This document shows, piece after piece, positions 1-64,000 of a stretch of DNA of 64,000 nucleotides. The notes beneath the pieces are model-generated. The model was given only the letters and a program-made list of their open reading frames with translations, ran no database searches and had not been told where the DNA came from. Origin of the DNA: Alphaproteobacteria bacterium (lineage in GTDB: Bacteria > Pseudomonadota > Alphaproteobacteria > Rhizobiales > BM303); assembly GCA_024275895.1 (NCBI GenBank), contig JAJRYE010000025.1, forward strand, positions 16,066 to 80,065. The letters run 5' to 3'. The position numbers and the translations under genes were made by a program. Every line of letters begins with the position of its first letter. The stretch's first letter is position 1.

Positions 1-324
1 TTTAAGCGTGTAGCCGGATTGCAACTGTGAGCCCAGGGGAAGCACGATCAGCACAATATCGGTTTTTGCCTTTTCCCGGCTGAGAACGGCAACGCCGGCA
101 AGGCGCTGTTTGTTCGGTTTGGTGACAATGATGTTGACAGCGGTAATGCAATCGGTGCCTTCCTTGGTTTTGCGGCAATTCTTGACCCAGCTGCTGGCAT
201 CGGCGTTTTTTGCCTGGGCCCTGGCGGGGGTGGAGGCGGCTGTGGCCATCGCCATGGAGCTTATTGCCAGGCTCAGGCCAAGGGCGGCGGCGGTGAATCT
301 CGGGAATTTGGCTCTCTTGATCAT
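1..324 (-). CDS. Invasion-associated locus B (IalB)-like secreted protein, truncated by the window edge (C-terminus missing)
   Basis: Manual minus-strand translation from ATG at 324: MIKRAKFPRFTAAALGLSLAISSMAMATAASTPARAQAKNADASSWVKNCRKTKEGTDCITAVNIIVTKPNKQRLAGVAVLSREKAKTDIVLIVLPLGSQLQSGYTLK; signal peptide plus IalB-like body. Not in the ORF track because it runs off the window. Confidence 0.7.
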   Translation of the reverse strand, partial: MIKRAKFPRFTAAALGLSLAISSMAMATAASTPARAQAKNADASSWVKNCRKTKEGTDCITAVNIIVTKPNKQRLAGVAVLSREKAKTDIVLIVLPLGSQLQSGYTLK

Positions 325-495
325 CGGAGGTTTCCTTTTTTTTCTGATAAATATCAAAATTATAAACGGGTCTGCTGAGCCCAGCCCCCAGTTTAAAAAA
401 CTGTGTGGCGCGAAAATGCGGCATACGCAAGGCATATTTTGTCCCGGGGTGAAAGAATTTCGAGGCGATATGTACAAATTGCAGTATAAAAAACT

Positions 496-2346
496 ATGCA
501 TTCTCGTGACGAATCACAAGCTGTGGAAAAAGGTTTTTTCTCCCTGCGGCGCTTTTATGGCCGGTTTGCGCTGGCCCTGGCCGTTTTTCTTGCCGCGCCG
601 GTTTCACTTCACGCCAAGCCGGCTCATGGCATCGCCATGCATGGCAGTCCCAAATACACGGCCGGGTTTACTCTTTACGCCTATACCAACCCTGATGCGC
701 CCAAGGGCGGGCGGGTCAATTATGCTTCAAGTGGCAGTTTTGACAGCCTTAACCCACTGATCGTGAAGGGGGTTGCGGCGCAAAAACTGCGAGGGTTTGT
801 TTTTGAAAGTCTGATGTCGCGTGCCTATGACGAGCCGTTTTCACTCTATGGCCTGATTGCCAAGAGTATCGAGACGCCTGAAAACCGCGCCTGGGTGACA
901 TTCAGGCTCAACCCTAAGGCCAAATTCTCCGATGGCACGCCGGTGCGGGTCGAGGATGTGATTTTCTCGTGGGAAACCCTGCGCGATCAGGGACGCCCGA
1001 ACCACCGGTTTTATTATTCCAAGGTGGAGCGTGTGGAGAGGCCCGGACCGGGCATGGTCAAGTTCGTTTTCAAGGATAGCGAAGACCGGGAAATGCCGCT
1101 TATCATGGGGCTGATGCCGGTTTTGCCCGAACACCGCTACAAGGGCGGCGCTTTTGCGCTTTCGGATTTGAAAATCCCGCTGGGTTCAGGGCCCTACAGG
1201 GTGAGGGATGTCAGGCCGGGAACCAGCATCACTTATGAGCGCAATCCGGATTACTGGGGGCGGGATTTGCCGGTCAACAAGGGGCGGTTTAATTTCGATA
1301 CGGTCAGGATTGAGTATTACCGCGATGCCAATTCGATGTTCGAGGCCTTTAAAAAGGGGCTTTACGACATGCGGCGCGAGGGGGATCCGACGCGCTGGGC
1401 GCTGGGTTATGATTTTCCGGCGGTCAGGAAAGGGCTTGTCGTCAGGCAGGAGATTGCGGCGGGCACGCCTTCGGGCATGGCGGCTTTTGTCTTTAATACC
1501 AGGCGTAAGGTGTTCGCCGATATCAAGGTGCGCCGGGCGCTTGCCATGATGTTTGATTTTGAATGGGTGAACAAACATCTTTTTCACGGGCTTTATACCC
1601 GCACCATGAGCTTTTTCGAGCGCTCCGAGCTTTCCTCCCATGGCCGCCCTGCCAGCGCCCGTGAACGCGAATTGCTTGAACCGTGGCGCGAATATGTTTT
1701 GCCTGAAATCATGAACGGGACGTTCGCCTTTGCCAAAAGCGACGGCTCGGGGCGTAACCGAAAGATCATGCGAAAAGCCATGGGGCTGCTCAGAGCGGCC
1801 GGCTACAGCATCAAGGACGGCAAAATGCGCCGCAAGGCGGACGGCAAGGCGCTGGAGTTCGAGTTTCTTGCCCTCACCGGGGCGCAGGAACGGCTGGCGC
1901 TGAATTTCAAGAAATCCCTGGAGCGGATCGGCGTGAGCATGAAGGTGCGCCAGATTGACAGCGCCCAGTATCAGCGGCGGCGGCAGGATTATGATTTTGA
2001 CATGATTCAAAACCGCTGGTTTGCCTCGCTTTCACCGGGAAACGAGCAATCCTTCCGCTGGAGCGCCAAGGCGGCCGGAACCAGGGGCAGCTTTAATTAT
2101 GCCGGGGTTGAAAACGCGGCGGTTGACGCCATGATCAAGGCAATGCTCAAGGCCACGAGCCGCGAGGATTTTGTTGATGCGGTGCATGCGCTCGACCGGG
2201 TCTTGCTCTCGGGCTATTATGTCATTCCGCTGTTTCATAAAAAATATCAATGGTATGCAAGCTGGAAGCGCATTACGCGCCCTCAGGAAGTGTCGCTTTA
2301 TGGCAACCGGCCTGATACCTGGTGGTTTGTGGGAGACAACAAATGA
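496..2346 (+). CDS. Extracellular solute-binding protein family 5 (oligopeptide / YejA-like ABC transporter substrate-binding protein)
   Basis: 616 aa; HGIAMHGSPKYTAGFTLYAYTNPDAPKGGRVNYASSGSFDSLNPLIVKG is typical of YejA-like SBP_bac_5 proteins. Confidence 0.85.
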   Translation: MHSRDESQAVEKGFFSLRRFYGRFALALAVFLAAPVSLHAKPAHGIAMHGSPKYTAGFTLYAYTNPDAPKGGRVNYASSGSFDSLNPLIVKGVAAQKLRGFVFESLMSRAYDEPFSLYGLIAKSIETPENRAWVTFRLNPKAKFSDGTPVRVEDVIFSWETLRDQGRPNHRFYYSKVERVERPGPGMVKFVFKDSEDREMPLIMGLMPVLPEHRYKGGAFALSDLKIPLGSGPYRVRDVRPGTSITYERNPDYWGRDLPVNKGRFNFDTVRIEYYRDANSMFEAFKKGLYDMRREGDPTRWALGYDFPAVRKGLVVRQEIAAGTPSGMAAFVFNTRRKVFADIKVRRALAMMFDFEWVNKHLFHGLYTRTMSFFERSELSSHGRPASARERELLEPWREYVLPEIMNGTFAFAKSDGSGRNRKIMRKAMGLLRAAGYSIKDGKMRRKADGKALEFEFLALTGAQERLALNFKKSLERIGVSMKVRQIDSAQYQRRRQDYDFDMIQNRWFASLSPGNEQSFRWSAKAAGTRGSFNYAGVENAAVDAMIKAMLKATSREDFVDAVHALDRVLLSGYYVIPLFHKKYQWYASWKRITRPQEVSLYGNRPDTWWFVGDNK

Positions 2347-4010
2347 TATTGTCAGGGCAGGAGCGGATCGAGGCTTATACCGCTTCAGGGATATGGGGCG
2401 GCGATACGCTGGATGGGTTGCTGCGCCGCACGGCGGCCGAGGCGCCGGACAGGCTGGCGTTGATCGACCCGCCAAACAAGAGGCACATTATGGGCGAGGC
2501 GCCCTTGCGGCTGACCTATGGGCAGGCGGACGCTATTGTTGACCATCTGGCGGATACGCTAGTCACTTTGGGGCTGGTGCGCGATGATGTGGTGGCCATC
2601 CAGCTTCCCAATACGGTTGAGGCAGTTTTGACCATTCTGGCCTGTTTGCGGGCCGGGCTGATCGCCTCTCCGCTTCCCGTTATCTGGCGCGAGCATGAAC
2701 TGGCCACGGCTCTGCCCAATATCGCACCGCGGGCGCTGATCACCTCGCAGCGGATTTTTGCGCATCCCCATGCCGATATGATGCGCAATATTGCCGCCGA
2801 ACTCATGACGGTGCGCTTTGTGTTCGGGTTTGGCAAGGACCTGCCTGACGGTGTCATGTCGCTGGAGGCCCGCATTCCTGAAACGGGGAAAGCGAACAAG
2901 GCCCCGTGTCCGCCGAATGAGGAGAACAAGGCCAATGATATCGCCTCCCTGACATGGAGCGCGGGCAATTCCGATCAGGAATTTACCGTTGCGCGTTCCC
3001 ATAACCAGTGGGTGGCGGCGGGGCTGATGCTTATGCTTGAGGCCAGACTCAGCCCCGGATCGCATATCCTGAACCCGTTTCCGCTCACCTCGCTGATGCC
3101 TCTGGGATTGATGGGGGCGTGGCTGCTCTCGGGCGGCACGCTGGTGCAGCATCACCCTTTTGAACCGGAGGTGTTTCTGGATCAGGTCAGGAAGGAGGAG
3201 GTTGATTTTACCTGTCTGCCGCCTGCCGCCGCTCAATTGTTTGATGAGCAGGGCCGGGGCATTCTTGCGCAGAATTTAACCGCGCTGGGATGCGTTTTAT
3301 ATGCGCCGACAGCGCCGCAATCCCAGGCCTCGCCGCTGGGCGATCTGGCAAGATCGATCATTGATATCAATGTGATCGGCGAGTTTGTTTATCTCGCCAC
3401 GCGGCGTCTTGATGGCCGTCTCAGACGCACAATCGCGTTTGGCGAGATTAACCGGCCGACCAATTCCCTTGACCGGGTAACGCTGGCGGAAACTCAAGTT
3501 TCAGGCTCGGTTTTGCGGGGGCATTTTGCCGCCGGCAAGCTGGCTGTCCGCAGCCCGATGATGTTCGACAGTTACTTCCCCCCGGCTCTGGACCGCAGTG
3601 GCGATGAACGCCTGCGCTTTGACAAGGACGGCTTTGCGCTAACCGGCATCAAGGCTCTGGTGGTGAATGATGCGGAAAAAGAGATTGAATTGCTGCATGG
3701 CGGCGTTGAAACTTTCCAGCATGGCGGCGTGCCGGTCGCCGCGGGCGAGCTTGACCGTCTGTATTGCGCCTGCGAGGCGCTTTCAGATGCCGCGGCTCTT
3801 CCTGTTGATGATCCGGTTCTGGGGAGCCGGATACTGGCCGCCGTCGTGCCCAATCCGGGGATGAGCATCAGCTTTGAGGAATTCAAGGACTATCTGATCG
3901 CGCGCAAGGTTGCGCCTTATAAAATTCCCGATCGTCTCATTACGGTCAAATCCATCCCGCGCGGACGGCGCGGCGAGGTTTTGCGCGACAAGGTTCTGGA
4001 TCAGACATGA
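2343..4010 (+). CDS. AMP-dependent synthetase/ligase (acyl-CoA synthetase family)
   Basis: ORF 2322..4010; start at 2343 overlaps the upstream stop (ATGA). Full-length ANL-type layout, C-terminal KVAPYKIPDRLITVKSIPRGRRGEVLRDK; degenerate phosphate-binding loop. Confidence 0.75.
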   Translation: MILSGQERIEAYTASGIWGGDTLDGLLRRTAAEAPDRLALIDPPNKRHIMGEAPLRLTYGQADAIVDHLADTLVTLGLVRDDVVAIQLPNTVEAVLTILACLRAGLIASPLPVIWREHELATALPNIAPRALITSQRIFAHPHADMMRNIAAELMTVRFVFGFGKDLPDGVMSLEARIPETGKANKAPCPPNEENKANDIASLTWSAGNSDQEFTVARSHNQWVAAGLMLMLEARLSPGSHILNPFPLTSLMPLGLMGAWLLSGGTLVQHHPFEPEVFLDQVRKEEVDFTCLPPAAAQLFDEQGRGILAQNLTALGCVLYAPTAPQSQASPLGDLARSIIDINVIGEFVYLATRRLDGRLRRTIAFGEINRPTNSLDRVTLAETQVSGSVLRGHFAAGKLAVRSPMMFDSYFPPALDRSGDERLRFDKDGFALTGIKALVVNDAEKEIELLHGGVETFQHGGVPVAAGELDRLYCACEALSDAAALPVDDPVLGSRILAAVVPNPGMSISFEEFKDYLIARKVAPYKIPDRLITVKSIPRGRRGEVLRDKVLDQT

Positions 4011-4519
4011 TGAAACCCTACCCGCTGCCGGTTCTTGGTGTCGCCGGTTACAAGAATTCGGGCAAAACCACTCTGGTGACCCGGATTGTGCGCGAGCTGA
4101 CCGGGCGCGGCTATGCGATTTCGACCATCAAGCATGCGCATCACGGTTTTGATATCGACAGGCCGGGGCGGGATAGTTTTCTGCATCGCGGCGCCGGGGC
4201 GCAGGAGGTGGCGATTATTTCAAATTCGCGCTGGGCGCTGATGCGTGAGCTGCGCGGGGCGCAAAAGCCGGTATTTGACGAGGTTCTCTCCAAAATCAGC
4301 CCCTGCGATCTGGTTGTCGTTGAGGGCTACAAGCAGGAGCCGCATCCGAAGATCGAGTTGCGCAGCGTCAACTCCACCCGTGATGACCTTGCGCCTCTGG
4401 ATGATACCATTATCGCCATTGCCTCGGACCATCTGCTTGAGGGGGAAACATTGCCGGTTTTTGAGCGCGATAATATTCCGGCGATTGCTGATTTTATCGT
4501 TTCCTATTACAAGTTGTGA
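4007..4519 (+). CDS. mobB: Molybdopterin-guanine dinucleotide biosynthesis protein B
   Basis: GVAGYKNSGKTTLVTRIVRELTGRGYAISTIKHAHHGFDIDRPGRDSF: MobB Walker A and family motif. Confidence 0.92.
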   Translation: MMKPYPLPVLGVAGYKNSGKTTLVTRIVRELTGRGYAISTIKHAHHGFDIDRPGRDSFLHRGAGAQEVAIISNSRWALMRELRGAQKPVFDEVLSKISPCDLVVVEGYKQEPHPKIELRSVNSTRDDLAPLDDTIIAIASDHLLEGETLPVFERDNIPAIADFIVSYYKL

Positions 4520-4547
4520 GGCATTCCTTGCGGCTTTGGAACCAGAT

Positions 4548-5648
4548 ATGAGCCAGCCGGTGCAGCCGCTTCAGGGGATTAAAATCCTTGATTTTTCAAC
4601 CCTGCTGCCCGGTCCGCTGGCCAGCTTGATGCTTGCCGAGGCGGGGGCAGAGGTTTTAAAGCTTGAGCGCCCCGGCTTTGGCGAGGAAATGCGTTATTAC
4701 CCGCCATTCTGGGACGGCGAATCGGCTACCTATGCGCTGCTTAACCGCGGCAAGGATGGGCTTGAGATTGATTTGAAATCAAAAACCGCCAAGGCGGTGC
4801 TGGAGCCGCTGATCGCCGCAGCCGATATCGTGCTGGAGCAGTTCAGGCCCGGGGTCATGAAACGGCTCGGGCTTGATTATAGCCAAATGCGCAAGATCAA
4901 CCGCAAGCTGATTTATTGCTCGATTACCGGTTATGGGCAAAACGGACCCAAAGCCGGCCGGGCCGGGCATGATCTGAATTATATCGGCGATTCGGGCCTG
5001 CTTGATCTGAGCCATGGGCCAGCTGCAGCGCCGGTTATTCCGCCGTTTCTTGCGGCGGATATTGCCGGGGGGAGTTACCCGGCGGTGATGAACATCCTGC
5101 TTGCCCTGCGCCGGCGCGATCTGACCGGGGAGGGGGTGTATCTGGATATCGCCATGGCGGAAAATCTTTTTCCCTTCGCCTTCTGGGCCTGGGGCGCGGG
5201 GCATCTGGACGGCGCGTGGCCAGCACCGGGCGAAGGGCTGCTCACCGGCGGTTCGCCACGTTATCATCTTTACCGGGCAAAATGCGGCTCTCTTGTTGCT
5301 GTGGCTGCGCTTGAGGACAAATTCTGGCGAGAATTCTGTAACGTTATCGGCCTGGCGGAGCAGGATGGCGATGCGGAGAAACTGATTACGGCAATCAGCC
5401 GCCTGATCGGGCAAAAGAGCGCCGCGGAATGGGAACCGGTCTTCAGGGAGGCCAATTGCTGTTGCACGATTGTTAAAACGCTTGCCGAAGCCATCAGGGA
5501 TGAGCAATTTATATCCCGCGGCCGGTTTGCTCATCAGGTGCAAAACGGCGCCGGAGACCTCATGAGCGCCCTGCCGGTTCCGGTTGCGGATGTATTCCGC
5601 AAATCCGCCAAAGCGCCGCAAAAAGCGCCGCAGATAAAAAAGACGTGA
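4548..5648 (+). CDS. CaiB/BaiF family CoA transferase
   Basis: MSQPVQPLQGIKILDFSTLLPGPLASLMLAEAGAEVLKLERPGFGEEMR; start at 4548 inside ORF 4245..5648. Confidence 0.9.
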   Translation: MSQPVQPLQGIKILDFSTLLPGPLASLMLAEAGAEVLKLERPGFGEEMRYYPPFWDGESATYALLNRGKDGLEIDLKSKTAKAVLEPLIAAADIVLEQFRPGVMKRLGLDYSQMRKINRKLIYCSITGYGQNGPKAGRAGHDLNYIGDSGLLDLSHGPAAAPVIPPFLAADIAGGSYPAVMNILLALRRRDLTGEGVYLDIAMAENLFPFAFWAWGAGHLDGAWPAPGEGLLTGGSPRYHLYRAKCGSLVAVAALEDKFWREFCNVIGLAEQDGDAEKLITAISRLIGQKSAAEWEPVFREANCCCTIVKTLAEAIRDEQFISRGRFAHQVQNGAGDLMSALPVPVADVFRKSAKAPQKAPQIKKT

Positions 5649-5653
5649 GCGCC

Positions 5654-6874
5654 TTATGCCCTGCGCATGATCTGCGGCAGATCTTTATCCTCGACCAGTC
5701 CCTGCTGCATGATGGTCCTGCGTAGTGAGGGCATGTTTTTCAGCAGGCACAGACCGGCGGCCCGAAGCCCCTGAACCGGGGGGATGCCGAACAGCAAGGA
5801 GCGGTTGAGGAAATCAACCGCAGCGGTGCGCGGGAAAATATCAAAACGGCGCTTGCGGTCATATTCACGTGTCAGTTCGGGGGCGCCCGGATCATCGCCC
5901 CGGCGCCGCGCCCGCGCGGCAAGCTCGGCGATCAGGGCGGCGTCGCGCAGGCCAAGATTGAGCCCCTGGGCGCCGATAGGGGGCAGGACATGGGCCGTCT
6001 CGCCCACCAGCGCCACGCGGTTGGCGGCATATTCGCGCGCGGTCAGACCGGTGACGGGGAAGGCGTTTCTGGCGCTGAGGCCGGACAGCTTGCCAAGGCG
6101 GCCGCGCATATGGTGCTGCATGATGCCGGTCAACTCATGGTCATCAAGGCCGAGCAGCCGCTTGGCCTCAGGTGGTGTTTCGACCCAGACCAGCGCCGAG
6201 CGGTTGCCCTGCATGGGGATGATGGTGAAGGGGCCGGGTTTGCGGTGATACTCGACCGAGATATTTTTATGCGGCCGGGAATGGGAAAAGGTCAGCGCAA
6301 GAGCGGTCTGGTTGTAAGTCCAGCGGTTGACTTTAATCCCCGCCGCGCCGCGCGCTCTTGAATTGCGGCCATCGGCGGCGATGAGCAACGGGGCGCTGTA
6401 TGTCCGCCCGTCTTCAAGCGTAATCTCAACGGCTTGAGATTTTGATTCAACTTCAGAGGCTGATTCGGATACCAGCTTTAACCCCTTGCATTTTTTCGCG
6501 GTTTTCCAAAGCGCCGCGGTAATGACCGGAATGGGGATATTGTAACCGAAAGGTTCATCGCCAAGTTCCCTTGCGTTGAAGTTCATGGCCGGAGCCTTGG
6601 GCCAGCGGCCGGTTTCATCTTCGACCCGCATGGTCCAGAGCGGCGTGGCCTCAACCTCCACAAGCGGCCAGATGCCGGTGTGCTGCAACAGGCGGATTGC
6701 GCCTTGCAACAGGGCTATGGTGCGGTTGTCCTCATATGGGGTTTTGGCTTCAAGGCGCTTGAAAAGGGGATCGGCGCAGATGACATCAAACCCCTCGCGG
6801 CTGAGCAATATCGCCGCCGTCAGGCCGGCCGGACCGCCGCCCAGAACGATGGCGTCTTGTAAAGTTTCAATCAT
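5654..6874 (-). CDS. FAD-dependent monooxygenase, UbiH/UbiF/COQ6 family
   Basis: DAIVLGGGPAGLTAAILLSREGFDVICAD, later ALVGETAHVLPPIGAQGLNLGLRDAALIAEL. Confidence 0.88.
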   Translation of the reverse strand: MIETLQDAIVLGGGPAGLTAAILLSREGFDVICADPLFKRLEAKTPYEDNRTIALLQGAIRLLQHTGIWPLVEVEATPLWTMRVEDETGRWPKAPAMNFNARELGDEPFGYNIPIPVITAALWKTAKKCKGLKLVSESASEVESKSQAVEITLEDGRTYSAPLLIAADGRNSRARGAAGIKVNRWTYNQTALALTFSHSRPHKNISVEYHRKPGPFTIIPMQGNRSALVWVETPPEAKRLLGLDDHELTGIMQHHMRGRLGKLSGLSARNAFPVTGLTAREYAANRVALVGETAHVLPPIGAQGLNLGLRDAALIAELAARARRRGDDPGAPELTREYDRKRRFDIFPRTAAVDFLNRSLLFGIPPVQGLRAAGLCLLKNMPSLRRTIMQQGLVEDKDLPQIMRRA

Positions 6875-6877
6875 GAA

Positions 6878-7633
6878 TTACCCCGTAATGCCGCTGGCGG
6901 TGACGGCGATAAAGCGCCCGCTGCGGCCTTCAAAACCGTGCGCATAAACATAAAGCAGAATCGCAAAAACGGATTCGTTATTTTGCAGTGCAAATCCGGC
7001 AGGCTCAAAGCTGATAACATCGGCTATGGCATAGTCGAGGGGGCAGCCGCGGCTTTTGGGGATGGAGGTGTCGCGCGCCAATACCCGCAAGGGGGAACCG
7101 GGCGAGGTCAAACTGCGCAGGTGCAGCGCAAAACCGCTGGCGAGGCTGTTTTTAGTCACACCATCGCAATGGGCGGCCTTTAATTTGAACTCGGACAGCG
7201 TAAGCTCGAAACGCGGGCCAAAGGGCGGATCGGTTGCAAAAGCGCGAAAAGCTACTTTTTTGGGATCGGCGCTGATCTCCGTCATCGGGTTGCTGGCCAG
7301 AAGCAGTTGATTTTCTCCAATTTCAAGTTTGCGTAATATGGGCCGGGCCTTTTGATAGGATGCTGATCTTGCCTTGAGCGGTGAAATATTTTCGTTGTGC
7401 AAAAGGGTACGGATCGGGGTGCCTTTTACCCAGCTGTTTTTTTTGACATTGATGATGAAAATATCGGAATAGGGAAAGCCGGAGCCGTCCTGGATGCCAA
7501 ATTGCTCAAAAGCGAAATATTTTCCCTGCGGCGAGAAGCCGAAAATTTTGCGCTGGGCAATATCGGCGGCGTGCGCCTCAAAAAAGCCGGCGCTGAGAGC
7601 GAGGCTTATCAACAGGGTGGATAAACGGATCAT
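6878..7633 (-). CDS. DUF2259-like predicted secreted protein
   Basis: MIRLSTLLISLALSAGFFEAHAADIAQRKIFGFSPQGKYFAFEQFGIQDGSGFPYSDIFIINV; start at 7633 gives a clean signal peptide. Confidence 0.7.
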   Translation of the reverse strand: MIRLSTLLISLALSAGFFEAHAADIAQRKIFGFSPQGKYFAFEQFGIQDGSGFPYSDIFIINVKKNSWVKGTPIRTLLHNENISPLKARSASYQKARPILRKLEIGENQLLLASNPMTEISADPKKVAFRAFATDPPFGPRFELTLSEFKLKAAHCDGVTKNSLASGFALHLRSLTSPGSPLRVLARDTSIPKSRGCPLDYAIADVISFEPAGFALQNNESVFAILLYVYAHGFEGRSGRFIAVTASGITG

Positions 7634-7823
7634 GATCCCTCCATCTGAAGAGGCAGGTTCAACAGGCGTAAAAGCCCGATTGCAGTTTTTCGCTGGCAAA
7701 TCCACCCCGTCCAGCGTTTCAAACTCCGGAACACAAGAACGTTAGCGCCAAATGGGTGTTGCGGCAATCCTCCTGTCATGTTCAGATCGGGCTCAATGCG
7801 TTTTGGATGGAAAGGCCGGGAAA

Positions 7824-8897
7824 ATGAGAGGATTTCCAGCAAGAGTTCTAAGCCTGTTGGCTTGCAGCCTGCTTCTGGTTTCTTCGGGGACGGGTTTTTA
7901 TGCCCGGGACCGGGCGCTGGCCGGGCAGGAAACGGAAAAGACGCCCGGCGGCAGGATGGTTTTGCACACAAATCAGCAATTCCTTGCTGAGATAAATGCC
8001 AGGGCGGATTTTGATACGGCGGATTTCAGAGCAACCTTGCGCTTTGTTTTTTCTTCTCTGCCCGCAAGGGTGAAGGTCTATCCGACGGAAAATTATTACT
8101 ATTTCCGTTTTTTCTGGCAAGGCTACGAGTTTGCCGGAAATCTGCGGCTGGCGGCGCAGGACCGGGATGAAGGCATTCTCCATTTTGCCTATTTCCCGGC
8201 GGCGAATATGTCATCGGCCGATGGCGAAATGCATTACAAGGCGTTGGGCACAAAGGACGGAGTCAGGGTCAGGCGGATTTCAGATCTGGTTTACGATGTA
8301 AGCTATGAGGGCAAAACGGTTGTGTTTCAGTTGAATGATCTGCGCCATGTCAAACCGCCGGATGCAATAATTGGCGAGGATGAGATTTATATCGGCCCGG
8401 TGCAGGATGAATCGGGTTTTCAGTTTTTTCTGATGTTCAATTCCCGGCACAGAATATTCCACTATATCCTGAACGCGAAGGGGTCCTTTCCCGATCTGCT
8501 TCAGCCGATAGCCGAGACGCCTCTGATTGAAATCGGCCGCCGCAGCGGTTTTGCCTTTTACAGCGATAAATATCTCAATCGGAAAATCCTCATCGGGGTG
8601 CATGCGGATAATGTCGCGGCGAATAATTATTACGACGGGCCGTTTGACCAGTTGCCGGATAATTTTCTCAAGGGCGATCTTTTAAAGGCTGCCATAATTG
8701 CCTCCGACCCCGGCGTGAGAGGCCGGATTGACCGTTTTGGCTATTTCAACAGCGGCGAAGGGCGCTATGTGATCAGTCCCTATATCCAGTACCGGCAGCC
8801 CGCGGACATGCTAATTTATTATCGATGCGCCGCGCGGCAAGGACTGAGCCGGAAAGATTATTACAAATGCTTTTCTGTTGAGCGCGGCGGAGAGTGA
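7824..8897 (+). CDS. Hypothetical secreted protein
   Basis: From ATG 7824: MRGFPARVLSLLACSLLLVSSGTGFYARDRALAGQ (signal peptide); no family recognised. Confidence 0.65.
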   Translation: MRGFPARVLSLLACSLLLVSSGTGFYARDRALAGQETEKTPGGRMVLHTNQQFLAEINARADFDTADFRATLRFVFSSLPARVKVYPTENYYYFRFFWQGYEFAGNLRLAAQDRDEGILHFAYFPAANMSSADGEMHYKALGTKDGVRVRRISDLVYDVSYEGKTVVFQLNDLRHVKPPDAIIGEDEIYIGPVQDESGFQFFLMFNSRHRIFHYILNAKGSFPDLLQPIAETPLIEIGRRSGFAFYSDKYLNRKILIGVHADNVAANNYYDGPFDQLPDNFLKGDLLKAAIIASDPGVRGRIDRFGYFNSGEGRYVISPYIQYRQPADMLIYYRCAARQGLSRKDYYKCFSVERGGE

Positions 8898-8933
8898 GAT
8901 CTCGCCGCCTGCTTTGCTTTTTGCCTTTGCCAT

Positions 8934-9025
8934 CACCCGGCTTGGCCGGGTGACCCAGCGGTCATGCGCCTTGAGTTGAAGCTTGCAGCGTTTGTACCGG
9001 CTGGATTGCCCGGGGGGCGGGCAAT
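8934..9025. repeat. Pair of intergenic palindromes (CACCCGGC-TTG-GCCGGGTG and ATTGCCCG-GGGGG-CGGGCAAT)
   Basis: Perfect 8-bp inverted repeats at 8934-8941/8945-8952 and 9005-9012/9018-9025; resembles the small palindromic intergenic elements common in alphaproteobacteria. Confidence 0.55.
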
Positions 9026-9082
9026 GACACGGGGGGCAAAGGGTGGGGCGGTGTTAAGATATTTGTCTCCGCAACAATCCGG

Positions 9083-9181
9083 CTATACAGGCGCGGCCAG
9101 TACGCTCAACCAGACCAGAACCATAGCGCCGAAAAGCGCCAGAGCTGAAAAAGCGGCCATTTCCTGAACAAGTGATTTCAT
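9083..9181 (-). CDS. Small (32 aa) predicted single-TM protein
   Basis: MKSLVQEMAAFSALALFGAMVLVWLSVLAAPV*, preceded by GGAGGTTGAAAACATG (strong Shine-Dalgarno). Below the ORF-track length cutoff. Confidence 0.5.
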   Translation of the reverse strand: MKSLVQEMAAFSALALFGAMVLVWLSVLAAPV

Positions 9182-9269
9182 GTTTTCAACCTCCGATTTG
9201 TCATTATGTTCATGATTTGTTCTTTTTGTCAAGGGGCTTTTTCGGGTGCGGTATTTCGGGGCTGTATTT

Positions 9270-9995
9270 TTAAGCCGGATCGAGATGGCCGGTATTGGTG
9301 ATATCCACCAGCTCGCCGCCGGACATCACCAGTTGGCGGTCCATTTTTCGCGCCAGTTCCATATTATGGGTGGCGATGAGGGCGGAGAGGCCGGCAAGGC
9401 GGGCCAGTTCAAGAAGCTGGCGATAAACGCGGTCCGAGGTTTCAGGATCAAGATTGCCGGTGGGCTCGTCGGCAAGCAGGATTTTGGGCGAGTTGGCGAC
9501 TGCCCTGGCGATGGCGACGCGCTGCTGCTCGCCGCCCGAGAGCTGCGAGGGGCGGTGTTCGGCGCGTTCGGCAAGACCCAGCATATTCAGGAGCTGATGC
9601 GAACGCTCTTTTGCCTCGGCGGCGTCAAGACCGTTGATCAATTGCGGCATTTCGATATTTTCCAGCGCGGAGAATTCGGGAAGCAGGTGATGAAACTGAT
9701 AGATGAAGCCGATGTCGGAGCGGCGGATTGCGGTGCGCTCAGCGTCATTCAGGGCGTTACAGTCCTTGCCGGCAATTTCAATCTCGCCCTCATCGGGCCG
9801 CTCCAGCAGCCCGGCGATATGCAGCAAGGTGGATTTGCCCGCGCCGGAGGGCCCCACCAGCGCCACCAGTTCGCCGGGGTAAATCGCCAGATTGGCGCGG
9901 CGGAAGACCACAAGCTCCTTGGGGCCCTGATGGTAAATCCGGGTGATATCGATGAGACGCAATACGGCGTTTTTATCGGCGGCGATTTTAATCAT
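9270..9995 (-). CDS. lolD: Lipoprotein-releasing system ATP-binding protein LolD
   Basis: [60 protein letters not shown]; start at 9995 preferred over ORF start 10214. Confidence 0.92.
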
Positions 9996-11260
9996 TCGTA
10001 ACGCAGCGCCTCCACCGGATCGAGGCGGGCGGCACGCCATGAGGGATAAAGGGTGGCCAGAAACGACAACGCCAGCGCCATGAGCACAACGGTTGTCACC
10101 TCGCCGACATTGATCTGGGCCGGCATTTTGCTCAGATAATAAAGCTCGGGCGAAAATAGCTCGGTTCCGGTCAGCATCGAGATGAACTGGCGCACCGATT
10201 CGATATTCCAGCAAAAAACCAGCCCCAGCATCATGCCGGCAAAGGTGCCGACCACGCCGATGCTGGCGCCGGTGATGACAAAGATACGCATGATGGCGCC
10301 CCTTGTGGCGCCCATGGTGCGCAAGATGGCGATGTTGCTGCTCTTGTCCTGCACCAGCATGATGAGCCCCGAGATGATGTTTAGCGCCGCCACCAGAATG
10401 ATCAGGGTGAGGATGATAAACATCACATTACGCTCCACCTCAAGCGCGCCGAAAAAGGTCTTGTTGGTCTGGCGCCAGTCGGTGATGTAAACCGGTTTTT
10501 GAATCGCATGCTCCACCAGCGCCCGGTAATCATCCATGCGCTCGGGGTCTTCCACCATGACCTCGATGGCGGTGACGGCGTTTTGCTTGTTGAAATAAAG
10601 CTGGGCCTCGCTTAACGGCATGAAGATGAGAGAGGCGTCGAATTGCGACATGCCGACCTCGAACACCGCGGCGACATTATAGGATTTGATGCGCGGCGAG
10701 GTGCCAAAGGGGGTCACGGCTCCGCGCGGGGCGACAAGGGTGATCTGTTTTCCCGGCTCCAGCGCCAGGGCGGTGGCAAGGCGCGAGCCGATGGTGACGC
10801 CTTCGCCGGAATCAAAATTGTCCAATGTGCCCTGGCGGATATTTTTGGCTACCGAATCAAAACCTCTCAAATCCGCCTCGCGCATGCCGCGCACCATAAC
10901 GCCGGTCGATGCCGTGCGCCCGGTGGCCAGTGCCTGCCCCTCAATCATCGGGGTGATGGAAGTGAGGCCCTTGATGCCCTTCATGCGTTTGACCACATCG
11001 TCAAAGCCGGTGAAGGGGCCTCCGAGTGCGTTCACCATCATATGACCGTTGACGCCTAGGATTTTATCGATCAGATCGGAGCGAAAGCCGTTCATCACCG
11101 CCATGACGATGATCAAGGTGGCAACGCCGAGGGTAATGCCGAGAAAGGAAAACCCGGCGATGACGGAAATAAAGCCTTCCTTGCGCCGCGCCCGCAAATA
11201 GCGCAACGCCAGCATCCACTCAAATCGCGCCAGTGGACGGGTTTTTGTGATTGTGCTCAA
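9992..11260 (-). CDS. lolC: Lipoprotein-releasing system permease LolC/LolE family
   Basis: [49 protein letters not shown]-terminal [22 protein letters not shown]; overlaps lolD. Confidence 0.92.
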
Positions 11261-12591
11261 GAGGGTGCCTTTTCCTGACTCAGTTTGTTCAGCGCCGCAT
11301 CAAGCGAGAGTGTCTCGCGCGCGCCGCTCTTGCGGTTTTTTACCTCCACCTCGCCGCTTTTCAGGCCGCGCGGGCCGACGATAAGCTGCCAGGGCAGCCC
11401 GATCAGGTCCATGGTCTTGAACTTGCCGCCAGCGCGCTCAGAGGTGTCGTCATAAAGCACGCCAATGCCGGCATGCCCGAGTTTTTCATAGAGCCCTTCG
11501 CAGGCCGCATCGGTTTGTGCATCACCTGATTTCAAATTTATCAGCCCTACCTTGAAGGGGGCAACCGATTCGGGCCAGATAATTCCGTGTTCATCATGGC
11601 TCGCTTCAATAATCGCCCCCACCAGGCGCGAAATGCCGATGCCGTAGGAACCGCTCTGGATATTGACCGGTTTGCCGTCAGCGCCCTGAACCGTGCAGCC
11701 CATGGGTTTGGCGTATTTGTCACCAAAGAAGAAAATATGCCCGACCTCGATGCCGCGCGCGGCGATGCGGCTCTCTTCGGGGACCTCGCGTTCGAAACGG
11801 GCCGCATCATGCATCTCATCGGTAGCGGCATATTTATCCGTCCATTTTTTGATAACGGGGGTAAGATCGCCATCATAATCGATATCGACGGGCGGGGCGG
11901 GCATTTCAATCAGATCGCGATGGCAAAAGACTTCCGATTCGCCGGTCTGGGCCAGAATGATGAACTCATGGCTGAGATCACCGCCGATGGGGCCCGTATC
12001 GGCAGCCATGGGGATGGCGGTCAGCCCCATGCGCTTATAAGAGCGCAGGTAAGAGACAAACATTTTATGGTAGGCATGGCGGCCTTCTTGCGCCGAGAGG
12101 TCAAAGGAATAGCCGTCCTTCATCAAAAACTCGCGGCCGCGCATGACACCGAAGCGCGGGCGGATTTCATCGCGGAATTTCCACTGGATATGATAAAGGT
12201 TGCGCGGCAAATCCTTGTAGGATTTGATCGAGGTCCGGAAAATATCGGTGATCAGTTCTTCATTGGTGGGACCGTATAGCATCTCGCGCTCATGGCGGTC
12301 GGTGATGCGCAGCATTTCCTTGCCGTAATCATCATAGCGGCCCGAGAGTTTCCATAAATCGGCCGGCTGGATGGTCGGCATCAGCATTTCGATGGCGCCG
12401 GTTCTGGCCTGTTCCTCCTCGACGATCTTCTGGATTTTCATCAACACCGCATAGCCGAGCGGCAGCCAGGAATAAATCCCGGCACTGGCCTGACGTACCA
12501 TGCCGGCCCGCAGCATCAGGCGGTGTGAGGCGATCTCGGCCTCCTTGGGGTTTTCCCGTAAAATGGGGAGAAAGTACTTTGATAACCGCAT
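11257..12591 (-). CDS. proS: Proline--tRNA ligase (short bacterial form)
   Basis: [53 protein letters not shown], class II motifs; 444 aa. Confidence 0.95.
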
Positions 12592-12728
12592 GGGAGTTCA
12601 CCTTGAATCACTATCCAGAATTAAAATCATCCTGTGGCAGACAAACCGTAATCCACGCCTGATATCAAGCCTTTTTAAGGCAGAGGGAGATGAAAATCCC
12701 CGATCTGGAACATTTCTGAAAAAAACAA

Positions 12729-12757
12729 ATGACACCGGATGAGGGATGCGCTATTAT
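12729..12757 (+). promoter_or_regulatory. Sigma70-like promoter of ncRNA candidate (ATGACA-17-TATTAT)
   Basis: -35 ATGACA at 12729-12734, 17-nt spacer, -10 TATTAT at 12752-12757. Confidence 0.6.
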
Positions 12758-12763
12758 GCCGCA

Positions 12764-13000
12764 CATAAAGAGAAGGTCTGAAGATCAGGATCTGGCGGGA
12801 TGTTATTGCAACATGGCTCTGGATCGTGAAGCTGGGGCCCAGAACCTGGGAGCCAAGACTCCGGTATCGGTGTGGTGATACGTTATTCACCGGAACCATG
12901 TAGGCACAGGCGATGTGCAGTTTACTGCCCGCTGCGTCTGAACAGGAAAAATAGAGGTTAGAAACCTCAAACAGCAAGGCTCGCGGCCTTGCTTTTTTTT
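12764..13000 (+). ncRNA. Candidate structured non-coding RNA (~237 nt), family not assigned
   Basis: No convincing ORF; promoter immediately upstream; internal hairpins (ATGTT-ATTGC-AACAT; CCCAG-AAC-CTGGG; GCACA-GGCGA-TGTGC; GAGGTT-AGA-AACCTC); ends in an intrinsic terminator. Confidence 0.6.
12973..13000 (+). terminator. Intrinsic terminator
   Basis: AGCAAGGC-TCGCG-GCCTTGCT followed by an 8-T run. Confidence 0.88.
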
Positions 13001-13164
13001 GACCTTTCCAATTCGGCGTCTGACGCGGGCTGTTTTATCCGGGAACCCCCTTGTTTCCCTGAATGGTTGCGCTGCGCGAAAAGCTCCCCCCGTTAACCAT
13101 ATGCAAATTAAAATGGAATAATGAATGATAAATTCATCCCTCTCTCTTACTTAAGGTTGCAAAT

Positions 13165-15300
13165 ATGTACATCAATCCACTTTCCGGTTCCTTGCCCACG
13201 CTCAAGGTCACGCACCGTCTGGCCGCCGGTTTTTCTCTCATCGTCATTCTGCTTGTCACGGCGGTTCTGGTGACGTTGTGGGAGGTGAAAATCATCAATA
13301 CGGCGACCACACGTATTCAGGAACTGCGTATGCCAACGGCGAGCGCCAGTGCAAATCTGACGACTGATATCGAGGCTTCGCTGGCCGCGCTTCGCGGCTG
13401 GATGCTGACCGGAAATGAAAAATTCAGAACCGAGCGGGCGGGAGTCTGGCGCGCAATCGAGAAGACCAAAAGGAAAATAGATGCGCTTTCGGAAAAATGG
13501 ACCGATCAAAAAAATATTGAGGCCTGGCAGGAGCTCAAAAAGATAGTCGCGGAATTCAAGGTCGCCCAGTCCAGGGTGGAGGCCATCGCCAATTCCGTTG
13601 AAGAGCAACCGGCAACCCGGATTCTTGTCGATGAGGCGGCGCCGCGTGCGGCGGTCATGGTGCAGAAGATAACCGAGATGATTGATCTTGAACTGGCCAA
13701 AAACAATTCGGGTACGGGCGGTGACAGGGTGCAGTTTTTGGGCATCATGGCTGATGTGCGCGGCACACTTGGGCTGGCGCTGGCGAATATCCGCGCCTAT
13801 CTTCTGACCGGAGACAGGAAATTCGAGGAAAAATTCAATAAACTGTGGGCCAAGAACAAGCGCCGTTTTGCCGATCTGGAAAAAGCATCCGGCATGATGT
13901 CGCCGGCCCAAAGGGAAGCTTTCAATATCTTCTCCGAGAAACGGGCAGGGTTTGTGCCGCTGCCGTCGAAAATGTTTACGATTCGCGGGTCCAAAAAGTG
14001 GAATATGGCCAATTACACGCTTGTCACCGAGGCGGCACCGCGGGCCGAGAAAATCCTCACCATTCTTATTGGTCCCAAACAAAAAGACGGTTTGCATGCC
14101 GGTGGCATGAGAGACGATCAGGTCAGATTGCTTAACAACGATACAGCGTTGGTGGCAAAAGAAGTGTCCTTGCTGACAACAGTGTTGTGGGCGCTTCTGG
14201 GCATCGGCATAGCCGCTGGCGGAGCCATCGCCTTTTTCACCTCACGTTCCATTGCGGGGCCGCTGGTCAGAATGACCACGGCCATGCGCAAGCTTGCCGA
14301 TGGCGATCTGGAAGTGGAAATCCCGGCGCGGGAGCGCAAGGACGAGATCGGCGATATGTCCAATGCGGTGCAGGTGTTCAAGGACAATGCCATCCGGGCC
14401 AGGGCGCTTGAGGCTGAACAGGAACAGCAAAAACTTCGTGCCGAGGAAGAAAAACGCCGGATGATGCATGAGCTTGCCGATGATTTTGACGCCAGTGTCG
14501 GCGGCATTATCGAAACCGTATCGGCCGCTTCAACGGAGTTGAACGCCACCGCCCAGGCGATGTCGAGCATTGCCGATGAAACCAGCAATCAGTCCGCCGC
14601 GGTTTCCGCTGCGTCGGAAGAAGCGGCGAGCAATGTGCAGACCGTGGCGGCGGCGTCCGAGGAGATGTCGCAATCCATTGCCGAGATCAACCAGCAGGTC
14701 TCCCAGGCTTCCGACGCCGCCAAGCAGGCGGTGATGGAAGTTGAGAAAACCGGGGCCCAGATGGAATCCCTGGCCGCCACGGCGGAGACGATCAGCGGCG
14801 TCATTGGAATGATTTCCGAGATTGCCGAGCAGACCAATCTGCTGGCGTTGAACGCAACGATTGAATCGGCCAGAGCCGGTGAAGCTGGCAAGGGGTTTGC
14901 AGTTGTGGCCAGTGAGGTCAAGGGGCTGGCCGGACAAACCGCCAAGGCGACTGAAGAGATTGTGTCGCAGGTCAACGAGATTCAGGAGGCCACCAAGCAG
15001 GCGGTTGTGTCGATGACGGATATCGGCAAGATTATCAAACAGGTGGACGAAACCTCGGCGGCCATCGCGGCGGCCATGGAAGAGCAGGGCGCCGCGACCC
15101 AGGAAATCGCCCGCAATGTGCAAGAGGCCGCATCGGGCACCGAGGAAGTGACCCGCAACATCACCGGCGTCAATCAGGCCTCGCAGGAGGCGGGGGCTGC
15201 GTCAGGCGAGGTGATGTCGGCGGCGGGCGAGCTTTCGCAGCAATCGGAAAAACTCAAAGCCGAGGTGGACCGGTTCATCGCCCAGATCCGCACCGGCTGA
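13165..15300 (+). CDS. Methyl-accepting chemotaxis protein
   Basis: N-terminal TM, long periplasmic helical region, HAMP, and MCP hairpin [38 protein letters not shown]. Confidence 0.95.
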
Positions 15301-15333
15301 GTGCAAGGCACATAATTACAAATCCACAATTGC

Positions 15334-15370
15334 AAAGACCGCAAGGGTACCCTTGCGGTCTTTGTTTTTT
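15334..15370 (+). terminator. Intrinsic terminator after MCP gene
   Basis: AAAGACCGCAAGGGTACCCTTGCGGTCTTT (30-nt perfect palindrome) then TTTGTTTTTT context. Confidence 0.85.
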
Positions 15371-15424
15371 CTATGTTAACCATGCCGGACGGGGGAGTAT
15401 CTGCGGACGGGCCGTTTTTGGGGC

Positions 15425-15679
15425 TCACCCATCCTCTTTTTGCAATGTATCCAGAGCGGCCTTGCCTTTTTTCAACTGGGCCTTGCAGACCTTGATGTGG
15501 CGTTTGATTTTCCTGAGTTCTTTTTCACTTTTGGCGTCTTCGAGTTTGCGGCTGAATTTGGCCTGTTTTTTCTCCAGCCGGGCGACGAGGTCTTCAACCG
15601 CGTCGATGCGTTTGAGCTGGCGGCTTTTTTTGGTATCGAGAAGTTTTTGAAGGTTCTTGACGATTTTGTTCAGTCCCAT
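15425..15679 (-). CDS. Small basic coiled-coil protein, hypothetical
   Basis: MGLNKIVKNLQKLLDTKKSRQLKRIDAVEDLVARLEKKQAKFSRKLEDAKSEKELRKIKRHIKV; Lys-rich heptad-like. Confidence 0.65.
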   Translation of the reverse strand: MGLNKIVKNLQKLLDTKKSRQLKRIDAVEDLVARLEKKQAKFSRKLEDAKSEKELRKIKRHIKVCKAQLKKGKAALDTLQKEDG

Positions 15680-15718
15680 GGATGAACTCCTTTTGAATCA
15701 CAAATTTCAGGCCCGGTT

Positions 15719-17520
15719 TTACGGTGTGTGTTCGTCGGCCAGATCGTGGATATCTTCGTCATCGAGTGCGATCATATCTTCAGCATCGCGCATGCCGCTG
15801 TCGCGTTCGCGGAAGAGAATTTTGCCCGTGCGGGCCAGATCGCGGATGATGGCCTTGGAATAGGTCAGGTCATTCATCAGCGAGGTGGCCATTTGCGCTG
15901 TGATCAGCCCCTTGCGGATCATGCCGTCGAGATCCCGCATGGTGGATTTGCGTTTTTCGCTGGCGGCGAGTTTGTATTCGTCAAGATCAAACATGTCGGC
16001 GTCCTCGCTGCCCTCGTGCAGACGATTGATAATGCGCAATATGCGGGCGATGTTGATGCGGATGGCGTTGTATTCGTGCCGGATCGCCTCGTTACCGGAG
16101 GCGATATAGGTTTGCATGTTTTTTTGCAGGTGCTTGGTGTCCTTGACCGCCTGAACGATGCGCTGGCTGGCGCTGCGCAACTCATAAAGCTGGTTGGAAA
16201 ATTCGGGCGCAAGACGGGTCTGGGCATTGCCGGAAAACTCGACAATGCTGGCGTGAAGCGGCTTGATGCGGCTTAAATATTCGGCGTCGATATCAAGCTG
16301 GACAACCTTTCTCGAATTCTCAAGCCCGGCTTCCAGGTCGGCATCGGAAAGAACCAGCTCCGGGTCGATGCTGAGGCCTCTTGTGTAGATATCAAAGGCG
16401 TTTTCATAGAGATGGAAATCTCGTTATGCACCGCTTCGAGCAGGGTTTCGGGGAAATCAATAACCGATTCATTGAGAAAATGCGGTTCGACAATGGTGGT
16501 TTTGGGGGCGGGCAGGGCTTTTTCCAGAAATTTCACCAGATGGCCGACCAGCGGCGACATGACGATGACGCCGATGGAGTTGAACAGGGTGTGAAAAACG
16601 GCCAGTTTCAGCGTGTAGTCGGTCTTGCTGATCCCGACATGAGCGCTTATCCATTCGACGGCGGCGATAATCTGCCAGATAAAGATAATGGCGATCAGCC
16701 CGGTTGTGAGATTGAAGATCAGATGTGCCGCGGCCAGACGCTTGCCCTGATAATTGGCGCTCATAGCTCCGATGATGGCGGTGATCGTGGTGCCGATATT
16801 GGCGCCGATGGCCAGAGCCAGCGCATTGTCATAAGTGATCTGCCCGACGGAAAGCGCCGTGATAATCAGCACCAGGGTCGCATGAGAGCTCTGCATGATC
16901 ACGGTGGCAATCAGGCCGATAAGGGCAAAGAGGAACAGCCCGGGATAGCCGGCAACGGCGTATTGGCTCAGGTCAATGGCTTCACGGAAAGCCTCAAAGC
17001 CTTCCTTCATGTAGTGAATGCCGAGGAAAAGCAGCCCTAGCCCGGCGAGGACATACCCCATGCCCCTGAGATTTTTCGATTTCTGGAAAACCAGAACAAT
17101 GCCGAAAACCAGCATGGGCATGGCATAGGCGGAGATTTTGACCTTGAGGCCAAAACCGGCAATCAGCCAGGCGCCGGTTGTGGTGCCAAGATTGGCGCCG
17201 AAAATAATGCCGATGCCCGCCGCCAGTCCGATCAGCCCGGCGCTGAGGAACGAGATGGTGATCACCGAGACCAGCGAGCTTGATTGCATGATGGTGGTGG
17301 TGACGACGCCGAAAGAGATGCTCTTCCACAATTTGTTTGTGGTTCTGGCCAGGAGTTTTTCCAGAATGCCGCCGGTGAAAGTGCGGAAGCCGTCTTCGAG
17401 AAAAATCATGCCGAACAGAAAAATGGCGACGCCGGCGGCAATTTCCTTGAAATTCGGACTGAACCAGAACCCGGCGGCAAGAATGATGAAGATTACGGGA
17501 AGAACAATGCGTCTGATCAT
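15719..17520 (-). pseudogene. Na/Pi cotransporter family protein (NptA/YjbB-like) with PhoU-like C-terminal domain, disrupted by a single-base frameshift near 16413-16415
   Basis: ORF 16273..17520 carries both Na/Pi transporter repeats; it changes to nonsense after HNEIS. The next frame continues with LYENAFDIYTRGLSIDPELVLSDADLEAGLENSRKVVQLDIDAEYLSRIKPLHASIVEFSGNAQ and joins ORF 15719..16180 (PhoU-like). One extra C (ATTTCC to ATTTCCC) restores HNEISHLYENAF. Confidence 0.8.
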
Positions 17521-17643
17521 GTAAGGTTAATCCCTGTTCTCCCCGTTATTATTGTAAAAAGAGGATGCCATCTGTCTGCTATGCTGCGATTATCCAGCAC
17601 GGGGCAGGTAACCCGAGCCTGAATAACGGCGTGTAGATTCGTT

Positions 17644-19215
17644 CTACTCTAACAGCATTCCGCGCAAGGTGAAATAGAACATGGCCGCCATGGTGCCGGA
17701 AAGCGGGACGGTTATTACCCAGGCGGCGGCAATTTTGAGCAGCATGGAGCGCTTCACCAGTTCTTGCCGGTAAACCCGTCTCAGGCTCTTGCGTTCCTTT
17801 TTGTAGAGCCCCAGTTTCTGCCGTCTCTGTTTGAGTTCTTCCAGCATCCGGCCCTTTTCAAGCACCGAGACCTGCTCGAATTTTTCCAGGAATTTATCAA
17901 TTGCGGCCGGGTCCTTGTCCCCTTCGTGATGTTCCTTGATCTCGTCGAGCATGCGGGCATAATTGGCTTCCAGGAACTCGCGTAAAAAGCCGACACCAAA
18001 GACGCCGCCTACCGCGATATGGGTTGAGGACACCGGCAGGCCGAGCTGGGTGGCGATGATCACGGTGATGGCGGCGGCAAGGGCGACGCAAAAGGCGCGC
18101 ATCTTGTCCAGCTCGGTGATTTCCGAGCCCACCGTGCGGATGAGTTTGGGGCCGTACAGCATCAGCCCCAGGGCAATGCCAAGCGCGCCGACAAGCATGA
18201 CCCAGAGCGGAATGCCGGCCTTTTTCACCACGCCGCCATGCAAGATCGCATCGTTGATGGCCGCCAGCGGGCCGACCGCATTGGCGACATCGTTGGCCCC
18301 GTGCGCAAAGCTTAAAAGCGCTGCGCCGAAAATCAGGGGAATGGTGAACAGCATATTAATGCTTTCCCGGTCATTCGAGAGCCTGTTTGCGGTGCGTGTG
18401 ATCAACGGTCTGACGAGAATGTAAATGATGATGGCGGCAGCCAGTCCCAGACCCAATGCGGTCAGGAAATCCATCTTCCAGAGTTTTTTGAGCCCCTTGA
18501 GCAGCAGGTAGGAACCGAACGCCCAGCCCATAATGGCAATCAAAACGGGCACTATGCGTTTGGCGGCGCTGATTTTATCGGTCTGGTAGATGATGGTGCG
18601 CTTGATCATATAAAGGAAACCGGCCGCGATAACACCGCCCAGAACCGGGGATATGATCCAGCTTGAGGCGATGGCGCCCATCTTGTCCCAGTTGGCGATC
18701 TGCCAGCCGCCGGCGGCGATGCCCGCGCCCAGAACACCGCCGACGATGGAGTGGGTGGTTGACACCGGCGCGCCGATATAGGTGGCAATGTTCAGCCACA
18801 CCGCCGCGGCGAGCAGGGCCGCCGTCATGACCCAGATGAAGGTCTGGGCATCGCCGATCATCGCCGGATCAATAATACCCTTCTTGATGGTGCTGACGAC
18901 ATCGCCGCCGGCAATCAGGGCGCCGGCCGCTTCAAAAAAGGCGGCAATGAGAATAGCGCCCGACATGGTGAGGGCTTTTGATCCAACGGCCGGGCCGACA
19001 TTATTGGCAACATCGTTGGCGCCGATATTGATCGCCATGTAGCCGCCGATCATGGCAGCGACCACCAGCATCACATCACCTTGGCCCTGATTAAAGCGCA
19101 GATTGGCAAAAATCATGATGGCGACGATAAAAAGCATCGCCACTCCCAGGCGGAAAAGCTCGTTCCGGCTGATATTTGTCGCTTTTTCCAGTTGATTGAA
19201 ATTCATAAATTCCAT
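17644..19215 (-). CDS. Inorganic phosphate transporter, PiT family
   Basis: GGYMAINIGANDVANNVGPAVGSKALTMSGA and SFAHGANDVANAVGPLAAI duplicated PiT signatures; 523 aa. Confidence 0.93.
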   Translation of the reverse strand: MEFMNFNQLEKATNISRNELFRLGVAMLFIVAIMIFANLRFNQGQGDVMLVVAAMIGGYMAINIGANDVANNVGPAVGSKALTMSGAILIAAFFEAAGALIAGGDVVSTIKKGIIDPAMIGDAQTFIWVMTAALLAAAVWLNIATYIGAPVSTTHSIVGGVLGAGIAAGGWQIANWDKMGAIASSWIISPVLGGVIAAGFLYMIKRTIIYQTDKISAAKRIVPVLIAIMGWAFGSYLLLKGLKKLWKMDFLTALGLGLAAAIIIYILVRPLITRTANRLSNDRESINMLFTIPLIFGAALLSFAHGANDVANAVGPLAAINDAILHGGVVKKAGIPLWVMLVGALGIALGLMLYGPKLIRTVGSEITELDKMRAFCVALAAAITVIIATQLGLPVSSTHIAVGGVFGVGFLREFLEANYARMLDEIKEHHEGDKDPAAIDKFLEKFEQVSVLEKGRMLEELKQRRQKLGLYKKERKSLRRVYRQELVKRSMLLKIAAAWVITVPLSGTMAAMFYFTLRGMLLE

Positions 19216-19249
19216 TGGTAGAATCCCCCGTAAGTGCGGTCATTTTTCT

Positions 19250-19267
19250 ACAACAGATTTATGATTG
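19250..19267 (-). promoter_or_regulatory. Candidate Pho box upstream of PiT gene
   Basis: Minus-strand CAATCATAAATCTGTTGT; 14/18 to CTGTCATAWAWCTGTCAY with the core TCATAAATCTGT exact; about 35 bp from the start codon. Confidence 0.45.
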
Positions 19268-19507
19268 TTAAAATGTGACATAATCGCATCGGGAAGATAA
19301 TCTGAAGCCCTGTGGATAACCTCTGCCGGAATGTCAGGCAGGCGCCCCTGGGCTTTGGTGATCTATCCATAACAGGCTGAAATTTAAAATATTATTGCGT
19401 GATTCAACCGGTTGGGAAAAATGCCGGGCAGGGCTTTGAGCCTCGTTGCCGGTTTGCATTCCGGGGGAAAACGGGCGGAGGGTCCGGGTGTTGCCGCAGG
19501 CGCTGTT

Positions 19508-20251
19508 TCAGTGAAGCCGCAGGCGGTGTTTGCGCGCTTTGCCGATATTGAGATTGGCGACCCTGACGAGGAAGGAGGCGCCTTCAACCTCATTGATTTT
19601 CAACATGTCAGGCCCGGTCAGATTGTAATATTTGCAGATATAGGAATCGATGAAATTGCAAAACAGCCGTGTCATTTCAGAATCGTTTGTCGCCGTTCTT
19701 CCCAGAGACCCGATCAGGTATTTTACCGCGTTGACGACATTTTCGTCACTGATGATATGGGTGATTGTCAACTTGCCGCCATGTCTGGATGAATTGGTTT
19801 TATAGGCCTTTGACACGGCGAGATCGAAATCGCGGTGCAGGTATTTGCGGGTGAATTCCAGGAAGCCAAACAAGAAGACGTTGATCCACTTGCCGGAGCG
19901 GCGGATTTTGTTGTCGAAACAATGAGTGATTATCGGATTGAAATAGTGGTCGATAATGAACTTGCCGTATAAATTCTTGTTGAATACAACAAAATTATGC
20001 GATTTGCATGAGCGCATGCATTTCTCATAACTGTCGTAATATACGTCGAAAAAACGGCTCGACTTTGATGCGCGGGCAAAAAAATTCGTTATTTCCTGAC
20101 GATTTAATGTGCCGCCGTTTTTGGTGCAATGATTGATAAGGGACCGGGCCATCAAATCAATAAGGTCCTTGCCGGTCTGGTTGCAGATATGCGGTCCGAC
20201 CATGGGCCATATATCGGATTTTCCGGTTTTGGATATATCGCGCTTTGCCAT
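19508..20251 (-). CDS. Hypothetical protein, no family recognised
   Basis: 247-aa ORF, Cys/His/Tyr-rich mid-section, less GC-rich than neighbours; ATG after AGCGAGATTGGCAG context. Confidence 0.55.
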   Translation of the reverse strand: MAKRDISKTGKSDIWPMVGPHICNQTGKDLIDLMARSLINHCTKNGGTLNRQEITNFFARASKSSRFFDVYYDSYEKCMRSCKSHNFVVFNKNLYGKFIIDHYFNPIITHCFDNKIRRSGKWINVFLFGFLEFTRKYLHRDFDLAVSKAYKTNSSRHGGKLTITHIISDENVVNAVKYLIGSLGRTATNDSEMTRLFCNFIDSYICKYYNLTGPDMLKINEVEGASFLVRVANLNIGKARKHRLRLH

Positions 20252-20495
20252 CTGCCAATCTCGCTTTCCCAGACAGGATTATCATGTATTGATTAAAAAT
20301 TTTTGAACTGCGGCGGTCGCAAATATCTCGCTAATTTGTGAGCGAATGAAGAAACAAACGGTATTTATCAGGGTAGTCATGTCGCGCCGGGCTTTTCCCC
20401 TGTCGCAAACCGGGAAGCGGCGGCAGGCGTATTGCTGTGAAGTTGAAATGCTGTAGCATATGGTTTTCAAGTTCAGGTTACGGGGACGAGAGGCG

Positions 20496-22928
20496 ATGAA
20501 AAATCGGGCGCGGGTTGTTGTTATCGGCGGCGGGGTGGTCGGTGTCGCCACGCTTTATCATCTGGTCAAAAAGGGCTGGTCCGATGTGGTGCTGGTTGAA
20601 CGCAAGGAGCTGACATCGGGCTCCACATGGCACGCCGCCGGGCTTTTGCCGCTGTTTAATGTCAGTTACTCAGTGGGCCAGATCCATAAATATTCGGTGG
20701 CTCTTTATCAGCAACTCGAAGCCGAGACGGGGCAGAATGTGGGCTTGCGGCAATGCTCCAATATCCGGCTGGCGCAAAGGCAAGAGCGCATGGACGAGTA
20801 TCGGTATTATGCCGGGATTGCCAAAACTATCGGCGTGGAAGTGAATTTTCTTGCGCCGGATGAAGTGAAGGAGATTTGGCCGCTGTGCAATATGGACGGC
20901 ATTATCGGCGCCATGCAGCACCCGGAAGACGGCTATATCCAGCCAGCCGATCTTACCCAGGCCATGGTCAGGGGCGCGCGCGCCGGCGGGGCGGAGATTT
21001 ACCGCAATACGACCGTGACCGCGATAGAGCAACGAGATGATGGCGAATGGTTGGTGAGGACCGACAAGGGTGACATCACGACCGAGCATGTGGTCTCCGC
21101 AACCGGGAATTTCGCCCGCCAGACGGCGGCGATGGTGGGGCTGGATTTGCCGGTCATTCCGGTGGAGCACCAGTTTATCGTTACCGAGCCGCATCCGGAA
21201 ATTGTCAGGCGTCATGAGCAGGGACTGCCGGAAATGGGGGTTTTGCGTGATTCCGATGCCTCCTGGTATATGCGAGAGGAAGCCAGGGGGCTGATCCTTG
21301 GTCCCTATGAGGCGGGCGCGCCGTGCTGTTATGTGGACGGGCCGGACAAGGATGCGGTTTATGAGCTGTTTCCTGAAGATCTTGAACGTCTGGAGCCTTA
21401 TATCGAGGCCACTATTATGCGGGTTCCCGCCTTTGGCGAGGTGGGGGTGAAGGAAGTTTATAACGGCGCAATCTGTTATACGCCCGATGGCTCACCCATT
21501 ATTGGCCCGGCATGGGGGCTGAAGAATTTCTGGCTCAATGAGGGCCACAGCTTCGGGATCACCGCGGCGGGCGGCGCGGGCTGGCAATTGGCTGAATGGA
21601 TGGTTGAGGGCGAGCCCAGCATCGACATGATGGGGGTGGACCCGCGCCGTTTTGGCCCCTATGCGGCGCGGGGCTATCTGAAAGTAAAGAATGAGGAAGC
21701 CTATCGCAGCGTCTTTACCATTCACTACCCGGATGAAGAGCGCCCCGATGCACGGCCGCTCAAAACTGCGCCCTGTTATGACCGCATGAAGGCCAAAGGA
21801 GCGGTATTCGGCCAGGTTTATGGCTGGGAGCGGCCCAACTGGTTTGCGCCCGAAGGGGTGGAGGCAAAAGATGTCTGGAGCTTCCGGCGCAGCAATTATT
21901 TTGAACATGTGGGCAATGAGTGCAGGCATGTACAGGAGAAGGTCGGGCTTCTTGATATGTCGGCTTTTGCCAAATTCGAGGTTTCGGGACCCGACGCAGA
22001 AAACTGGCTGGAGAGCCTTGTGGCCAATGCAATCCCGAAAAAAACCGGACGGATCGGGCTTTGCCATATGCTGTCATTAAATGGCGGGGTGCGCGCGGAG
22101 TTTACCATCTGCAAGCGCGGGGCCGGGGATTATTATCTGGTCTCCGCCGGGGCGATGGAACGGCATGATTATGATTATCTGCTCAAGAACCTGCCGGTGA
22201 GCGGGGTGAAGCTGCAAAAGGTCACGACGCAATACGGTGTGTTCGTCATAGCCGGGCCGCGTGCGCGCGAATTGCTGCAAAAGGTGACCGATACCAATCT
22301 TGACAATGAAAACTTCCCCTGGCTTTCGGGACAGAATATCAATGTGGGCTGCGCTCAGGCGCATGCGCTCCGGGTCAATTTTGTCGGTGAGCTGGGCTGG
22401 GAGCTGCATCATCCCATAGAGATGCAAAACTATATCTTTGATCTGCTGTTTGAGGCGGGGGCGCAGTTTGATTTAAAACCCTTCGGCGTCCGGGCGATGG
22501 ATTGCATGCGGCTGGAGAAATCCTACCGGCTTGTTCCGCGCGAGCTTTCGATTGAATATTCGGCGTTTGAATCGGGGCTTGACCGGTTCATCAAGCTGGA
22601 CAAGGGGGAATTTATCGGCCGCGACGCCTTGAAAGCGTGGCGCGAGCGGGGCGCAGAAAACCAGCTTGTGACTTTTATCGTGCATGATGTGAGCGATGCA
22701 GATGCGCGCGGCAGCGAGCCGATCTATCATGAGGGCAAGCTGGTGGGGCGGGCGACCTCGGGCAATTACGGCTGGCGGGTGGGCCAGTCTCTCGCCATGG
22801 GCATGGTGCCGCCGGAGCTTGCGGGCGGGGGGGAAGAATTTGAAATTCAAATTCTCGGCAAGCGCCACAAGGCAACCATAACTCGTGAATCGCCTTATGA
22901 CCCGGCCAATGCGAAGCTGAGGGCCTGA
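20496..22928 (+). CDS. FAD-dependent oxidoreductase / aminomethyltransferase fusion, dimethylglycine dehydrogenase-like
   Basis: VVVIGGGVVGVATLYHLVKKGWSDVVLVERKELTSGSTWHAAGLLPLFN; C-terminal GCV_T domain (GELGWELHHPIEMQNYIFDLLFEAG, DRFIKLDKGEFIGRDAL). Confidence 0.88.
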   Translation: MKNRARVVVIGGGVVGVATLYHLVKKGWSDVVLVERKELTSGSTWHAAGLLPLFNVSYSVGQIHKYSVALYQQLEAETGQNVGLRQCSNIRLAQRQERMDEYRYYAGIAKTIGVEVNFLAPDEVKEIWPLCNMDGIIGAMQHPEDGYIQPADLTQAMVRGARAGGAEIYRNTTVTAIEQRDDGEWLVRTDKGDITTEHVVSATGNFARQTAAMVGLDLPVIPVEHQFIVTEPHPEIVRRHEQGLPEMGVLRDSDASWYMREEARGLILGPYEAGAPCCYVDGPDKDAVYELFPEDLERLEPYIEATIMRVPAFGEVGVKEVYNGAICYTPDGSPIIGPAWGLKNFWLNEGHSFGITAAGGAGWQLAEWMVEGEPSIDMMGVDPRRFGPYAARGYLKVKNEEAYRSVFTIHYPDEERPDARPLKTAPCYDRMKAKGAVFGQVYGWERPNWFAPEGVEAKDVWSFRRSNYFEHVGNECRHVQEKVGLLDMSAFAKFEVSGPDAENWLESLVANAIPKKTGRIGLCHMLSLNGGVRAEFTICKRGAGDYYLVSAGAMERHDYDYLLKNLPVSGVKLQKVTTQYGVFVIAGPRARELLQKVTDTNLDNENFPWLSGQNINVGCAQAHALRVNFVGELGWELHHPIEMQNYIFDLLFEAGAQFDLKPFGVRAMDCMRLEKSYRLVPRELSIEYSAFESGLDRFIKLDKGEFIGRDALKAWRERGAENQLVTFIVHDVSDADARGSEPIYHEGKLVGRATSGNYGWRVGQSLAMGMVPPELAGGGEEFEIQILGKRHKATITRESPYDPANAKLRA

Positions 22929-22953
22929 AGGGTAAGAGCCGGGGGGCAGGCTT

Positions 22954-23949
22954 TCAGTTGATCTTGACCATGTTTTGGGTGCGGTCGGAGTGAGGCGAGC
23001 GGTTATAGGATTCGCGGTAGCATTTGGAAAAATGCGAGGCGGAGATAAAGCCGCAGGCAATGGCGACCTCGATCACCGGCATATCCGATTGCAGCAGCAG
23101 ATGCCGGGCGCGCTCCAGTCGCAGATCGAGATAGTAGCGCGCCGGTGAGCGCCCCAGATGCCTGGCGAACAGCCGCTCGATCTGCCGCCGCGAAAGATTG
23201 GTGTAGTGCGAAAGCTCCGCCAGAGGCAAGGGTTCGGAAAGATTGGCTTCCATAAGCTCGATAATGAACAAAAGCTTGGAGTTGTGAATACCAAGGCGGG
23301 CCCTTAACGGCATGCGCTGGCGGTCGGAGGGCGAGCGGGTGTGATCGATCAGCGCCTGCTCGCAGATGCGGGTCTGGATATCATTGCCGAAATGCTTGCC
23401 GATAATATGCAGCATCATATCAAGCGCCGCGGTGCCGCCGGCGCAGGTATAGATATTGTCATCAATCTCGAACAGATCGGCATGGACATCGGCATCGGGG
23501 AATTTTTCAGAGAATGCGGGCAACTCCTCCCAGTGAATGGCGCAGCTTTTATTGGCCAGCAAACCGGCTTGCGCCAGCACCCAGGCGCCGGTACACAAGC
23601 CGCCGATAAAGACGCCCTCGCCATGCATCTGCCGCAGCCAGTTCCCCAGTTGCAGATTGGAAAAGCGCTTGACGCAAAGTCCGGAGCAGACCAGAATCAT
23701 CTCCGGCCGGGCCGGGCCCACCAGCCCGCGGCGGATTTCATCAAGCGAGCCGTCCACATTCACGCCAATATTGTTGCTGGCGCGTTCGGCTTTGCCATCC
23801 GATGAGATCAGACACCATTCATAGGCCGGATGGGGCAAGAGGCGGTTGGCAAGACGCAGGGCCTCGATCGCTGTCGCAAAGGCGATCATCGAGAAATCGG
23901 GAACGAGAAAAAAGACTATCTTGTGCTTTTCAAACCCATCACGCTTCAA
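22954..23949 (-). CDS. GlxA family (AraC-type, DJ-1/PfpI N-terminal) transcriptional regulator, GbdR-like by context
   Basis: FFLVPDFSMIAFATAIEALRLANRL N-terminal domain; HTH LAELSHYTNLSRRQIERLFARHLGRSPARYYLDLRLERARHLLLQSDMPVIEVAIACGFISASHFSKCYRESYNRSP. Confidence 0.88.
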   Translation of the reverse strand: MKRDGFEKHKIVFFLVPDFSMIAFATAIEALRLANRLLPHPAYEWCLISSDGKAERASNNIGVNVDGSLDEIRRGLVGPARPEMILVCSGLCVKRFSNLQLGNWLRQMHGEGVFIGGLCTGAWVLAQAGLLANKSCAIHWEELPAFSEKFPDADVHADLFEIDDNIYTCAGGTAALDMMLHIIGKHFGNDIQTRICEQALIDHTRSPSDRQRMPLRARLGIHNSKLLFIIELMEANLSEPLPLAELSHYTNLSRRQIERLFARHLGRSPARYYLDLRLERARHLLLQSDMPVIEVAIACGFISASHFSKCYRESYNRSPHSDRTQNMVKIN

Positions 23950-24196
23950 TGCGCCCCTCCGGAAAAATGTGGCTTGCGGATCAAGAAAGAATCATTATGG
24001 CAAGAAATGAATGGTGGCAAATTGTTTTTACTTGCGGCGGCGCGCCATTATCGCTTGTCGGGCAGGGGAAAGTCGAGGTCGCGGCGGGAATGCGTTTGCG
24101 GGTTTGTGCGGTCTATTTTACCGTCGTAGAGATATTTTCTTTTGCCCCCGGCTGATATTATGTCAGGGTGGCGGGTATGCTGTGTGAAGGGGAGAC

Positions 24197-25447
24197 ATGA
24201 GCCGGTACTCGATTTTTTCGCTGCTTCGCGAAGGGCTTAACGGACAAAGGGGCTGGGGGCGCGCCTGGCGGCAGCCCAAGCCCGAAGACGCATATGATGT
24301 GGTGATCATCGGCGGCGGGGCGCATGGGCTCGCCACCGCCTATTATCTTGCCAAAGAGCACGGCATAAGCAATATCGCTGTGCTGGAAAAGGGCTGGATC
24401 GGTGGCGGCAATTCGGGCCGCAACACGACCATTATCCGATCCAATTATCTTTATGACGAAAGCGCGGCGATTTATGAGCATGCGCTGAAAAAATGGGAAA
24501 CCCTGAGCCGCGAGCTTGATTTCAATATCATGATGAGCCATCGAGGCGTGCTTAATCTGGCGCATGATGAGGCTGAGGCGCGCCAGATCAAACGGCGTAT
24601 CGAGGCCAACCGGCTCAACGGCATTGATTCAGAATGGCTCGATGCGAGGCAGGTAAAAGAATTCTGCCCGCCGGTCAATGTCTCGCCCAGTGCGCGCTAT
24701 CCGGTGCTGGGGGGCTCCTTGCAGCGCCGCGGCGGGGTCAACCGGCATGATGCGGTGGTGTGGGGCTTTGCCCGCGCGGCGGATGCGCTCGGGGTGGATA
24801 TCATCCAGCAATGCGAAGTGATCGCGATCAAGACCAGGGGCGGCGCCGTGACCGGGGTGGAGACGACGCGCGGGAGCATCAAAACGCCCAAAATCGCGAG
24901 CGTTGTCGCAGGGCACAGCAGCGTGATCGCTTCCATGCTTGATATCCGCCTGCCGATCCAGAGCCATCCCTTGCAGGCGCTGGTGTCGGAGCCCGTCAAA
25001 CCGGCGATTGACTGCGTGGTGATGTCAAATGCGGTGCATGCCTATATCAGCCAGTCGGACAAGGGGGAGTTGGTGATCGGGGCCGGGATTGATCATCATT
25101 TGGGTTATAGCCAGCGCGGCGGGTTGAATGTGATCGAGCACGCGCTGGCGGCGATTGTCGAACTGTTCCCTAGCTTTTCACGCCTGCGCATGATGCGCCA
25201 GTGGGGCGGGATTGTCGATGTGTGCCCGGATGCCAGCCCGATCATCGGCAAAACAAGGGTGAAGGGGTTTTTTATCAATGGCGGCTGGGGCACCGGGGGC
25301 TGGAAGGCGACGCCCGGCTCGGGCCATGTTTTTGCCCATACCATTGCCCATGACGAACCACACCCCATCGCTGCGCCCTTTGCGCTTGAGCGGTTCACCG
25401 CCGGCGCGCTGGTGGCCGAACACGGTGCGGCGGCGGTGGCGCATTAG
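24197..25447 (+). CDS. soxB: Sarcosine oxidase subunit beta
   Basis: [85 protein letters not shown]. Confidence 0.95.
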
Positions 25448-25462
25448 GACAGGGGGAATACC

Positions 25463-25822
25463 ATGTTTGAAATCGAATGCCCCTATTGCGGCCGGCGGGA
25501 CGGTTCAGAGTTTTCCTATGCCGGCGAGGCGCATATTTCGCGTCCCTCGGGGGATGAAGAGATCAGCGATGAGGCGTGGGCCGGATTTGTCTTCATGTGC
25601 CGCAATATCAAGGGCGTGCAGGCGGAACGTTGGGTCCACAGCGCCGGATGCCGTAGGTTTTTCAATATGTTGCGCAATACAGCTACGGATCAGATTCTGG
25701 CGGTTTACAAAATGGGTGAAGAGCCTCCGGAGGTTGAAAAGCAGCCATTGCCAAGCCCGAGCGGCGAGAGCCTGGGTTCGGGTAATGATGCGGTGCAGGT
25801 GATGGGCAAGGGTGAGACGTGA
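25463..25822 (+). CDS. soxD: Sarcosine oxidase subunit delta
   Basis: MFEIECPYCGRRDGSEFSYAGEAHISRP ... HSAGCRRFFNMLRNT; zinc-binding SoxD signature. Confidence 0.95.
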   Translation: MFEIECPYCGRRDGSEFSYAGEAHISRPSGDEEISDEAWAGFVFMCRNIKGVQAERWVHSAGCRRFFNMLRNTATDQILAVYKMGEEPPEVEKQPLPSPSGESLGSGNDAVQVMGKGET

Positions 25823-28800
25823 TGGAGCAGGCTTTCCGGCGCGCTCGGGGCGGGGTTGTTGATCGCAATTCGCCTGTAACTTTCTCCTTCAACGGCAAAT
25901 CCTATCGCGGCTTTACCGGGGATACGCTGGCCTCGGCGCTGCTGGCCAATGGCGTGCATATGGTGGGGCGAAGTTTTAAATATCACCGGCCGCGCGGGAT
26001 TATGGGCGCGGGCAGCGAGGACCCGGCGGGGATTGTGCAGATCGGTAAGTCGGCGCACGCCCTTCCCAATACGCGGGCAAGCGAGCAGGAAATTTATGAG
26101 GGACTTGAATCCTTTGCGCAAAATTGCTGGCCCTCGCTCAAATATGACATTAACGCGCTGAATGATCTGTTTTCCGCCTTCATTCCGGCCGGGTTTTATA
26201 ACAAGACCTTTAAGGGTCCGCCCGGCTCATGGGCGCTGTTTGAGCCCTTCATCCGCCGCGCGGCGGGGCTGGGCAAAGCACCGCCTGAAGCGGACCCGGC
26301 GCGTTATGAGCACACAAACCGCCATTGCGATGTACTCGTCATCGGGGCCGGGCCGGCCGGTTTGATGGCAGCGCTGGCGGCGGCGCGCGCGGGGGCGCGG
26401 GTGATGCTGGTGGAAGAGACGGCGCAGCCTGGAGGCAGGCTGCTTTCGCAGAACCCGGACAGCTTGAAACTTGACGGCAAAACGCCCGCCGGATGGGTGC
26501 AGGGGCTTGAGGCTGAATTGCGCGGGCATGAAGACGCACAAATCCTCACCCGGGCTTGCGCCTTTGGCTATTACGCCGATAATTATATCGGTCTGATTGA
26601 AAATGTAAGCGATCATCTGCCTCTTCCGGTCAGGAGTGAAAACCTTGTACGTCAGCGCCTGTGGCATATCCGCGCGCGACAGGTGGTGCTGACCACCGGC
26701 GCGATCGAGCGCCCGCTGGTGTTTCACGGCAATGACCGGCCCGGTATCATGCTGGCTTCCGCCTGCCGCACCTATCTGCACCGCTACGGCGTTCTGCCGG
26801 GCAAAAAAGCGGCGGTGTTCACCGGCAATGACAGCGCGTGGGCTACCGCTTTTGACTTATCGGATGCTGGGGTGGAGATTGCCGCCATTGTTGATATGCG
26901 CAAGGAACCGAACCCGGAGCTTTTGGAATCGGCCCGGCAGCGGGGCATTGATGTGCATCTTCACAGCGTGATTACCCGTATATCAGGCCGTCACCGCATC
27001 CGGGCGGCGCTGGTGCAAAAGCTTGACGGCGCGGGCAAGGTGGCTTCTGGAGCATCAGCGCTATTTTGTGATCTTCTTGCGGTATCGGGCGGCTGGTCAC
27101 CCAATGTGGCGCTGTTTTCCCAGTCGCGCGGCAAGCTGCGTTATGATGAAGATATTGCCGGTTTCCGGCCCGGAAAATCATGGCAGAAGGAGCGTTCCGC
27201 CGGGGCCTGTAACGGGCAATATTCACTGGAAAGCTGCCTGGACGCGGGGGCGGCCGCCGGGGTGGAGGCGGCGCGAAGCTGCGGGTTTGAGGCGCCGCCT
27301 TCAAGGCTTCCGGATATAAAAAATGACCGGGCGCAGCATTTTGGCCATGAGGCTGTCTGGGAGGTCCCTTCGGCGCTCCCGCCGCATAAAACCCGCGCCT
27401 TTGTTGATTTGCAGGCGGATGTCACGGTAAAAGATTTATCTTTGGCCCAGCTTGAGGGTTATATATCTGTTGAGCATGCCAAGCGCTATACCACATCGGG
27501 CATGGGAACCGATCAGGGCAAGACCGCCAATATGAACGCCTTTGCAATTTTGGCGGCCAAACAGGGCAAATCAATCCCCGAGCTTGGCATTACCACCTTC
27601 CGCCAGCCATACAAACCGGTGACCATGGGCGCTCTTGCCGGGCAGCATGTGGGGGATTTTCTCAGTCCGCGCCGCACCACGCCGATGCATGAATGGCATG
27701 AGGCCAATGGCGCCTTGTTCGAGCCGGTGGGGGACTGGCTGCGTCCCTGGGTGTTTCCGCAAAAGGGCGAGAGCTTTGAGGAAACGCTGATGCGCGAGAC
27801 CAGAGCGGCGCGTTCATCGCTCGGGGTGCTGGATGCCTCGACCCTTGGCAAGATTGATGTGCGCGGGCCGGATGCGCGTGTTTTTCTGAGCCGGGTGTAC
27901 ACCAATGCGTGGATGAAGCTGAAACCGGGCCATTGCCGCTATGGGCTGATGCTGGGCGAGGATGGCATGGTGAAGGATGACGGGGTCACCGCCTGCATTA
28001 CGGACGAGCATTTTCATATGACCACCACCACGGGCGGGGCGGCTCCGGTGATGAGCACGCTGGAGGACTCCCTGCAAACCGAGTGGCCGGAACTGCAGGT
28101 TTATCTCACCAGCACCACCGAGCAATGGGCGGTGATCAGCCTGTGCGGGCCAAATTCGGCTGGTCTTGCTGGCGAGTTGCTGGATGATCTCGATCCTGAT
28201 CCTGAATATTTCCCCTTCATGAGCTGGCGAAATGCCCATATCGGGGGGCTGCCGGTGCGGGTGTTCCGGATTTCGTTTACGGGCGAGCTTTCCTATGAGA
28301 TCAATATCGCCGCCAGCTATGGTTTATGGCTGTGGGAAAAGGTGATGCAGGAGGGTGCAAAATACGGCATTACCCCCTATGGCACCGAGGCGATGCATCT
28401 GCTCAGGGCGGAGAAGGGCTATATCATCACCGGGCAGGACACCGACGGCACCATGACACCGGCGGATTTGCAGATGGGCTGGATTGTGAAAAAAACCGGC
28501 GATTTTATCGGCCGCCGCTCGCTGTCCATGTCCGCTTTGATGGAAGAGGACCGCAAGCAGCTTGTGGGACTTTTGACCGATGATCCCGAGCTGGTCCTGA
28601 AGGAAGGCGCGCATGTGATTGCAACGCCCCGGGAGGGCGCCAAACCGGTGCCGATGCTGGGGCATGTGACCTCAAGCTATTTCAGCCCCAATCTGGGGCG
28701 TTCCATCGCCATGGCGGTGGTGAAGGGCGGCGCGGGGCGGATGGGCAAGCCGCTTTTTGTCACCCGGCCGGGGCTTGCGCCCGCGCCGGTCAAGGTGAGC

Positions 28801-28842
28801 GCAACCGATTTTCTGGCTATGTCACAGGAGAAACTGCCATGA
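25819..28842 (+). CDS. soxA: Sarcosine oxidase subunit alpha
   Basis: 1007 aa; VTFSFNGKSYRGFTGDTLASALLANGVHMVGRSFKYHRPRGIMGAGSEDPAGIVQIG; FAD domain and C-terminal GCV_T domain; overlaps soxD. Confidence 0.95.
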   Translation: MMEQAFRRARGGVVDRNSPVTFSFNGKSYRGFTGDTLASALLANGVHMVGRSFKYHRPRGIMGAGSEDPAGIVQIGKSAHALPNTRASEQEIYEGLESFAQNCWPSLKYDINALNDLFSAFIPAGFYNKTFKGPPGSWALFEPFIRRAAGLGKAPPEADPARYEHTNRHCDVLVIGAGPAGLMAALAAARAGARVMLVEETAQPGGRLLSQNPDSLKLDGKTPAGWVQGLEAELRGHEDAQILTRACAFGYYADNYIGLIENVSDHLPLPVRSENLVRQRLWHIRARQVVLTTGAIERPLVFHGNDRPGIMLASACRTYLHRYGVLPGKKAAVFTGNDSAWATAFDLSDAGVEIAAIVDMRKEPNPELLESARQRGIDVHLHSVITRISGRHRIRAALVQKLDGAGKVASGASALFCDLLAVSGGWSPNVALFSQSRGKLRYDEDIAGFRPGKSWQKERSAGACNGQYSLESCLDAGAAAGVEAARSCGFEAPPSRLPDIKNDRAQHFGHEAVWEVPSALPPHKTRAFVDLQADVTVKDLSLAQLEGYISVEHAKRYTTSGMGTDQGKTANMNAFAILAAKQGKSIPELGITTFRQPYKPVTMGALAGQHVGDFLSPRRTTPMHEWHEANGALFEPVGDWLRPWVFPQKGESFEETLMRETRAARSSLGVLDASTLGKIDVRGPDARVFLSRVYTNAWMKLKPGHCRYGLMLGEDGMVKDDGVTACITDEHFHMTTTTGGAAPVMSTLEDSLQTEWPELQVYLTSTTEQWAVISLCGPNSAGLAGELLDDLDPDPEYFPFMSWRNAHIGGLPVRVFRISFTGELSYEINIAASYGLWLWEKVMQEGAKYGITPYGTEAMHLLRAEKGYIITGQDTDGTMTPADLQMGWIVKKTGDFIGRRSLSMSALMEEDRKQLVGLLTDDPELVLKEGAHVIATPREGAKPVPMLGHVTSSYFSPNLGRSIAMAVVKGGAGRMGKPLFVTRPGLAPAPVKVSATDFLAMSQEKLP

Positions 28843-29453
28843 GCGATCCACGCCGCAAATCTCCACTGGCGCATCGTAAGGCCCTGAATGCGCCGGACGG
28901 GGCGGTTTCCCTCCGGGAACGGGCGTTTCTCGCCAAGTTTATCCTGCGTGTTTCAGCCGATGGCGAAGTGGCGGAGGTGCTCAAATTGCCCGTTATGGCA
29001 AATACGAGCCTGAAACATAACGGGAGTACAATTTTGTGGCTTGGCCCGGATGAGTGGATGTTTATGGCCGCAGCCGATGGCGGCGGCGAAATGAAAGCAA
29101 GGCTTGGTGAGTTTCTGGGCGGGGTGCACCACCAGCTTACCGATGTTTCGGACCATTATACCGTGATCGAAATATCGGGGAGAAAAGCCTATGAAATTCT
29201 GATGAAGCTGACCCCGTTCGACCTTCACCCAGGAGCATTCAAAATCGGTCATGTTGCGGGCACGATGTTCGGCAAAACCGCCGGGTTGATCATCAACCGG
29301 AGCGTTGATATGCCTGAATTCGATATTATCGTGCGTTGGTCGATGGCGGATTATCTGTGGTGCCTGATTGCTGAAGCCGGGCGCGAATTCGGGCTGCCTG
29401 CGCAGGAGCCGGTCGGGCAGGTCAGGGGGCTGCGTTACCGTGAGGCAAGTTGA
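28839..29453 (+). CDS. soxG: Sarcosine oxidase subunit gamma
   Basis: Position after soxA with overlap; FILRVSADGEVAEVLKLPVMANTSLKHNGSTILWLGPDEWMF. Confidence 0.9.
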   Translation: MSDPRRKSPLAHRKALNAPDGAVSLRERAFLAKFILRVSADGEVAEVLKLPVMANTSLKHNGSTILWLGPDEWMFMAAADGGGEMKARLGEFLGGVHHQLTDVSDHYTVIEISGRKAYEILMKLTPFDLHPGAFKIGHVAGTMFGKTAGLIINRSVDMPEFDIIVRWSMADYLWCLIAEAGREFGLPAQEPVGQVRGLRYREAS

Positions 29454-29496
29454 GATGCTGATTCAAGTTCTTTTGAGGCCGATTCAAGAACGGCGC

Positions 29497-31041
29497 TTAT
29501 CCGTTTGATCCAGAATCGGAATTTGTGATTTCCGATCTGCGCCGTGCCATGAAATCAGCCAGAGCTTCATCGATGATCGGATCAAGCGGCGGGGCTTCGT
29601 ATTCGGCGAGTTGCTTTTTCCAAAGGGCATTGGCTCTTGTCATGGCGTCGCGGCTTCCTTCGGCCTGCCATTGTTCGAAGGAGTTATTATCGGCCATGGC
29701 GGAGTTGTAAAAGGCGGTCTTGAAGTGACTTTGTGTGTGGGCGCAGCCTAAAAAATGCCCGCCCGGTCCCACCTCGCGGATGGCGTCCATGGCCTGGGCC
29801 TCTTCATCCATGGCTATTCCCTTAGCCAGCACATGCATCATGCCGAGCTGGTCGGTGTCCATGACGAATTTTTCGAAAGACGAGACCAGCCCGCCTTCCA
29901 TCCAGCCTGCTGCATGCAGCACGAAATTAACGCCGGACAAAAGCGTGGACATGAGTGAATTGGCGCTCTCGGCGGCAGCTTGCGCATCGGGCAGTTTGGC
30001 GGCGCAGAACGAGCCGCCGGAGCGAAAGGGAACATTCAGCCGCCGCGCCAGCTGGGCTGCGCCCATGATGAGCATGGAGGATTCCGGTGTGCCGAAGGTG
30101 GGCGCGCCCGATTGCATCGAGATTGAGCTGACAAAGGCGCCGAAGATGACCGGCGCGCCGGGTCTGATGAGCTGGGCAAGCGCAATCCCGGCCATTGCCT
30201 CAGCCAGAAGCTGGGCCAGAACCGCCGCCGGGGTTACCGGGCTCATGGCGCCGGCGAGAATAAAGGGCGAGATGATGCAGGCCTGTCCCGCACCGGCATA
30301 GGCTTTTAACGCGCCAAGCATGGTGGCATCATAGACCAGCGGTGAGTTGGCGTTGATCAGGCTGAGCAGAACCGTGTTGTTGGCGGTAAATTCTTCCCCG
30401 AACACGATGCGCGCCATGGCGAGGCTGTCTTGCGCATTTTGCCCGGATGTCACCGAACCCATAAACGCCTTGTCGGAATATCTGATATGGGAATAAACCA
30501 TATCGAGATGGCGTGTAGCGATATCAATATCGACCGGCTCGCACAAAGTGCCACCGGAATGGTGCAGGTGAGGCGAGAGATAGGCCAGCTTGGTGAAATT
30601 GTGAAAATCCTCAATCGTGCCGTAGCGGCGGCCCTTGTCGAGATCATGCACGAAGGGCGAGCCGTAAACAGGGGCAAAAACGGTGGCCTTGCCGCCGATC
30701 CTGACATTGCGGGCGCGGTTGCGGGCGCATTGGGTGAATTCGGAAGGGGCCAAGGCGCAAAGCCTGCGCGCCAGCCCTTTAGGGACGCGCACCCGCTCGC
30801 CCTGAACATCGGCCCCGGCCTGCCTCCACAGATCAAGAACTTGTGTATCGCCGCGAAATTCAATGCCGGTTTCGAACAAGATGGTTTCTGCATTGGCCTC
30901 GATGATTTCAAGCCCTTCGGTATTTAAAATTTCATAACAGGGAATATTTCGGGTGATGAACGGCGCGGCCGCCGCGTTTTGGCGGTTTTGCTGCCGGGCG
31001 GCGCGACCGCCGCGGCGCGATCGTCTTGGGGTTTGCGCCAT
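29497..31041 (-). CDS. Trimethylamine methyltransferase (MttB) family protein, non-pyrrolysine type
   Basis: PCYEILNTEGLEIIEANAETILFETGIEFRGD, GSVTSGQNAQDSLAMARIVFG; continuous 514-aa frame, no internal TAG. Arg-rich N-terminus MAQTPRRSRRGGRAARQQNRQ. Confidence 0.92.
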   Translation of the reverse strand: MAQTPRRSRRGGRAARQQNRQNAAAAPFITRNIPCYEILNTEGLEIIEANAETILFETGIEFRGDTQVLDLWRQAGADVQGERVRVPKGLARRLCALAPSEFTQCARNRARNVRIGGKATVFAPVYGSPFVHDLDKGRRYGTIEDFHNFTKLAYLSPHLHHSGGTLCEPVDIDIATRHLDMVYSHIRYSDKAFMGSVTSGQNAQDSLAMARIVFGEEFTANNTVLLSLINANSPLVYDATMLGALKAYAGAGQACIISPFILAGAMSPVTPAAVLAQLLAEAMAGIALAQLIRPGAPVIFGAFVSSISMQSGAPTFGTPESSMLIMGAAQLARRLNVPFRSGGSFCAAKLPDAQAAAESANSLMSTLLSGVNFVLHAAGWMEGGLVSSFEKFVMDTDQLGMMHVLAKGIAMDEEAQAMDAIREVGPGGHFLGCAHTQSHFKTAFYNSAMADNNSFEQWQAEGSRDAMTRANALWKKQLAEYEAPPLDPIIDEALADFMARRRSEITNSDSGSNG

Positions 31042-31293
31042 TTGCTCTTTTCCTGTTTGCTAGATTTTGCGCATCATTATCAAAGCTGAACGGCATTTTT
31101 TCTTGCCTGAAAGCGACCGCCATTCGACTTAATAGCGACCGGCAAATGAAAGCAAAAGGGCATCGGGCGAGGGCGACGCGCCGGCATATGCCGGGTATGG
31201 GTCAGTGAATGTCGTCTGTGGTATAATCGGGAGCAGGCAGGAAACATAGAGTTGTTCCTTGTGATGGCTATAAATTCTTATGCGGGATACGCC

Positions 31294-32007
31294 ATGTCCG
31301 ATGACGAAGATGACATTGTCCTGTCAAAGCTGGATGATGCGCAACTGGTCTTGCAGATGCATGACGATATCTATGATGGTCTCGGCGATGAGATCATCGA
31401 GGGGACGCAAATCCTGCTGCAACGCGGCTGGACGCCCTTTGATGTTCTCACAAAGGCACTGGTTGAGGGCATGGGCGTTGTCGGGGTTGATTTTCGCGAC
31501 GGTATCTTGTTTGTGCCCGAGGTGCTGCAATCGGCCAATGCCATGAAGGCGGGGATGAGTATCCTGCGCCCCCTGCTGGCGGCCTCCGATGCGCCGCGCA
31601 TGGGCAAGATGGTCATTGGCACCGTGAAGGGCGATATCCATGATATCGGCAAAAATCTCGTCGGGATGATGATGGAAGGGGCCGGTTTTGAGGTGGTCGA
31701 TATCGGCATCAATATCGATGCAGAAGCTTATCTTGCGGCGCTGGAAGAACATAAACCCGATATATTGGGCATGTCAGCCCTGCTGACCACAACCATGCCC
31801 TATATGAAGGTTGTGATCGACAGCCTGAAGACAAAGGGCATCCGCCATGATTATATCGTGCTGGTGGGCGGTGCGCCGCTCAGTGAGGAATTCGCCCTCA
31901 GTGTCGGCGCCGATGCCTATTGCCGCGATGCGGCGATCGCGGTGGATATTGCCAAATCCTTTATGGCCAGGCAGCAGGGGGCTGCAATAGCAGTGCTTGA
32001 CGCCTGA
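31294..32007 (+). CDS. Corrinoid (B12-binding) methyltransferase protein, MtbC/MttC-like
   Basis: MVIGTVKGDIHDIGKNLVGMMMEGAGFEVVDIGINIDAEAYLAALEEHKPDILGMSALLTTTM: DxHxxG cobalamin motif. Start 31294 gives acidic MSDDEDDIVLSKLDDAQ (ORF track starts at TTG 31252). Confidence 0.93.
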   Translation: MSDDEDDIVLSKLDDAQLVLQMHDDIYDGLGDEIIEGTQILLQRGWTPFDVLTKALVEGMGVVGVDFRDGILFVPEVLQSANAMKAGMSILRPLLAASDAPRMGKMVIGTVKGDIHDIGKNLVGMMMEGAGFEVVDIGINIDAEAYLAALEEHKPDILGMSALLTTTMPYMKVVIDSLKTKGIRHDYIVLVGGAPLSEEFALSVGADAYCRDAAIAVDIAKSFMARQQGAAIAVLDA

Positions 32008-32027
32008 AAGTAGAAGGTGACAGATCG

Positions 32028-32666
32028 ATGAGTGCGCCCCGTCCCGTTTTGCTGATCGGCTGTGGTGCTCTGGCGCGTGAGATTTCCTGGGCCATTACCC
32101 GGGGCGGCTGGCCGAATATGGAACTGGTCTGTCTGCCGGCAGATTTGCATAACCGGCCGCAGGATATTCCCGGAGCCATGAAGGCGCGCATCCGCGCCGC
32201 CAAAGAGACGGGCAAATACAGCAAGATTCTCGCCATTTATGGCGATTGCGGCACCGGGGGGGCGCTGGACGCGGTTTTGGCCGCGGAAGGAGCCGGGCGC
32301 ATTGCCGGGGCGCATTGCTATGAATTTTACACCGGTTCCCGGGCTTTCACCGCGTTAAACGATGAGGAGGCGGGGAGTTTTTATCTCACCGATTATCTGG
32401 TGCGGTTCTTTGACCGGCTGGTGATTGAGGGACTGGGGCTTGAGCGCTATCCGCATCTGAAAGACGAGTATTTCAGGAATTACAAGCGCGTGGTTTATCT
32501 GGCGCAAAGTGATGATGCGGCTTTGCGCAAAAAGGCGCGGCAGGCGGCATCGCGGCTTGGTCTGGACTATGTGTACAGGCACACGGGGTTTGGTGGCCTT
32601 GAAAGTTATCTCGCTGCCGCCGGGACGCCGCCGGAGGAAGAAAAAGATGATCTTCGCAAGACATAA
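32028..32666 (+). CDS. DUF1638 domain-containing protein
   Basis: VLLIGCGALAREISW...LVCLPADLHNRPQDIPGAMKARI...ILAIYGDCGTGGALDAVL: DUF1638 pattern. Confidence 0.85.
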   Translation: MSAPRPVLLIGCGALAREISWAITRGGWPNMELVCLPADLHNRPQDIPGAMKARIRAAKETGKYSKILAIYGDCGTGGALDAVLAAEGAGRIAGAHCYEFYTGSRAFTALNDEEAGSFYLTDYLVRFFDRLVIEGLGLERYPHLKDEYFRNYKRVVYLAQSDDAALRKKARQAASRLGLDYVYRHTGFGGLESYLAAAGTPPEEEKDDLRKT

Positions 32667-33204
32667 AACCAGATCCCGGATGGCCTATAAACCGGCGGGG
32701 GCAAGCCCGGTACAACGGGCGTCCATGCGTTACAGCCTGCGGCGCTGGTCGGTGGAGCATGCGCGTTTTTTGGAAAAGATCTATACCCTGTTTGCCGATA
32801 TGCTTCTCGCCTTGCACTGGCTGTGGTCGCTGATCGGTTACCGCCGCATCGAGCGCCCGATGCTCTTTCTCGAGCGCAATATCAAGGGGCTGATGTTCGA
32901 TTGCCGCATGTGCGGCCAGTGCATCTTGTCCCAGACCGGAATGTCATGTCCGATGAACTGCCCCAAAGCCCTGCGCAACGGCCCTTGCGGCGGGGTGCGG
33001 GCCGGCGGGAATTGCGAAATTGAAACCGATATGCCCTGCGTCTGGACCGAGGCCTGGCGCGGGGCGCAGCAGATGCAGGGCGGCGACAGTATTCTTGCAG
33101 TGCAAAAGCCGGTTGACCAGAGCCTGAAAAACACCAGCGCCTGGCTGCGGGCGACAGCGCAACGCGCGGCGCAAAACGCCGTCAAAGCGGGGATAAAGGC
33201 GTGA
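32647..33204 (+). CDS. Methylenetetrahydrofolate reductase C-terminal-domain (MetV-like, Cys-rich) protein
   Basis: MFDCRMCGQCILSQTGMSCPMNCPKALRNGPCGGVRAGGNCEIETDMPCVWTEAW; start overlaps DUF1638 stop. Confidence 0.88.
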   Translation: MIFARHKTRSRMAYKPAGASPVQRASMRYSLRRWSVEHARFLEKIYTLFADMLLALHWLWSLIGYRRIERPMLFLERNIKGLMFDCRMCGQCILSQTGMSCPMNCPKALRNGPCGGVRAGGNCEIETDMPCVWTEAWRGAQQMQGGDSILAVQKPVDQSLKNTSAWLRATAQRAAQNAVKAGIKA

Positions 33205-34271
33205 ACCCGGCTGTTGATGTTGAGGATTTTTCGATTGTACCGCCCGGCCACACCTCCAGAGGGCGTCTGGAACGGGTGCTCAGGCGCGGTGATTTTGCCG
33301 TTACGGCCGAACTCAATCCACCAGATTCGGCCGATCCGGACCGGGTGTTTGAACAGGCCGAGCCATTTGAGGGCTGGGTGGACGGGATTAACGCCACTGA
33401 TGGTCCGGGCGCCAATTGCCATATGTCGAGCGCCGGTATCTGCGCCCTTTTAACCCGCGTCGGCTATGCGCCGGTGATGCAGATCACCTGCCGCGACCGC
33501 AACCGGATTGCGATTCAGGGTGATGTTCTGGGCGCCGCCGCCATGGGGGTTTCCAATATCTTGTGCCTGACCGGCGACGGGGTTCAGGCGGGCGATCAGC
33601 CCGGCGCAAAGCCGGTATTTGATCTTGACTGCATGTCACTGCTGGAGACCATCCGCATCATGCGCGATGAGGGGCGGTTTTTATCCGGCCGCCGCATCAC
33701 CGAGGCGCCAAAACTGTTTCTGGGCGCGGCGATCAATCCGTTTGCGCCGCCTTTTGAGTTCCGCCCCTTGCGGCTGAAGAAAAAAATCGAGGCCGGGGCG
33801 CAATTCGTCCAGAGCCAGTATTGTTTCGATGTGCCGATGATGAAGGCTTACATGTCGCGAATCGTCGATATGGGGCTGGATGAAAAATGCTTCATACTGG
33901 TTGGCGTCGGCCCGCTGGCCTCCGCCAAAGCGGCGCGCTGGATCATGGCGAATGTGCCGGGGATACATATTCCCGATGCCGTTATCGCGCGGCTTGAGGG
34001 GGCGAAAAACCAGAAGCGGGAGGGGCGCAGGATCTGCGCCGAGATTATTCGCGAGGTGAGACAGATCAAAGGTGTTGCCGGGGTTCATCTCATGGCCTAC
34101 CGTCAAGAGGAGCTGGTGGCGCAAATCGTTGAGGAATCCGGCGTTCTCGCGGGCCGGAAACCGTGGAAGAAAGAACCGCAGCCGGGCGATCAGGCGCTGA
34201 TCGAGGCGGCGGCGGAAAAGGCAAGAATTTTGCGAAAGGCCGTGACGCAAGACAAAGAGGGGAAATCATAA
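33201..34271 (+). CDS. metF: Methylenetetrahydrofolate reductase
   Basis: DFAVTAELNPPDSADPD...NILCLTGDGVQAGDQPGAKPVFDLDCMSLLETI...AGAQFVQSQYCFD; 356 aa. Confidence 0.9.
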   Translation: MNPAVDVEDFSIVPPGHTSRGRLERVLRRGDFAVTAELNPPDSADPDRVFEQAEPFEGWVDGINATDGPGANCHMSSAGICALLTRVGYAPVMQITCRDRNRIAIQGDVLGAAAMGVSNILCLTGDGVQAGDQPGAKPVFDLDCMSLLETIRIMRDEGRFLSGRRITEAPKLFLGAAINPFAPPFEFRPLRLKKKIEAGAQFVQSQYCFDVPMMKAYMSRIVDMGLDEKCFILVGVGPLASAKAARWIMANVPGIHIPDAVIARLEGAKNQKREGRRICAEIIREVRQIKGVAGVHLMAYRQEELVAQIVEESGVLAGRKPWKKEPQPGDQALIEAAAEKARILRKAVTQDKEGKS

Positions 34272-34273
34272 TC

Positions 34274-35176
34274 ATGACGCGCACTGTTATCAGTTCCGCC
34301 ACCAAAGAGGTGGTGATCGGCTTTGACGAGCCTTTCGTTATTATCGGCGAGCGCATCAACCCCACCGGGCGCAAGCTGCTGGCGGCGGAGATGAAGGCTG
34401 GCGATTACAGCCGGGTGGAACAGGACACGCTGGCGCAGGTGCAGGCCGGGGCGCATATGCTTGATGTCAATGCGGGCATTCCGATGGCGGATGAGCCGCG
34501 CATTCTGGCTGAATGCATCAAGCTGGTGCAGAGCCTTACCGATGCGCCGCTTTCGATCGATTCGTCCATCGTCGAGGCGTTGCAGGCCGGGCTGGAGGTC
34601 TATCAGGGCAAGGCGCTGGTCAACTCGGTAACCGGCGAGGATGAAGTTCTGGAGCGGGTTTTGCCGCTTGTGGCCAAACACGGTGCGGCGGTGGTGGCGA
34701 TCTCCAATGACGAGACGGGGATATCCGAAGACCCGGATGAGCGCTTTAAAATTGCCAGGAAAATAGTCGAGCGGGCGGCGGATTTCGGCATTGCGCGCGC
34801 CGATATCGTGGTCGATCCGCTGGTAATGCCCGCCGGCGCCATGGACAGCGCCGGAACCAGTGCGCTGCATCTCATCCGGCGGCTGCGCGAGGAGCTTGAA
34901 GTCAACACCACCTGCGGCGCTTCCAACATCAGCTTTGGCCTGCCCAACCGGCACGGGCTTAATGCCGCGTTTTTGTCCATGGCGATTGGGGCCGGGTTGA
35001 CATCGGCGATCATGAACCCGCTGCACAGCGAAGAGAGTACCGCCATTCGCGGCGCGGATGTGGTGATGGGACATGATCCCAACTGCATGCGGTGGATCAG
35101 CGCCTTTCGCGCGCCGGCACCTGAAGGCGGCTCGGCGGGCGGCGGGCGAAGGCGCAGCCGGCGGCGGCGGCGTTAA
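34274..35176 (+). CDS. Methyltetrahydrofolate:corrinoid methyltransferase (dihydropteroate-synthase fold, AcsE/MtvA-like)
   Basis: FVIIGERINPTGRKLLAAEMKAGDYSRVEQDTLAQVQAGAHMLDVNAG; TTCGASNISFGLPNRHGLNAAFL; Arg-rich C-terminus GGGRRRSRRRRR. Confidence 0.92.
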   Translation: MTRTVISSATKEVVIGFDEPFVIIGERINPTGRKLLAAEMKAGDYSRVEQDTLAQVQAGAHMLDVNAGIPMADEPRILAECIKLVQSLTDAPLSIDSSIVEALQAGLEVYQGKALVNSVTGEDEVLERVLPLVAKHGAAVVAISNDETGISEDPDERFKIARKIVERAADFGIARADIVVDPLVMPAGAMDSAGTSALHLIRRLREELEVNTTCGASNISFGLPNRHGLNAAFLSMAIGAGLTSAIMNPLHSEESTAIRGADVVMGHDPNCMRWISAFRAPAPEGGSAGGGRRRSRRRRR

Positions 35177-35187
35177 CGCATGGGAGT

Positions 35188-37203
35188 ATGAGCATCGATT
35201 CGGCGAAAAAAACGGTTGTCTTTACCCCTTCGGGGAAACGGGGCCGGTTTGCGATTGGCGTATCGCTGCTTACCTGCGCCCACGCGCTCGGGGTTGATCT
35301 GGATTCGATATGCGGCGGGCGCGGAATTTGCGGCCGCTGCCGGGTCGGTATCGGGGAGGGAGAGCTTGCAAAATACGGCATCATCAGCACGGCGGATCAT
35401 CTGGAGCCGGTAACGCCGCCCGAAAAACTCTATGCGGCGCGCGAGGGGCTGGGGCGGGGCATGCGGCTGGCCTGCCATGCCCGCATTTGCGGGGATATTG
35501 TTGTTGATGTGCCGCCGGAAAGCCAGATACACCGTCAGATTGTGCGCAAGCGGGCCGAGGCGCGGTCAATTGATATTGATCCGGTCATCCGGCTGTATTT
35601 TGTCGAGGTGGCAAAGCCGGATATGGCGAGCCCTTCGGGCGATTTTGAACGGCTGGCTGAGGCGCTTGAGACCCAGTGGGATATCTTTTTGGGTGGCATT
35701 GATTATGGTGTCTTGTGCACCTTGCAAGACGTCTTGCGCGAGGGGGAATGGCGGGTCACGGTTGCGCTCTGGAAGGGCTCACAGATCGTCCGGCTCTGGC
35801 CCGGATTTCATGACGTGGCTTATGGCATCGCGATTGATGTGGGTTCAACCACCATCGCGGCGCATTTATGCGATCTGGCAAGCGGCGATGTTCTTGGTTC
35901 TTGCGGGCTGATGAACCCGCAAATCCGTTTTGGCGAGGATTTGATGAGCCGGGTATCTTATGCCATGCTGAATGGGGGCGGCGGCGCGGAGCTGAGAGCT
36001 TCTGTCCGGCAGGGGGTCAATGGAGCCATCACCAGCGCGGCGGCTGAAGCGGGTGTTGCGGCCGAGGATATCTTGTCCCTGAGCATTGTCGGCAATCCGG
36101 TCATGCATCACATTTTGCTGGGGCTCGACTCCGTACCGCTGGGAACTGCGCCCTTTGCGCTCGGGACTGCCTCGGCGCTTGATTTGCGGGCAGGCGAGAT
36201 TGGTATTGACAGCGTCAAGACCAATGCCTGTATCTATGTTCTGCCCTGCATTGCCGGGCATGTGGGGGCCGATACGGCGGCGATGGTTTTATCCGAGGGG
36301 CCGCATCTGGAGGAAAATATTTGCCTGCTGATCGATGTGGGCACCAATGCCGAGATCGTGCTGGGCAACAAGGACCGGCTGCTGGCGGCGTCCTCGCCCA
36401 CTGGGCCGGCTTTTGAGGGGGCGCAAATCTCGCACGGCCAGCGTGCTGCGCCCGGCGCGATTGAGCGGGTGCGCATCGACAGGCAAACGCTGGAGCCGCG
36501 GTTTAAAATCATCGGCTCTGATCTGTGGTCGGACGAGGCCGGGTTTGCCCGGGGCAGCGCCAAAACGGGCGTTACCGGGATTTGCGGCTCGGGCATAATC
36601 GAGGCTGTGGCGGAGATGTATCTGGCCGGGATTTTGAGCGCCGACGGGGTTGTCGATGGTGCTCAGGGGCAAAAAACGCGGCGGATTGTATCGCGGGGAC
36701 GGACTCACGGCTTTATTCTGCATGAGGGCAGGATTACCATCACCATAACCCAGAGCGATGTGCGCGCCATCCAGTTGGCCAAGGCAGCGCTTTATGCCGG
36801 AGCGCGGCTGCTGATGGACAAGCTGGGGGTTGAGCAGGTTGACAAGATTGTGCTGGCCGGGGCGTTCGGCAGCACCATTGACGCCAGATACGCCATGGTT
36901 TTGGGCATGATCCCCGATTGTGATCCAGAAGCGGTGTCATCAGCGGGAAACGCCGCCGGAACGGGGGCGTGGATTGCACTTTTGAACCAGGGGGCGCGGG
37001 CGGAGATTGAAGAGGTGGTGAAATCCATCGAAAAAATTGAAACGGCGCTGGAGCCGCGCTTTCAGGAGCATTTTATCGCGGCGATGGCGATCCCGCATCA
37101 ATCCGCGCCCTTCGCCCGGTTGCGCAAATTCGTGGATTTGCCCGCCAAAAAGACGGCGGCGGTGGGAAAACCCGGAAGGCGCGGCCGCACCCGCCGCGTT
37201 TAG
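35188..37203 (+). CDS. ASKHA-domain corrinoid activation protein with N-terminal 2Fe-2S ferredoxin domain (RACo/DUF4445-like)
   Basis: LDSICGGRGICGRCRVGIGEGELAKYG (2Fe-2S); GIAIDVGSTTIAAHLCDLASGDVLGSCGLMNPQIRFGEDLMSRV; LLIDVGTNAEIVLGNKDRLLAASSPTGPAFEGAQISHGQRAAPGAIE. Confidence 0.93.
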   Translation: MSIDSAKKTVVFTPSGKRGRFAIGVSLLTCAHALGVDLDSICGGRGICGRCRVGIGEGELAKYGIISTADHLEPVTPPEKLYAAREGLGRGMRLACHARICGDIVVDVPPESQIHRQIVRKRAEARSIDIDPVIRLYFVEVAKPDMASPSGDFERLAEALETQWDIFLGGIDYGVLCTLQDVLREGEWRVTVALWKGSQIVRLWPGFHDVAYGIAIDVGSTTIAAHLCDLASGDVLGSCGLMNPQIRFGEDLMSRVSYAMLNGGGGAELRASVRQGVNGAITSAAAEAGVAAEDILSLSIVGNPVMHHILLGLDSVPLGTAPFALGTASALDLRAGEIGIDSVKTNACIYVLPCIAGHVGADTAAMVLSEGPHLEENICLLIDVGTNAEIVLGNKDRLLAASSPTGPAFEGAQISHGQRAAPGAIERVRIDRQTLEPRFKIIGSDLWSDEAGFARGSAKTGVTGICGSGIIEAVAEMYLAGILSADGVVDGAQGQKTRRIVSRGRTHGFILHEGRITITITQSDVRAIQLAKAALYAGARLLMDKLGVEQVDKIVLAGAFGSTIDARYAMVLGMIPDCDPEAVSSAGNAAGTGAWIALLNQGARAEIEEVVKSIEKIETALEPRFQEHFIAAMAIPHQSAPFARLRKFVDLPAKKTAAVGKPGRRGRTRRV

Positions 37204-38168
37204 GCGGCTTTGCGCCTTGTGCCGATATAGCCGGAAAGAACCAGAGCAGTGAGGACCACGCCGCCGCCGATATACTGGTCGGGTTGCAAGGTTTCGCCCA
37301 GAACCAGATAGGCGGTGACGATCACGATCAGTGGTTCAAGATTGGAAAACGGCGCCAGCAGCGAGGGCGGGGCGAGGGAGAGGGCTTTCATATGGCAAAA
37401 ATAACCCCAGACATAGGCAAGGCCCAGAATGATCAGGGCGGCGAAACCTGCGCGGCTCACCTGCCCGGGTTGCATGATCACAAGCTCGCCGCCACCGGCA
37501 TAAAGCGCGGCCATGAGCGTGAGCGGCAGGATCATCAGATGCACCAGAAAGCCGATGACCCCGGCCGGGAAATGGGCCGCAAGGGCGCGGCCGGAAAAAT
37601 ATTGCAAAACCGCGCCGATGGAAGCAATGGCGGCGAGGCCGACGCCGAAAAGATCAAGCTTGTGAAAACCGGGGCCGATGGCGATGGCAAGGCCGGAAAA
37701 GGCCAGTACCGCCACCGCCAGACGCCTGAAGCTCAGTGCCATGCCCTCGGCCAGCGGCGCGGTGAGGAGGATGAAAATCGGGAACATGAAAAAGATAATC
37801 ACCGCCTGGGAAACCGGAATGAACTGGACCGATCCCAGATAACCGAAGGATATGGAGGTGGTGGCGAGGAACTGGAGCATGAGGGCGGGCGCGGCGGCTT
37901 TGGTGAGGCGCCAGCGCCGCTTTGAAAAAAGCTGTACAGCGCCCAGAAGAATGGTGATCGTGGCGATGCGCCACAAAATGGATTCCAGCGTCGGCACCCC
38001 GTTGTCATAGCCAAGGCGGATCAGGGGCGGGGAGATGCCGTAGCCGATGGCCGCCAGCACCGCGAGCGCAATCCCCGCCATATATCTGTCTGTCATCGGC
38101 TGTTCTCTTGTTGTGGCGGGGGGAATTGCGGGCGCCTGATAGTAATAAGTTCGGAGTTTAAGACGCAA
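37200..38168 (-). CDS. EamA/DMT family transporter
   Basis: 322 aa with ~10 TM helices; duplicated EamA pattern, ALAPPSLLAPFSNLEPLIVIVTAYLVLGETLQPDQYIGGGVVL. Confidence 0.85.
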   Translation of the reverse strand: MRLKLRTYYYQAPAIPPATTREQPMTDRYMAGIALAVLAAIGYGISPPLIRLGYDNGVPTLESILWRIATITILLGAVQLFSKRRWRLTKAAAPALMLQFLATTSISFGYLGSVQFIPVSQAVIIFFMFPIFILLTAPLAEGMALSFRRLAVAVLAFSGLAIAIGPGFHKLDLFGVGLAAIASIGAVLQYFSGRALAAHFPAGVIGFLVHLMILPLTLMAALYAGGGELVIMQPGQVSRAGFAALIILGLAYVWGYFCHMKALSLAPPSLLAPFSNLEPLIVIVTAYLVLGETLQPDQYIGGGVVLTALVLSGYIGTRRKAA

Positions 38169-38323
38169 CAGGTTTTACGCAATGGTTCCACCCTGCGGCG
38201 GCATTTATCTGTTTCAGATGCGACATGGCGGCAATGACTGTGTTGCCCGATTGCGGTTTATGGCTCATATGTGCTTTTTGATTCTTCACGTCATCCGTGC
38301 ACTGGTAAAAGGCGCCGTAAAAG

Positions 38324-39652
38324 ATGCTGAAAGTCGTATCAAACAGTTGGGCGCTGTTTTTCGGGCTGGCGCTGATCATGCTCGGCAACGGCTTGCAAGG
38401 CTCCCTGCTCGGGGTACGCGCCTCCATCGAGGGCTTTGGCGTTACCACAACGGGCCTTGTCATGTCGGGCTATTATATCGGTCTGCTGGCAGGCTCCTCG
38501 GTGGTGCCGAAACTGGTTGGTCATGTGGGGCATGTGCGCTCTTTCGGGGTTCTGGCCTCGCTGGCCTCATCTTCCATTCTGGTGCATGCGGTTTTTATCG
38601 ATCCGGCGGTGTGGTGGGTGATGCGTTTTGTTACCGGCTTTTCCTATGCGGGGCTTTATATCGTGGCGGAAAGCTGGCTCAATGACGCCTCGGAAAACGA
38701 TACGCGCGGCCAACTCCTGAGCTTTTATATGCTGGTCTCGTTCGGTGGTCTGGCGGGGGGGCAGTTTTTGCTCAATATCGCCGATCCTTCCTCCTACAAG
38801 CTTTTTATCCTGATCTCGGTATTCGTTTCTCTGGCTCTGGTTCCCATTCTGGCCTCCGCCGCCAGGGCGCCGGCGTTTGAAACGGCGGAATCTGTCAGCA
38901 TTGCCCAGCTTTACCGGATTTCGCCTCTGGGTGTTAGCGGATTGCTGATCACGGGGGTCTCCGTCGGGGCGATTTTTTCCATGGGCTCGGTTTACGCCTC
39001 CAGCCTCGGGCTGCCGGTGCGCGAGATTTCCTTCGCACTGGGCGCGATGATCATGGGCGGGATGATCATGCAGTTTCCCCTGGGAAGGCTTTCCGATGTT
39101 TTCGGCCGCAGGCAGGTTATTGTCGCCACTTGCATTGCCGGGGCGGCGGTGGCTTTTTTCGCCGCTTTTGCGCCGCCGCAGGAGGGCTGGCGGCTCTATG
39201 TGCTGATCGGGCTCGTGGGTGGTCTTGCCTTGCCGCTCTATTCGCTTTGCGTTGCCCATACCAATGATTATCTCAATCCGCGCCAGATGGTGGCGGCGAG
39301 CGGTGCGGTTGTGCTGGTGAACGGGATCGGGGCCGCAATCGGCGCGCCGCTCACCGCCTTTGCCATGGATGCCATGGGGCCGTCAGGGTTTTATGTCGCC
39401 ATTGGCGCCTCGCTTGGCCTCGTGGCTCTCTTCGCCCTGTGGCGCTCAACACGGCGCTCGGCCATTCCGGCTGAGGAACAGGGTGATTTTGTTGCCATGG
39501 CGCCCACCCCCCTCAGTGCAGCGATGAACCCGGATCTGGAGCTTGAGGCGATTGAGGCGGTCTCGGGGCGCAGCGCCGCTGCGGTTGAGGCGAGCTTTGA
39601 CCGGCTGGAGCATGAGCTCGCCGATGCCGGGGAGGAGGAGGGGAAAGACTAG
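38324..39652 (+). CDS. MFS transporter
   Basis: 442 aa, 12 TM-like; RASIEGFGVTTTGLVMSGYYIGLLAGSSVVPKLVGHVGHVRSF; second-half motif FPLGRLSDVFGRRQVI. Confidence 0.88.
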   Translation: MLKVVSNSWALFFGLALIMLGNGLQGSLLGVRASIEGFGVTTTGLVMSGYYIGLLAGSSVVPKLVGHVGHVRSFGVLASLASSSILVHAVFIDPAVWWVMRFVTGFSYAGLYIVAESWLNDASENDTRGQLLSFYMLVSFGGLAGGQFLLNIADPSSYKLFILISVFVSLALVPILASAARAPAFETAESVSIAQLYRISPLGVSGLLITGVSVGAIFSMGSVYASSLGLPVREISFALGAMIMGGMIMQFPLGRLSDVFGRRQVIVATCIAGAAVAFFAAFAPPQEGWRLYVLIGLVGGLALPLYSLCVAHTNDYLNPRQMVAASGAVVLVNGIGAAIGAPLTAFAMDAMGPSGFYVAIGASLGLVALFALWRSTRRSAIPAEEQGDFVAMAPTPLSAAMNPDLELEAIEAVSGRSAAAVEASFDRLEHELADAGEEEGKD

Positions 39653-39896
39653 AGCCTTTCCGGTTTTGATTCTATCAAAACATGATGCGCTCCAGAAAGT
39701 CTTTCAGGTTTAAACGGCACTGGCGCGCGGTGGTGTGATTTTGGTTGCCTTTGGAGCCAAATTCTCTGCATACTCTTTTTTCAGGACATATCCGTCACCC
39801 CGCCGGATGATGCCGGGTTTGAAGTGTTGAATCCATCTTCTGGGTCCCGGGACGGTGATTGTGCATTGAGGCTTAAACTCAAAAGGAGAATTAGGC

Positions 39897-40880
39897 ATGA
39901 AGTCCTTTTTTCAAAATATAGTATTGGGTATTACCGCGGCCGCCATAGGCCTTGCCGGCAGTGTATCGGCGGCTTTTGCCGGGTTTCCGGAAAAGCCAAT
40001 CACCATACTTGCCTATATGAAACCGGGCGGGGCGGCGGATATTGATTCGCGCAAATTCGCCATCATTGCCGAGCGGCTTACAGGGGCCAAATTCGTGGTC
40101 AAGAACAAAACCGGCGCGGGCGGAATTATCGCTATGAAATATGTGCTTGAGCAGCCCGCCGACGGCTATCTGCTCATGGCGACAACCAAGTCGCAGGTAT
40201 ATAAAATCGTCACCGCGAAAAGCGACATCAATGTCGAGGATTTTGACTGGCTGGCCATGAACCAGCATGACCCGGAGGCCATCATCACCAACAGAGAGCT
40301 GAAGGTGAACACCTGGGCGCAGATTGTTGCCGACGCCAAGGCGAGAGGGGCAAAGGGCAAACGGCAAATCTGGGTCGGACCGGCGGCTGGCGGCCTTGAT
40401 CATGTCATGGCGATGAAGACATGGGCGGCGGCGGGCATTGACCCCAAACATGTCAAATATATCCCCTTCAAAGGCGGCAAGAGGGCGATTATTGAATTGC
40501 TTGGCGGCCGCGGTCTCGTTTATGTCGGCAATCCGCGCGATACGCTGGGGCAGCCCAAGCTGAAAGTCGCGGCGCTTTCGCGCAAATCGCGTCTGGCCAG
40601 TTTTCCCGACGCCCCGACTTTCGGCGAACTGGGGGTCAAAAATCTTGATTCTGAAATCATGTGGCGCGGTTTTGCCATCAAGGCGGGCGTTCCCGGAGAG
40701 GTAACCAAATTCTGGGATGATCTGTTTGCAAAGGTCAGCACCGACCCTGAATGGGTGGCGCATGTCAAGAAATCGAGTATCGATCCGGTTTACCTCAGCC
40801 ATGAGGCGTTTCTCAAGGTTGTAAAAACCGATATGGAAGAGGTGAGGGTCTGGGCGAAAAAAGCAGGGATTCTGAAGTAG
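39897..40880 (+). CDS. tctC: Tripartite tricarboxylate transporter substrate-binding protein (TctC/Bug family)
   Basis: Signal peptide; FPEKPITILAYMKPGGAADIDSRKFAIIAERLTGAKFVVKNKTGAGGIIAMKYV. Confidence 0.9.
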   Translation: MKSFFQNIVLGITAAAIGLAGSVSAAFAGFPEKPITILAYMKPGGAADIDSRKFAIIAERLTGAKFVVKNKTGAGGIIAMKYVLEQPADGYLLMATTKSQVYKIVTAKSDINVEDFDWLAMNQHDPEAIITNRELKVNTWAQIVADAKARGAKGKRQIWVGPAAGGLDHVMAMKTWAAAGIDPKHVKYIPFKGGKRAIIELLGGRGLVYVGNPRDTLGQPKLKVAALSRKSRLASFPDAPTFGELGVKNLDSEIMWRGFAIKAGVPGEVTKFWDDLFAKVSTDPEWVAHVKKSSIDPVYLSHEAFLKVVKTDMEEVRVWAKKAGILK

Positions 40881-40989
40881 CTGCATAGCTGCTTCAGTTG
40901 CGTTTTCGCCCGGCAAGACAGCCGCATTCAGGTGATCGAACCTGAATGCGGGCTGATCCTGCCCGGATGACGAACGGAAGGGAGGCCGG

Positions 40990-41511
40990 ATGAGCGATGA
41001 GTTGAAACCCGCGGATTGGCAGGATGTGGCCGAACCGGCGCCGGAGACTGATCCGGAGCGCTATATCGGCAATCTTTTGCTGCCCGTCGTTGTTCTTGCC
41101 CTGGCGGCTGTCTTTTTTGTCCAGACGCTGGATTTTCCCGATGGCGGCGAGGATGTGGGGCCTGCCGGGGTGCCTTATCTGTGGATTGGTTTTTGCGCCT
41201 TTTTCTGTGTGGTTCTGATTGTTCAGGCTATTTTGCGCAAGCTCCCGCCCGACCCGAAACCGGGCCGGATCGGCTTTGTCATCCTCTTTGCCGGCTGGCT
41301 TGCCGTCTATCTGACGGCGATTGAAAATATCGGATATTACACCAGCACTTTTGTTTTTCTTCTGGTGTCCATGTATGTCCTGACCTACCGGCATTACGCG
41401 ATTATGCTCGGCGTGACCGTCAGCTGGCTTGTCTTCGCCTATATTGTTTTCGCCAAAGTGCTCTATATCCAACTGCCCACGGGGCCGTTGACGCGCATGT
41501 TTCTCGGCTGA
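40990..41511 (+). CDS. tctB: Tripartite tricarboxylate transporter small membrane subunit (TctB)
   Basis: Four TM-helix protein: LLLPVVVLALAAVFFVQTLDFPDGGEDVGPAGVPYLWIGFCAFFCVV. Confidence 0.85.
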   Translation: MSDELKPADWQDVAEPAPETDPERYIGNLLLPVVVLALAAVFFVQTLDFPDGGEDVGPAGVPYLWIGFCAFFCVVLIVQAILRKLPPDPKPGRIGFVILFAGWLAVYLTAIENIGYYTSTFVFLLVSMYVLTYRHYAIMLGVTVSWLVFAYIVFAKVLYIQLPTGPLTRMFLG

Positions 41512-41550
41512 TCCGGGCGCGGGGTTTTGAGGGCGAGTTTTCAGGGGGCT

Positions 41551-41772
41551 TTATTTCTTGTTTTCCTTGATGATGCGCTTGGCGATAAGAAGGCTGTGGG
41601 CGCCGGAGCGGATAGAGTCCTCGACAACGCTTTCCTCGTAATCGTCATCATCGGATTCATCAAGAATTTCGAGCATTCTTTTCAGGTCGGGCGTAATTTT
41701 CTTGATGATTTTGCGGATTTCCTTGGAGGGTAATTCTTTCTTGCTCATGGTCCGTTTCCTTTCCCCGCCCAT
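41551..41772 (-). CDS. Small charged hypothetical protein
   Basis: MSKKELPSKEIRKIIKKITPDLKRMLEILDESDDDDYEESVVEDSIRSGAHSLLIAKRIIKENKK (likely start at internal Met). Confidence 0.5.
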   Translation of the reverse strand: MGGERKRTMSKKELPSKEIRKIIKKITPDLKRMLEILDESDDDDYEESVVEDSIRSGAHSLLIAKRIIKENKK

Positions 41773-41932
41773 TTTACGGGAAGGCTGTTTTTCGTTGTAT
41801 TATAATGTTGGACATATTGACTCATTTGTATAGGGTTAGTTTTCAAAACGTGGCGATATACCGCGCCGCAAGCTGATATGTGCTGCTTTGAGTTGCCGCA
41901 GCACCAAAGAAGCAAAAGCTTCGGGAGGTCAT

Positions 41933-42595
41933 ATGCTACTCAAAAGACGTCCGGCGCTGTTTGGCAAGACCAAGCGGCTCGAAGCGCAGTTTGATGATTT
42001 CATGGACCGGATTATCGAAGCCAGTCTGATTTTTGAGCGCGCCTTCAAGTCTTATCTGCGCGACGGTTTTACTCAGGATTTCTCCGATGCCGTCGAGGAA
42101 GTCAGCCAGCTTGAAACCCGCAATGACGAGCTGAAAAAAGAGATTGAGACGCGGCTTTACGAGCAGACCCTGATTCCGGATTTGCGCGGCGATGTGCTGA
42201 GTTTGATTGAAGGGCTTGATGGTATTATCAATCTGTATCAGTCCAACTGTTTCCGCATCGCCAGTGAAAAGCCGGATATTCCGCCACGCTATCACAAGGA
42301 TTTCAAGGCGCTGGGCAAGACATCGACGCATTGTGTTGATTCGCTGATCATGGCCTCGCGGGCGTTTTTCACCAATATCGAGGCGGTGCGCGATCACAAT
42401 GTAAAGGTGATGTTCTTCGAGACTGAAGCCGACAAGATTTGCACCCGCCTGAAAACAAGAATTTTTGCCTCCGATCTGCCGCTCGAACACAAATTGCATC
42501 TGCGCTATTTCTGCGACCGGGTTGAAGACGCCTCCAACCGGGCCGAGGATGTGGCGGACAATCTGGCTATCTATACCCTGAAACGCTCGGTCTGA
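41933..42595 (+). CDS. DUF47 / PhoU-like (Pit accessory) protein
   Basis: MLLKRRPALFGKTKRLEAQFDDFMDRIIEASLIFERAFKSYL; CDRVEDASNRAEDVADNLAIYTLKRSV; SD GGGAGG upstream. Confidence 0.88.
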   Translation: MLLKRRPALFGKTKRLEAQFDDFMDRIIEASLIFERAFKSYLRDGFTQDFSDAVEEVSQLETRNDELKKEIETRLYEQTLIPDLRGDVLSLIEGLDGIINLYQSNCFRIASEKPDIPPRYHKDFKALGKTSTHCVDSLIMASRAFFTNIEAVRDHNVKVMFFETEADKICTRLKTRIFASDLPLEHKLHLRYFCDRVEDASNRAEDVADNLAIYTLKRSV

Positions 42596-42608
42596 GCGGT
42601 ATTTCAGG

Positions 42609-44093
42609 ATGGATTTTACAGTTCTCATATTTCTTACGAGCGGTTTGTTCCTTGGCTGGTCGCTGGGGGCAAATGATGCGGCGAATGTGTTTGGCACCGC
42701 GGTCGGCACCCGCATGGTGCGCTTCACGACGGCGGCGGTTGTTTGCAGCATTTTTATTGTTCTTGGTTCGGTTCTGAGCGGCGCCGGTGCGGCCCATACC
42801 CTGGGCAAGCTCGGTTCGATCAACGCCCTGGCCGGATCGTTCATGGCGGCTCTGGCGGCAGCGCTGACCGTTTACGCCATGACCAAGCTTGAATTGCCGG
42901 TCTCGACAAGCCAGGCGATTGTCGGCGCGATTATCGGCTGGAATTTGTTCAGCGGTTCGGTAACCGATGTCACGGCGCTGACCAAGATTCTCGCCACCTG
43001 GGTGGCGTGCCCGCTTCTCGCCGCCCTGATTGCGATGCCGATCTATATCGGGGTGCAGCGCTTTCTCGCCAGGGCCAAACTGCATATCCTGCGGCGCGAT
43101 ATCTATACCCGCATCGCGCTTGTTCTGGCGGGCGCTTTTGGCTCCTACTCGCTGGGCGCCAATAATATCGCCAATGTGATGGGGGTGTTTGTTCCCGCCT
43201 CGCCCTTTACCGATTTTACCGTGGCGGACGCGTTCACAATTACTGGCATTCAGCAGCTTTTTCTCCTTGGCGCCCTGGCAATTGCGGTCGGCGTGTTTAC
43301 CTATTCAAAACGGGTTATGCTCACGGTCGGGGGCGGGCTTATGCCGCTCTCGCCGATCGCCGCCTGGGTGGTGGTGATTTCCCACTCCATCGTTCTGACC
43401 CTGTTTGCCTCTGAAGGGCTTGAGCATTTTCTCGCCAGTAACGGCCTGCCCACCATCCCGCTGGTTCCAGTATCGAGCTCTCAGGCGGTGGTCGGTGCGG
43501 TAATCGGGATCGGGTTGCTGAAAGGCGGGCGCAATATCAAGTGGCGGGTTCTGGGCAATATTTCCATGGGCTGGGTCACGACGCCGGTGATTTCGGCGAT
43601 TCTTTGCTTTTTCTCGCTGTTTTTCCTGCAAAATGTGTTTAACCAGAAGGTTTATACTGAAGTTCATTACGCGCTCTCGCCCAAGGTGATGAATCATCTA
43701 GTGGAACGCTCGTTTCCGGTGGAAGATTTAAGCTCTCTCAGGAACAGGGATTTCACCTCCGCCCGTGCCTTCCTCAAGGCGATCGGCGAGCGGACCTATC
43801 TGACCGGGTATCAGCAAAGGAAAATTCTTGAATTTGCCGAGGTTGCCAAACTCTATGTTGATCCGAAAAAAGTGCAGCAGCTCAAGGCGGACTGGTTGAG
43901 CCAGGGGCAGCTTTTGGCCCTGCGCAAGCTGGAAGGGCGCCGCTTCGGCTTCAAATGGGCCCTGGCCGATGCGCTTGAGAAATTGAGTGTTGATTGGCGC
44001 CAGCGCCCTGATAAGATCGAAAACAAGACCTATAACAAACAGATCAAGGCCAAGCTGGGTTACCTCTACCGATTATTTTCCCTCGAGGAGTAA
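42609..44093 (+). CDS. Inorganic phosphate transporter, PiT family (second copy)
   Basis: FLGWSLGANDAANVFGTAVGTRMVRF; SLGANNIANVMGVFVPASPF; 494 aa. Confidence 0.93.
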   Translation: MDFTVLIFLTSGLFLGWSLGANDAANVFGTAVGTRMVRFTTAAVVCSIFIVLGSVLSGAGAAHTLGKLGSINALAGSFMAALAAALTVYAMTKLELPVSTSQAIVGAIIGWNLFSGSVTDVTALTKILATWVACPLLAALIAMPIYIGVQRFLARAKLHILRRDIYTRIALVLAGAFGSYSLGANNIANVMGVFVPASPFTDFTVADAFTITGIQQLFLLGALAIAVGVFTYSKRVMLTVGGGLMPLSPIAAWVVVISHSIVLTLFASEGLEHFLASNGLPTIPLVPVSSSQAVVGAVIGIGLLKGGRNIKWRVLGNISMGWVTTPVISAILCFFSLFFLQNVFNQKVYTEVHYALSPKVMNHLVERSFPVEDLSSLRNRDFTSARAFLKAIGERTYLTGYQQRKILEFAEVAKLYVDPKKVQQLKADWLSQGQLLALRKLEGRRFGFKWALADALEKLSVDWRQRPDKIENKTYNKQIKAKLGYLYRLFSLEE

Positions 44094-44121
44094 GTATCTG
44101 CCGTAAGGGGCGTTTGCGAAA

Positions 44122-45615
44122 ATGGAAGTACTCGACAGTCTGATTTTTGGCTTCAGCACATTGCTTGGATGGAAGCCGATTCTGGTCATTATTGCCGGGG
44201 TGATTGTCGGGATCATGGTGGGGGCGATGCCGGGGCTCTCGCCCTCGACCGGGGTGGCGCTTCTGGTGCCGTTCAGCTATACGATGTCGCCGGCGCTTGC
44301 GGTTATCCTGCTGGTTTCGATCTATATCTCATCCAATTACGGCGGCTCGATTACCGCTGTACTGATCAATACTCCGGGCACACCCGCCGCGGCGGCAACT
44401 GCCCTGGACGGTTTCCCCATGACCGTGCAGGGCAAGGCGGGCAAGGGGCTGGGCATGTCGCTGATCGCCTCGACACTGGGAGGTATATTCGGCACCATAA
44501 TCCTGATCGCCTTTGCCATCCCGCTCGCCCGGCTGGCGATCGGGTTTCATCCGGCGGATTATTTCGCCCTTGCCATTTTCGGCCTGACCACCGTCGGCTC
44601 GCTCGGCGGCGGCAATGTCGCCAAGGCCATGGTCGCGGTTTTGTTCGGCCTGATGGTCAATACGGTGGGGCTTGATCCCATATCGGGCGTCTCGCGTTTT
44701 ACCTTCGGAATTGATGCGCTTTATGACGGCTTCAGTCTGATCCCGGCCCTGATTGGCCTGTTTGCCCTTTCCGTTGTTTTTACCGCTTTCGAGAAAGGCA
44801 AGCTGAGCAAGCGTCTGGTGGATACGCTTGGTGGCAGTTTCCCGACTTTTGCCGAAACCTGGAAAGTCAAAATGACGATCGCGCGCTCGTCAGTTCTGGG
44901 CACGGTTATCGGTATTTTCCCCGGCGCGGGGGCAACGATCGCCTCTTTCATCAGCTATAATATCGCCCAGCGCAGCAGCAAAAAACCCGAAACCTTCGGC
45001 AAGGGTGCCATGGACGGGGTGGCGGCATCGGAGGCGGCCAATTCAAGCTCTGTCGGCGGTGCGCTGATCCCGCTGCTGGCGCTGGGAATTCCGGGCAGCG
45101 CCACCGATGCGGTCCTGATCGGGGCGCTGCAGTTGCACGATATTACCCCCGGCCCGCTGCTTTTCGAGACCCATCCGGAGATTGTTTACGGCATTTTCGC
45201 CTCTCTCATCGTTGCCAACGCCATGATGCTGTTCCTCGGCCTGTTCGGGGTGCGGTTCTTCGCCAAGGTTGTCGAGGTTCCCCCGGCCATTTTATATCCG
45301 ATGATCCTGGCGATCTCGCTGATCGGCAGTTATGCGGTGCGCTCATCCTTCTTTGATGTCGGTGCCTGTTTCGCCTTTGGCATTGTTGGCTGGATATTCA
45401 AACGCTATGGTTATCCGGTGGCGCCGATTGTGCTGGGCATTGTTCTGGGCTCGCTGCTGGAGGAAAACTTCCGCCGCGCCGTCATGATGGATGGGCCGCT
45501 GGTGTTTTTCACCCAGCCGCTCTCCGCCGTCATGCTCGGTGTGGCCGCCCTGTTGTTCGTATGGCCGATGTATAAAAGCTTCAAGGCCCGCCGCAAGGAC
45601 GGAGCGCAGCCGTAA
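44122..45615 (+). CDS. tctA: Tripartite tricarboxylate transporter large permease (TctA)
   Basis: GAMPGLSPSTGVALLVPFSYTMSPALAVILLVSIYISSNYGGSITAVLINTPGTPAAAATALDGFPM. Confidence 0.95.
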   Translation: MEVLDSLIFGFSTLLGWKPILVIIAGVIVGIMVGAMPGLSPSTGVALLVPFSYTMSPALAVILLVSIYISSNYGGSITAVLINTPGTPAAAATALDGFPMTVQGKAGKGLGMSLIASTLGGIFGTIILIAFAIPLARLAIGFHPADYFALAIFGLTTVGSLGGGNVAKAMVAVLFGLMVNTVGLDPISGVSRFTFGIDALYDGFSLIPALIGLFALSVVFTAFEKGKLSKRLVDTLGGSFPTFAETWKVKMTIARSSVLGTVIGIFPGAGATIASFISYNIAQRSSKKPETFGKGAMDGVAASEAANSSSVGGALIPLLALGIPGSATDAVLIGALQLHDITPGPLLFETHPEIVYGIFASLIVANAMMLFLGLFGVRFFAKVVEVPPAILYPMILAISLIGSYAVRSSFFDVGACFAFGIVGWIFKRYGYPVAPIVLGIVLGSLLEENFRRAVMMDGPLVFFTQPLSAVMLGVAALLFVWPMYKSFKARRKDGAQP

Positions 45616-45655
45616 AGGACGGGCGCTCACGCCTTGAAGTGGAGCGGGCGGCGTC

Positions 45656-46120
45656 TCACCATTGCGTATAGGGATGGGCGATCAGATTGGAGTTGAAATA
45701 GCGTGGATCATCGGCAATTTCCTTGCCGATCCAGTCGGGTTTGTCGAAGGTCTGATCCTCGCTTTCAAGCTCTACCTCGGCAACAATCAGACCTTTATTG
45801 ACGCCGCCAAATTCGTCGATTTCCCAGATCAGGCCCGCATGGGCGATCTTGTAGCGGTTTTTCTCGATAATTGGCTGCTCGCACAGATCATCCAGCATCT
45901 CACTGGCGTCAGCGGCGGGGATCTCATATTCATATTCAACCCGCGTGGCGCCGGTGGTGAGGCCCTTGACGGTCAAATAGCCCCTGTCATCAATTGTGCG
46001 TACCCGCACCGTGCGTTCCTTGACTGTTGAAAGATAGCCCTGACGATAGGCGGTGCCCTTTGCCAGTTGCCGCCAGGCCTGGCCGCTGACGAGAAATTTA
46101 CGTTCGATTTCCTTGGCCAT
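45656..46120 (-). CDS. CYTH domain protein (triphosphate tunnel metalloenzyme)
   Basis: MAKEIERKFLVSGQAWRQLAKGTAYRQGYLSTVKERTVRVRTIDDRGYLTVKG: EIERKF signature. Confidence 0.93.
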   Translation of the reverse strand: MAKEIERKFLVSGQAWRQLAKGTAYRQGYLSTVKERTVRVRTIDDRGYLTVKGLTTGATRVEYEYEIPAADASEMLDDLCEQPIIEKNRYKIAHAGLIWEIDEFGGVNKGLIVAEVELESEDQTFDKPDWIGKEIADDPRYFNSNLIAHPYTQW

Positions 46121-46179
46121 TGTTTAATTCCTCAAGCTTCAAATGCAGCCGCAACGTCATGATTTCATATTGTACCGGC

Positions 46180-46782
46180 TTAATCAGGGAGCGCTTCCAT
46201 GCCGATGACGCGTTTGATGGCGCGCAGATAATTGACGTTTTCATATTCATCCAGACCCAGCATTTCCTTCGCCCTGAGTATGGCGGGGATATCGACCGAT
46301 TCCACCGCTACGGTCTGAAGTCCGGCGCCGTTGATCTCGATCTCGGCATGCTCGGCAATGCATTCATTGACGCTAAAGGCAAAGCGGCGCTTGAAGACGC
46401 GCACCGCCGAGAGCTGCTGCTGGGGGGTGATTACTTCGTCGAGATACTGCCGCAAGGTGTAGCTCTCGCGCTCCAGGGGCGGCATTTCAACGCCAAAGGC
46501 GGGAAAGACATCCGCCTCAAGCCGGGAGGCTTGCATGGGGAACTCGCCCTTCATGCGCGGGTTCCATTGTTCAAGCCCCTCGCGCTTTGTGATGAAGACC
46601 TTGATATCCATGAGTTTATCACGGATTTTGGTGTTGTTTTCATTGTTTTGCGCCGAAACAATATAGATTTCATGGCTCTCGCGTATTCCCGCGCAGGCGG
46701 AGAGCCGCCGCATCTTCTCCTCGACCATGCCGAAGTTTTTTGCCCAGGTGCGGAATTCAAAACGGGGTTTTATTTCACTCAT
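46180..46782 (-). CDS. Possible divergent CYTH/TTM-like protein (hypothetical)
   Basis: MSEIKPRFEFRTWAKNF...KVFITKREGLEQWNPRMKGEFPM...RRFAFSVNECIAEHAEIEINGAGLQTVAVESVDIPAIL; basic/acidic alternating strands like a TTM barrel; SD CAGGAG. Confidence 0.5.
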   Translation of the reverse strand: MSEIKPRFEFRTWAKNFGMVEEKMRRLSACAGIRESHEIYIVSAQNNENNTKIRDKLMDIKVFITKREGLEQWNPRMKGEFPMQASRLEADVFPAFGVEMPPLERESYTLRQYLDEVITPQQQLSAVRVFKRRFAFSVNECIAEHAEIEINGAGLQTVAVESVDIPAILRAKEMLGLDEYENVNYLRAIKRVIGMEALPD

Positions 46783-47106
46783 GATTGTAACTCCTGAAAA
46801 GGATGCGTGCGGCAAAGCTTTAACCGGTCCGTTCAGTCCCTTCATCCTAGAAGGGAATGGCCATCAAGTCCACAGGCCCCGGACCTTAATCCAAAAAAAT
46901 TAAAATTATCAAATAGATGGCGCAATCCTGATTCGTTATTCCTGTCCTCGTAGAAATGAAGGCCGAAAATTGTGGAAATGCATGATTGTTTTCATGTGAC
47001 CGGCGCTGGTTTTGGGGGCTTGCGCACTGGACTAAAGGCGGCGGGATTGATAGTTGTTATTATCAGCATTGCGCTATGTCTGAGGCAGATGACGGAGGCG
47101 GATATC

Positions 47107-47589
47107 ATGGGCACTACCGGCAAGGAACAGCCTGTTCTGGTCGCGGTGGATTTCTCGCCCGATTCAGAAGCGGCCCTTTTATGGGCCTGTGATTATGCGA
47201 GGCTGGCGGGCGCGCCCCTCGCCGTGCTGCATGTGGTTCATGATCCGGCGGATGCGCCGGGATTTTATCACCGGGGCGAGTTTGACTGGTCACGTCCGAT
47301 GGCGGATATGGCGGCGCAGCTCTTTGACACTTTTCTTGCAGATATGAAAGCGCGGCATTCGGATGTGGCCGCTTTGGCGGATTTGCGCCGGATCCAGGTC
47401 AAGGGCCTGCCTGCCAGCCGCATTGTCGAGGTTGCCGAGAAGGAAGAGGCAAGGCTGATTGTCACGGGCAGCCGGGGGCGGACGGGGTTGCCCCATATCC
47501 TGCTCGGTTCGGTGGCTGAACGGGTGGTGCAGACCTCTCGCAAGCCGGTCACGGTGGTCAAGGCCGCTGCGCAAAGGGAGACATCGTGA
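47107..47589 (+). CDS. Universal stress protein family
   Basis: PVLVAVDFSPDSEAALLWACDYARLAGAPLAVLHVVHDP...RLIVTGSRGRTGLPHILLGSVAERVVQTSRKPVTVVK. Confidence 0.93.
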   Translation: MGTTGKEQPVLVAVDFSPDSEAALLWACDYARLAGAPLAVLHVVHDPADAPGFYHRGEFDWSRPMADMAAQLFDTFLADMKARHSDVAALADLRRIQVKGLPASRIVEVAEKEEARLIVTGSRGRTGLPHILLGSVAERVVQTSRKPVTVVKAAAQRETS

Positions 47590-49277
47590 ACAACCCCTTC
47601 GCGGACACGCAATTGTGGTTCGGGCTGTTTGGCGGTCTGGCGCTTTTCCTGTTCGGCATGGATATCATGACGCGCTCTTTAAAGCGCGCTGCGGGCGAGT
47701 ATTTGAAGTCATTGCTGGCGCGCCTGACCCGCAACCGCTTTGTTGCCGCGGCTATGGGGGCGTTTGTCACCTCCATCATCCAGTCTTCATCCGTCACCAC
47801 GGTCATTCTGGTCGGGTTTATCTCGGCCGGTCTGCTGTCCATGGGACAAAGCGTTGCGGTGATCATGGGGGCCAATATCGGCACCACGATCACGGCGCAG
47901 ATTCTGGCCTTCAAGGTTACGACGCTGGCCCTGCCGATCATTACCATCGGTTTTCTGGTGTCTTTTATCGCCAAACGCGACGAGTGGCGGCAATACGGCC
48001 TCATGGTGCTGGGGCTGGGGCTGGTGTTTTACGGTATGTCGGTGATGAGCGGCGCGGTGAAGCCGCTGCGCTCCTATGAGCCGTTCATTGCCTTCATGAC
48101 CACGCTTGACCATCCGCTTCTGGCGGCGCTTGCAGGAGCTGCCTTTACCGCCATTATCCAATCCTCCTCGGCGACCACCGGGATTTTGATTGTCATGGCG
48201 GGGCAGGGGCTGATCGGTCTGGAGCCGGCCATCGCCATTGCCCTTGGCGCCAATATCGGCACCTGCATCACCGCCGGGCTGGCCTCTATCGGCAAGCCGC
48301 GCGAGGCGGTGCGGGCAGCGGTGGTGCACACCTTGTTCAATGTGGCCGGGGTTTTGTTGTGGATTGGCTTTGTTCCTCAGCTGGCAGAGCTTGCCCGGGC
48401 GATATCCCCGGCGCATGAGGCTCTGACGGGAATGGAGCGTCTGGCCGCCGATGCGCCGCGCCAGATCGCCAATGTTCACACCTTCTTTAACGTTATCAAC
48501 ACCTTTGTCTTTATCGGATTTACCACCCAGATTGCCCGTTTTGTCGAATGGCTGATCCCGGACCGGCCCTTGAGCAAGGAAGAGGCGCTGGCGCCGCTAT
48601 ATCTTGATGAAGTGCTTCTCATGACGCCCTCGATCGCGCTTGCCGCCACCCGGCGCGAGATTGTGCGTCTGGGCGAGTGGGTGCGCGATATGCTCAATGA
48701 CGTGCTGCCGGCGGTGATCTCAAGAAAACGCAGTGTTCTTGAGACCATTGCCAGAAAAGACAAGGCGGTGGACAATCTGCACCGCGAGATTGTCGGCTAT
48801 CTTGCAAAGATCAGCACGGGGGATCTTTCTGCCGCCGAAACCGATGAGTTAATGGAACTGATCGAGATTGCCAATGATCTGGAATATGTTGCCGATCGCA
48901 CGGCGGCCGATATTGTCACCTCGGCGCGCAAATCTCTTTCTGAAGGCGTTGTCATCAGCGAGAAAACGGCGGTGATCATCTCGAAATTTCATGCTGAAAT
49001 CGTCAAGGCGCTGACCCGAACCTTGCAGGCGGTCGCCGGGCGTGATCACGAACTGGCGTCGAAAGTGCGCTCCAAAAAGAAATATGTCGCCAGCATGAAA
49101 CGCCGAATCGCCACCCATGAGGTCAAGCGCCTGACGGCGGATGCGCCCAACCGGCTGGTGACCTATGCGCGCGAGATCGAGACGGTAGAGCTTCTTGACG
49201 GAATTTTCAAAATCATCCGCCGCATCGCCCGGACGCAAGAACAAAAAACCGATACACCGGAGCCTGAAGAGGCCTGA
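47586..49277 (+). CDS. Na/Pi cotransporter family protein with PhoU-like C-terminus (intact copy)
   Basis: LFLFGMDIMTRSLKRAAGEYLKSLLARLTRNRFVAAAMGAFVTSIIQSSSVTTVILVGFISAG; AGAAFTAIIQSSSATTGILIVMA; 563 aa. Confidence 0.93.
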   Translation: MNNPFADTQLWFGLFGGLALFLFGMDIMTRSLKRAAGEYLKSLLARLTRNRFVAAAMGAFVTSIIQSSSVTTVILVGFISAGLLSMGQSVAVIMGANIGTTITAQILAFKVTTLALPIITIGFLVSFIAKRDEWRQYGLMVLGLGLVFYGMSVMSGAVKPLRSYEPFIAFMTTLDHPLLAALAGAAFTAIIQSSSATTGILIVMAGQGLIGLEPAIAIALGANIGTCITAGLASIGKPREAVRAAVVHTLFNVAGVLLWIGFVPQLAELARAISPAHEALTGMERLAADAPRQIANVHTFFNVINTFVFIGFTTQIARFVEWLIPDRPLSKEEALAPLYLDEVLLMTPSIALAATRREIVRLGEWVRDMLNDVLPAVISRKRSVLETIARKDKAVDNLHREIVGYLAKISTGDLSAAETDELMELIEIANDLEYVADRTAADIVTSARKSLSEGVVISEKTAVIISKFHAEIVKALTRTLQAVAGRDHELASKVRSKKKYVASMKRRIATHEVKRLTADAPNRLVTYAREIETVELLDGIFKIIRRIARTQEQKTDTPEPEEA

Positions 49278-49297
49278 CCTGAAAGGTCGACTTCAGA

Positions 49298-49540
49298 TCA
49301 GCGGTTCAGGATGCGGGATTGCTCTTCATATTCGCGCTTGTCGATCTCACCGCGGGCAAAGCGTGTTTTCAAGGTGTCGAGCGGGGAATTTCCCGCCGCT
49401 TTGGGTGCGGTAATCATGCGGAACAGCATCACGATACAGGCGATCACCAGCCCGGCCACGGCAAGCATCACCAGCGGCCCGGCAAACATCCCGCCCCAGT
49501 TCATAAAACCATCCATCTCCATCACGCCACCATTCATCAT
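49298..49540 (-). CDS. SHOCT domain-containing small membrane protein
   Basis: One TM helix then SPLDTLKTRFARGEIDKREYEEQSRILNR. Confidence 0.88.
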   Translation of the reverse strand: MMNGGVMEMDGFMNWGGMFAGPLVMLAVAGLVIACIVMLFRMITAPKAAGNSPLDTLKTRFARGEIDKREYEEQSRILNR

Positions 49541-49619
49541 CTGATTTCTCCTTCAATCTGAGTGTCTGTCAGGTATATAATGTTTCCAGTTGCTGGAAGC
49601 TCAAGGGGGTGGCGGATGT

Positions 49620-50294
49620 TTATATTCCGGCCCAGTCCGCCGGGTTGACGTAAAGACCGAACCAGATGGCCCAGAGGCCAAGGGCAATAAAAATAAGCCC
49701 CAGCAGCCGGTGCATTTGCCCCAGTTTTGCGCTTATCGTATCAAGCCCTGCGGCGAGTTTCGGAACAACGGCGATCACGATGAGTGGCGAGGAAAGGGCA
49801 AGGGCGAAAACCGTCATGGTGGAGAGCCCGGCAAGCACGCTGCCGGTGCTGGCGGCGACGCCGATCAGGGCAAACAGGATCGGGGCGGCGCAGGCCGGGA
49901 TGTTGAGGCCAAAAGCCAGGCCGAGGATGGCCGGGTTTTTCATTTTACTCCATGACCGGGGCGAGAGGGCAATCCGGTGTTTTAACAACCCGGCGCGACC
50001 GGACAGATAGGCCAGTCCCAGAGCCAGATAGACAAATCCAAAACCGAGCCAGAATCCTTTTTGCGCGCCAATGAGCACCAGTCCAAGAAGAGCAGCGAGA
50101 GCGCCGAACACCGCCGCAATGAGTGTTCTTGCGGCGGTAAATATCAAGGTTGACATCAGTTTTTTGGCCCGGCTCCGGCCTTCAATCGACCTTAAAAACA
50201 CCAGATGGGCGCCAATGGTGCAAGGCTCGATGAAGCCGAGCATTCCAAGAGCGGCGGGAAGAAGAAAAAATGTTGTTACAAATGCTTCCGGCAC
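49620..50294 (-). CDS. CcdA/DsbD-like cytochrome c biogenesis transmembrane protein
   Basis: FLLPAALGMLGFIEPCTIGAHLVFLRSIEGRSRAKKL; multiple TMs; GLAFGLNIPACAAPILFALIG. Confidence 0.8.
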   Translation of the reverse strand: MPEAFVTTFFLLPAALGMLGFIEPCTIGAHLVFLRSIEGRSRAKKLMSTLIFTAARTLIAAVFGALAALLGLVLIGAQKGFWLGFGFVYLALGLAYLSGRAGLLKHRIALSPRSWSKMKNPAILGLAFGLNIPACAAPILFALIGVAASTGSVLAGLSTMTVFALALSSPLIVIAVVPKLAAGLDTISAKLGQMHRLLGLIFIALGLWAIWFGLYVNPADWAGI

Positions 50295-50498
50295 GTCCGG
50301 GGTTTCCTTTATTTTATATGATGTTAGGGCGGGAATGCCCCTCAGGACGCAATACCATATCCGCCGCTGGAAGTCGCAGCAGGGCCTATCAACAAGTTGT
50401 GAGTATTCAGGCTTGCTCTCATGGATGTATCTTCACATTGTTGTCAGAGATTTTCAATTCATCTTGCGCGCCGGGACGGCGCAACAAAGGGAAATATC

Positions 50499-50969
50499 AT
50501 GAAGTTCTGGAAAGTTATGGGTCTGGGTATTGCCGTGGTCTTGCTGTCGGGCGCAGCGGGAATGCAGTCTTTGCGGGCCAGCGGTGATGCGCCTGTCATC
50601 AAGGTATTCAAATCGCCAAGTTGCGGCTGTTGCGGCAAATGGGTCGATCAGGCCAAAGCCGCCGGTTTCAAGGTCGAGATCACCAATACCGAAAATATGG
50701 AGGTGGTAAAAAAACAGGCCGGGGTTCCCGAACACCTTCAGTCCTGCCACACAGCATCGGTGGACGGATATGTGATCGAGGGGCATGTGCCCTTTAAAGA
50801 TATCCGGCGCATGTTGAAAATGCGGCCGAAAGCCAGGGGCCTGTCGGTGCCCGGTATGGTGACCGGTTCGCCGGGAATGGAATATGGCAATGAGCGCGAG
50901 CCTTTCAATGTGGTTCTTTTCGACGCGTCAGGTTCTGAAAAAATCTTCCAGAGCTATCCGGCGAAGTAA
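50499..50969 (+). CDS. DUF411 (CopG-like) metal-binding protein
   Basis: VIKVFKSPSCGCCGKWVDQAKAAGFKVEITNTENMEVVKKQAGVPEHLQSCHTASVDGYVIEGHVPFKDIRRML. Confidence 0.93.
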   Translation: MKFWKVMGLGIAVVLLSGAAGMQSLRASGDAPVIKVFKSPSCGCCGKWVDQAKAAGFKVEITNTENMEVVKKQAGVPEHLQSCHTASVDGYVIEGHVPFKDIRRMLKMRPKARGLSVPGMVTGSPGMEYGNEREPFNVVLFDASGSEKIFQSYPAK

Positions 50970-51017
50970 GCTGCATTTCCTATCGGTAAAACCGGCCCCG
51001 CTTTTTCCGCAAGGGCT

Positions 51018-52460
51018 TTAACCGGCGCAGCAGGAAAGTTTGGCGATATCCTTGTCAAAGCCCTGCGCCGCGAGTTTCAGTCCCTCCACATTGGTGAGAT
51101 AGGGGAAGATCATCTCCCCCAGATCATCAATGCCAAGCCGCTGTTTTATTGCGATAGCCGCGCTCTGGATGCTGTCGGCGCCTTCCGGGGCGAGTATATG
51201 GGCGCCGAGAATCCGGCGTGAATTTGCATCAGCGATCAGCTTGATGAGACCGCGCGCATCACGCGCCGCCAGGGCGCGCGGCAGGTGCTCAAGGGGCAGG
51301 GTTGAAGTTATCACTTCAAGGCCGCTTGCCCTTGCCTCATTTTCCGTAAGACCAACGCTGGCGGCTTGCGGGTCAGTAAAGACGACTTGCGGCATAGCGC
51401 GGGCATCATAGCGACGCTGTTCATTTTTTACGGCGTTGAGCGCGGCAATCCTGGCGCCGTAGGCGGCCATATAGACAAACATATCGCGCCCGGTGACATC
51501 GCCGGCGGCATAGACGTTTTCGCAGGCGGTGCGCATGTGCCGGTCAACGCGGACAGCGCCATTGCGGGAAAGCTCAATGCCCATCTCTTCCAGTCCCATA
51601 CCGGTGGAATTGGGTTTGCGACCGGTTGCGGCAAGGAGTTGTTCCGCCTTCAGTTCACGTAGCTTGCCCCTGTGTTCATAGTCCAGCCTGAATTTACCTT
51701 CATGGCGGATTGAACGGTAACGGACGCCGCAGATTACATTGACCCCCTCGGCAAGCAGATATTGCCTCAGGGCGGCGCTAATTTCCGGTTCTGCGGCGGG
51801 TAAAAGATGTGAACGGCAGATGAGGGTAACCTTCACACCGAAACGGGCGAACATCTGTCCAAGCTCGCAGCCGATAACGCCGCCGCCGATGACGATCATG
51901 GATTTGGGCAGGGCTTCAAGCTCAAGCGCCGATGTGCTGGTGAGGAAGTGGGTGTTTTCAATCCCCGCGATGGGGGGCTGGGCGGGGGATGAGCCGGTTG
52001 CGATGATGGTTTTTCCCGTCCTGATGAGCCTGCCGCCGAGTTTGATACCGCCGCGTTGCAGTTTTGCGCGGCCCTCAAAATAGCTCACATTTGCATATTC
52101 AGGCAGCAGGTCTTCATATTTGGCCTGCCTGAGCTGATCCACCAGCTCGGTCTTGCGCGCCATTATTGTTGACCAGCCGGTGATTTCGGCACTGGCGCGG
52201 ATGGCGCCGAAACGCTGCGCCGTTTTGGCCTGATGGATGGATTCCGCCGCCCGGATGAGGGTTTTGGAGGGAATGCAGCCGATATTGACGCAGGTGCCGC
52301 CGATGGCGCCATAGCCGATGAGCGCCACGCGCGCGCCGTGTCCGGCGGCCGTTATCGCGGCGGAAAATCCGGCCGAGCCCGCGCCGATGACGCCAAGGTC
52401 ATAGTTGCCGCCATCATCGGCCGCGCCGCCCGGAGCATGGCAACCGGTTGCGGTTTTCAT
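51018..52460 (-). CDS. merA: Mercury(II) reductase (no N-terminal NmerA domain)
   Basis: GAIGGTCVNIGCIPSKTLIRAAE redox motif; C-terminal AKLSCCAG vicinal Cys pair. Confidence 0.93.
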   Translation of the reverse strand: MKTATGCHAPGGAADDGGNYDLGVIGAGSAGFSAAITAAGHGARVALIGYGAIGGTCVNIGCIPSKTLIRAAESIHQAKTAQRFGAIRASAEITGWSTIMARKTELVDQLRQAKYEDLLPEYANVSYFEGRAKLQRGGIKLGGRLIRTGKTIIATGSSPAQPPIAGIENTHFLTSTSALELEALPKSMIVIGGGVIGCELGQMFARFGVKVTLICRSHLLPAAEPEISAALRQYLLAEGVNVICGVRYRSIRHEGKFRLDYEHRGKLRELKAEQLLAATGRKPNSTGMGLEEMGIELSRNGAVRVDRHMRTACENVYAAGDVTGRDMFVYMAAYGARIAALNAVKNEQRRYDARAMPQVVFTDPQAASVGLTENEARASGLEVITSTLPLEHLPRALAARDARGLIKLIADANSRRILGAHILAPEGADSIQSAAIAIKQRLGIDDLGEMIFPYLTNVEGLKLAAQGFDKDIAKLSCCAG

Positions 52461-52744
52461 CGCGGGCTCAAGGCGGAAGGATAACCGGCCCTGGTTGTCG
52501 CGCCGGTGAGGGCGGCAATATCCGTTTTGGCGTCATCGAAGGTAACGATGGCGCTCTTGTGCTCGAAAGAAACGGAAACCTTGTTGACGCCCTTTACGCT
52601 CAAGAGCGCCTTTTTGACCGTATAGGGGCAGGCGGCGCAATACATGTTGCTGACGGCGAGCTTGACGGTCTTTACCGCGGCGAGCGCTGGCATGGAGGTA
52701 AAGAGAAAGGCAATGACGGCCGCCAGTTGCAGATGGGTTTTCAT
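52457..52744 (-). CDS. merP: Periplasmic mercury-binding protein
   Basis: MKTHLQLAAVIAFLFTSMPALAAVKTVKLAVSNMYCAACPYTVKKALLSVKGVNKVSVSFEHKSAIVTFDD. Confidence 0.93.
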   Translation of the reverse strand: MKTHLQLAAVIAFLFTSMPALAAVKTVKLAVSNMYCAACPYTVKKALLSVKGVNKVSVSFEHKSAIVTFDDAKTDIAALTGATTRAGYPSALSPR

Positions 52745-52758
52745 GTGAGTTTGTCCTT

Positions 52759-53178
52759 TCAATTCAGATTGCCCAGCAGATAGGGCACGGCGTAGGGAAA
52801 CAAAATCGCCGCAATGATGAGGGCGGTGGCCGCCCACAGGGCGACTTTGACGATCCTGTTCGGCAGTGGCCGGGCGCAGGCCGCGCCATCGGCGCAGGAT
52901 GTGTCAGGCTTGCGGTAGGTGAGATAAAACCCGTAAGCCAGCAGGGCGAGGGTGAGGGTGATAAAGTAAGGCTTGTAGGGGTAAAGCGCGGTCAGGTTGC
53001 TGATCCATGCGCCCGATATACCGAGCGAGAACAAAACCAGTGGCAATATGCAGCACGAAGAGGCCGCTATCGCCCCTAAAATTCCCCCGGTCGCCAGAAG
53101 ACGCGTTTTGCCATCATTGTCCTTGCCCTTGCTCTTGTCCAGGATATGCCGGGAGGGTTGATCTTGCACGGTATCCAT
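52759..53178 (-). CDS. merT: Mercuric ion transport protein
   Basis: LLATGGILGAIAASSCCILPLVLFSLGISGAWISNLTALYPYKPYFI. Confidence 0.93.
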   Translation of the reverse strand: MDTVQDQPSRHILDKSKGKDNDGKTRLLATGGILGAIAASSCCILPLVLFSLGISGAWISNLTALYPYKPYFITLTLALLAYGFYLTYRKPDTSCADGAACARPLPNRIVKVALWAATALIIAAILFPYAVPYLLGNLN

Positions 53179-53216
53179 ATCCTTTTTTACTCCTTGTGAT
53201 TTAGCCTTGCGGTGAC

Positions 53217-53247
53217 AGGCTAGAACCTGTAGTAGCTACAGATACAA
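53217..53247 (-). promoter_or_regulatory. MerR-type promoter/operator of merTPA
   Basis: Minus strand TTGTAT-(19 nt)-TAGCCT; spacer begins with CTGTAG-CTA-CTACAG (53227-53241), a perfect dyad. Confidence 0.78.
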
Positions 53248-53277
53248 GCGGTTTCTTTCCTGACGGAGATCACGAAA

Positions 53278-53685
53278 ATGAGAGCGTACCGGATTGGCGA
53301 AATCTCCCGGCGCACAAGGGTCAAGATCGAGACAATCCGCTATTATGAGCGCGTCGGCGTCATGCCCGTGCCGGACAGGAGCGAAGGCGGCAGCCGGATT
53401 TACAATCTGGAACAGCTCAAACGCCTCTCATTCATCAAGCGCAGCCGCGAATTGGGGTTTTCGCTGGATGATATCCGCCGCCTGCTGTCTCTGGCCGATG
53501 GCGGGCATAGCTGCGGCGAGGTCAAGGCGCTGACGCAAAGACACCTTACCGGCGTGCGCGAGAAAATCGCTGATCTTCAACGGCTGGAAAAAACCCTCGA
53601 CATGATTTCTTCACGCTGCAGCGGCGATGATGCGCCCGAATGTCCGGTTATCGACGCCCTGTTTGAAGCCGGGCCGCCCGGATGA
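53278..53685 (+). CDS. merR: MerR mercury-responsive regulator
   Basis: YRIGEISRRTRVKIETIRYYERVGVMPVPDRSEGGSRIY; Cys at GHSCGEV, SRCSGDD and ECPV consistent with Hg-responsive MerR. Confidence 0.9.
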   Translation: MRAYRIGEISRRTRVKIETIRYYERVGVMPVPDRSEGGSRIYNLEQLKRLSFIKRSRELGFSLDDIRRLLSLADGGHSCGEVKALTQRHLTGVREKIADLQRLEKTLDMISSRCSGDDAPECPVIDALFEAGPPG

Positions 53686-53728
53686 GCGGGATTTTGGCAG
53701 TGGAGGCGGTATTGAAAGTGAAAGTGTC

Positions 53729-54784
53729 ATGAAGGATTTGCAGGCTCTGGTCAAAGCCTTTCCCGATCCGGTGATCGTTATCTCCTCAAATATGAAAATT
53801 GTGTTTTTTAACGAGGTTTCGCGCGATTTGCTTGATCAGCCCGAAAGCGGCCTGGCGCTTTCGCATGTCACACGCAACAGCGCCTTGCTTGAGGCAGCGG
53901 AGCGCACGTTCAGGAAGGGCAAGAAGACCAGCGTCTCTTTCACCTTGAAAAAACCCTTCAAGCGCCGGGTCAATGCCACCTTGATCCCGCTTGAACATGA
54001 AAATGAGGGCGATGGCGCGGATGTGATCTTTATTTATATGCGCGATGTCTCGGAGCAGGAGCGGCTGGCGAAAATGCGGATGCATTTTATCGCCAATGCC
54101 TCGCATGAGCTGCGTACGCCGCTGGCGGCGATCTCGGGCTTTGTCGAGACCTTGCAGACCAGCGCCCGCGAGGATGAAGCGGCAAGGGAGAAATTCCTCA
54201 ATATCATGGCGGCGCAGGCGCGGCGCATGAGCCGCCTGATTGATGATCTGCTGGCTTTGAGCCGTCTGGAGATGAACGCCGAGCCCCTGCCGGAGACAAG
54301 GGTTGATATGGTTGAGACGCTGGCCGAGATCATTGATGTCTTGCGCCCCCAGGCGGAGGAAAACGCGATCAGACTCAAACCCGGCCTGCCCGGAGGCCCG
54401 CTTTATGTGCGCGGCGAAAAAGACGAACTGGTGCAGGTTTTCCAGAATATCATCCATAACGCGATCCGCTATGGCGGTGATGGCGGCAAGGTCTGGATCG
54501 AGATTAAACGGCAGCCGGCCGCCAAACACCGGGGGGCGCGTCTGGCGATTTCGGTCAGGGATAACGGGAACGGCATTGCCGAAAAGCATATTCCGCGTTT
54601 GACCGAGCGCTTTTACCGGGTGGACAAGATTATCAGCCGCAACAAGGGCGGAACCGGCCTGGGGCTGGCGATCGCCAAGCATATTATCGTGCGCCACCGG
54701 GGCAAGCTGAATATCGAATCAAAGCCGGGAAAGGGCGCAGTGTTTACGGTTGTTTTGCCTCAGGAAATGAGGCCGGTAGAATGA
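53729..54784 (+). CDS. phoR: Phosphate-regulon-type sensor histidine kinase; no N-terminal TM segment in this frame
   Basis: PAS-like LVKAFPDPVIVISSNMKIVFFNEVSRDLL; HATPase/HisKA FIANASHELRTPLAAISGFVETLQ; upstream of the pst remnant and phoB. Confidence 0.85.
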   Translation: MKDLQALVKAFPDPVIVISSNMKIVFFNEVSRDLLDQPESGLALSHVTRNSALLEAAERTFRKGKKTSVSFTLKKPFKRRVNATLIPLEHENEGDGADVIFIYMRDVSEQERLAKMRMHFIANASHELRTPLAAISGFVETLQTSAREDEAAREKFLNIMAAQARRMSRLIDDLLALSRLEMNAEPLPETRVDMVETLAEIIDVLRPQAEENAIRLKPGLPGGPLYVRGEKDELVQVFQNIIHNAIRYGGDGGKVWIEIKRQPAAKHRGARLAISVRDNGNGIAEKHIPRLTERFYRVDKIISRNKGGTGLGLAIAKHIIVRHRGKLNIESKPGKGAVFTVVLPQEMRPVE

Positions 54785-54830
54785 TAAATGTGATGCATCT
54801 ATGATATTGCAGTAAAAACAACAGGTTAGC

Positions 54831-54848
54831 TTGTCATATAGCTGTTAC
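54831..54848 (+). promoter_or_regulatory. Pho box upstream of degenerate pstS
   Basis: TTGTCATATAGCTGTTAC: 15/18 to CTGTCATAWAWCTGTCAY; -10-like TAGATT at 54859-54864 (10 bp downstream). Confidence 0.72.
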
Positions 54849-54960
54849 ACAGGCAGCCTAGATTTCCCCTCAAGGCCAAAGAGGAAGGGGCATTCCGAAG
54901 AGGCGTTCCAACCTTCCTGAAGCGGCCCGTTGGTTTTTACCTTTAAGGGGGGGCTGTAAA

Positions 54961-55915
54961 ATGAGACACATTCTTCTTGGCTGTGTGGCCACGTTATCTC
55001 TGGTGGCTATGATGACGGCAACGCCGGGACAGGCGTGGGACCGGATTTCCATCGTCGGTTCATCCACGGTTTTTCCGTTTTCCATAACCGTTGCCGATAA
55101 ATTCGGCAAAAAGACAAAATTCAAGACGCCGAAAGTCATTTCCACCGGTTCGGGCGGCGGAATGAAGCTGTTTTGCAATGCAAACGGTATTGATACGCCC
55201 GATATTACCAATGCCTCGCGCCGGATGAAGAAAAACGAATGGCGCAAATGCCAGCAGAACGGGGTCAAAAAGATCACGGAAATCATCCTCGGATTTGACG
55301 GTATTGTCCTCGCCAACGCCAAATCCGCGCCGGAGTTCAACCTGACCCGCCAGCAGATTTACCTGGCGGTGGCCAGACTGGTTCCGGGTCAGGGCGGCAA
55401 GCTGGTCGCCAACCCTTACGAGACATGGTCCGATATCGATGCCTCCTTGCCGGATACAAAGATTGAAATCTTTGGCCCGCCGCCGACATCAGGCACCCGC
55501 GATGCCTTTGAGGAGATCGCCATGGGCAAGGGGGCGCATGTCAACGGCAAGGCGCCGAGTTTTGACAATATCGCTTCGGCGCCTATCCGATCTCCCGCTC
55601 ACTGTATTTCTATGTGAAAAATTCGCATGTCGGCGCGGTGCCGGGAATCAAGGCGTATGCCGTGCCGCAGTCTTTGCGTGATGGCTCCTACGGGCTCGGC
55701 GCAACGAAGGCGGAGACTGTTTTGCGGGTGGTTTTACCCGCTGCCCTGCCGGGGATTGTCTCGGCGGTGGTTCTGGCGATCACGCCACCCACATTGACTG
55801 CAATACCTGCTTTCTGGTAACAGGTGAGGCGATGACGGATAAACGCCCCAAGCGCAACGATACCAGCGCTGTTCACTTAAGCCCTGAAACCACAGATAAA
55901 ACGCGAGACGCATAA
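54961..55915 (+). pseudogene. Collapsed pst-phoU operon remnant: pstS' (internal deletion and frameshift) fused to 'pstA' and 'phoU C-terminus
   Basis: PstS: ISIVGSSTVFPFSITVADKFGKKTKF...GPPPTSGTRDAFEEIAMGKGA, then abruptly HVNGKAPSFDNIAS, frameshift near 55577-55580, GAYPISRSLYFYVKNSHVGAVPGIKAYA (PstS C-term), then VPQSLRDGSYGLGATKAETVLRVVLPAALPGIVSAVVLAI (PstA), then out of frame GDHATHIDCNTCFLVTGEAMTDKRPKRNDTSAV (PhoU C-term). Confidence 0.85.
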
Positions 55916-55916
55916 C

Positions 55917-56603
55917 ATGGCGGTCAAGGTCTTGATAGTCGAGGATGAAGAATCGCTGGCGATCATGCTTCAATACAATCTTGAGGCGCGAGGCTACGAG
56001 GTTGAGGTGGCCGAGCGCGGCGATGAGGCGGAGGAGATGATTGCCGAAAACCGGCCCGATATCATCATTCTCGACTGGATGTTGCCCGGGGTCTCGGGCA
56101 TTGAGCTGTGCCGCCGCTTGCGGGCGGGGCGCAAAACGCGCCTTATCCCGGTGATCATGCTCACCGCCAAGGGGGAGGAGGCGGACAAGGTGCGCGGGCT
56201 CAGCACCGGAGCGGATGATTATATCGTCAAACCGTTCTCGCTGCCTGAGTTCATGGCCCGGCTCAAGGCGGTTTTGCGGCGTATTGCGCCGGAGCGGATA
56301 AGCGATGTTCTGGAAATCGGCGATGTGCGGCTGGACCGGGAAACCCGTCTTGTCAAACGCGGCGGGCGCGAAATCCGTCTGGGGCCGACCGAATACCGGC
56401 TGCTTGAGTTTCTAATGGAACGGCCAGGAAGGGTGCTGAGCCGCGAGCAGCTTCTGGACGGAGTGTGGGGGCGTGAGAATTATATTGATGAACGCACGGT
56501 CGATGTTCATATCGGGCGGTTGCGCAAGGCCATGGTGCATGGCAAGGAAAAACAACTGATCCGCACGGTCCGCGGCGCGGGATACGCCATGGGAAAAAAG
56601 TAA
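55917..56603 (+). CDS. phoB: Phosphate regulon response regulator
   Basis: VLIVEDEESLAIMLQYNLEARGYEVEVAERGDEAEEMIAENRPDIIILDWMLPGVSGIELCRRLR; winged-helix C-term RLGPTEYRLLEFLMERPGRVLSREQLLDGVWGRENYIDERTVDVHIGRLRKAM. Confidence 0.93.
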   Translation: MAVKVLIVEDEESLAIMLQYNLEARGYEVEVAERGDEAEEMIAENRPDIIILDWMLPGVSGIELCRRLRAGRKTRLIPVIMLTAKGEEADKVRGLSTGADDYIVKPFSLPEFMARLKAVLRRIAPERISDVLEIGDVRLDRETRLVKRGGREIRLGPTEYRLLEFLMERPGRVLSREQLLDGVWGRENYIDERTVDVHIGRLRKAMVHGKEKQLIRTVRGAGYAMGKK

Positions 56604-56604
56604 C

Positions 56605-57501
56605 TCAGGCCGCGGCCAGGGATGTGATCCATGTCCTGAACGCGGCCAGCGGCGGGTAGTTCGCGCGGCGGCGGGGCCAGACCAGGTAATAGGCATCCGG
56701 GCTTTGTATCGGCAGATTGATGGCGGGGATGAGTTCGCCATTTGCCAACTCGCGCCGCATCAGGAATTCGGGCAGCAGGGCGACGCCAAGGCCGTGTTTT
56801 GCCGCCTGGGCCGCAGTTTCAAACTGATCGAAGACCATTCCGGTTATATTTTCAATCGCTGTATCATGGGCGCGGAACCAGTACGCCCAGGCTCCGGGGC
56901 GGCTGGAGAGGTGAATGAGCGGCGCCCTGCCGAGGGCGGCGGCATCTTTTGGCCTGTGTTTTTGCAAGAATGCCGGTGAGCAGGCGGGCAGGACGGTTTC
57001 GTTCATTAAAAAAGCAGCCCCGGTGCCGGGCCAGTCCGGCTGGCCGAAATGGATGGCGGCGTCGAGTTGTTCCATGCTGAAATCAAACGGTTTGAGCCGC
57101 GTGGTGAAATTTATGGTTATGCCCGGATTGCCGGCAAGAAACCCGGCCATTTGCGGCGCCAGCCAACGGGCGCCGAAAGTGGGCAATATGGCAAGATCAA
57201 GCGTTCCGCCATCGGGGTTGACCCGCAAGGTCATGGAGGCGGCGGCGATGAGTTTGAGCGCCTTGCGGATATCGGGAAGATAGCTTTCTCCCGCCTGCGT
57301 CAGGGCAATCTTTTGTTTGTCGCGGCTGAAGAGGGTAACGCCGAGCTGCGCCTCAAGGGTTTTGATCTTGCGGCTGATGGCACTCTGGGTCAGGCTGAGT
57401 TCCTGAGCCGCCTTCGTAAAACTGAGCAGCCGCGCTGAGGCTTCAAAGGCCGAAAGCAGGCTTGTTGATGGCAAGAAGCGTCTTTGTACCTGCATATTCA
57501 T
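56605..57501 (-). CDS. LysR family transcriptional regulator (GcvA-like)
   Basis: LPSTSLLSAFEASARLLSFTKAAQELSLTQSAISRKIKTLEAQLGVTLFSRDKQKIALTQAG. Confidence 0.92.
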   Translation of the reverse strand: MNMQVQRRFLPSTSLLSAFEASARLLSFTKAAQELSLTQSAISRKIKTLEAQLGVTLFSRDKQKIALTQAGESYLPDIRKALKLIAAASMTLRVNPDGGTLDLAILPTFGARWLAPQMAGFLAGNPGITINFTTRLKPFDFSMEQLDAAIHFGQPDWPGTGAAFLMNETVLPACSPAFLQKHRPKDAAALGRAPLIHLSSRPGAWAYWFRAHDTAIENITGMVFDQFETAAQAAKHGLGVALLPEFLMRRELANGELIPAINLPIQSPDAYYLVWPRRRANYPPLAAFRTWITSLAAA

Positions 57502-57616
57502 TCCATATTCGCATGATATATAATCTATAACGGGTTTAGGATGATGGGGGTAATCTGTCAAATGCGGATATTGACCGGCTGCCATGAGCCGGGTTATGCC
57601 AGTGGCTAACCGATCT

Positions 57617-57690
57617 CGTCATACCGGCGAAAGCCGCTATCCATTGGGGCGTTGTAGTGGATACCGGCTTTTGCCGGTATGATGAGGGTT
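57617..57690. repeat. Intergenic palindromic repeat element
   Basis: CGTCATACCGGCGAAAGCCG..TATCCA ... TGGATACCGGCTTTTGCCGGTATGATG: imperfect nested inverted repeat of a type dispersed between genes in many alphaproteobacteria. Confidence 0.6.
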
Positions 57691-57873
57691 GGCATGGGGC
57701 AAAATGAATGCCGCCAGCGTTGGCGGTATCACGTTATCGTTTTTGGAGTGGATGTCCTGGCTCAAGACGTTATTCCAGAATGGAATGGTATCCTGAGCTA
57801 AGAATGTTTGCCTTTGCTTCTGTTTTGGGAGCATGAATACACATAGGCTCCGTTTACCTGCGAGGAAGAAACA

Positions 57874-59514
57874 ATGTTAGACAAAACCCGGCTTGAGGAA
57901 ATCAATGTGGGTAGGGTGCTTGCCAGGGGCGGCTATCCGAATGAGGTGCGGGAGATTATTGCGCAGGAGCGGCTGTTGCCCGGCGGGCTTGTCAACCGCC
58001 TGCACCGGCAGTTTCCGCAATATTCCGCCCTTGCCAGCACCGCTGCGCCGATATTCACCGGGCGGGAGAATTATACCGGGCTGAAGGGGTTTCGCCAGGT
58101 GGTGGAGATTTTGCGCGCGGCGGGGATTGATATCGGTCATGTTGATGAGCGCGAATTGTTCGTTGAGGTTTACCGCTTCTTGGCCACGCGCCACACTTTA
58201 AACAGCATTGACTGGACGAATTACGAGACCGATTCCGTGTTTCAACTGGTGTTTCCCCAGCCGGGGATGATTGCCGGTGATGTCGTCAAGGCCTATCTGG
58301 CAGCGGAAAAGGGGGCTGAACGCAGTAAAGTTGCCAATGAATACATGAAGGCAACCAACCCGCATGACGGCAATCAGCAACTCAACAAGCCATGGTTTGA
58401 AAATGAAGACGGGGTGCTTGAGGTGCTGGCCGGATCGCAACATAAATACCCCCAGACCCAGCTCATATTCGATCAATCGACCCAGCATTGTTTTTCATTT
58501 TGCACCTATTGCTTCCGTCATGCCCAGGTGCGCGGTGACGAGGATATGTTTCTTCAGCACGATATTGCGCAAATTCATGAGTATCTGCGCCAGCACAAGG
58601 AGGTTACCGATTTGCTGATCACCGGCGGCGATGGCGGTTTCATGCCGCCCGAACGGCTGGCGCAATATGTCGAGCCTTTGTTTGAGGACCCCGAATTGCT
58701 GCATATCCGCACCGTGCGCCTTGCCACAAGGGTTTTGACTTTTTCGCCGGAACAGGTTTTGACACGCAAATACGAAAAGATGCTGGCCCTGTTTGACAAG
58801 ATTCATGAAAACGGCATTCAGCTGGCGTGGATGGCGCATTTTTCAACCCCGAGGGAGTTGCTCAATCCCATGGTGATCGCTGCCACCCGGCGCTTGCAGA
58901 GCCACGGCGTGGTGCTGCGCTCCCAAAGCCCGATGATGAAGCATATCAGCCTGTTCGCCAAAGAGGACGGCGCGATCGATATTGATAAATCGGCGCAAAA
59001 CTGGATTGACCTGGCCAATATTCTTGGCACATTGCATATCGGCTTTCATTCCATGTATTGCGCCCGGCCCACCGGTGAGCATCATTACTATACCGCGCCG
59101 CTTGCCGATGTGGTGCGGATATTCGATCAGGTTTACCGCTCGCTTCCCTCCATCAACCGCCCCTCGCGCCATATCTCGATGACCACATCGGCGGGAAAGA
59201 TGTCGCTGATGGGGTTTTCGCAAATCAATGGCGAGACGGTGTTTGCGCTCAAGTTCAACGAGGCGCGCAATATGAAATGGATGGATACGGTGTTCCACGC
59301 CAAATATGACGCAAAGACCAATAACGTCTCGCTGCTTACCCCGATCGAGGGCAATTCGTTTTTCTTTGAGGAGGAGTTGGCGCAAATCGAAGCGGAACTG
59401 GAAAAGTCCCTCTCCGACGCCATGGCCGCGGCCAAGAGCGTTCATATGGACCACACATTACAGACTGACCAGTCGGCAGAACCGGACTTTCCGCCAGCGC
59501 ATCAGGGTTGCTGA
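57874..59514 (+). CDS. KamA family radical SAM protein (lysine/glutamate 2,3-aminomutase-like)
   Basis: QSTQHCFSFCTYCFRHAQVRGDEDMF with CxxxCxxC cluster motif; LLITGGDGGFMPPERLAQYVEPLFEDPELLHIRTVRLATRVLTFSPEQVLT. Confidence 0.9.
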   Translation: MLDKTRLEEINVGRVLARGGYPNEVREIIAQERLLPGGLVNRLHRQFPQYSALASTAAPIFTGRENYTGLKGFRQVVEILRAAGIDIGHVDERELFVEVYRFLATRHTLNSIDWTNYETDSVFQLVFPQPGMIAGDVVKAYLAAEKGAERSKVANEYMKATNPHDGNQQLNKPWFENEDGVLEVLAGSQHKYPQTQLIFDQSTQHCFSFCTYCFRHAQVRGDEDMFLQHDIAQIHEYLRQHKEVTDLLITGGDGGFMPPERLAQYVEPLFEDPELLHIRTVRLATRVLTFSPEQVLTRKYEKMLALFDKIHENGIQLAWMAHFSTPRELLNPMVIAATRRLQSHGVVLRSQSPMMKHISLFAKEDGAIDIDKSAQNWIDLANILGTLHIGFHSMYCARPTGEHHYYTAPLADVVRIFDQVYRSLPSINRPSRHISMTTSAGKMSLMGFSQINGETVFALKFNEARNMKWMDTVFHAKYDAKTNNVSLLTPIEGNSFFFEEELAQIEAELEKSLSDAMAAAKSVHMDHTLQTDQSAEPDFPPAHQGC

Positions 59515-59528
59515 ACGGGGGTGAAGAC

Positions 59529-60863
59529 ATGGCCAACACCTTATCCGCCAAAAGCGCTGCCCTGTTTGAACAGGCAAAGAAGGTTCTGCCCGGCGGGGTG
59601 AGCCGCAACACCTTGCTGCGCGGCTCGCATCCGCTTTACGCCGCTTTTGGCAAGGGCTGCAAGGTCACGGATATTGACGGGGTGGAGCGGATTGACTTTG
59701 CCAATAACATGGCCTCGCATATTCACGGCCATGCCTATGGGCCGATTGTGGAGGCGGTGGCGGCGCAGTTGCGGCGCGGCACCGCCTTTACTCTGGCAAC
59801 CGAAGCGGAGGTCCGCTTTGCCGAGCATCTTTGCGCCCGCTCTCCCGCTTTCGATAAAATCCGGTTTGTCAATTCGGGAACCGAGGCGGTGATGGCGGCG
59901 ATCAAGGCGGCGCGCGCCTTTACCGGAAGGGCGAAAATTGCCAAGGTTGAGGGCAGTTATCACGGCGCTTATGATTTTGCCGAAGTCTCGCAAGAATCGA
60001 CGCCGGCAAACTGGGGCGATGCGGCGCACCCTGAAGCCGTGCCGCTGGCGGTGGGCACACCGGCGGGCATTGCGGCGGAAATGGTCATTATCCCCTTTAA
60101 CGATCCGGATCGGGCGCTCGCCATTCTGGATGAGCATAAGGGGCAGATTGCCGCAGTGCTCATTGATCCCGTCCCGCACCGGATCGGTCTGGTTCCGGCG
60201 GGGCAGGATTTTGCCGGGACAATGGCAAAATGGACGCAGGATAACGGCGCCTTGCTGATTTTTGATGAGGTAATCACCTATCGCAATGAAGAGGGGGGGA
60301 TGCAGGCGCGCTTCAATATCAGGCCGGATCTGACCGCCCTGGGCAAGATGATCGGCGGCGGCTTTCCCGTTGGCGCGCTGGCGGGGCGCGCGGAGGTTAT
60401 GGATGTGTTTGTGAGCGGGGCAAAAGGCCTGCGGCTTCCTCATTCGGGCACGTTTTCTGCCAATCCGGTGACCATGACGGCGGGGCTTGTCGCCATGGCG
60501 CATTTTGATAAGGCTGGGGTTACCCGTCTCAATGCGCTGGGCGATTACGCCCGCAAGGGGCTGGCCGAGGTCATAAGACAAGCGGATGTGGCGGCCAGCG
60601 TGAGCGGGACGGGCTCGCTTTTGCGCCTGCACCTGAAAGAGCAGCCGCCGCGCAACTACCGCGAGGCCTATCTTTCCGGCGATGAAAAACGCGCTCTCAG
60701 CGCCCTGATCGAGGCGCTGTATGATGAGGGCATGATTATGATTCATACCGGCGCGGCGGCGCTCTCGACCCCGATGGGACGGGGGGACATCGACCGGCTT
60801 TGCGGCGCTGTTTTAAAATCGCTTTTGTCCATCAGGGCGCTGATGGACAAAATCAATTCTTGA
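59529..60863 (+). CDS. Class III aminotransferase (glutamate-1-semialdehyde aminotransferase-like)
   Basis: FEQAKKVLPGGVSRNTLLRGSHPLYAAFGKGCKVTDIDGVERIDFANNM; catalytic lysine region LTALGKMIGGGFPVGALAGRAEVMD. Confidence 0.88.
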   Translation: MANTLSAKSAALFEQAKKVLPGGVSRNTLLRGSHPLYAAFGKGCKVTDIDGVERIDFANNMASHIHGHAYGPIVEAVAAQLRRGTAFTLATEAEVRFAEHLCARSPAFDKIRFVNSGTEAVMAAIKAARAFTGRAKIAKVEGSYHGAYDFAEVSQESTPANWGDAAHPEAVPLAVGTPAGIAAEMVIIPFNDPDRALAILDEHKGQIAAVLIDPVPHRIGLVPAGQDFAGTMAKWTQDNGALLIFDEVITYRNEEGGMQARFNIRPDLTALGKMIGGGFPVGALAGRAEVMDVFVSGAKGLRLPHSGTFSANPVTMTAGLVAMAHFDKAGVTRLNALGDYARKGLAEVIRQADVAASVSGTGSLLRLHLKEQPPRNYREAYLSGDEKRALSALIEALYDEGMIMIHTGAAALSTPMGRGDIDRLCGAVLKSLLSIRALMDKINS

Positions 60864-60904
60864 AAATCAAACCTTGCCGATATGGCATTTTGGAGGAACG
60901 GGGA

Positions 60905-62404
60905 ATGAACCATCGGGAAATTCTTGAGGCTGCCGGTTTGAGAAAAGGCGAGATATCGGGCGGAACGCTGGTCGTCCACACGCCTGTTGACGGTTCGGAG
61001 ATTGCGCGGCTTAGCTGCCACAGCCCGGACGAAGTGCGCGCCAAGATCAACAGCGGCGCGGCGGCTTTTCAAAGCTGGCGCAGCGTTCCTGCACCGCGGC
61101 GCGGCGAACTGGTGCGGCTGATCGGCGAGGAATTGCGGGCGCAAAAGGATAATCTCGGCGCTCTGGTGACCCTTGAATGCGGCAAAATCCTGCAAGAGGG
61201 GCTGGGAGAGGTGCAGGAGATGATCGATATTTGTGATTTTGCCGTCGGGCTTTCGCGCCAGCTTTACGGGCTGACGATTGCCTCGGAGCGGCCGGGTCAT
61301 TCCATGCGCGAGAGTTGGCACCCGCTGGGGCTGTGCGGCATTATCACGGCGTTTAATTTCCCCGTTGCGCCGTGGTGCTGGAATGCGGCGCTGGCGCTGG
61401 TCTGCGGCGATCCGGTGATCTGGAAACCCTCGGAGAAAACCCCGCTCACATCGCTGGCGGTTCAGAAGATTTGTCAGCGGGCGATGGCGAAGTTCGGCGA
61501 TGCGCCTGAAGGGCTCATTCAGGTGATAACCGGCGAGCGTGAGACCGGCGAAATTCTCACTTCGGATTCGCGGGTGGCGATCGTCTCGGCCACCGGCTCG
61601 ACCCGCATGGGCCATGCGGTTGGGATGGCAATGGCGCGGCGTTTTGGCCGCTGCATTTTAGAGCTTGGCGGCAATAATGCCATGATTGTCGCCCCTTCGG
61701 CCGATCTGGAGATGGCCTTGCGCGCCATTGTGTTTTCCGCTGTCGGCACCGCTGGGCAGCGCTGCACGTCATTGCGGCGGCTGATTGTACATGAGGATAT
61801 CTGTGGCCAGCTTATCCCGCGCCTGAAAAGCGTGTATTCCGGCCTTGCCATCGGCGATCCGCTTGCTGCGGGTACGCTTGTGGGACCGCTGATTGACAGG
61901 GATGCTTTTGAGGCGATGGAAAAGGCGCTGGCGCAGGTGCGGGCCGATGGCGGGCGGGTGCATGGCGGCGGAAGGGCGCTGGGGAATACCTTCCCGGAAG
62001 CCTGTTATGTTCATCCGGCCATTGCGGAAATGCCAGGGCAAACGGAGATAGTCAAACGCGAGACCTTCGCGCCCATTCTTTATGTGATGACATATAAGGA
62101 GCTTGATGAAGCAATTGCGATGCAGAACGATGTGCCGCAGGGGCTTTCCTCGTGCATTTTCTCGACTGATCTGCGCGAGAGCGAATATTTCCTTTCCGCT
62201 GCGGGTTCCGATTGCGGTATTGCCAATGTCAATATCGGGCCGTCGGGGGCGGAGATCGGCGGCGCGTTCGGCGGCGAGAAGGAAACCGGCGGCGGACGTG
62301 AATCGGGCTCGGATGCCTGGCGCGGCTATATGCGCCGCCAGACCAATACGGTGAATTATTCGCGCGAGCTGCCGCTGGCGCAGGGGATCAAATTTGAGAT
62401 TTAA
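60905..62404 (+). CDS. Aldehyde dehydrogenase, ALDH7/aminoadipate-semialdehyde-dehydrogenase-like
   Basis: ESWHPLGLCGIITAFNFPVAPWCWNAALALVCGDPVIWKPSEKTPLTSLA; LELGGNNAMIVAPSADLEMALRAIVFSAVGTAGQRCTSLRRLIVHEDI. Confidence 0.9.
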   Translation: MNHREILEAAGLRKGEISGGTLVVHTPVDGSEIARLSCHSPDEVRAKINSGAAAFQSWRSVPAPRRGELVRLIGEELRAQKDNLGALVTLECGKILQEGLGEVQEMIDICDFAVGLSRQLYGLTIASERPGHSMRESWHPLGLCGIITAFNFPVAPWCWNAALALVCGDPVIWKPSEKTPLTSLAVQKICQRAMAKFGDAPEGLIQVITGERETGEILTSDSRVAIVSATGSTRMGHAVGMAMARRFGRCILELGGNNAMIVAPSADLEMALRAIVFSAVGTAGQRCTSLRRLIVHEDICGQLIPRLKSVYSGLAIGDPLAAGTLVGPLIDRDAFEAMEKALAQVRADGGRVHGGGRALGNTFPEACYVHPAIAEMPGQTEIVKRETFAPILYVMTYKELDEAIAMQNDVPQGLSSCIFSTDLRESEYFLSAAGSDCGIANVNIGPSGAEIGGAFGGEKETGGGRESGSDAWRGYMRRQTNTVNYSRELPLAQGIKFEI

Positions 62405-62418
62405 GGGGCGTTTTGACC

Positions 62419-63489
62419 ATGTCATTCAATAAGATTGCCGTTCTCGGTCTTGGCAAGGTCGGGAAACTGGCCGCCAAACTGCTGCATGAATCGGGCTTTG
62501 AAGTTGCCGGCTATGATCAGCATATGCTGCGCGAGGAACTGCCGTTTCCCGTTCGGGATGCGGATTTAACCTCAATGGAGGCTTTGGAACGTGAATTTTC
62601 CCAGGTTGAAGCGGTGTTGTCGTGCCTGCCCTATCATCTGAATGTGGATGTGGCCAGGGCGGCGCACGGGGCGGGGGTGCATTATTTTGATCTTACCGAG
62701 GATGTGCCGACCACAAAGGCGATTATAGAGCTGGGCAAAAGCTCAAAAGGGCTGATGGCGCCGCAATGCGGCCTCGCGCCGGGCTTTGTCGGCATTGTCG
62801 GCGCCTCGCAGATCGCCGCTTTTGACAAATGCCGCGCGGTGCGCATGCGGGTCGGCGCCCTGCCGCAAAACCCCACCGGATTGCTGGGCTATGCCTTTAA
62901 CTGGTCGCCCGAAGGGGTGGTGAATGAATATTTGAATGATTGCGAGGTGATCGAGGAGGGGGTGCGCAAATGGGTCTCGCCGATGGAGTGGCACGAGATG
63001 CTCTATATCGACGGGGTCAAGCTGGAGGCGTTTACCACTTCGGGCGGGCTCGGCACCATGTGCGATACCTATCTGGGGCAAGTCGATAACATCGACTACA
63101 AGACCATGCGCTATCCGGGGCATATGAAGATGATGAATTTCTTTTTTCATGAGCTTCTCATGCGCGAGCGGCGCGAAATTGCCGGTGAAATTCTTACCTA
63201 TGCCAAACCGCCGGTGGAAGATGATGTGGTTTATGTGCATGTCTCTTCCGAAGGGGTGATCGACGGGCGTTTGCAACGAAAAGAGTTCGTTCGCGGCTAC
63301 CGCCCGATCGTGATTGCCGGCGCGGCGCAAACGGCGATTGCCTGGACGACTTCAGGCTCGGTGGTGGCGGTTATCGAGATGGTGCGCGGCGGGGTTTTGC
63401 CACAGCGCGGTTTCCTGAAGCAGGAAGATATTCCGCTTGAGGCGTTTTTATTGACGGCAACGGGAAGCCTTTATGCCCGGGAAGGGTAA
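62419..63489 (+). CDS. Saccharopine dehydrogenase family protein (possible lysine dehydrogenase)
   Basis: IAVLGLGKVGKLAAKLLHESGFEVAGYD; VHYFDLTEDVPTTKAIIELGKSSKGLMAPQCGLAPGFVGIVGA; TSGGLGTMCDTYLGQVDNIDYKTMRYPGH. Confidence 0.85.
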   Translation: MSFNKIAVLGLGKVGKLAAKLLHESGFEVAGYDQHMLREELPFPVRDADLTSMEALEREFSQVEAVLSCLPYHLNVDVARAAHGAGVHYFDLTEDVPTTKAIIELGKSSKGLMAPQCGLAPGFVGIVGASQIAAFDKCRAVRMRVGALPQNPTGLLGYAFNWSPEGVVNEYLNDCEVIEEGVRKWVSPMEWHEMLYIDGVKLEAFTTSGGLGTMCDTYLGQVDNIDYKTMRYPGHMKMMNFFFHELLMRERREIAGEILTYAKPPVEDDVVYVHVSSEGVIDGRLQRKEFVRGYRPIVIAGAAQTAIAWTTSGSVVAVIEMVRGGVLPQRGFLKQEDIPLEAFLLTATGSLYAREG

Positions 63490-63749
63490 AGAGGGCGGAC
63501 TGGTGCCGATACAATCAAAAGGTGAGGCACGATAACCTGCCATGTGCCGGATAGTTACTTTCCGGTTAACGGAAGCGGGTGCCAGCCAGCTTTCCGGATT
63601 TGCTTCGGGTATTTGCCGGGTAAAATTGTAACGCATTGATAAACAAGAAATAAAGTCAAGTGGCATAATTCCTGCTGAAGCTCTCTTCAAGTGACGCCGT
63701 TTCGAGCGTCAATTCGCAGCGTCTGAAAACAGGCATTCCGGGGGAGCTT

Positions 63750-64000
63750 ATGGCCAATCGCAGCTTTGAAACCGATGATTTTGATTTTTCCAAAATTGAG
63801 AAACGGCTGGGCGTATCGCGCCGGGTGTTCTTGCAATTTTGCACCGGCGTTGCCGCCTCGTTAGGGCTTTCCACCAAAGGGGCGATGGCGATGGCGAAGG
63901 CGGTGGCCGAGCCCAGGAGGCGTCCGCCGGTGATCTGGCTGCATGGCCAGGAATGCACCGGGCCGACAGAATCCTTGCTGCGTTCGGAGCAGCCGAGCCT
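63750..64000 (+). CDS. [NiFe]-hydrogenase small subunit with Tat signal, truncated at window end
   Basis: MANRSFETDDFDFSKIEKRLGVSRRVFLQFCTGVAASLGLSTKGAMAMAKAVAEPRRRPPVIWLHGQECTGPTESLLRSEQPS: SRRxFLQFC twin-arginine motif and the hydrogenase small-subunit N-terminus. Confidence 0.8.
   Translation, partial: MANRSFETDDFDFSKIEKRLGVSRRVFLQFCTGVAASLGLSTKGAMAMAKAVAEPRRRPPVIWLHGQECTGPTESLLRSEQPS

What the first reader, a model, noticed from the sequence alone, without database searches (positions are those of the whole stretch)
12729..13000. Unassigned ~237-nt ncRNA with near-consensus promoter and perfect terminator
Seen: ATGACA-17 bp-TATTAT, several stable hairpins, a GAGGTT-AGA-AACCTC stem, and AGCAAGGC-TCGCG-GCCTTGCT-T8, in an intergenic region between divergent proS and an MCP gene. 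No plausible ORF. It lacks obvious tmRNA, RNase P or SRP RNA motifs. It may be a 6S-like RNA or a lineage-specific sRNA.
Basis: partly seen in the sequence, partly recalled or inferred. Interest (0 to 1): 0.62.

Follow-up and report, generated by a model that had tools for sequence, protein, structure and literature searches.

The report
Divergent αr9 small RNA beside proS
The stretch is a real small-RNA gene, an extremely diverged relative of a known bacterial regulatory RNA (αr9) that normally sits next to the gene proS; in its relatives this RNA carries a near-perfect antisense of another regulatory RNA (αR8), which suggests what the αr9 family does, but in this organism that antisense site has been lost.

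Summary
Window 12729-13000 (+) has a σ70-like promoter, about 238 nt without a plausible gene, and an intrinsic terminator, between divergent proS and an MCP gene. It is not 6S: a canonical 6S RNA lies elsewhere in the same genome. It is best explained as a highly diverged ortholog of the Rhizobiales sRNA αr9 (SmrC9/Sra32/SmelC289, RF02343). Reasons: same divergent position next to proS; the best αr9 match of both this genome and its only sister; a promoter/5'-end profile built from relatives picks 12729+ as the top site of the 64 kb; the same GCAAGGC terminator stem. Rfam itself misses it (26.4 bits, cut-off 45).

Following the family gave a new functional lead. In 29 of 30 relatives tested, the αr9 core (CCAAGUCUUGGGAGGA) is strongly complementary to the seed region of the sRNA αR8/MmgR, often 20-29 nt with one mismatch. 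That resembles Caulobacter CrfA, an αR8 sponge. I found no report of this for αr9. In the window's genus the core is reduced to CUGGGAG, complementarity is at shuffle level, and no canonical αR8 was found. Five other genomes keep the core without a detected αR8, so the co-loss is suggestive, not proven. What this diverged copy now does is open.

The parts
12729..12734 (+). -35 hexamer ATGACA of the RNA promoter
   Evidence: the profile of 30 proS-divergent promoters built without the window scores best here of all 64 kb on both strands (22.9 bits, next 13.3)
12752..12757 (+). -10 hexamer TATTAT (17-nt spacer)
   Evidence: sequence from just before here to 12776 is 97% identical in sister genome G001
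12763..13000 (+). predicted small RNA, about 238 nt, diverged ortholog of αr9 (SmrC9/SmelC289); start inferred 6 nt after the -10 box, not mapped
   Evidence: no expression data
12763..12776 (+). conserved RNA 5' end ACAUAAAGAGAAGG
   Evidence: identical in G001; matches the family 5' end CAUAAARRGG; score reached by 0.02% of window positions
12836..12856 (+). eroded core GGCCCAGAACCUGGGAGCCAA at the homologous position of the αr9 core GGUCCAAGUCUUGGGAGGAAA; keeps UGGGAG, lost the rest of the anti-αR8 sequence
   Evidence: best core-profile position in the window RNA (position 72) and in G001 (position 68), each weak on its own (p = 0.09 and 0.15); aligned there by MAFFT
12954..12968 (+). small hairpin GAGGTT-AGA-AACCTC
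   Evidence: not conserved in G001, so probably not essential
12973..13000 (+). intrinsic terminator, GCAAGGC stem plus U8
   Evidence: the stem shows compensatory changes across the family
11257..12591 (-). proS (prolyl-tRNA synthetase), divergent neighbour that marks the αr9 locus
   Evidence: Pfam PF00587 and PF03129; proS divergently next to 29 of 35 model-found αr9 genes in other genomes

Best explanation
The feature is an independent sRNA gene, the ortholog of αr9 (S. meliloti SmrC9/Sra32/SmelC289), so diverged that Rfam does not call it. SHOWN by sequence: promoter, 5' end, terminator and proS-divergent position are those of αr9. SHOWN by computation for relatives: the αr9 core is a near-perfect antisense of the seed and following nucleotides of the sRNA αR8 (suhB/MmgR). 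INFERRED: in the family, αr9 pairs with αR8, probably on Hfq, and takes it away from its mRNA targets, as the sponge CrfA does in Caulobacter (about 0.6). INFERRED for the window's genus: this pairing was lost, most plausibly with the loss of canonical αR8, and the RNA is kept as a Hfq-type trans-acting RNA with a changed partner, or is decaying. I favour retained transcription with a changed partner (about 0.5), because the promoter, the first 14 nt and the terminator are kept while the body has been replaced.
For: Position: all published SmelC289 relatives but one lie next to proS (PMC3927594; SMc01933/proS, PMC2780559). αr9 genes found by Rfam or covariance model without using proS are divergent from proS in 29 of 35 loci. 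Genome-wide, the best RF02343 match in G000 and in G001 is this locus (26.4 and 24.3 bits), and so is the best match of my model R1, trained without the genus (28.6 against 22.1 next; 28.0 against 17.6 next). Promoter/5'-end profile: top site of 64 kb. The sister genome has the same gene in the same place with a different downstream gene, so it is autonomous. Sponge idea: 29 of 30 relatives pair as well as or better than all but one of 100 shuffles (median z -4.9) and matched partners pair better than re-dealt ones (0 of 5000); up to 23 nt without mismatch and 29 nt with one; partner changes in step in G025 (UAAAC/GUUUA) and G006 (UUGAC/GUCAA). SmrC9 binds Hfq (PMC2848018). CrfA precedent: PMC12559287.
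Against: The covariance-model matches to the window are mostly the 3' half with the terminator, and terminator-only hits are common (an αr35 search gave E about 0.003 in the same genome). The defining core is largely gone (p = 0.09 and 0.15). No expression data. The window RNA has no complementarity to its own αR8-like RNA (z -0.4 to -1.0) or to canonical αR8 (z +0.7). Five genomes (G003, G010, G016, G043, G046) have a canonical αr9 core but no αR8 at E <= 1e-4, which weakens a strict pairing of the two. In one Rhizobiaceae-like genome (G023) the αR8 complement (14 nt, one mismatch) is no longer than that to AbcR, αr7 or αr35 (12-16 nt). The permutation test does not correct for shared ancestry.
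Confidence: 0.72

Rival explanations
1. 6S RNA or a 6S-like RNA polymerase inhibitor.
For: Length and overall base-pairing are not impossible for 6S.
Against: No RF00013 match here at E = 10; a canonical 6S with 54.6 bits lies at G000:C132.
Confidence: 0.01
2. A new RNA unrelated to αr9 that arose in the same intergenic region.
For: The body is about 43% identical even to the sister genome and the αr9 core is eroded.
Against: Promoter, first transcribed bases, terminator stem and position all match αr9 orthologs from other families; both genus members give their best core score at the same family position.
Confidence: 0.15
3. A decaying relic: promoter and terminator still stand, but the RNA has had no function since canonical αR8 was lost.
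For: The anti-αR8 site is gone in both genus members and canonical αR8 is not found in either; the body evolves without visible constraint.
Against: 31 nt around the -10 box and the 5' end are 97% identical and the terminator 88-91% identical, while the neighbouring coding DNA is only 77% identical: selection still seems to act on transcription.
Confidence: 0.3
4. A transcribed leader with an attenuator for the downstream MCP gene.
For: The RNA reads towards the MCP gene at 13165.
Against: The gene after the terminator is different in the sister genome while the RNA stays beside proS; Rfam shows no riboswitch.
Confidence: 0.04
5. αr9 is a general mimic of Shine-Dalgarno sites that soaks up several anti-SD sRNAs (AbcR, NfeR, αR8), not αR8 in particular.
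For: UGGGAGGA in αr9 also pairs with UCCUCCCA of AbcR, and stretch lengths are similar in G023.
Against: In most genomes complementarity runs on through AGACUUGGGCC of αR8 (20-29 nt); ar15/AbcR was found in only one of 12 genomes tested; matched αR8 partners pair better than re-dealt ones.
Confidence: 0.3

Closest known systems
αr9 sRNA family (Rfam RF02343; SmrC9 = Sra32 = SmelC289 of S. meliloti)
   Same: Divergent from proS, own σ70 promoter (RTGACA-17-TAnnnT), AUAA-rich 5' end, intrinsic terminator with GCAAGGC stem
   Different: About 238 nt instead of 149; 26.4 bits against a cut-off of 45; core CCAAGUCUUGGGAGGA reduced to UGGGAG; internal body not alignable
CrfA sponge of Caulobacter (PMC12559287)
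   Same: αr9 of relatives, like CrfA, has a G/A-rich element complementary to the αR8 seed
   Different: CrfA is a proven sponge induced by carbon starvation; αr9 is untested, homology of the two RNAs was not tested, and the window copy lacks the complementarity
6S RNA (RF00013)
   Same: Small intergenic RNA of similar length
   Different: No match here; the true 6S is elsewhere in the genome
αR8 / suhB / MmgR (RF00519)
   Same: Proposed partner, not a relative; the αr9 profile hits the antisense strand of αR8 genes
   Different: Opposite-sense seed UUUCCUCCCU; the window's genus has only an αR8-like paralog beside a DUF1465 gene

Membership tests
αr9 (RF02343) | Rfam covariance-model score at or above 45 bits | tested here: not met
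   26.4 bits, E 0.06; still the best match of the whole genome
αr9 (RF02343) | Gene next to and divergent from proS | tested here: met
   family rule in PMC3927594 and 29 of 35 model-found loci
αr9 (RF02343) | Promoter RTGACA-17-TAnnnT and AUAA-rich 5' end | tested here: met
   top site in 64 kb with a profile built without it
αr9 (RF02343) | Terminator with GCAAGGC/GCCUUGC stem | tested here: met
αr9 (RF02343) | Core YAAGUCUUGGGAGGA (GGGAGG invariant in the 28 aligned relatives) | tested here: not met
   only UGGGAG kept, p = 0.09
αr9 (RF02343) | Binding to Hfq | not testable with these tools
   shown for SmrC9 in PMC2848018
αR8 sponge (CrfA-like function) | Complementarity to the αR8 seed of the same genome above shuffles | tested here: not met
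   window z -0.4 to -1.0, G001 z +0.6 to +0.9; met in 29 of 30 relatives
αR8 sponge (CrfA-like function) | Lowers αR8 level or activity in the cell | not testable with these tools
   needs bench work
6S RNA (RF00013) | Covariance-model match | tested here: not met
   none at E 10 here; canonical copy at G000:C132

The most novel reading that the evidence does not exclude
αr9, a Rhizobiales sRNA known since 2007 and without an assigned function in the papers I could read, is a dedicated antisense sponge of the αR8/MmgR regulator, and the window's genus is a natural experiment in which canonical αR8 and the anti-αR8 site of αr9 disappeared together.
Probability: 0.45. Interest if true: 0.7.

Novelty: new variant of a known kind. 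Interest (0 to 1): 0.5.

Why it matters
The window element shows how far a positionally fixed sRNA can diverge: promoter, 5' end, terminator and neighbour stay while the working core is lost. More important, tracing it showed that the core of αr9 is an extended antisense of αR8 in nearly every genome tested. A review (PMC7143759) describes the αR8 member MmgR as a carbon-storage regulator without a known direct target, and a 2025 study (PMC12559287) found an αR8 sponge in Caulobacter. If αr9 is the Rhizobiales counterpart, one experiment in S. meliloti, Kaistia or Methyloceanibacter could give αr9 a function and MmgR an antagonist.

Tried and rejected
6S, other Rfam families and riboswitches: no match. 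The sub-threshold αr9 hit was first treated as terminator noise, since αr35 gives similar weak hits; position and the promoter profile overturned that. The 27-nt 5' motif as a wider marker: only in the genus (2 of 398 genomes). AbcR as partner in the window's genus: ar15 not found in G000 or G001. Pairing of the window RNA with its own αR8-like RNA, for example GUCUGAACAGG near 12937: no better than shuffles and not kept in G001. Whole-length duplex energies against other sRNAs: uninformative because they ignore folding of each RNA. Consensus folding of 28 orthologs gave only the terminator stem, so I claim no conserved internal structure.

Full report
OBSERVATION. The predicted RNA is about 238 nt and folds better than shuffles (z -2.5). 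Consensus scans alone would be weak evidence (3 promoter-like sites against 0.8 expected), so I looked for conservation.

SISTER GENOME. The window belongs to a draft genome (G000, 86.7% complete); among the relatives searched only one other genome of its genus, G001, was found. That it lies in the order Rhizobiales in the wide sense is inferred from its closest proS relatives. G001 has the gene in the same place beside divergent proS. Thirty-one nt from the -10 box into the transcript are 97% identical and the terminator 88-91%, while the body is about 43% identical. The downstream gene differs (MCP here, another gene there), so the RNA is an independent unit tied to the proS side.

NOT 6S. 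RF00013 does not match here at E = 10, and a canonical 6S (54.6 bits) lies on another contig of the same genome.

IDENTITY. I collected 80 proS loci. Rfam αr9 (RF02343) matches above its cut-off in four of 20 scanned, always divergent from proS and 300-700 nt upstream. Papers place SmrC9/Sra32/SmelC289, the founding αr9, at SMc01933/proS (PMC2780559; PMC2245857) and report proS next to all relatives but one (PMC3927594). Relatives that Rfam does not score show the same layout: RTGACA-17-TAnnnT, CAUAA-rich start, AAGUCUUGGGAGGA core, GCAAGGC terminator. In 35 αr9 loci found by covariance models, without using proS, 29 have proS divergently next door. In G000 and in G001 the genome-wide best αr9 match is this very locus (26.4 and 24.3 bits, cut-off 45), as is the best match of my own model R1, trained without the genus (28.6 against 22.1 for the next; 28.0 against 17.6). 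These matches cover mainly the 3' half, and weak terminator hits are common, so I made an independent test of the other end. A promoter and 5'-end profile of 30 relatives, built without the genus, ranks 12729+ first of the 64 kb on both strands (22.9 bits, next 13.3), and the transcribed part alone is matched as well by only 0.02% of positions. The conclusion is a diverged ortholog of αr9.

WHAT THE FAMILY DOES. The core of αr9 relatives resembles the reverse complement of the αR8 (suhB/MmgR, RF00519) seed region GCGUUUCCUCCCUAGACUUGGGCC. In 30 relatives with both RNAs, 29 pair at the core at least as well as all but one of 100 shuffles (median z -4.9), and matched partners pair better than re-dealt ones (0 of 5000; shared ancestry not corrected for). 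Stretches of 20-29 nt with one mismatch are common, and G005 and G025 have 23 nt without any, G-U pairs counted as matches. Partners change together in G025 (αR8 UAAAC, αr9 GUUUA) and G006 (UUGAC, GUCAA). The αr9 model even hits the antisense strand of αR8 genes. In Caulobacter the sponge CrfA binds exactly this seed of the αR8 RNAs SisA-D (PMC12559287); that paper says no direct pairing of MmgR is known. SmrC9 binds Hfq (PMC2848018). I found no paper that links αr9 with αR8 (the library lacks most subscription journals). I therefore propose αr9 as an αR8 sponge in Rhizobiales (about 0.6), by inference from sequence only.

THE WINDOW'S COPY. Here the core is GGCCCAGAACCUGGGAGCCAA (12836-12856); in G001 GGUCCGGUCGCUGGGAGAAAC. 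Both are the best core positions of their RNAs and lie where the family core lies, but each score is weak (p 0.09 and 0.15). Neither RNA pairs with its own αR8-like RNA or with canonical αR8 better than shuffles. No canonical αR8 is found in either genome; what is found is an αR8-like paralog beside a DUF1465 gene, 31.8 and 34 bits. Loss of the target and of the anti-target site together would fit the sponge model. Against a strict link, five genomes (G003, G010, G016, G043, G046) keep the αr9 core without a detected αR8 at E <= 1e-4; three of them are drafts below 93% completeness, two are essentially complete.

MECHANISM FOR THIS COPY. Shown: transcription signals and 5' end are far better conserved than the body. 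Inferred: a Hfq-type base-pairing RNA with a changed partner (about 0.5) or a relic (about 0.3). The conserved 5' end ACAUAAAGAGAAGG is the most likely functional element left.

VERDICT. The gene is real by comparative evidence and not 6S. It is a diverged member by descent of a known family whose defining core it no longer has: a variant of a known kind. The chief value is the testable αr9-αR8 hypothesis.

Noticed in passing
L171 (G001:C231:465-544) and L172 (G000:C132:22288-22366): An αR8-like paralog with seed GACGCCUCCCUGUUAGACUUC beside a DUF1465 gene; G041 (L183) has it in addition to canonical αR8.
   Followed up: partly
L014 about 2868-2990 (minus strand): After the RNA terminator of G001, a GAAC-N7-GAAC motif resembling the alphaproteobacterial SOS box precedes a 34-codon ORF with a hydrophobic stretch (MKVYLKDIAEFSALTLFGAMVMVWICVLGGAG), possibly an SOS-induced small membrane protein.
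   Followed up: no
G003, G010, G016, G043, G046: αr9 with canonical core but no αR8 found at E <= 1e-4; either a diverged αR8 or another partner.
   Followed up: no
L262 (G019): The αr9 match lies on the same strand as proS instead of divergent.
   Followed up: no
Most αr9 cores: The single mismatch to αR8 is nearly always at the same central base (U opposite U), which might protect the duplex from cleavage or serve another partner such as AbcR (UCCUCCCA).
   Followed up: partly
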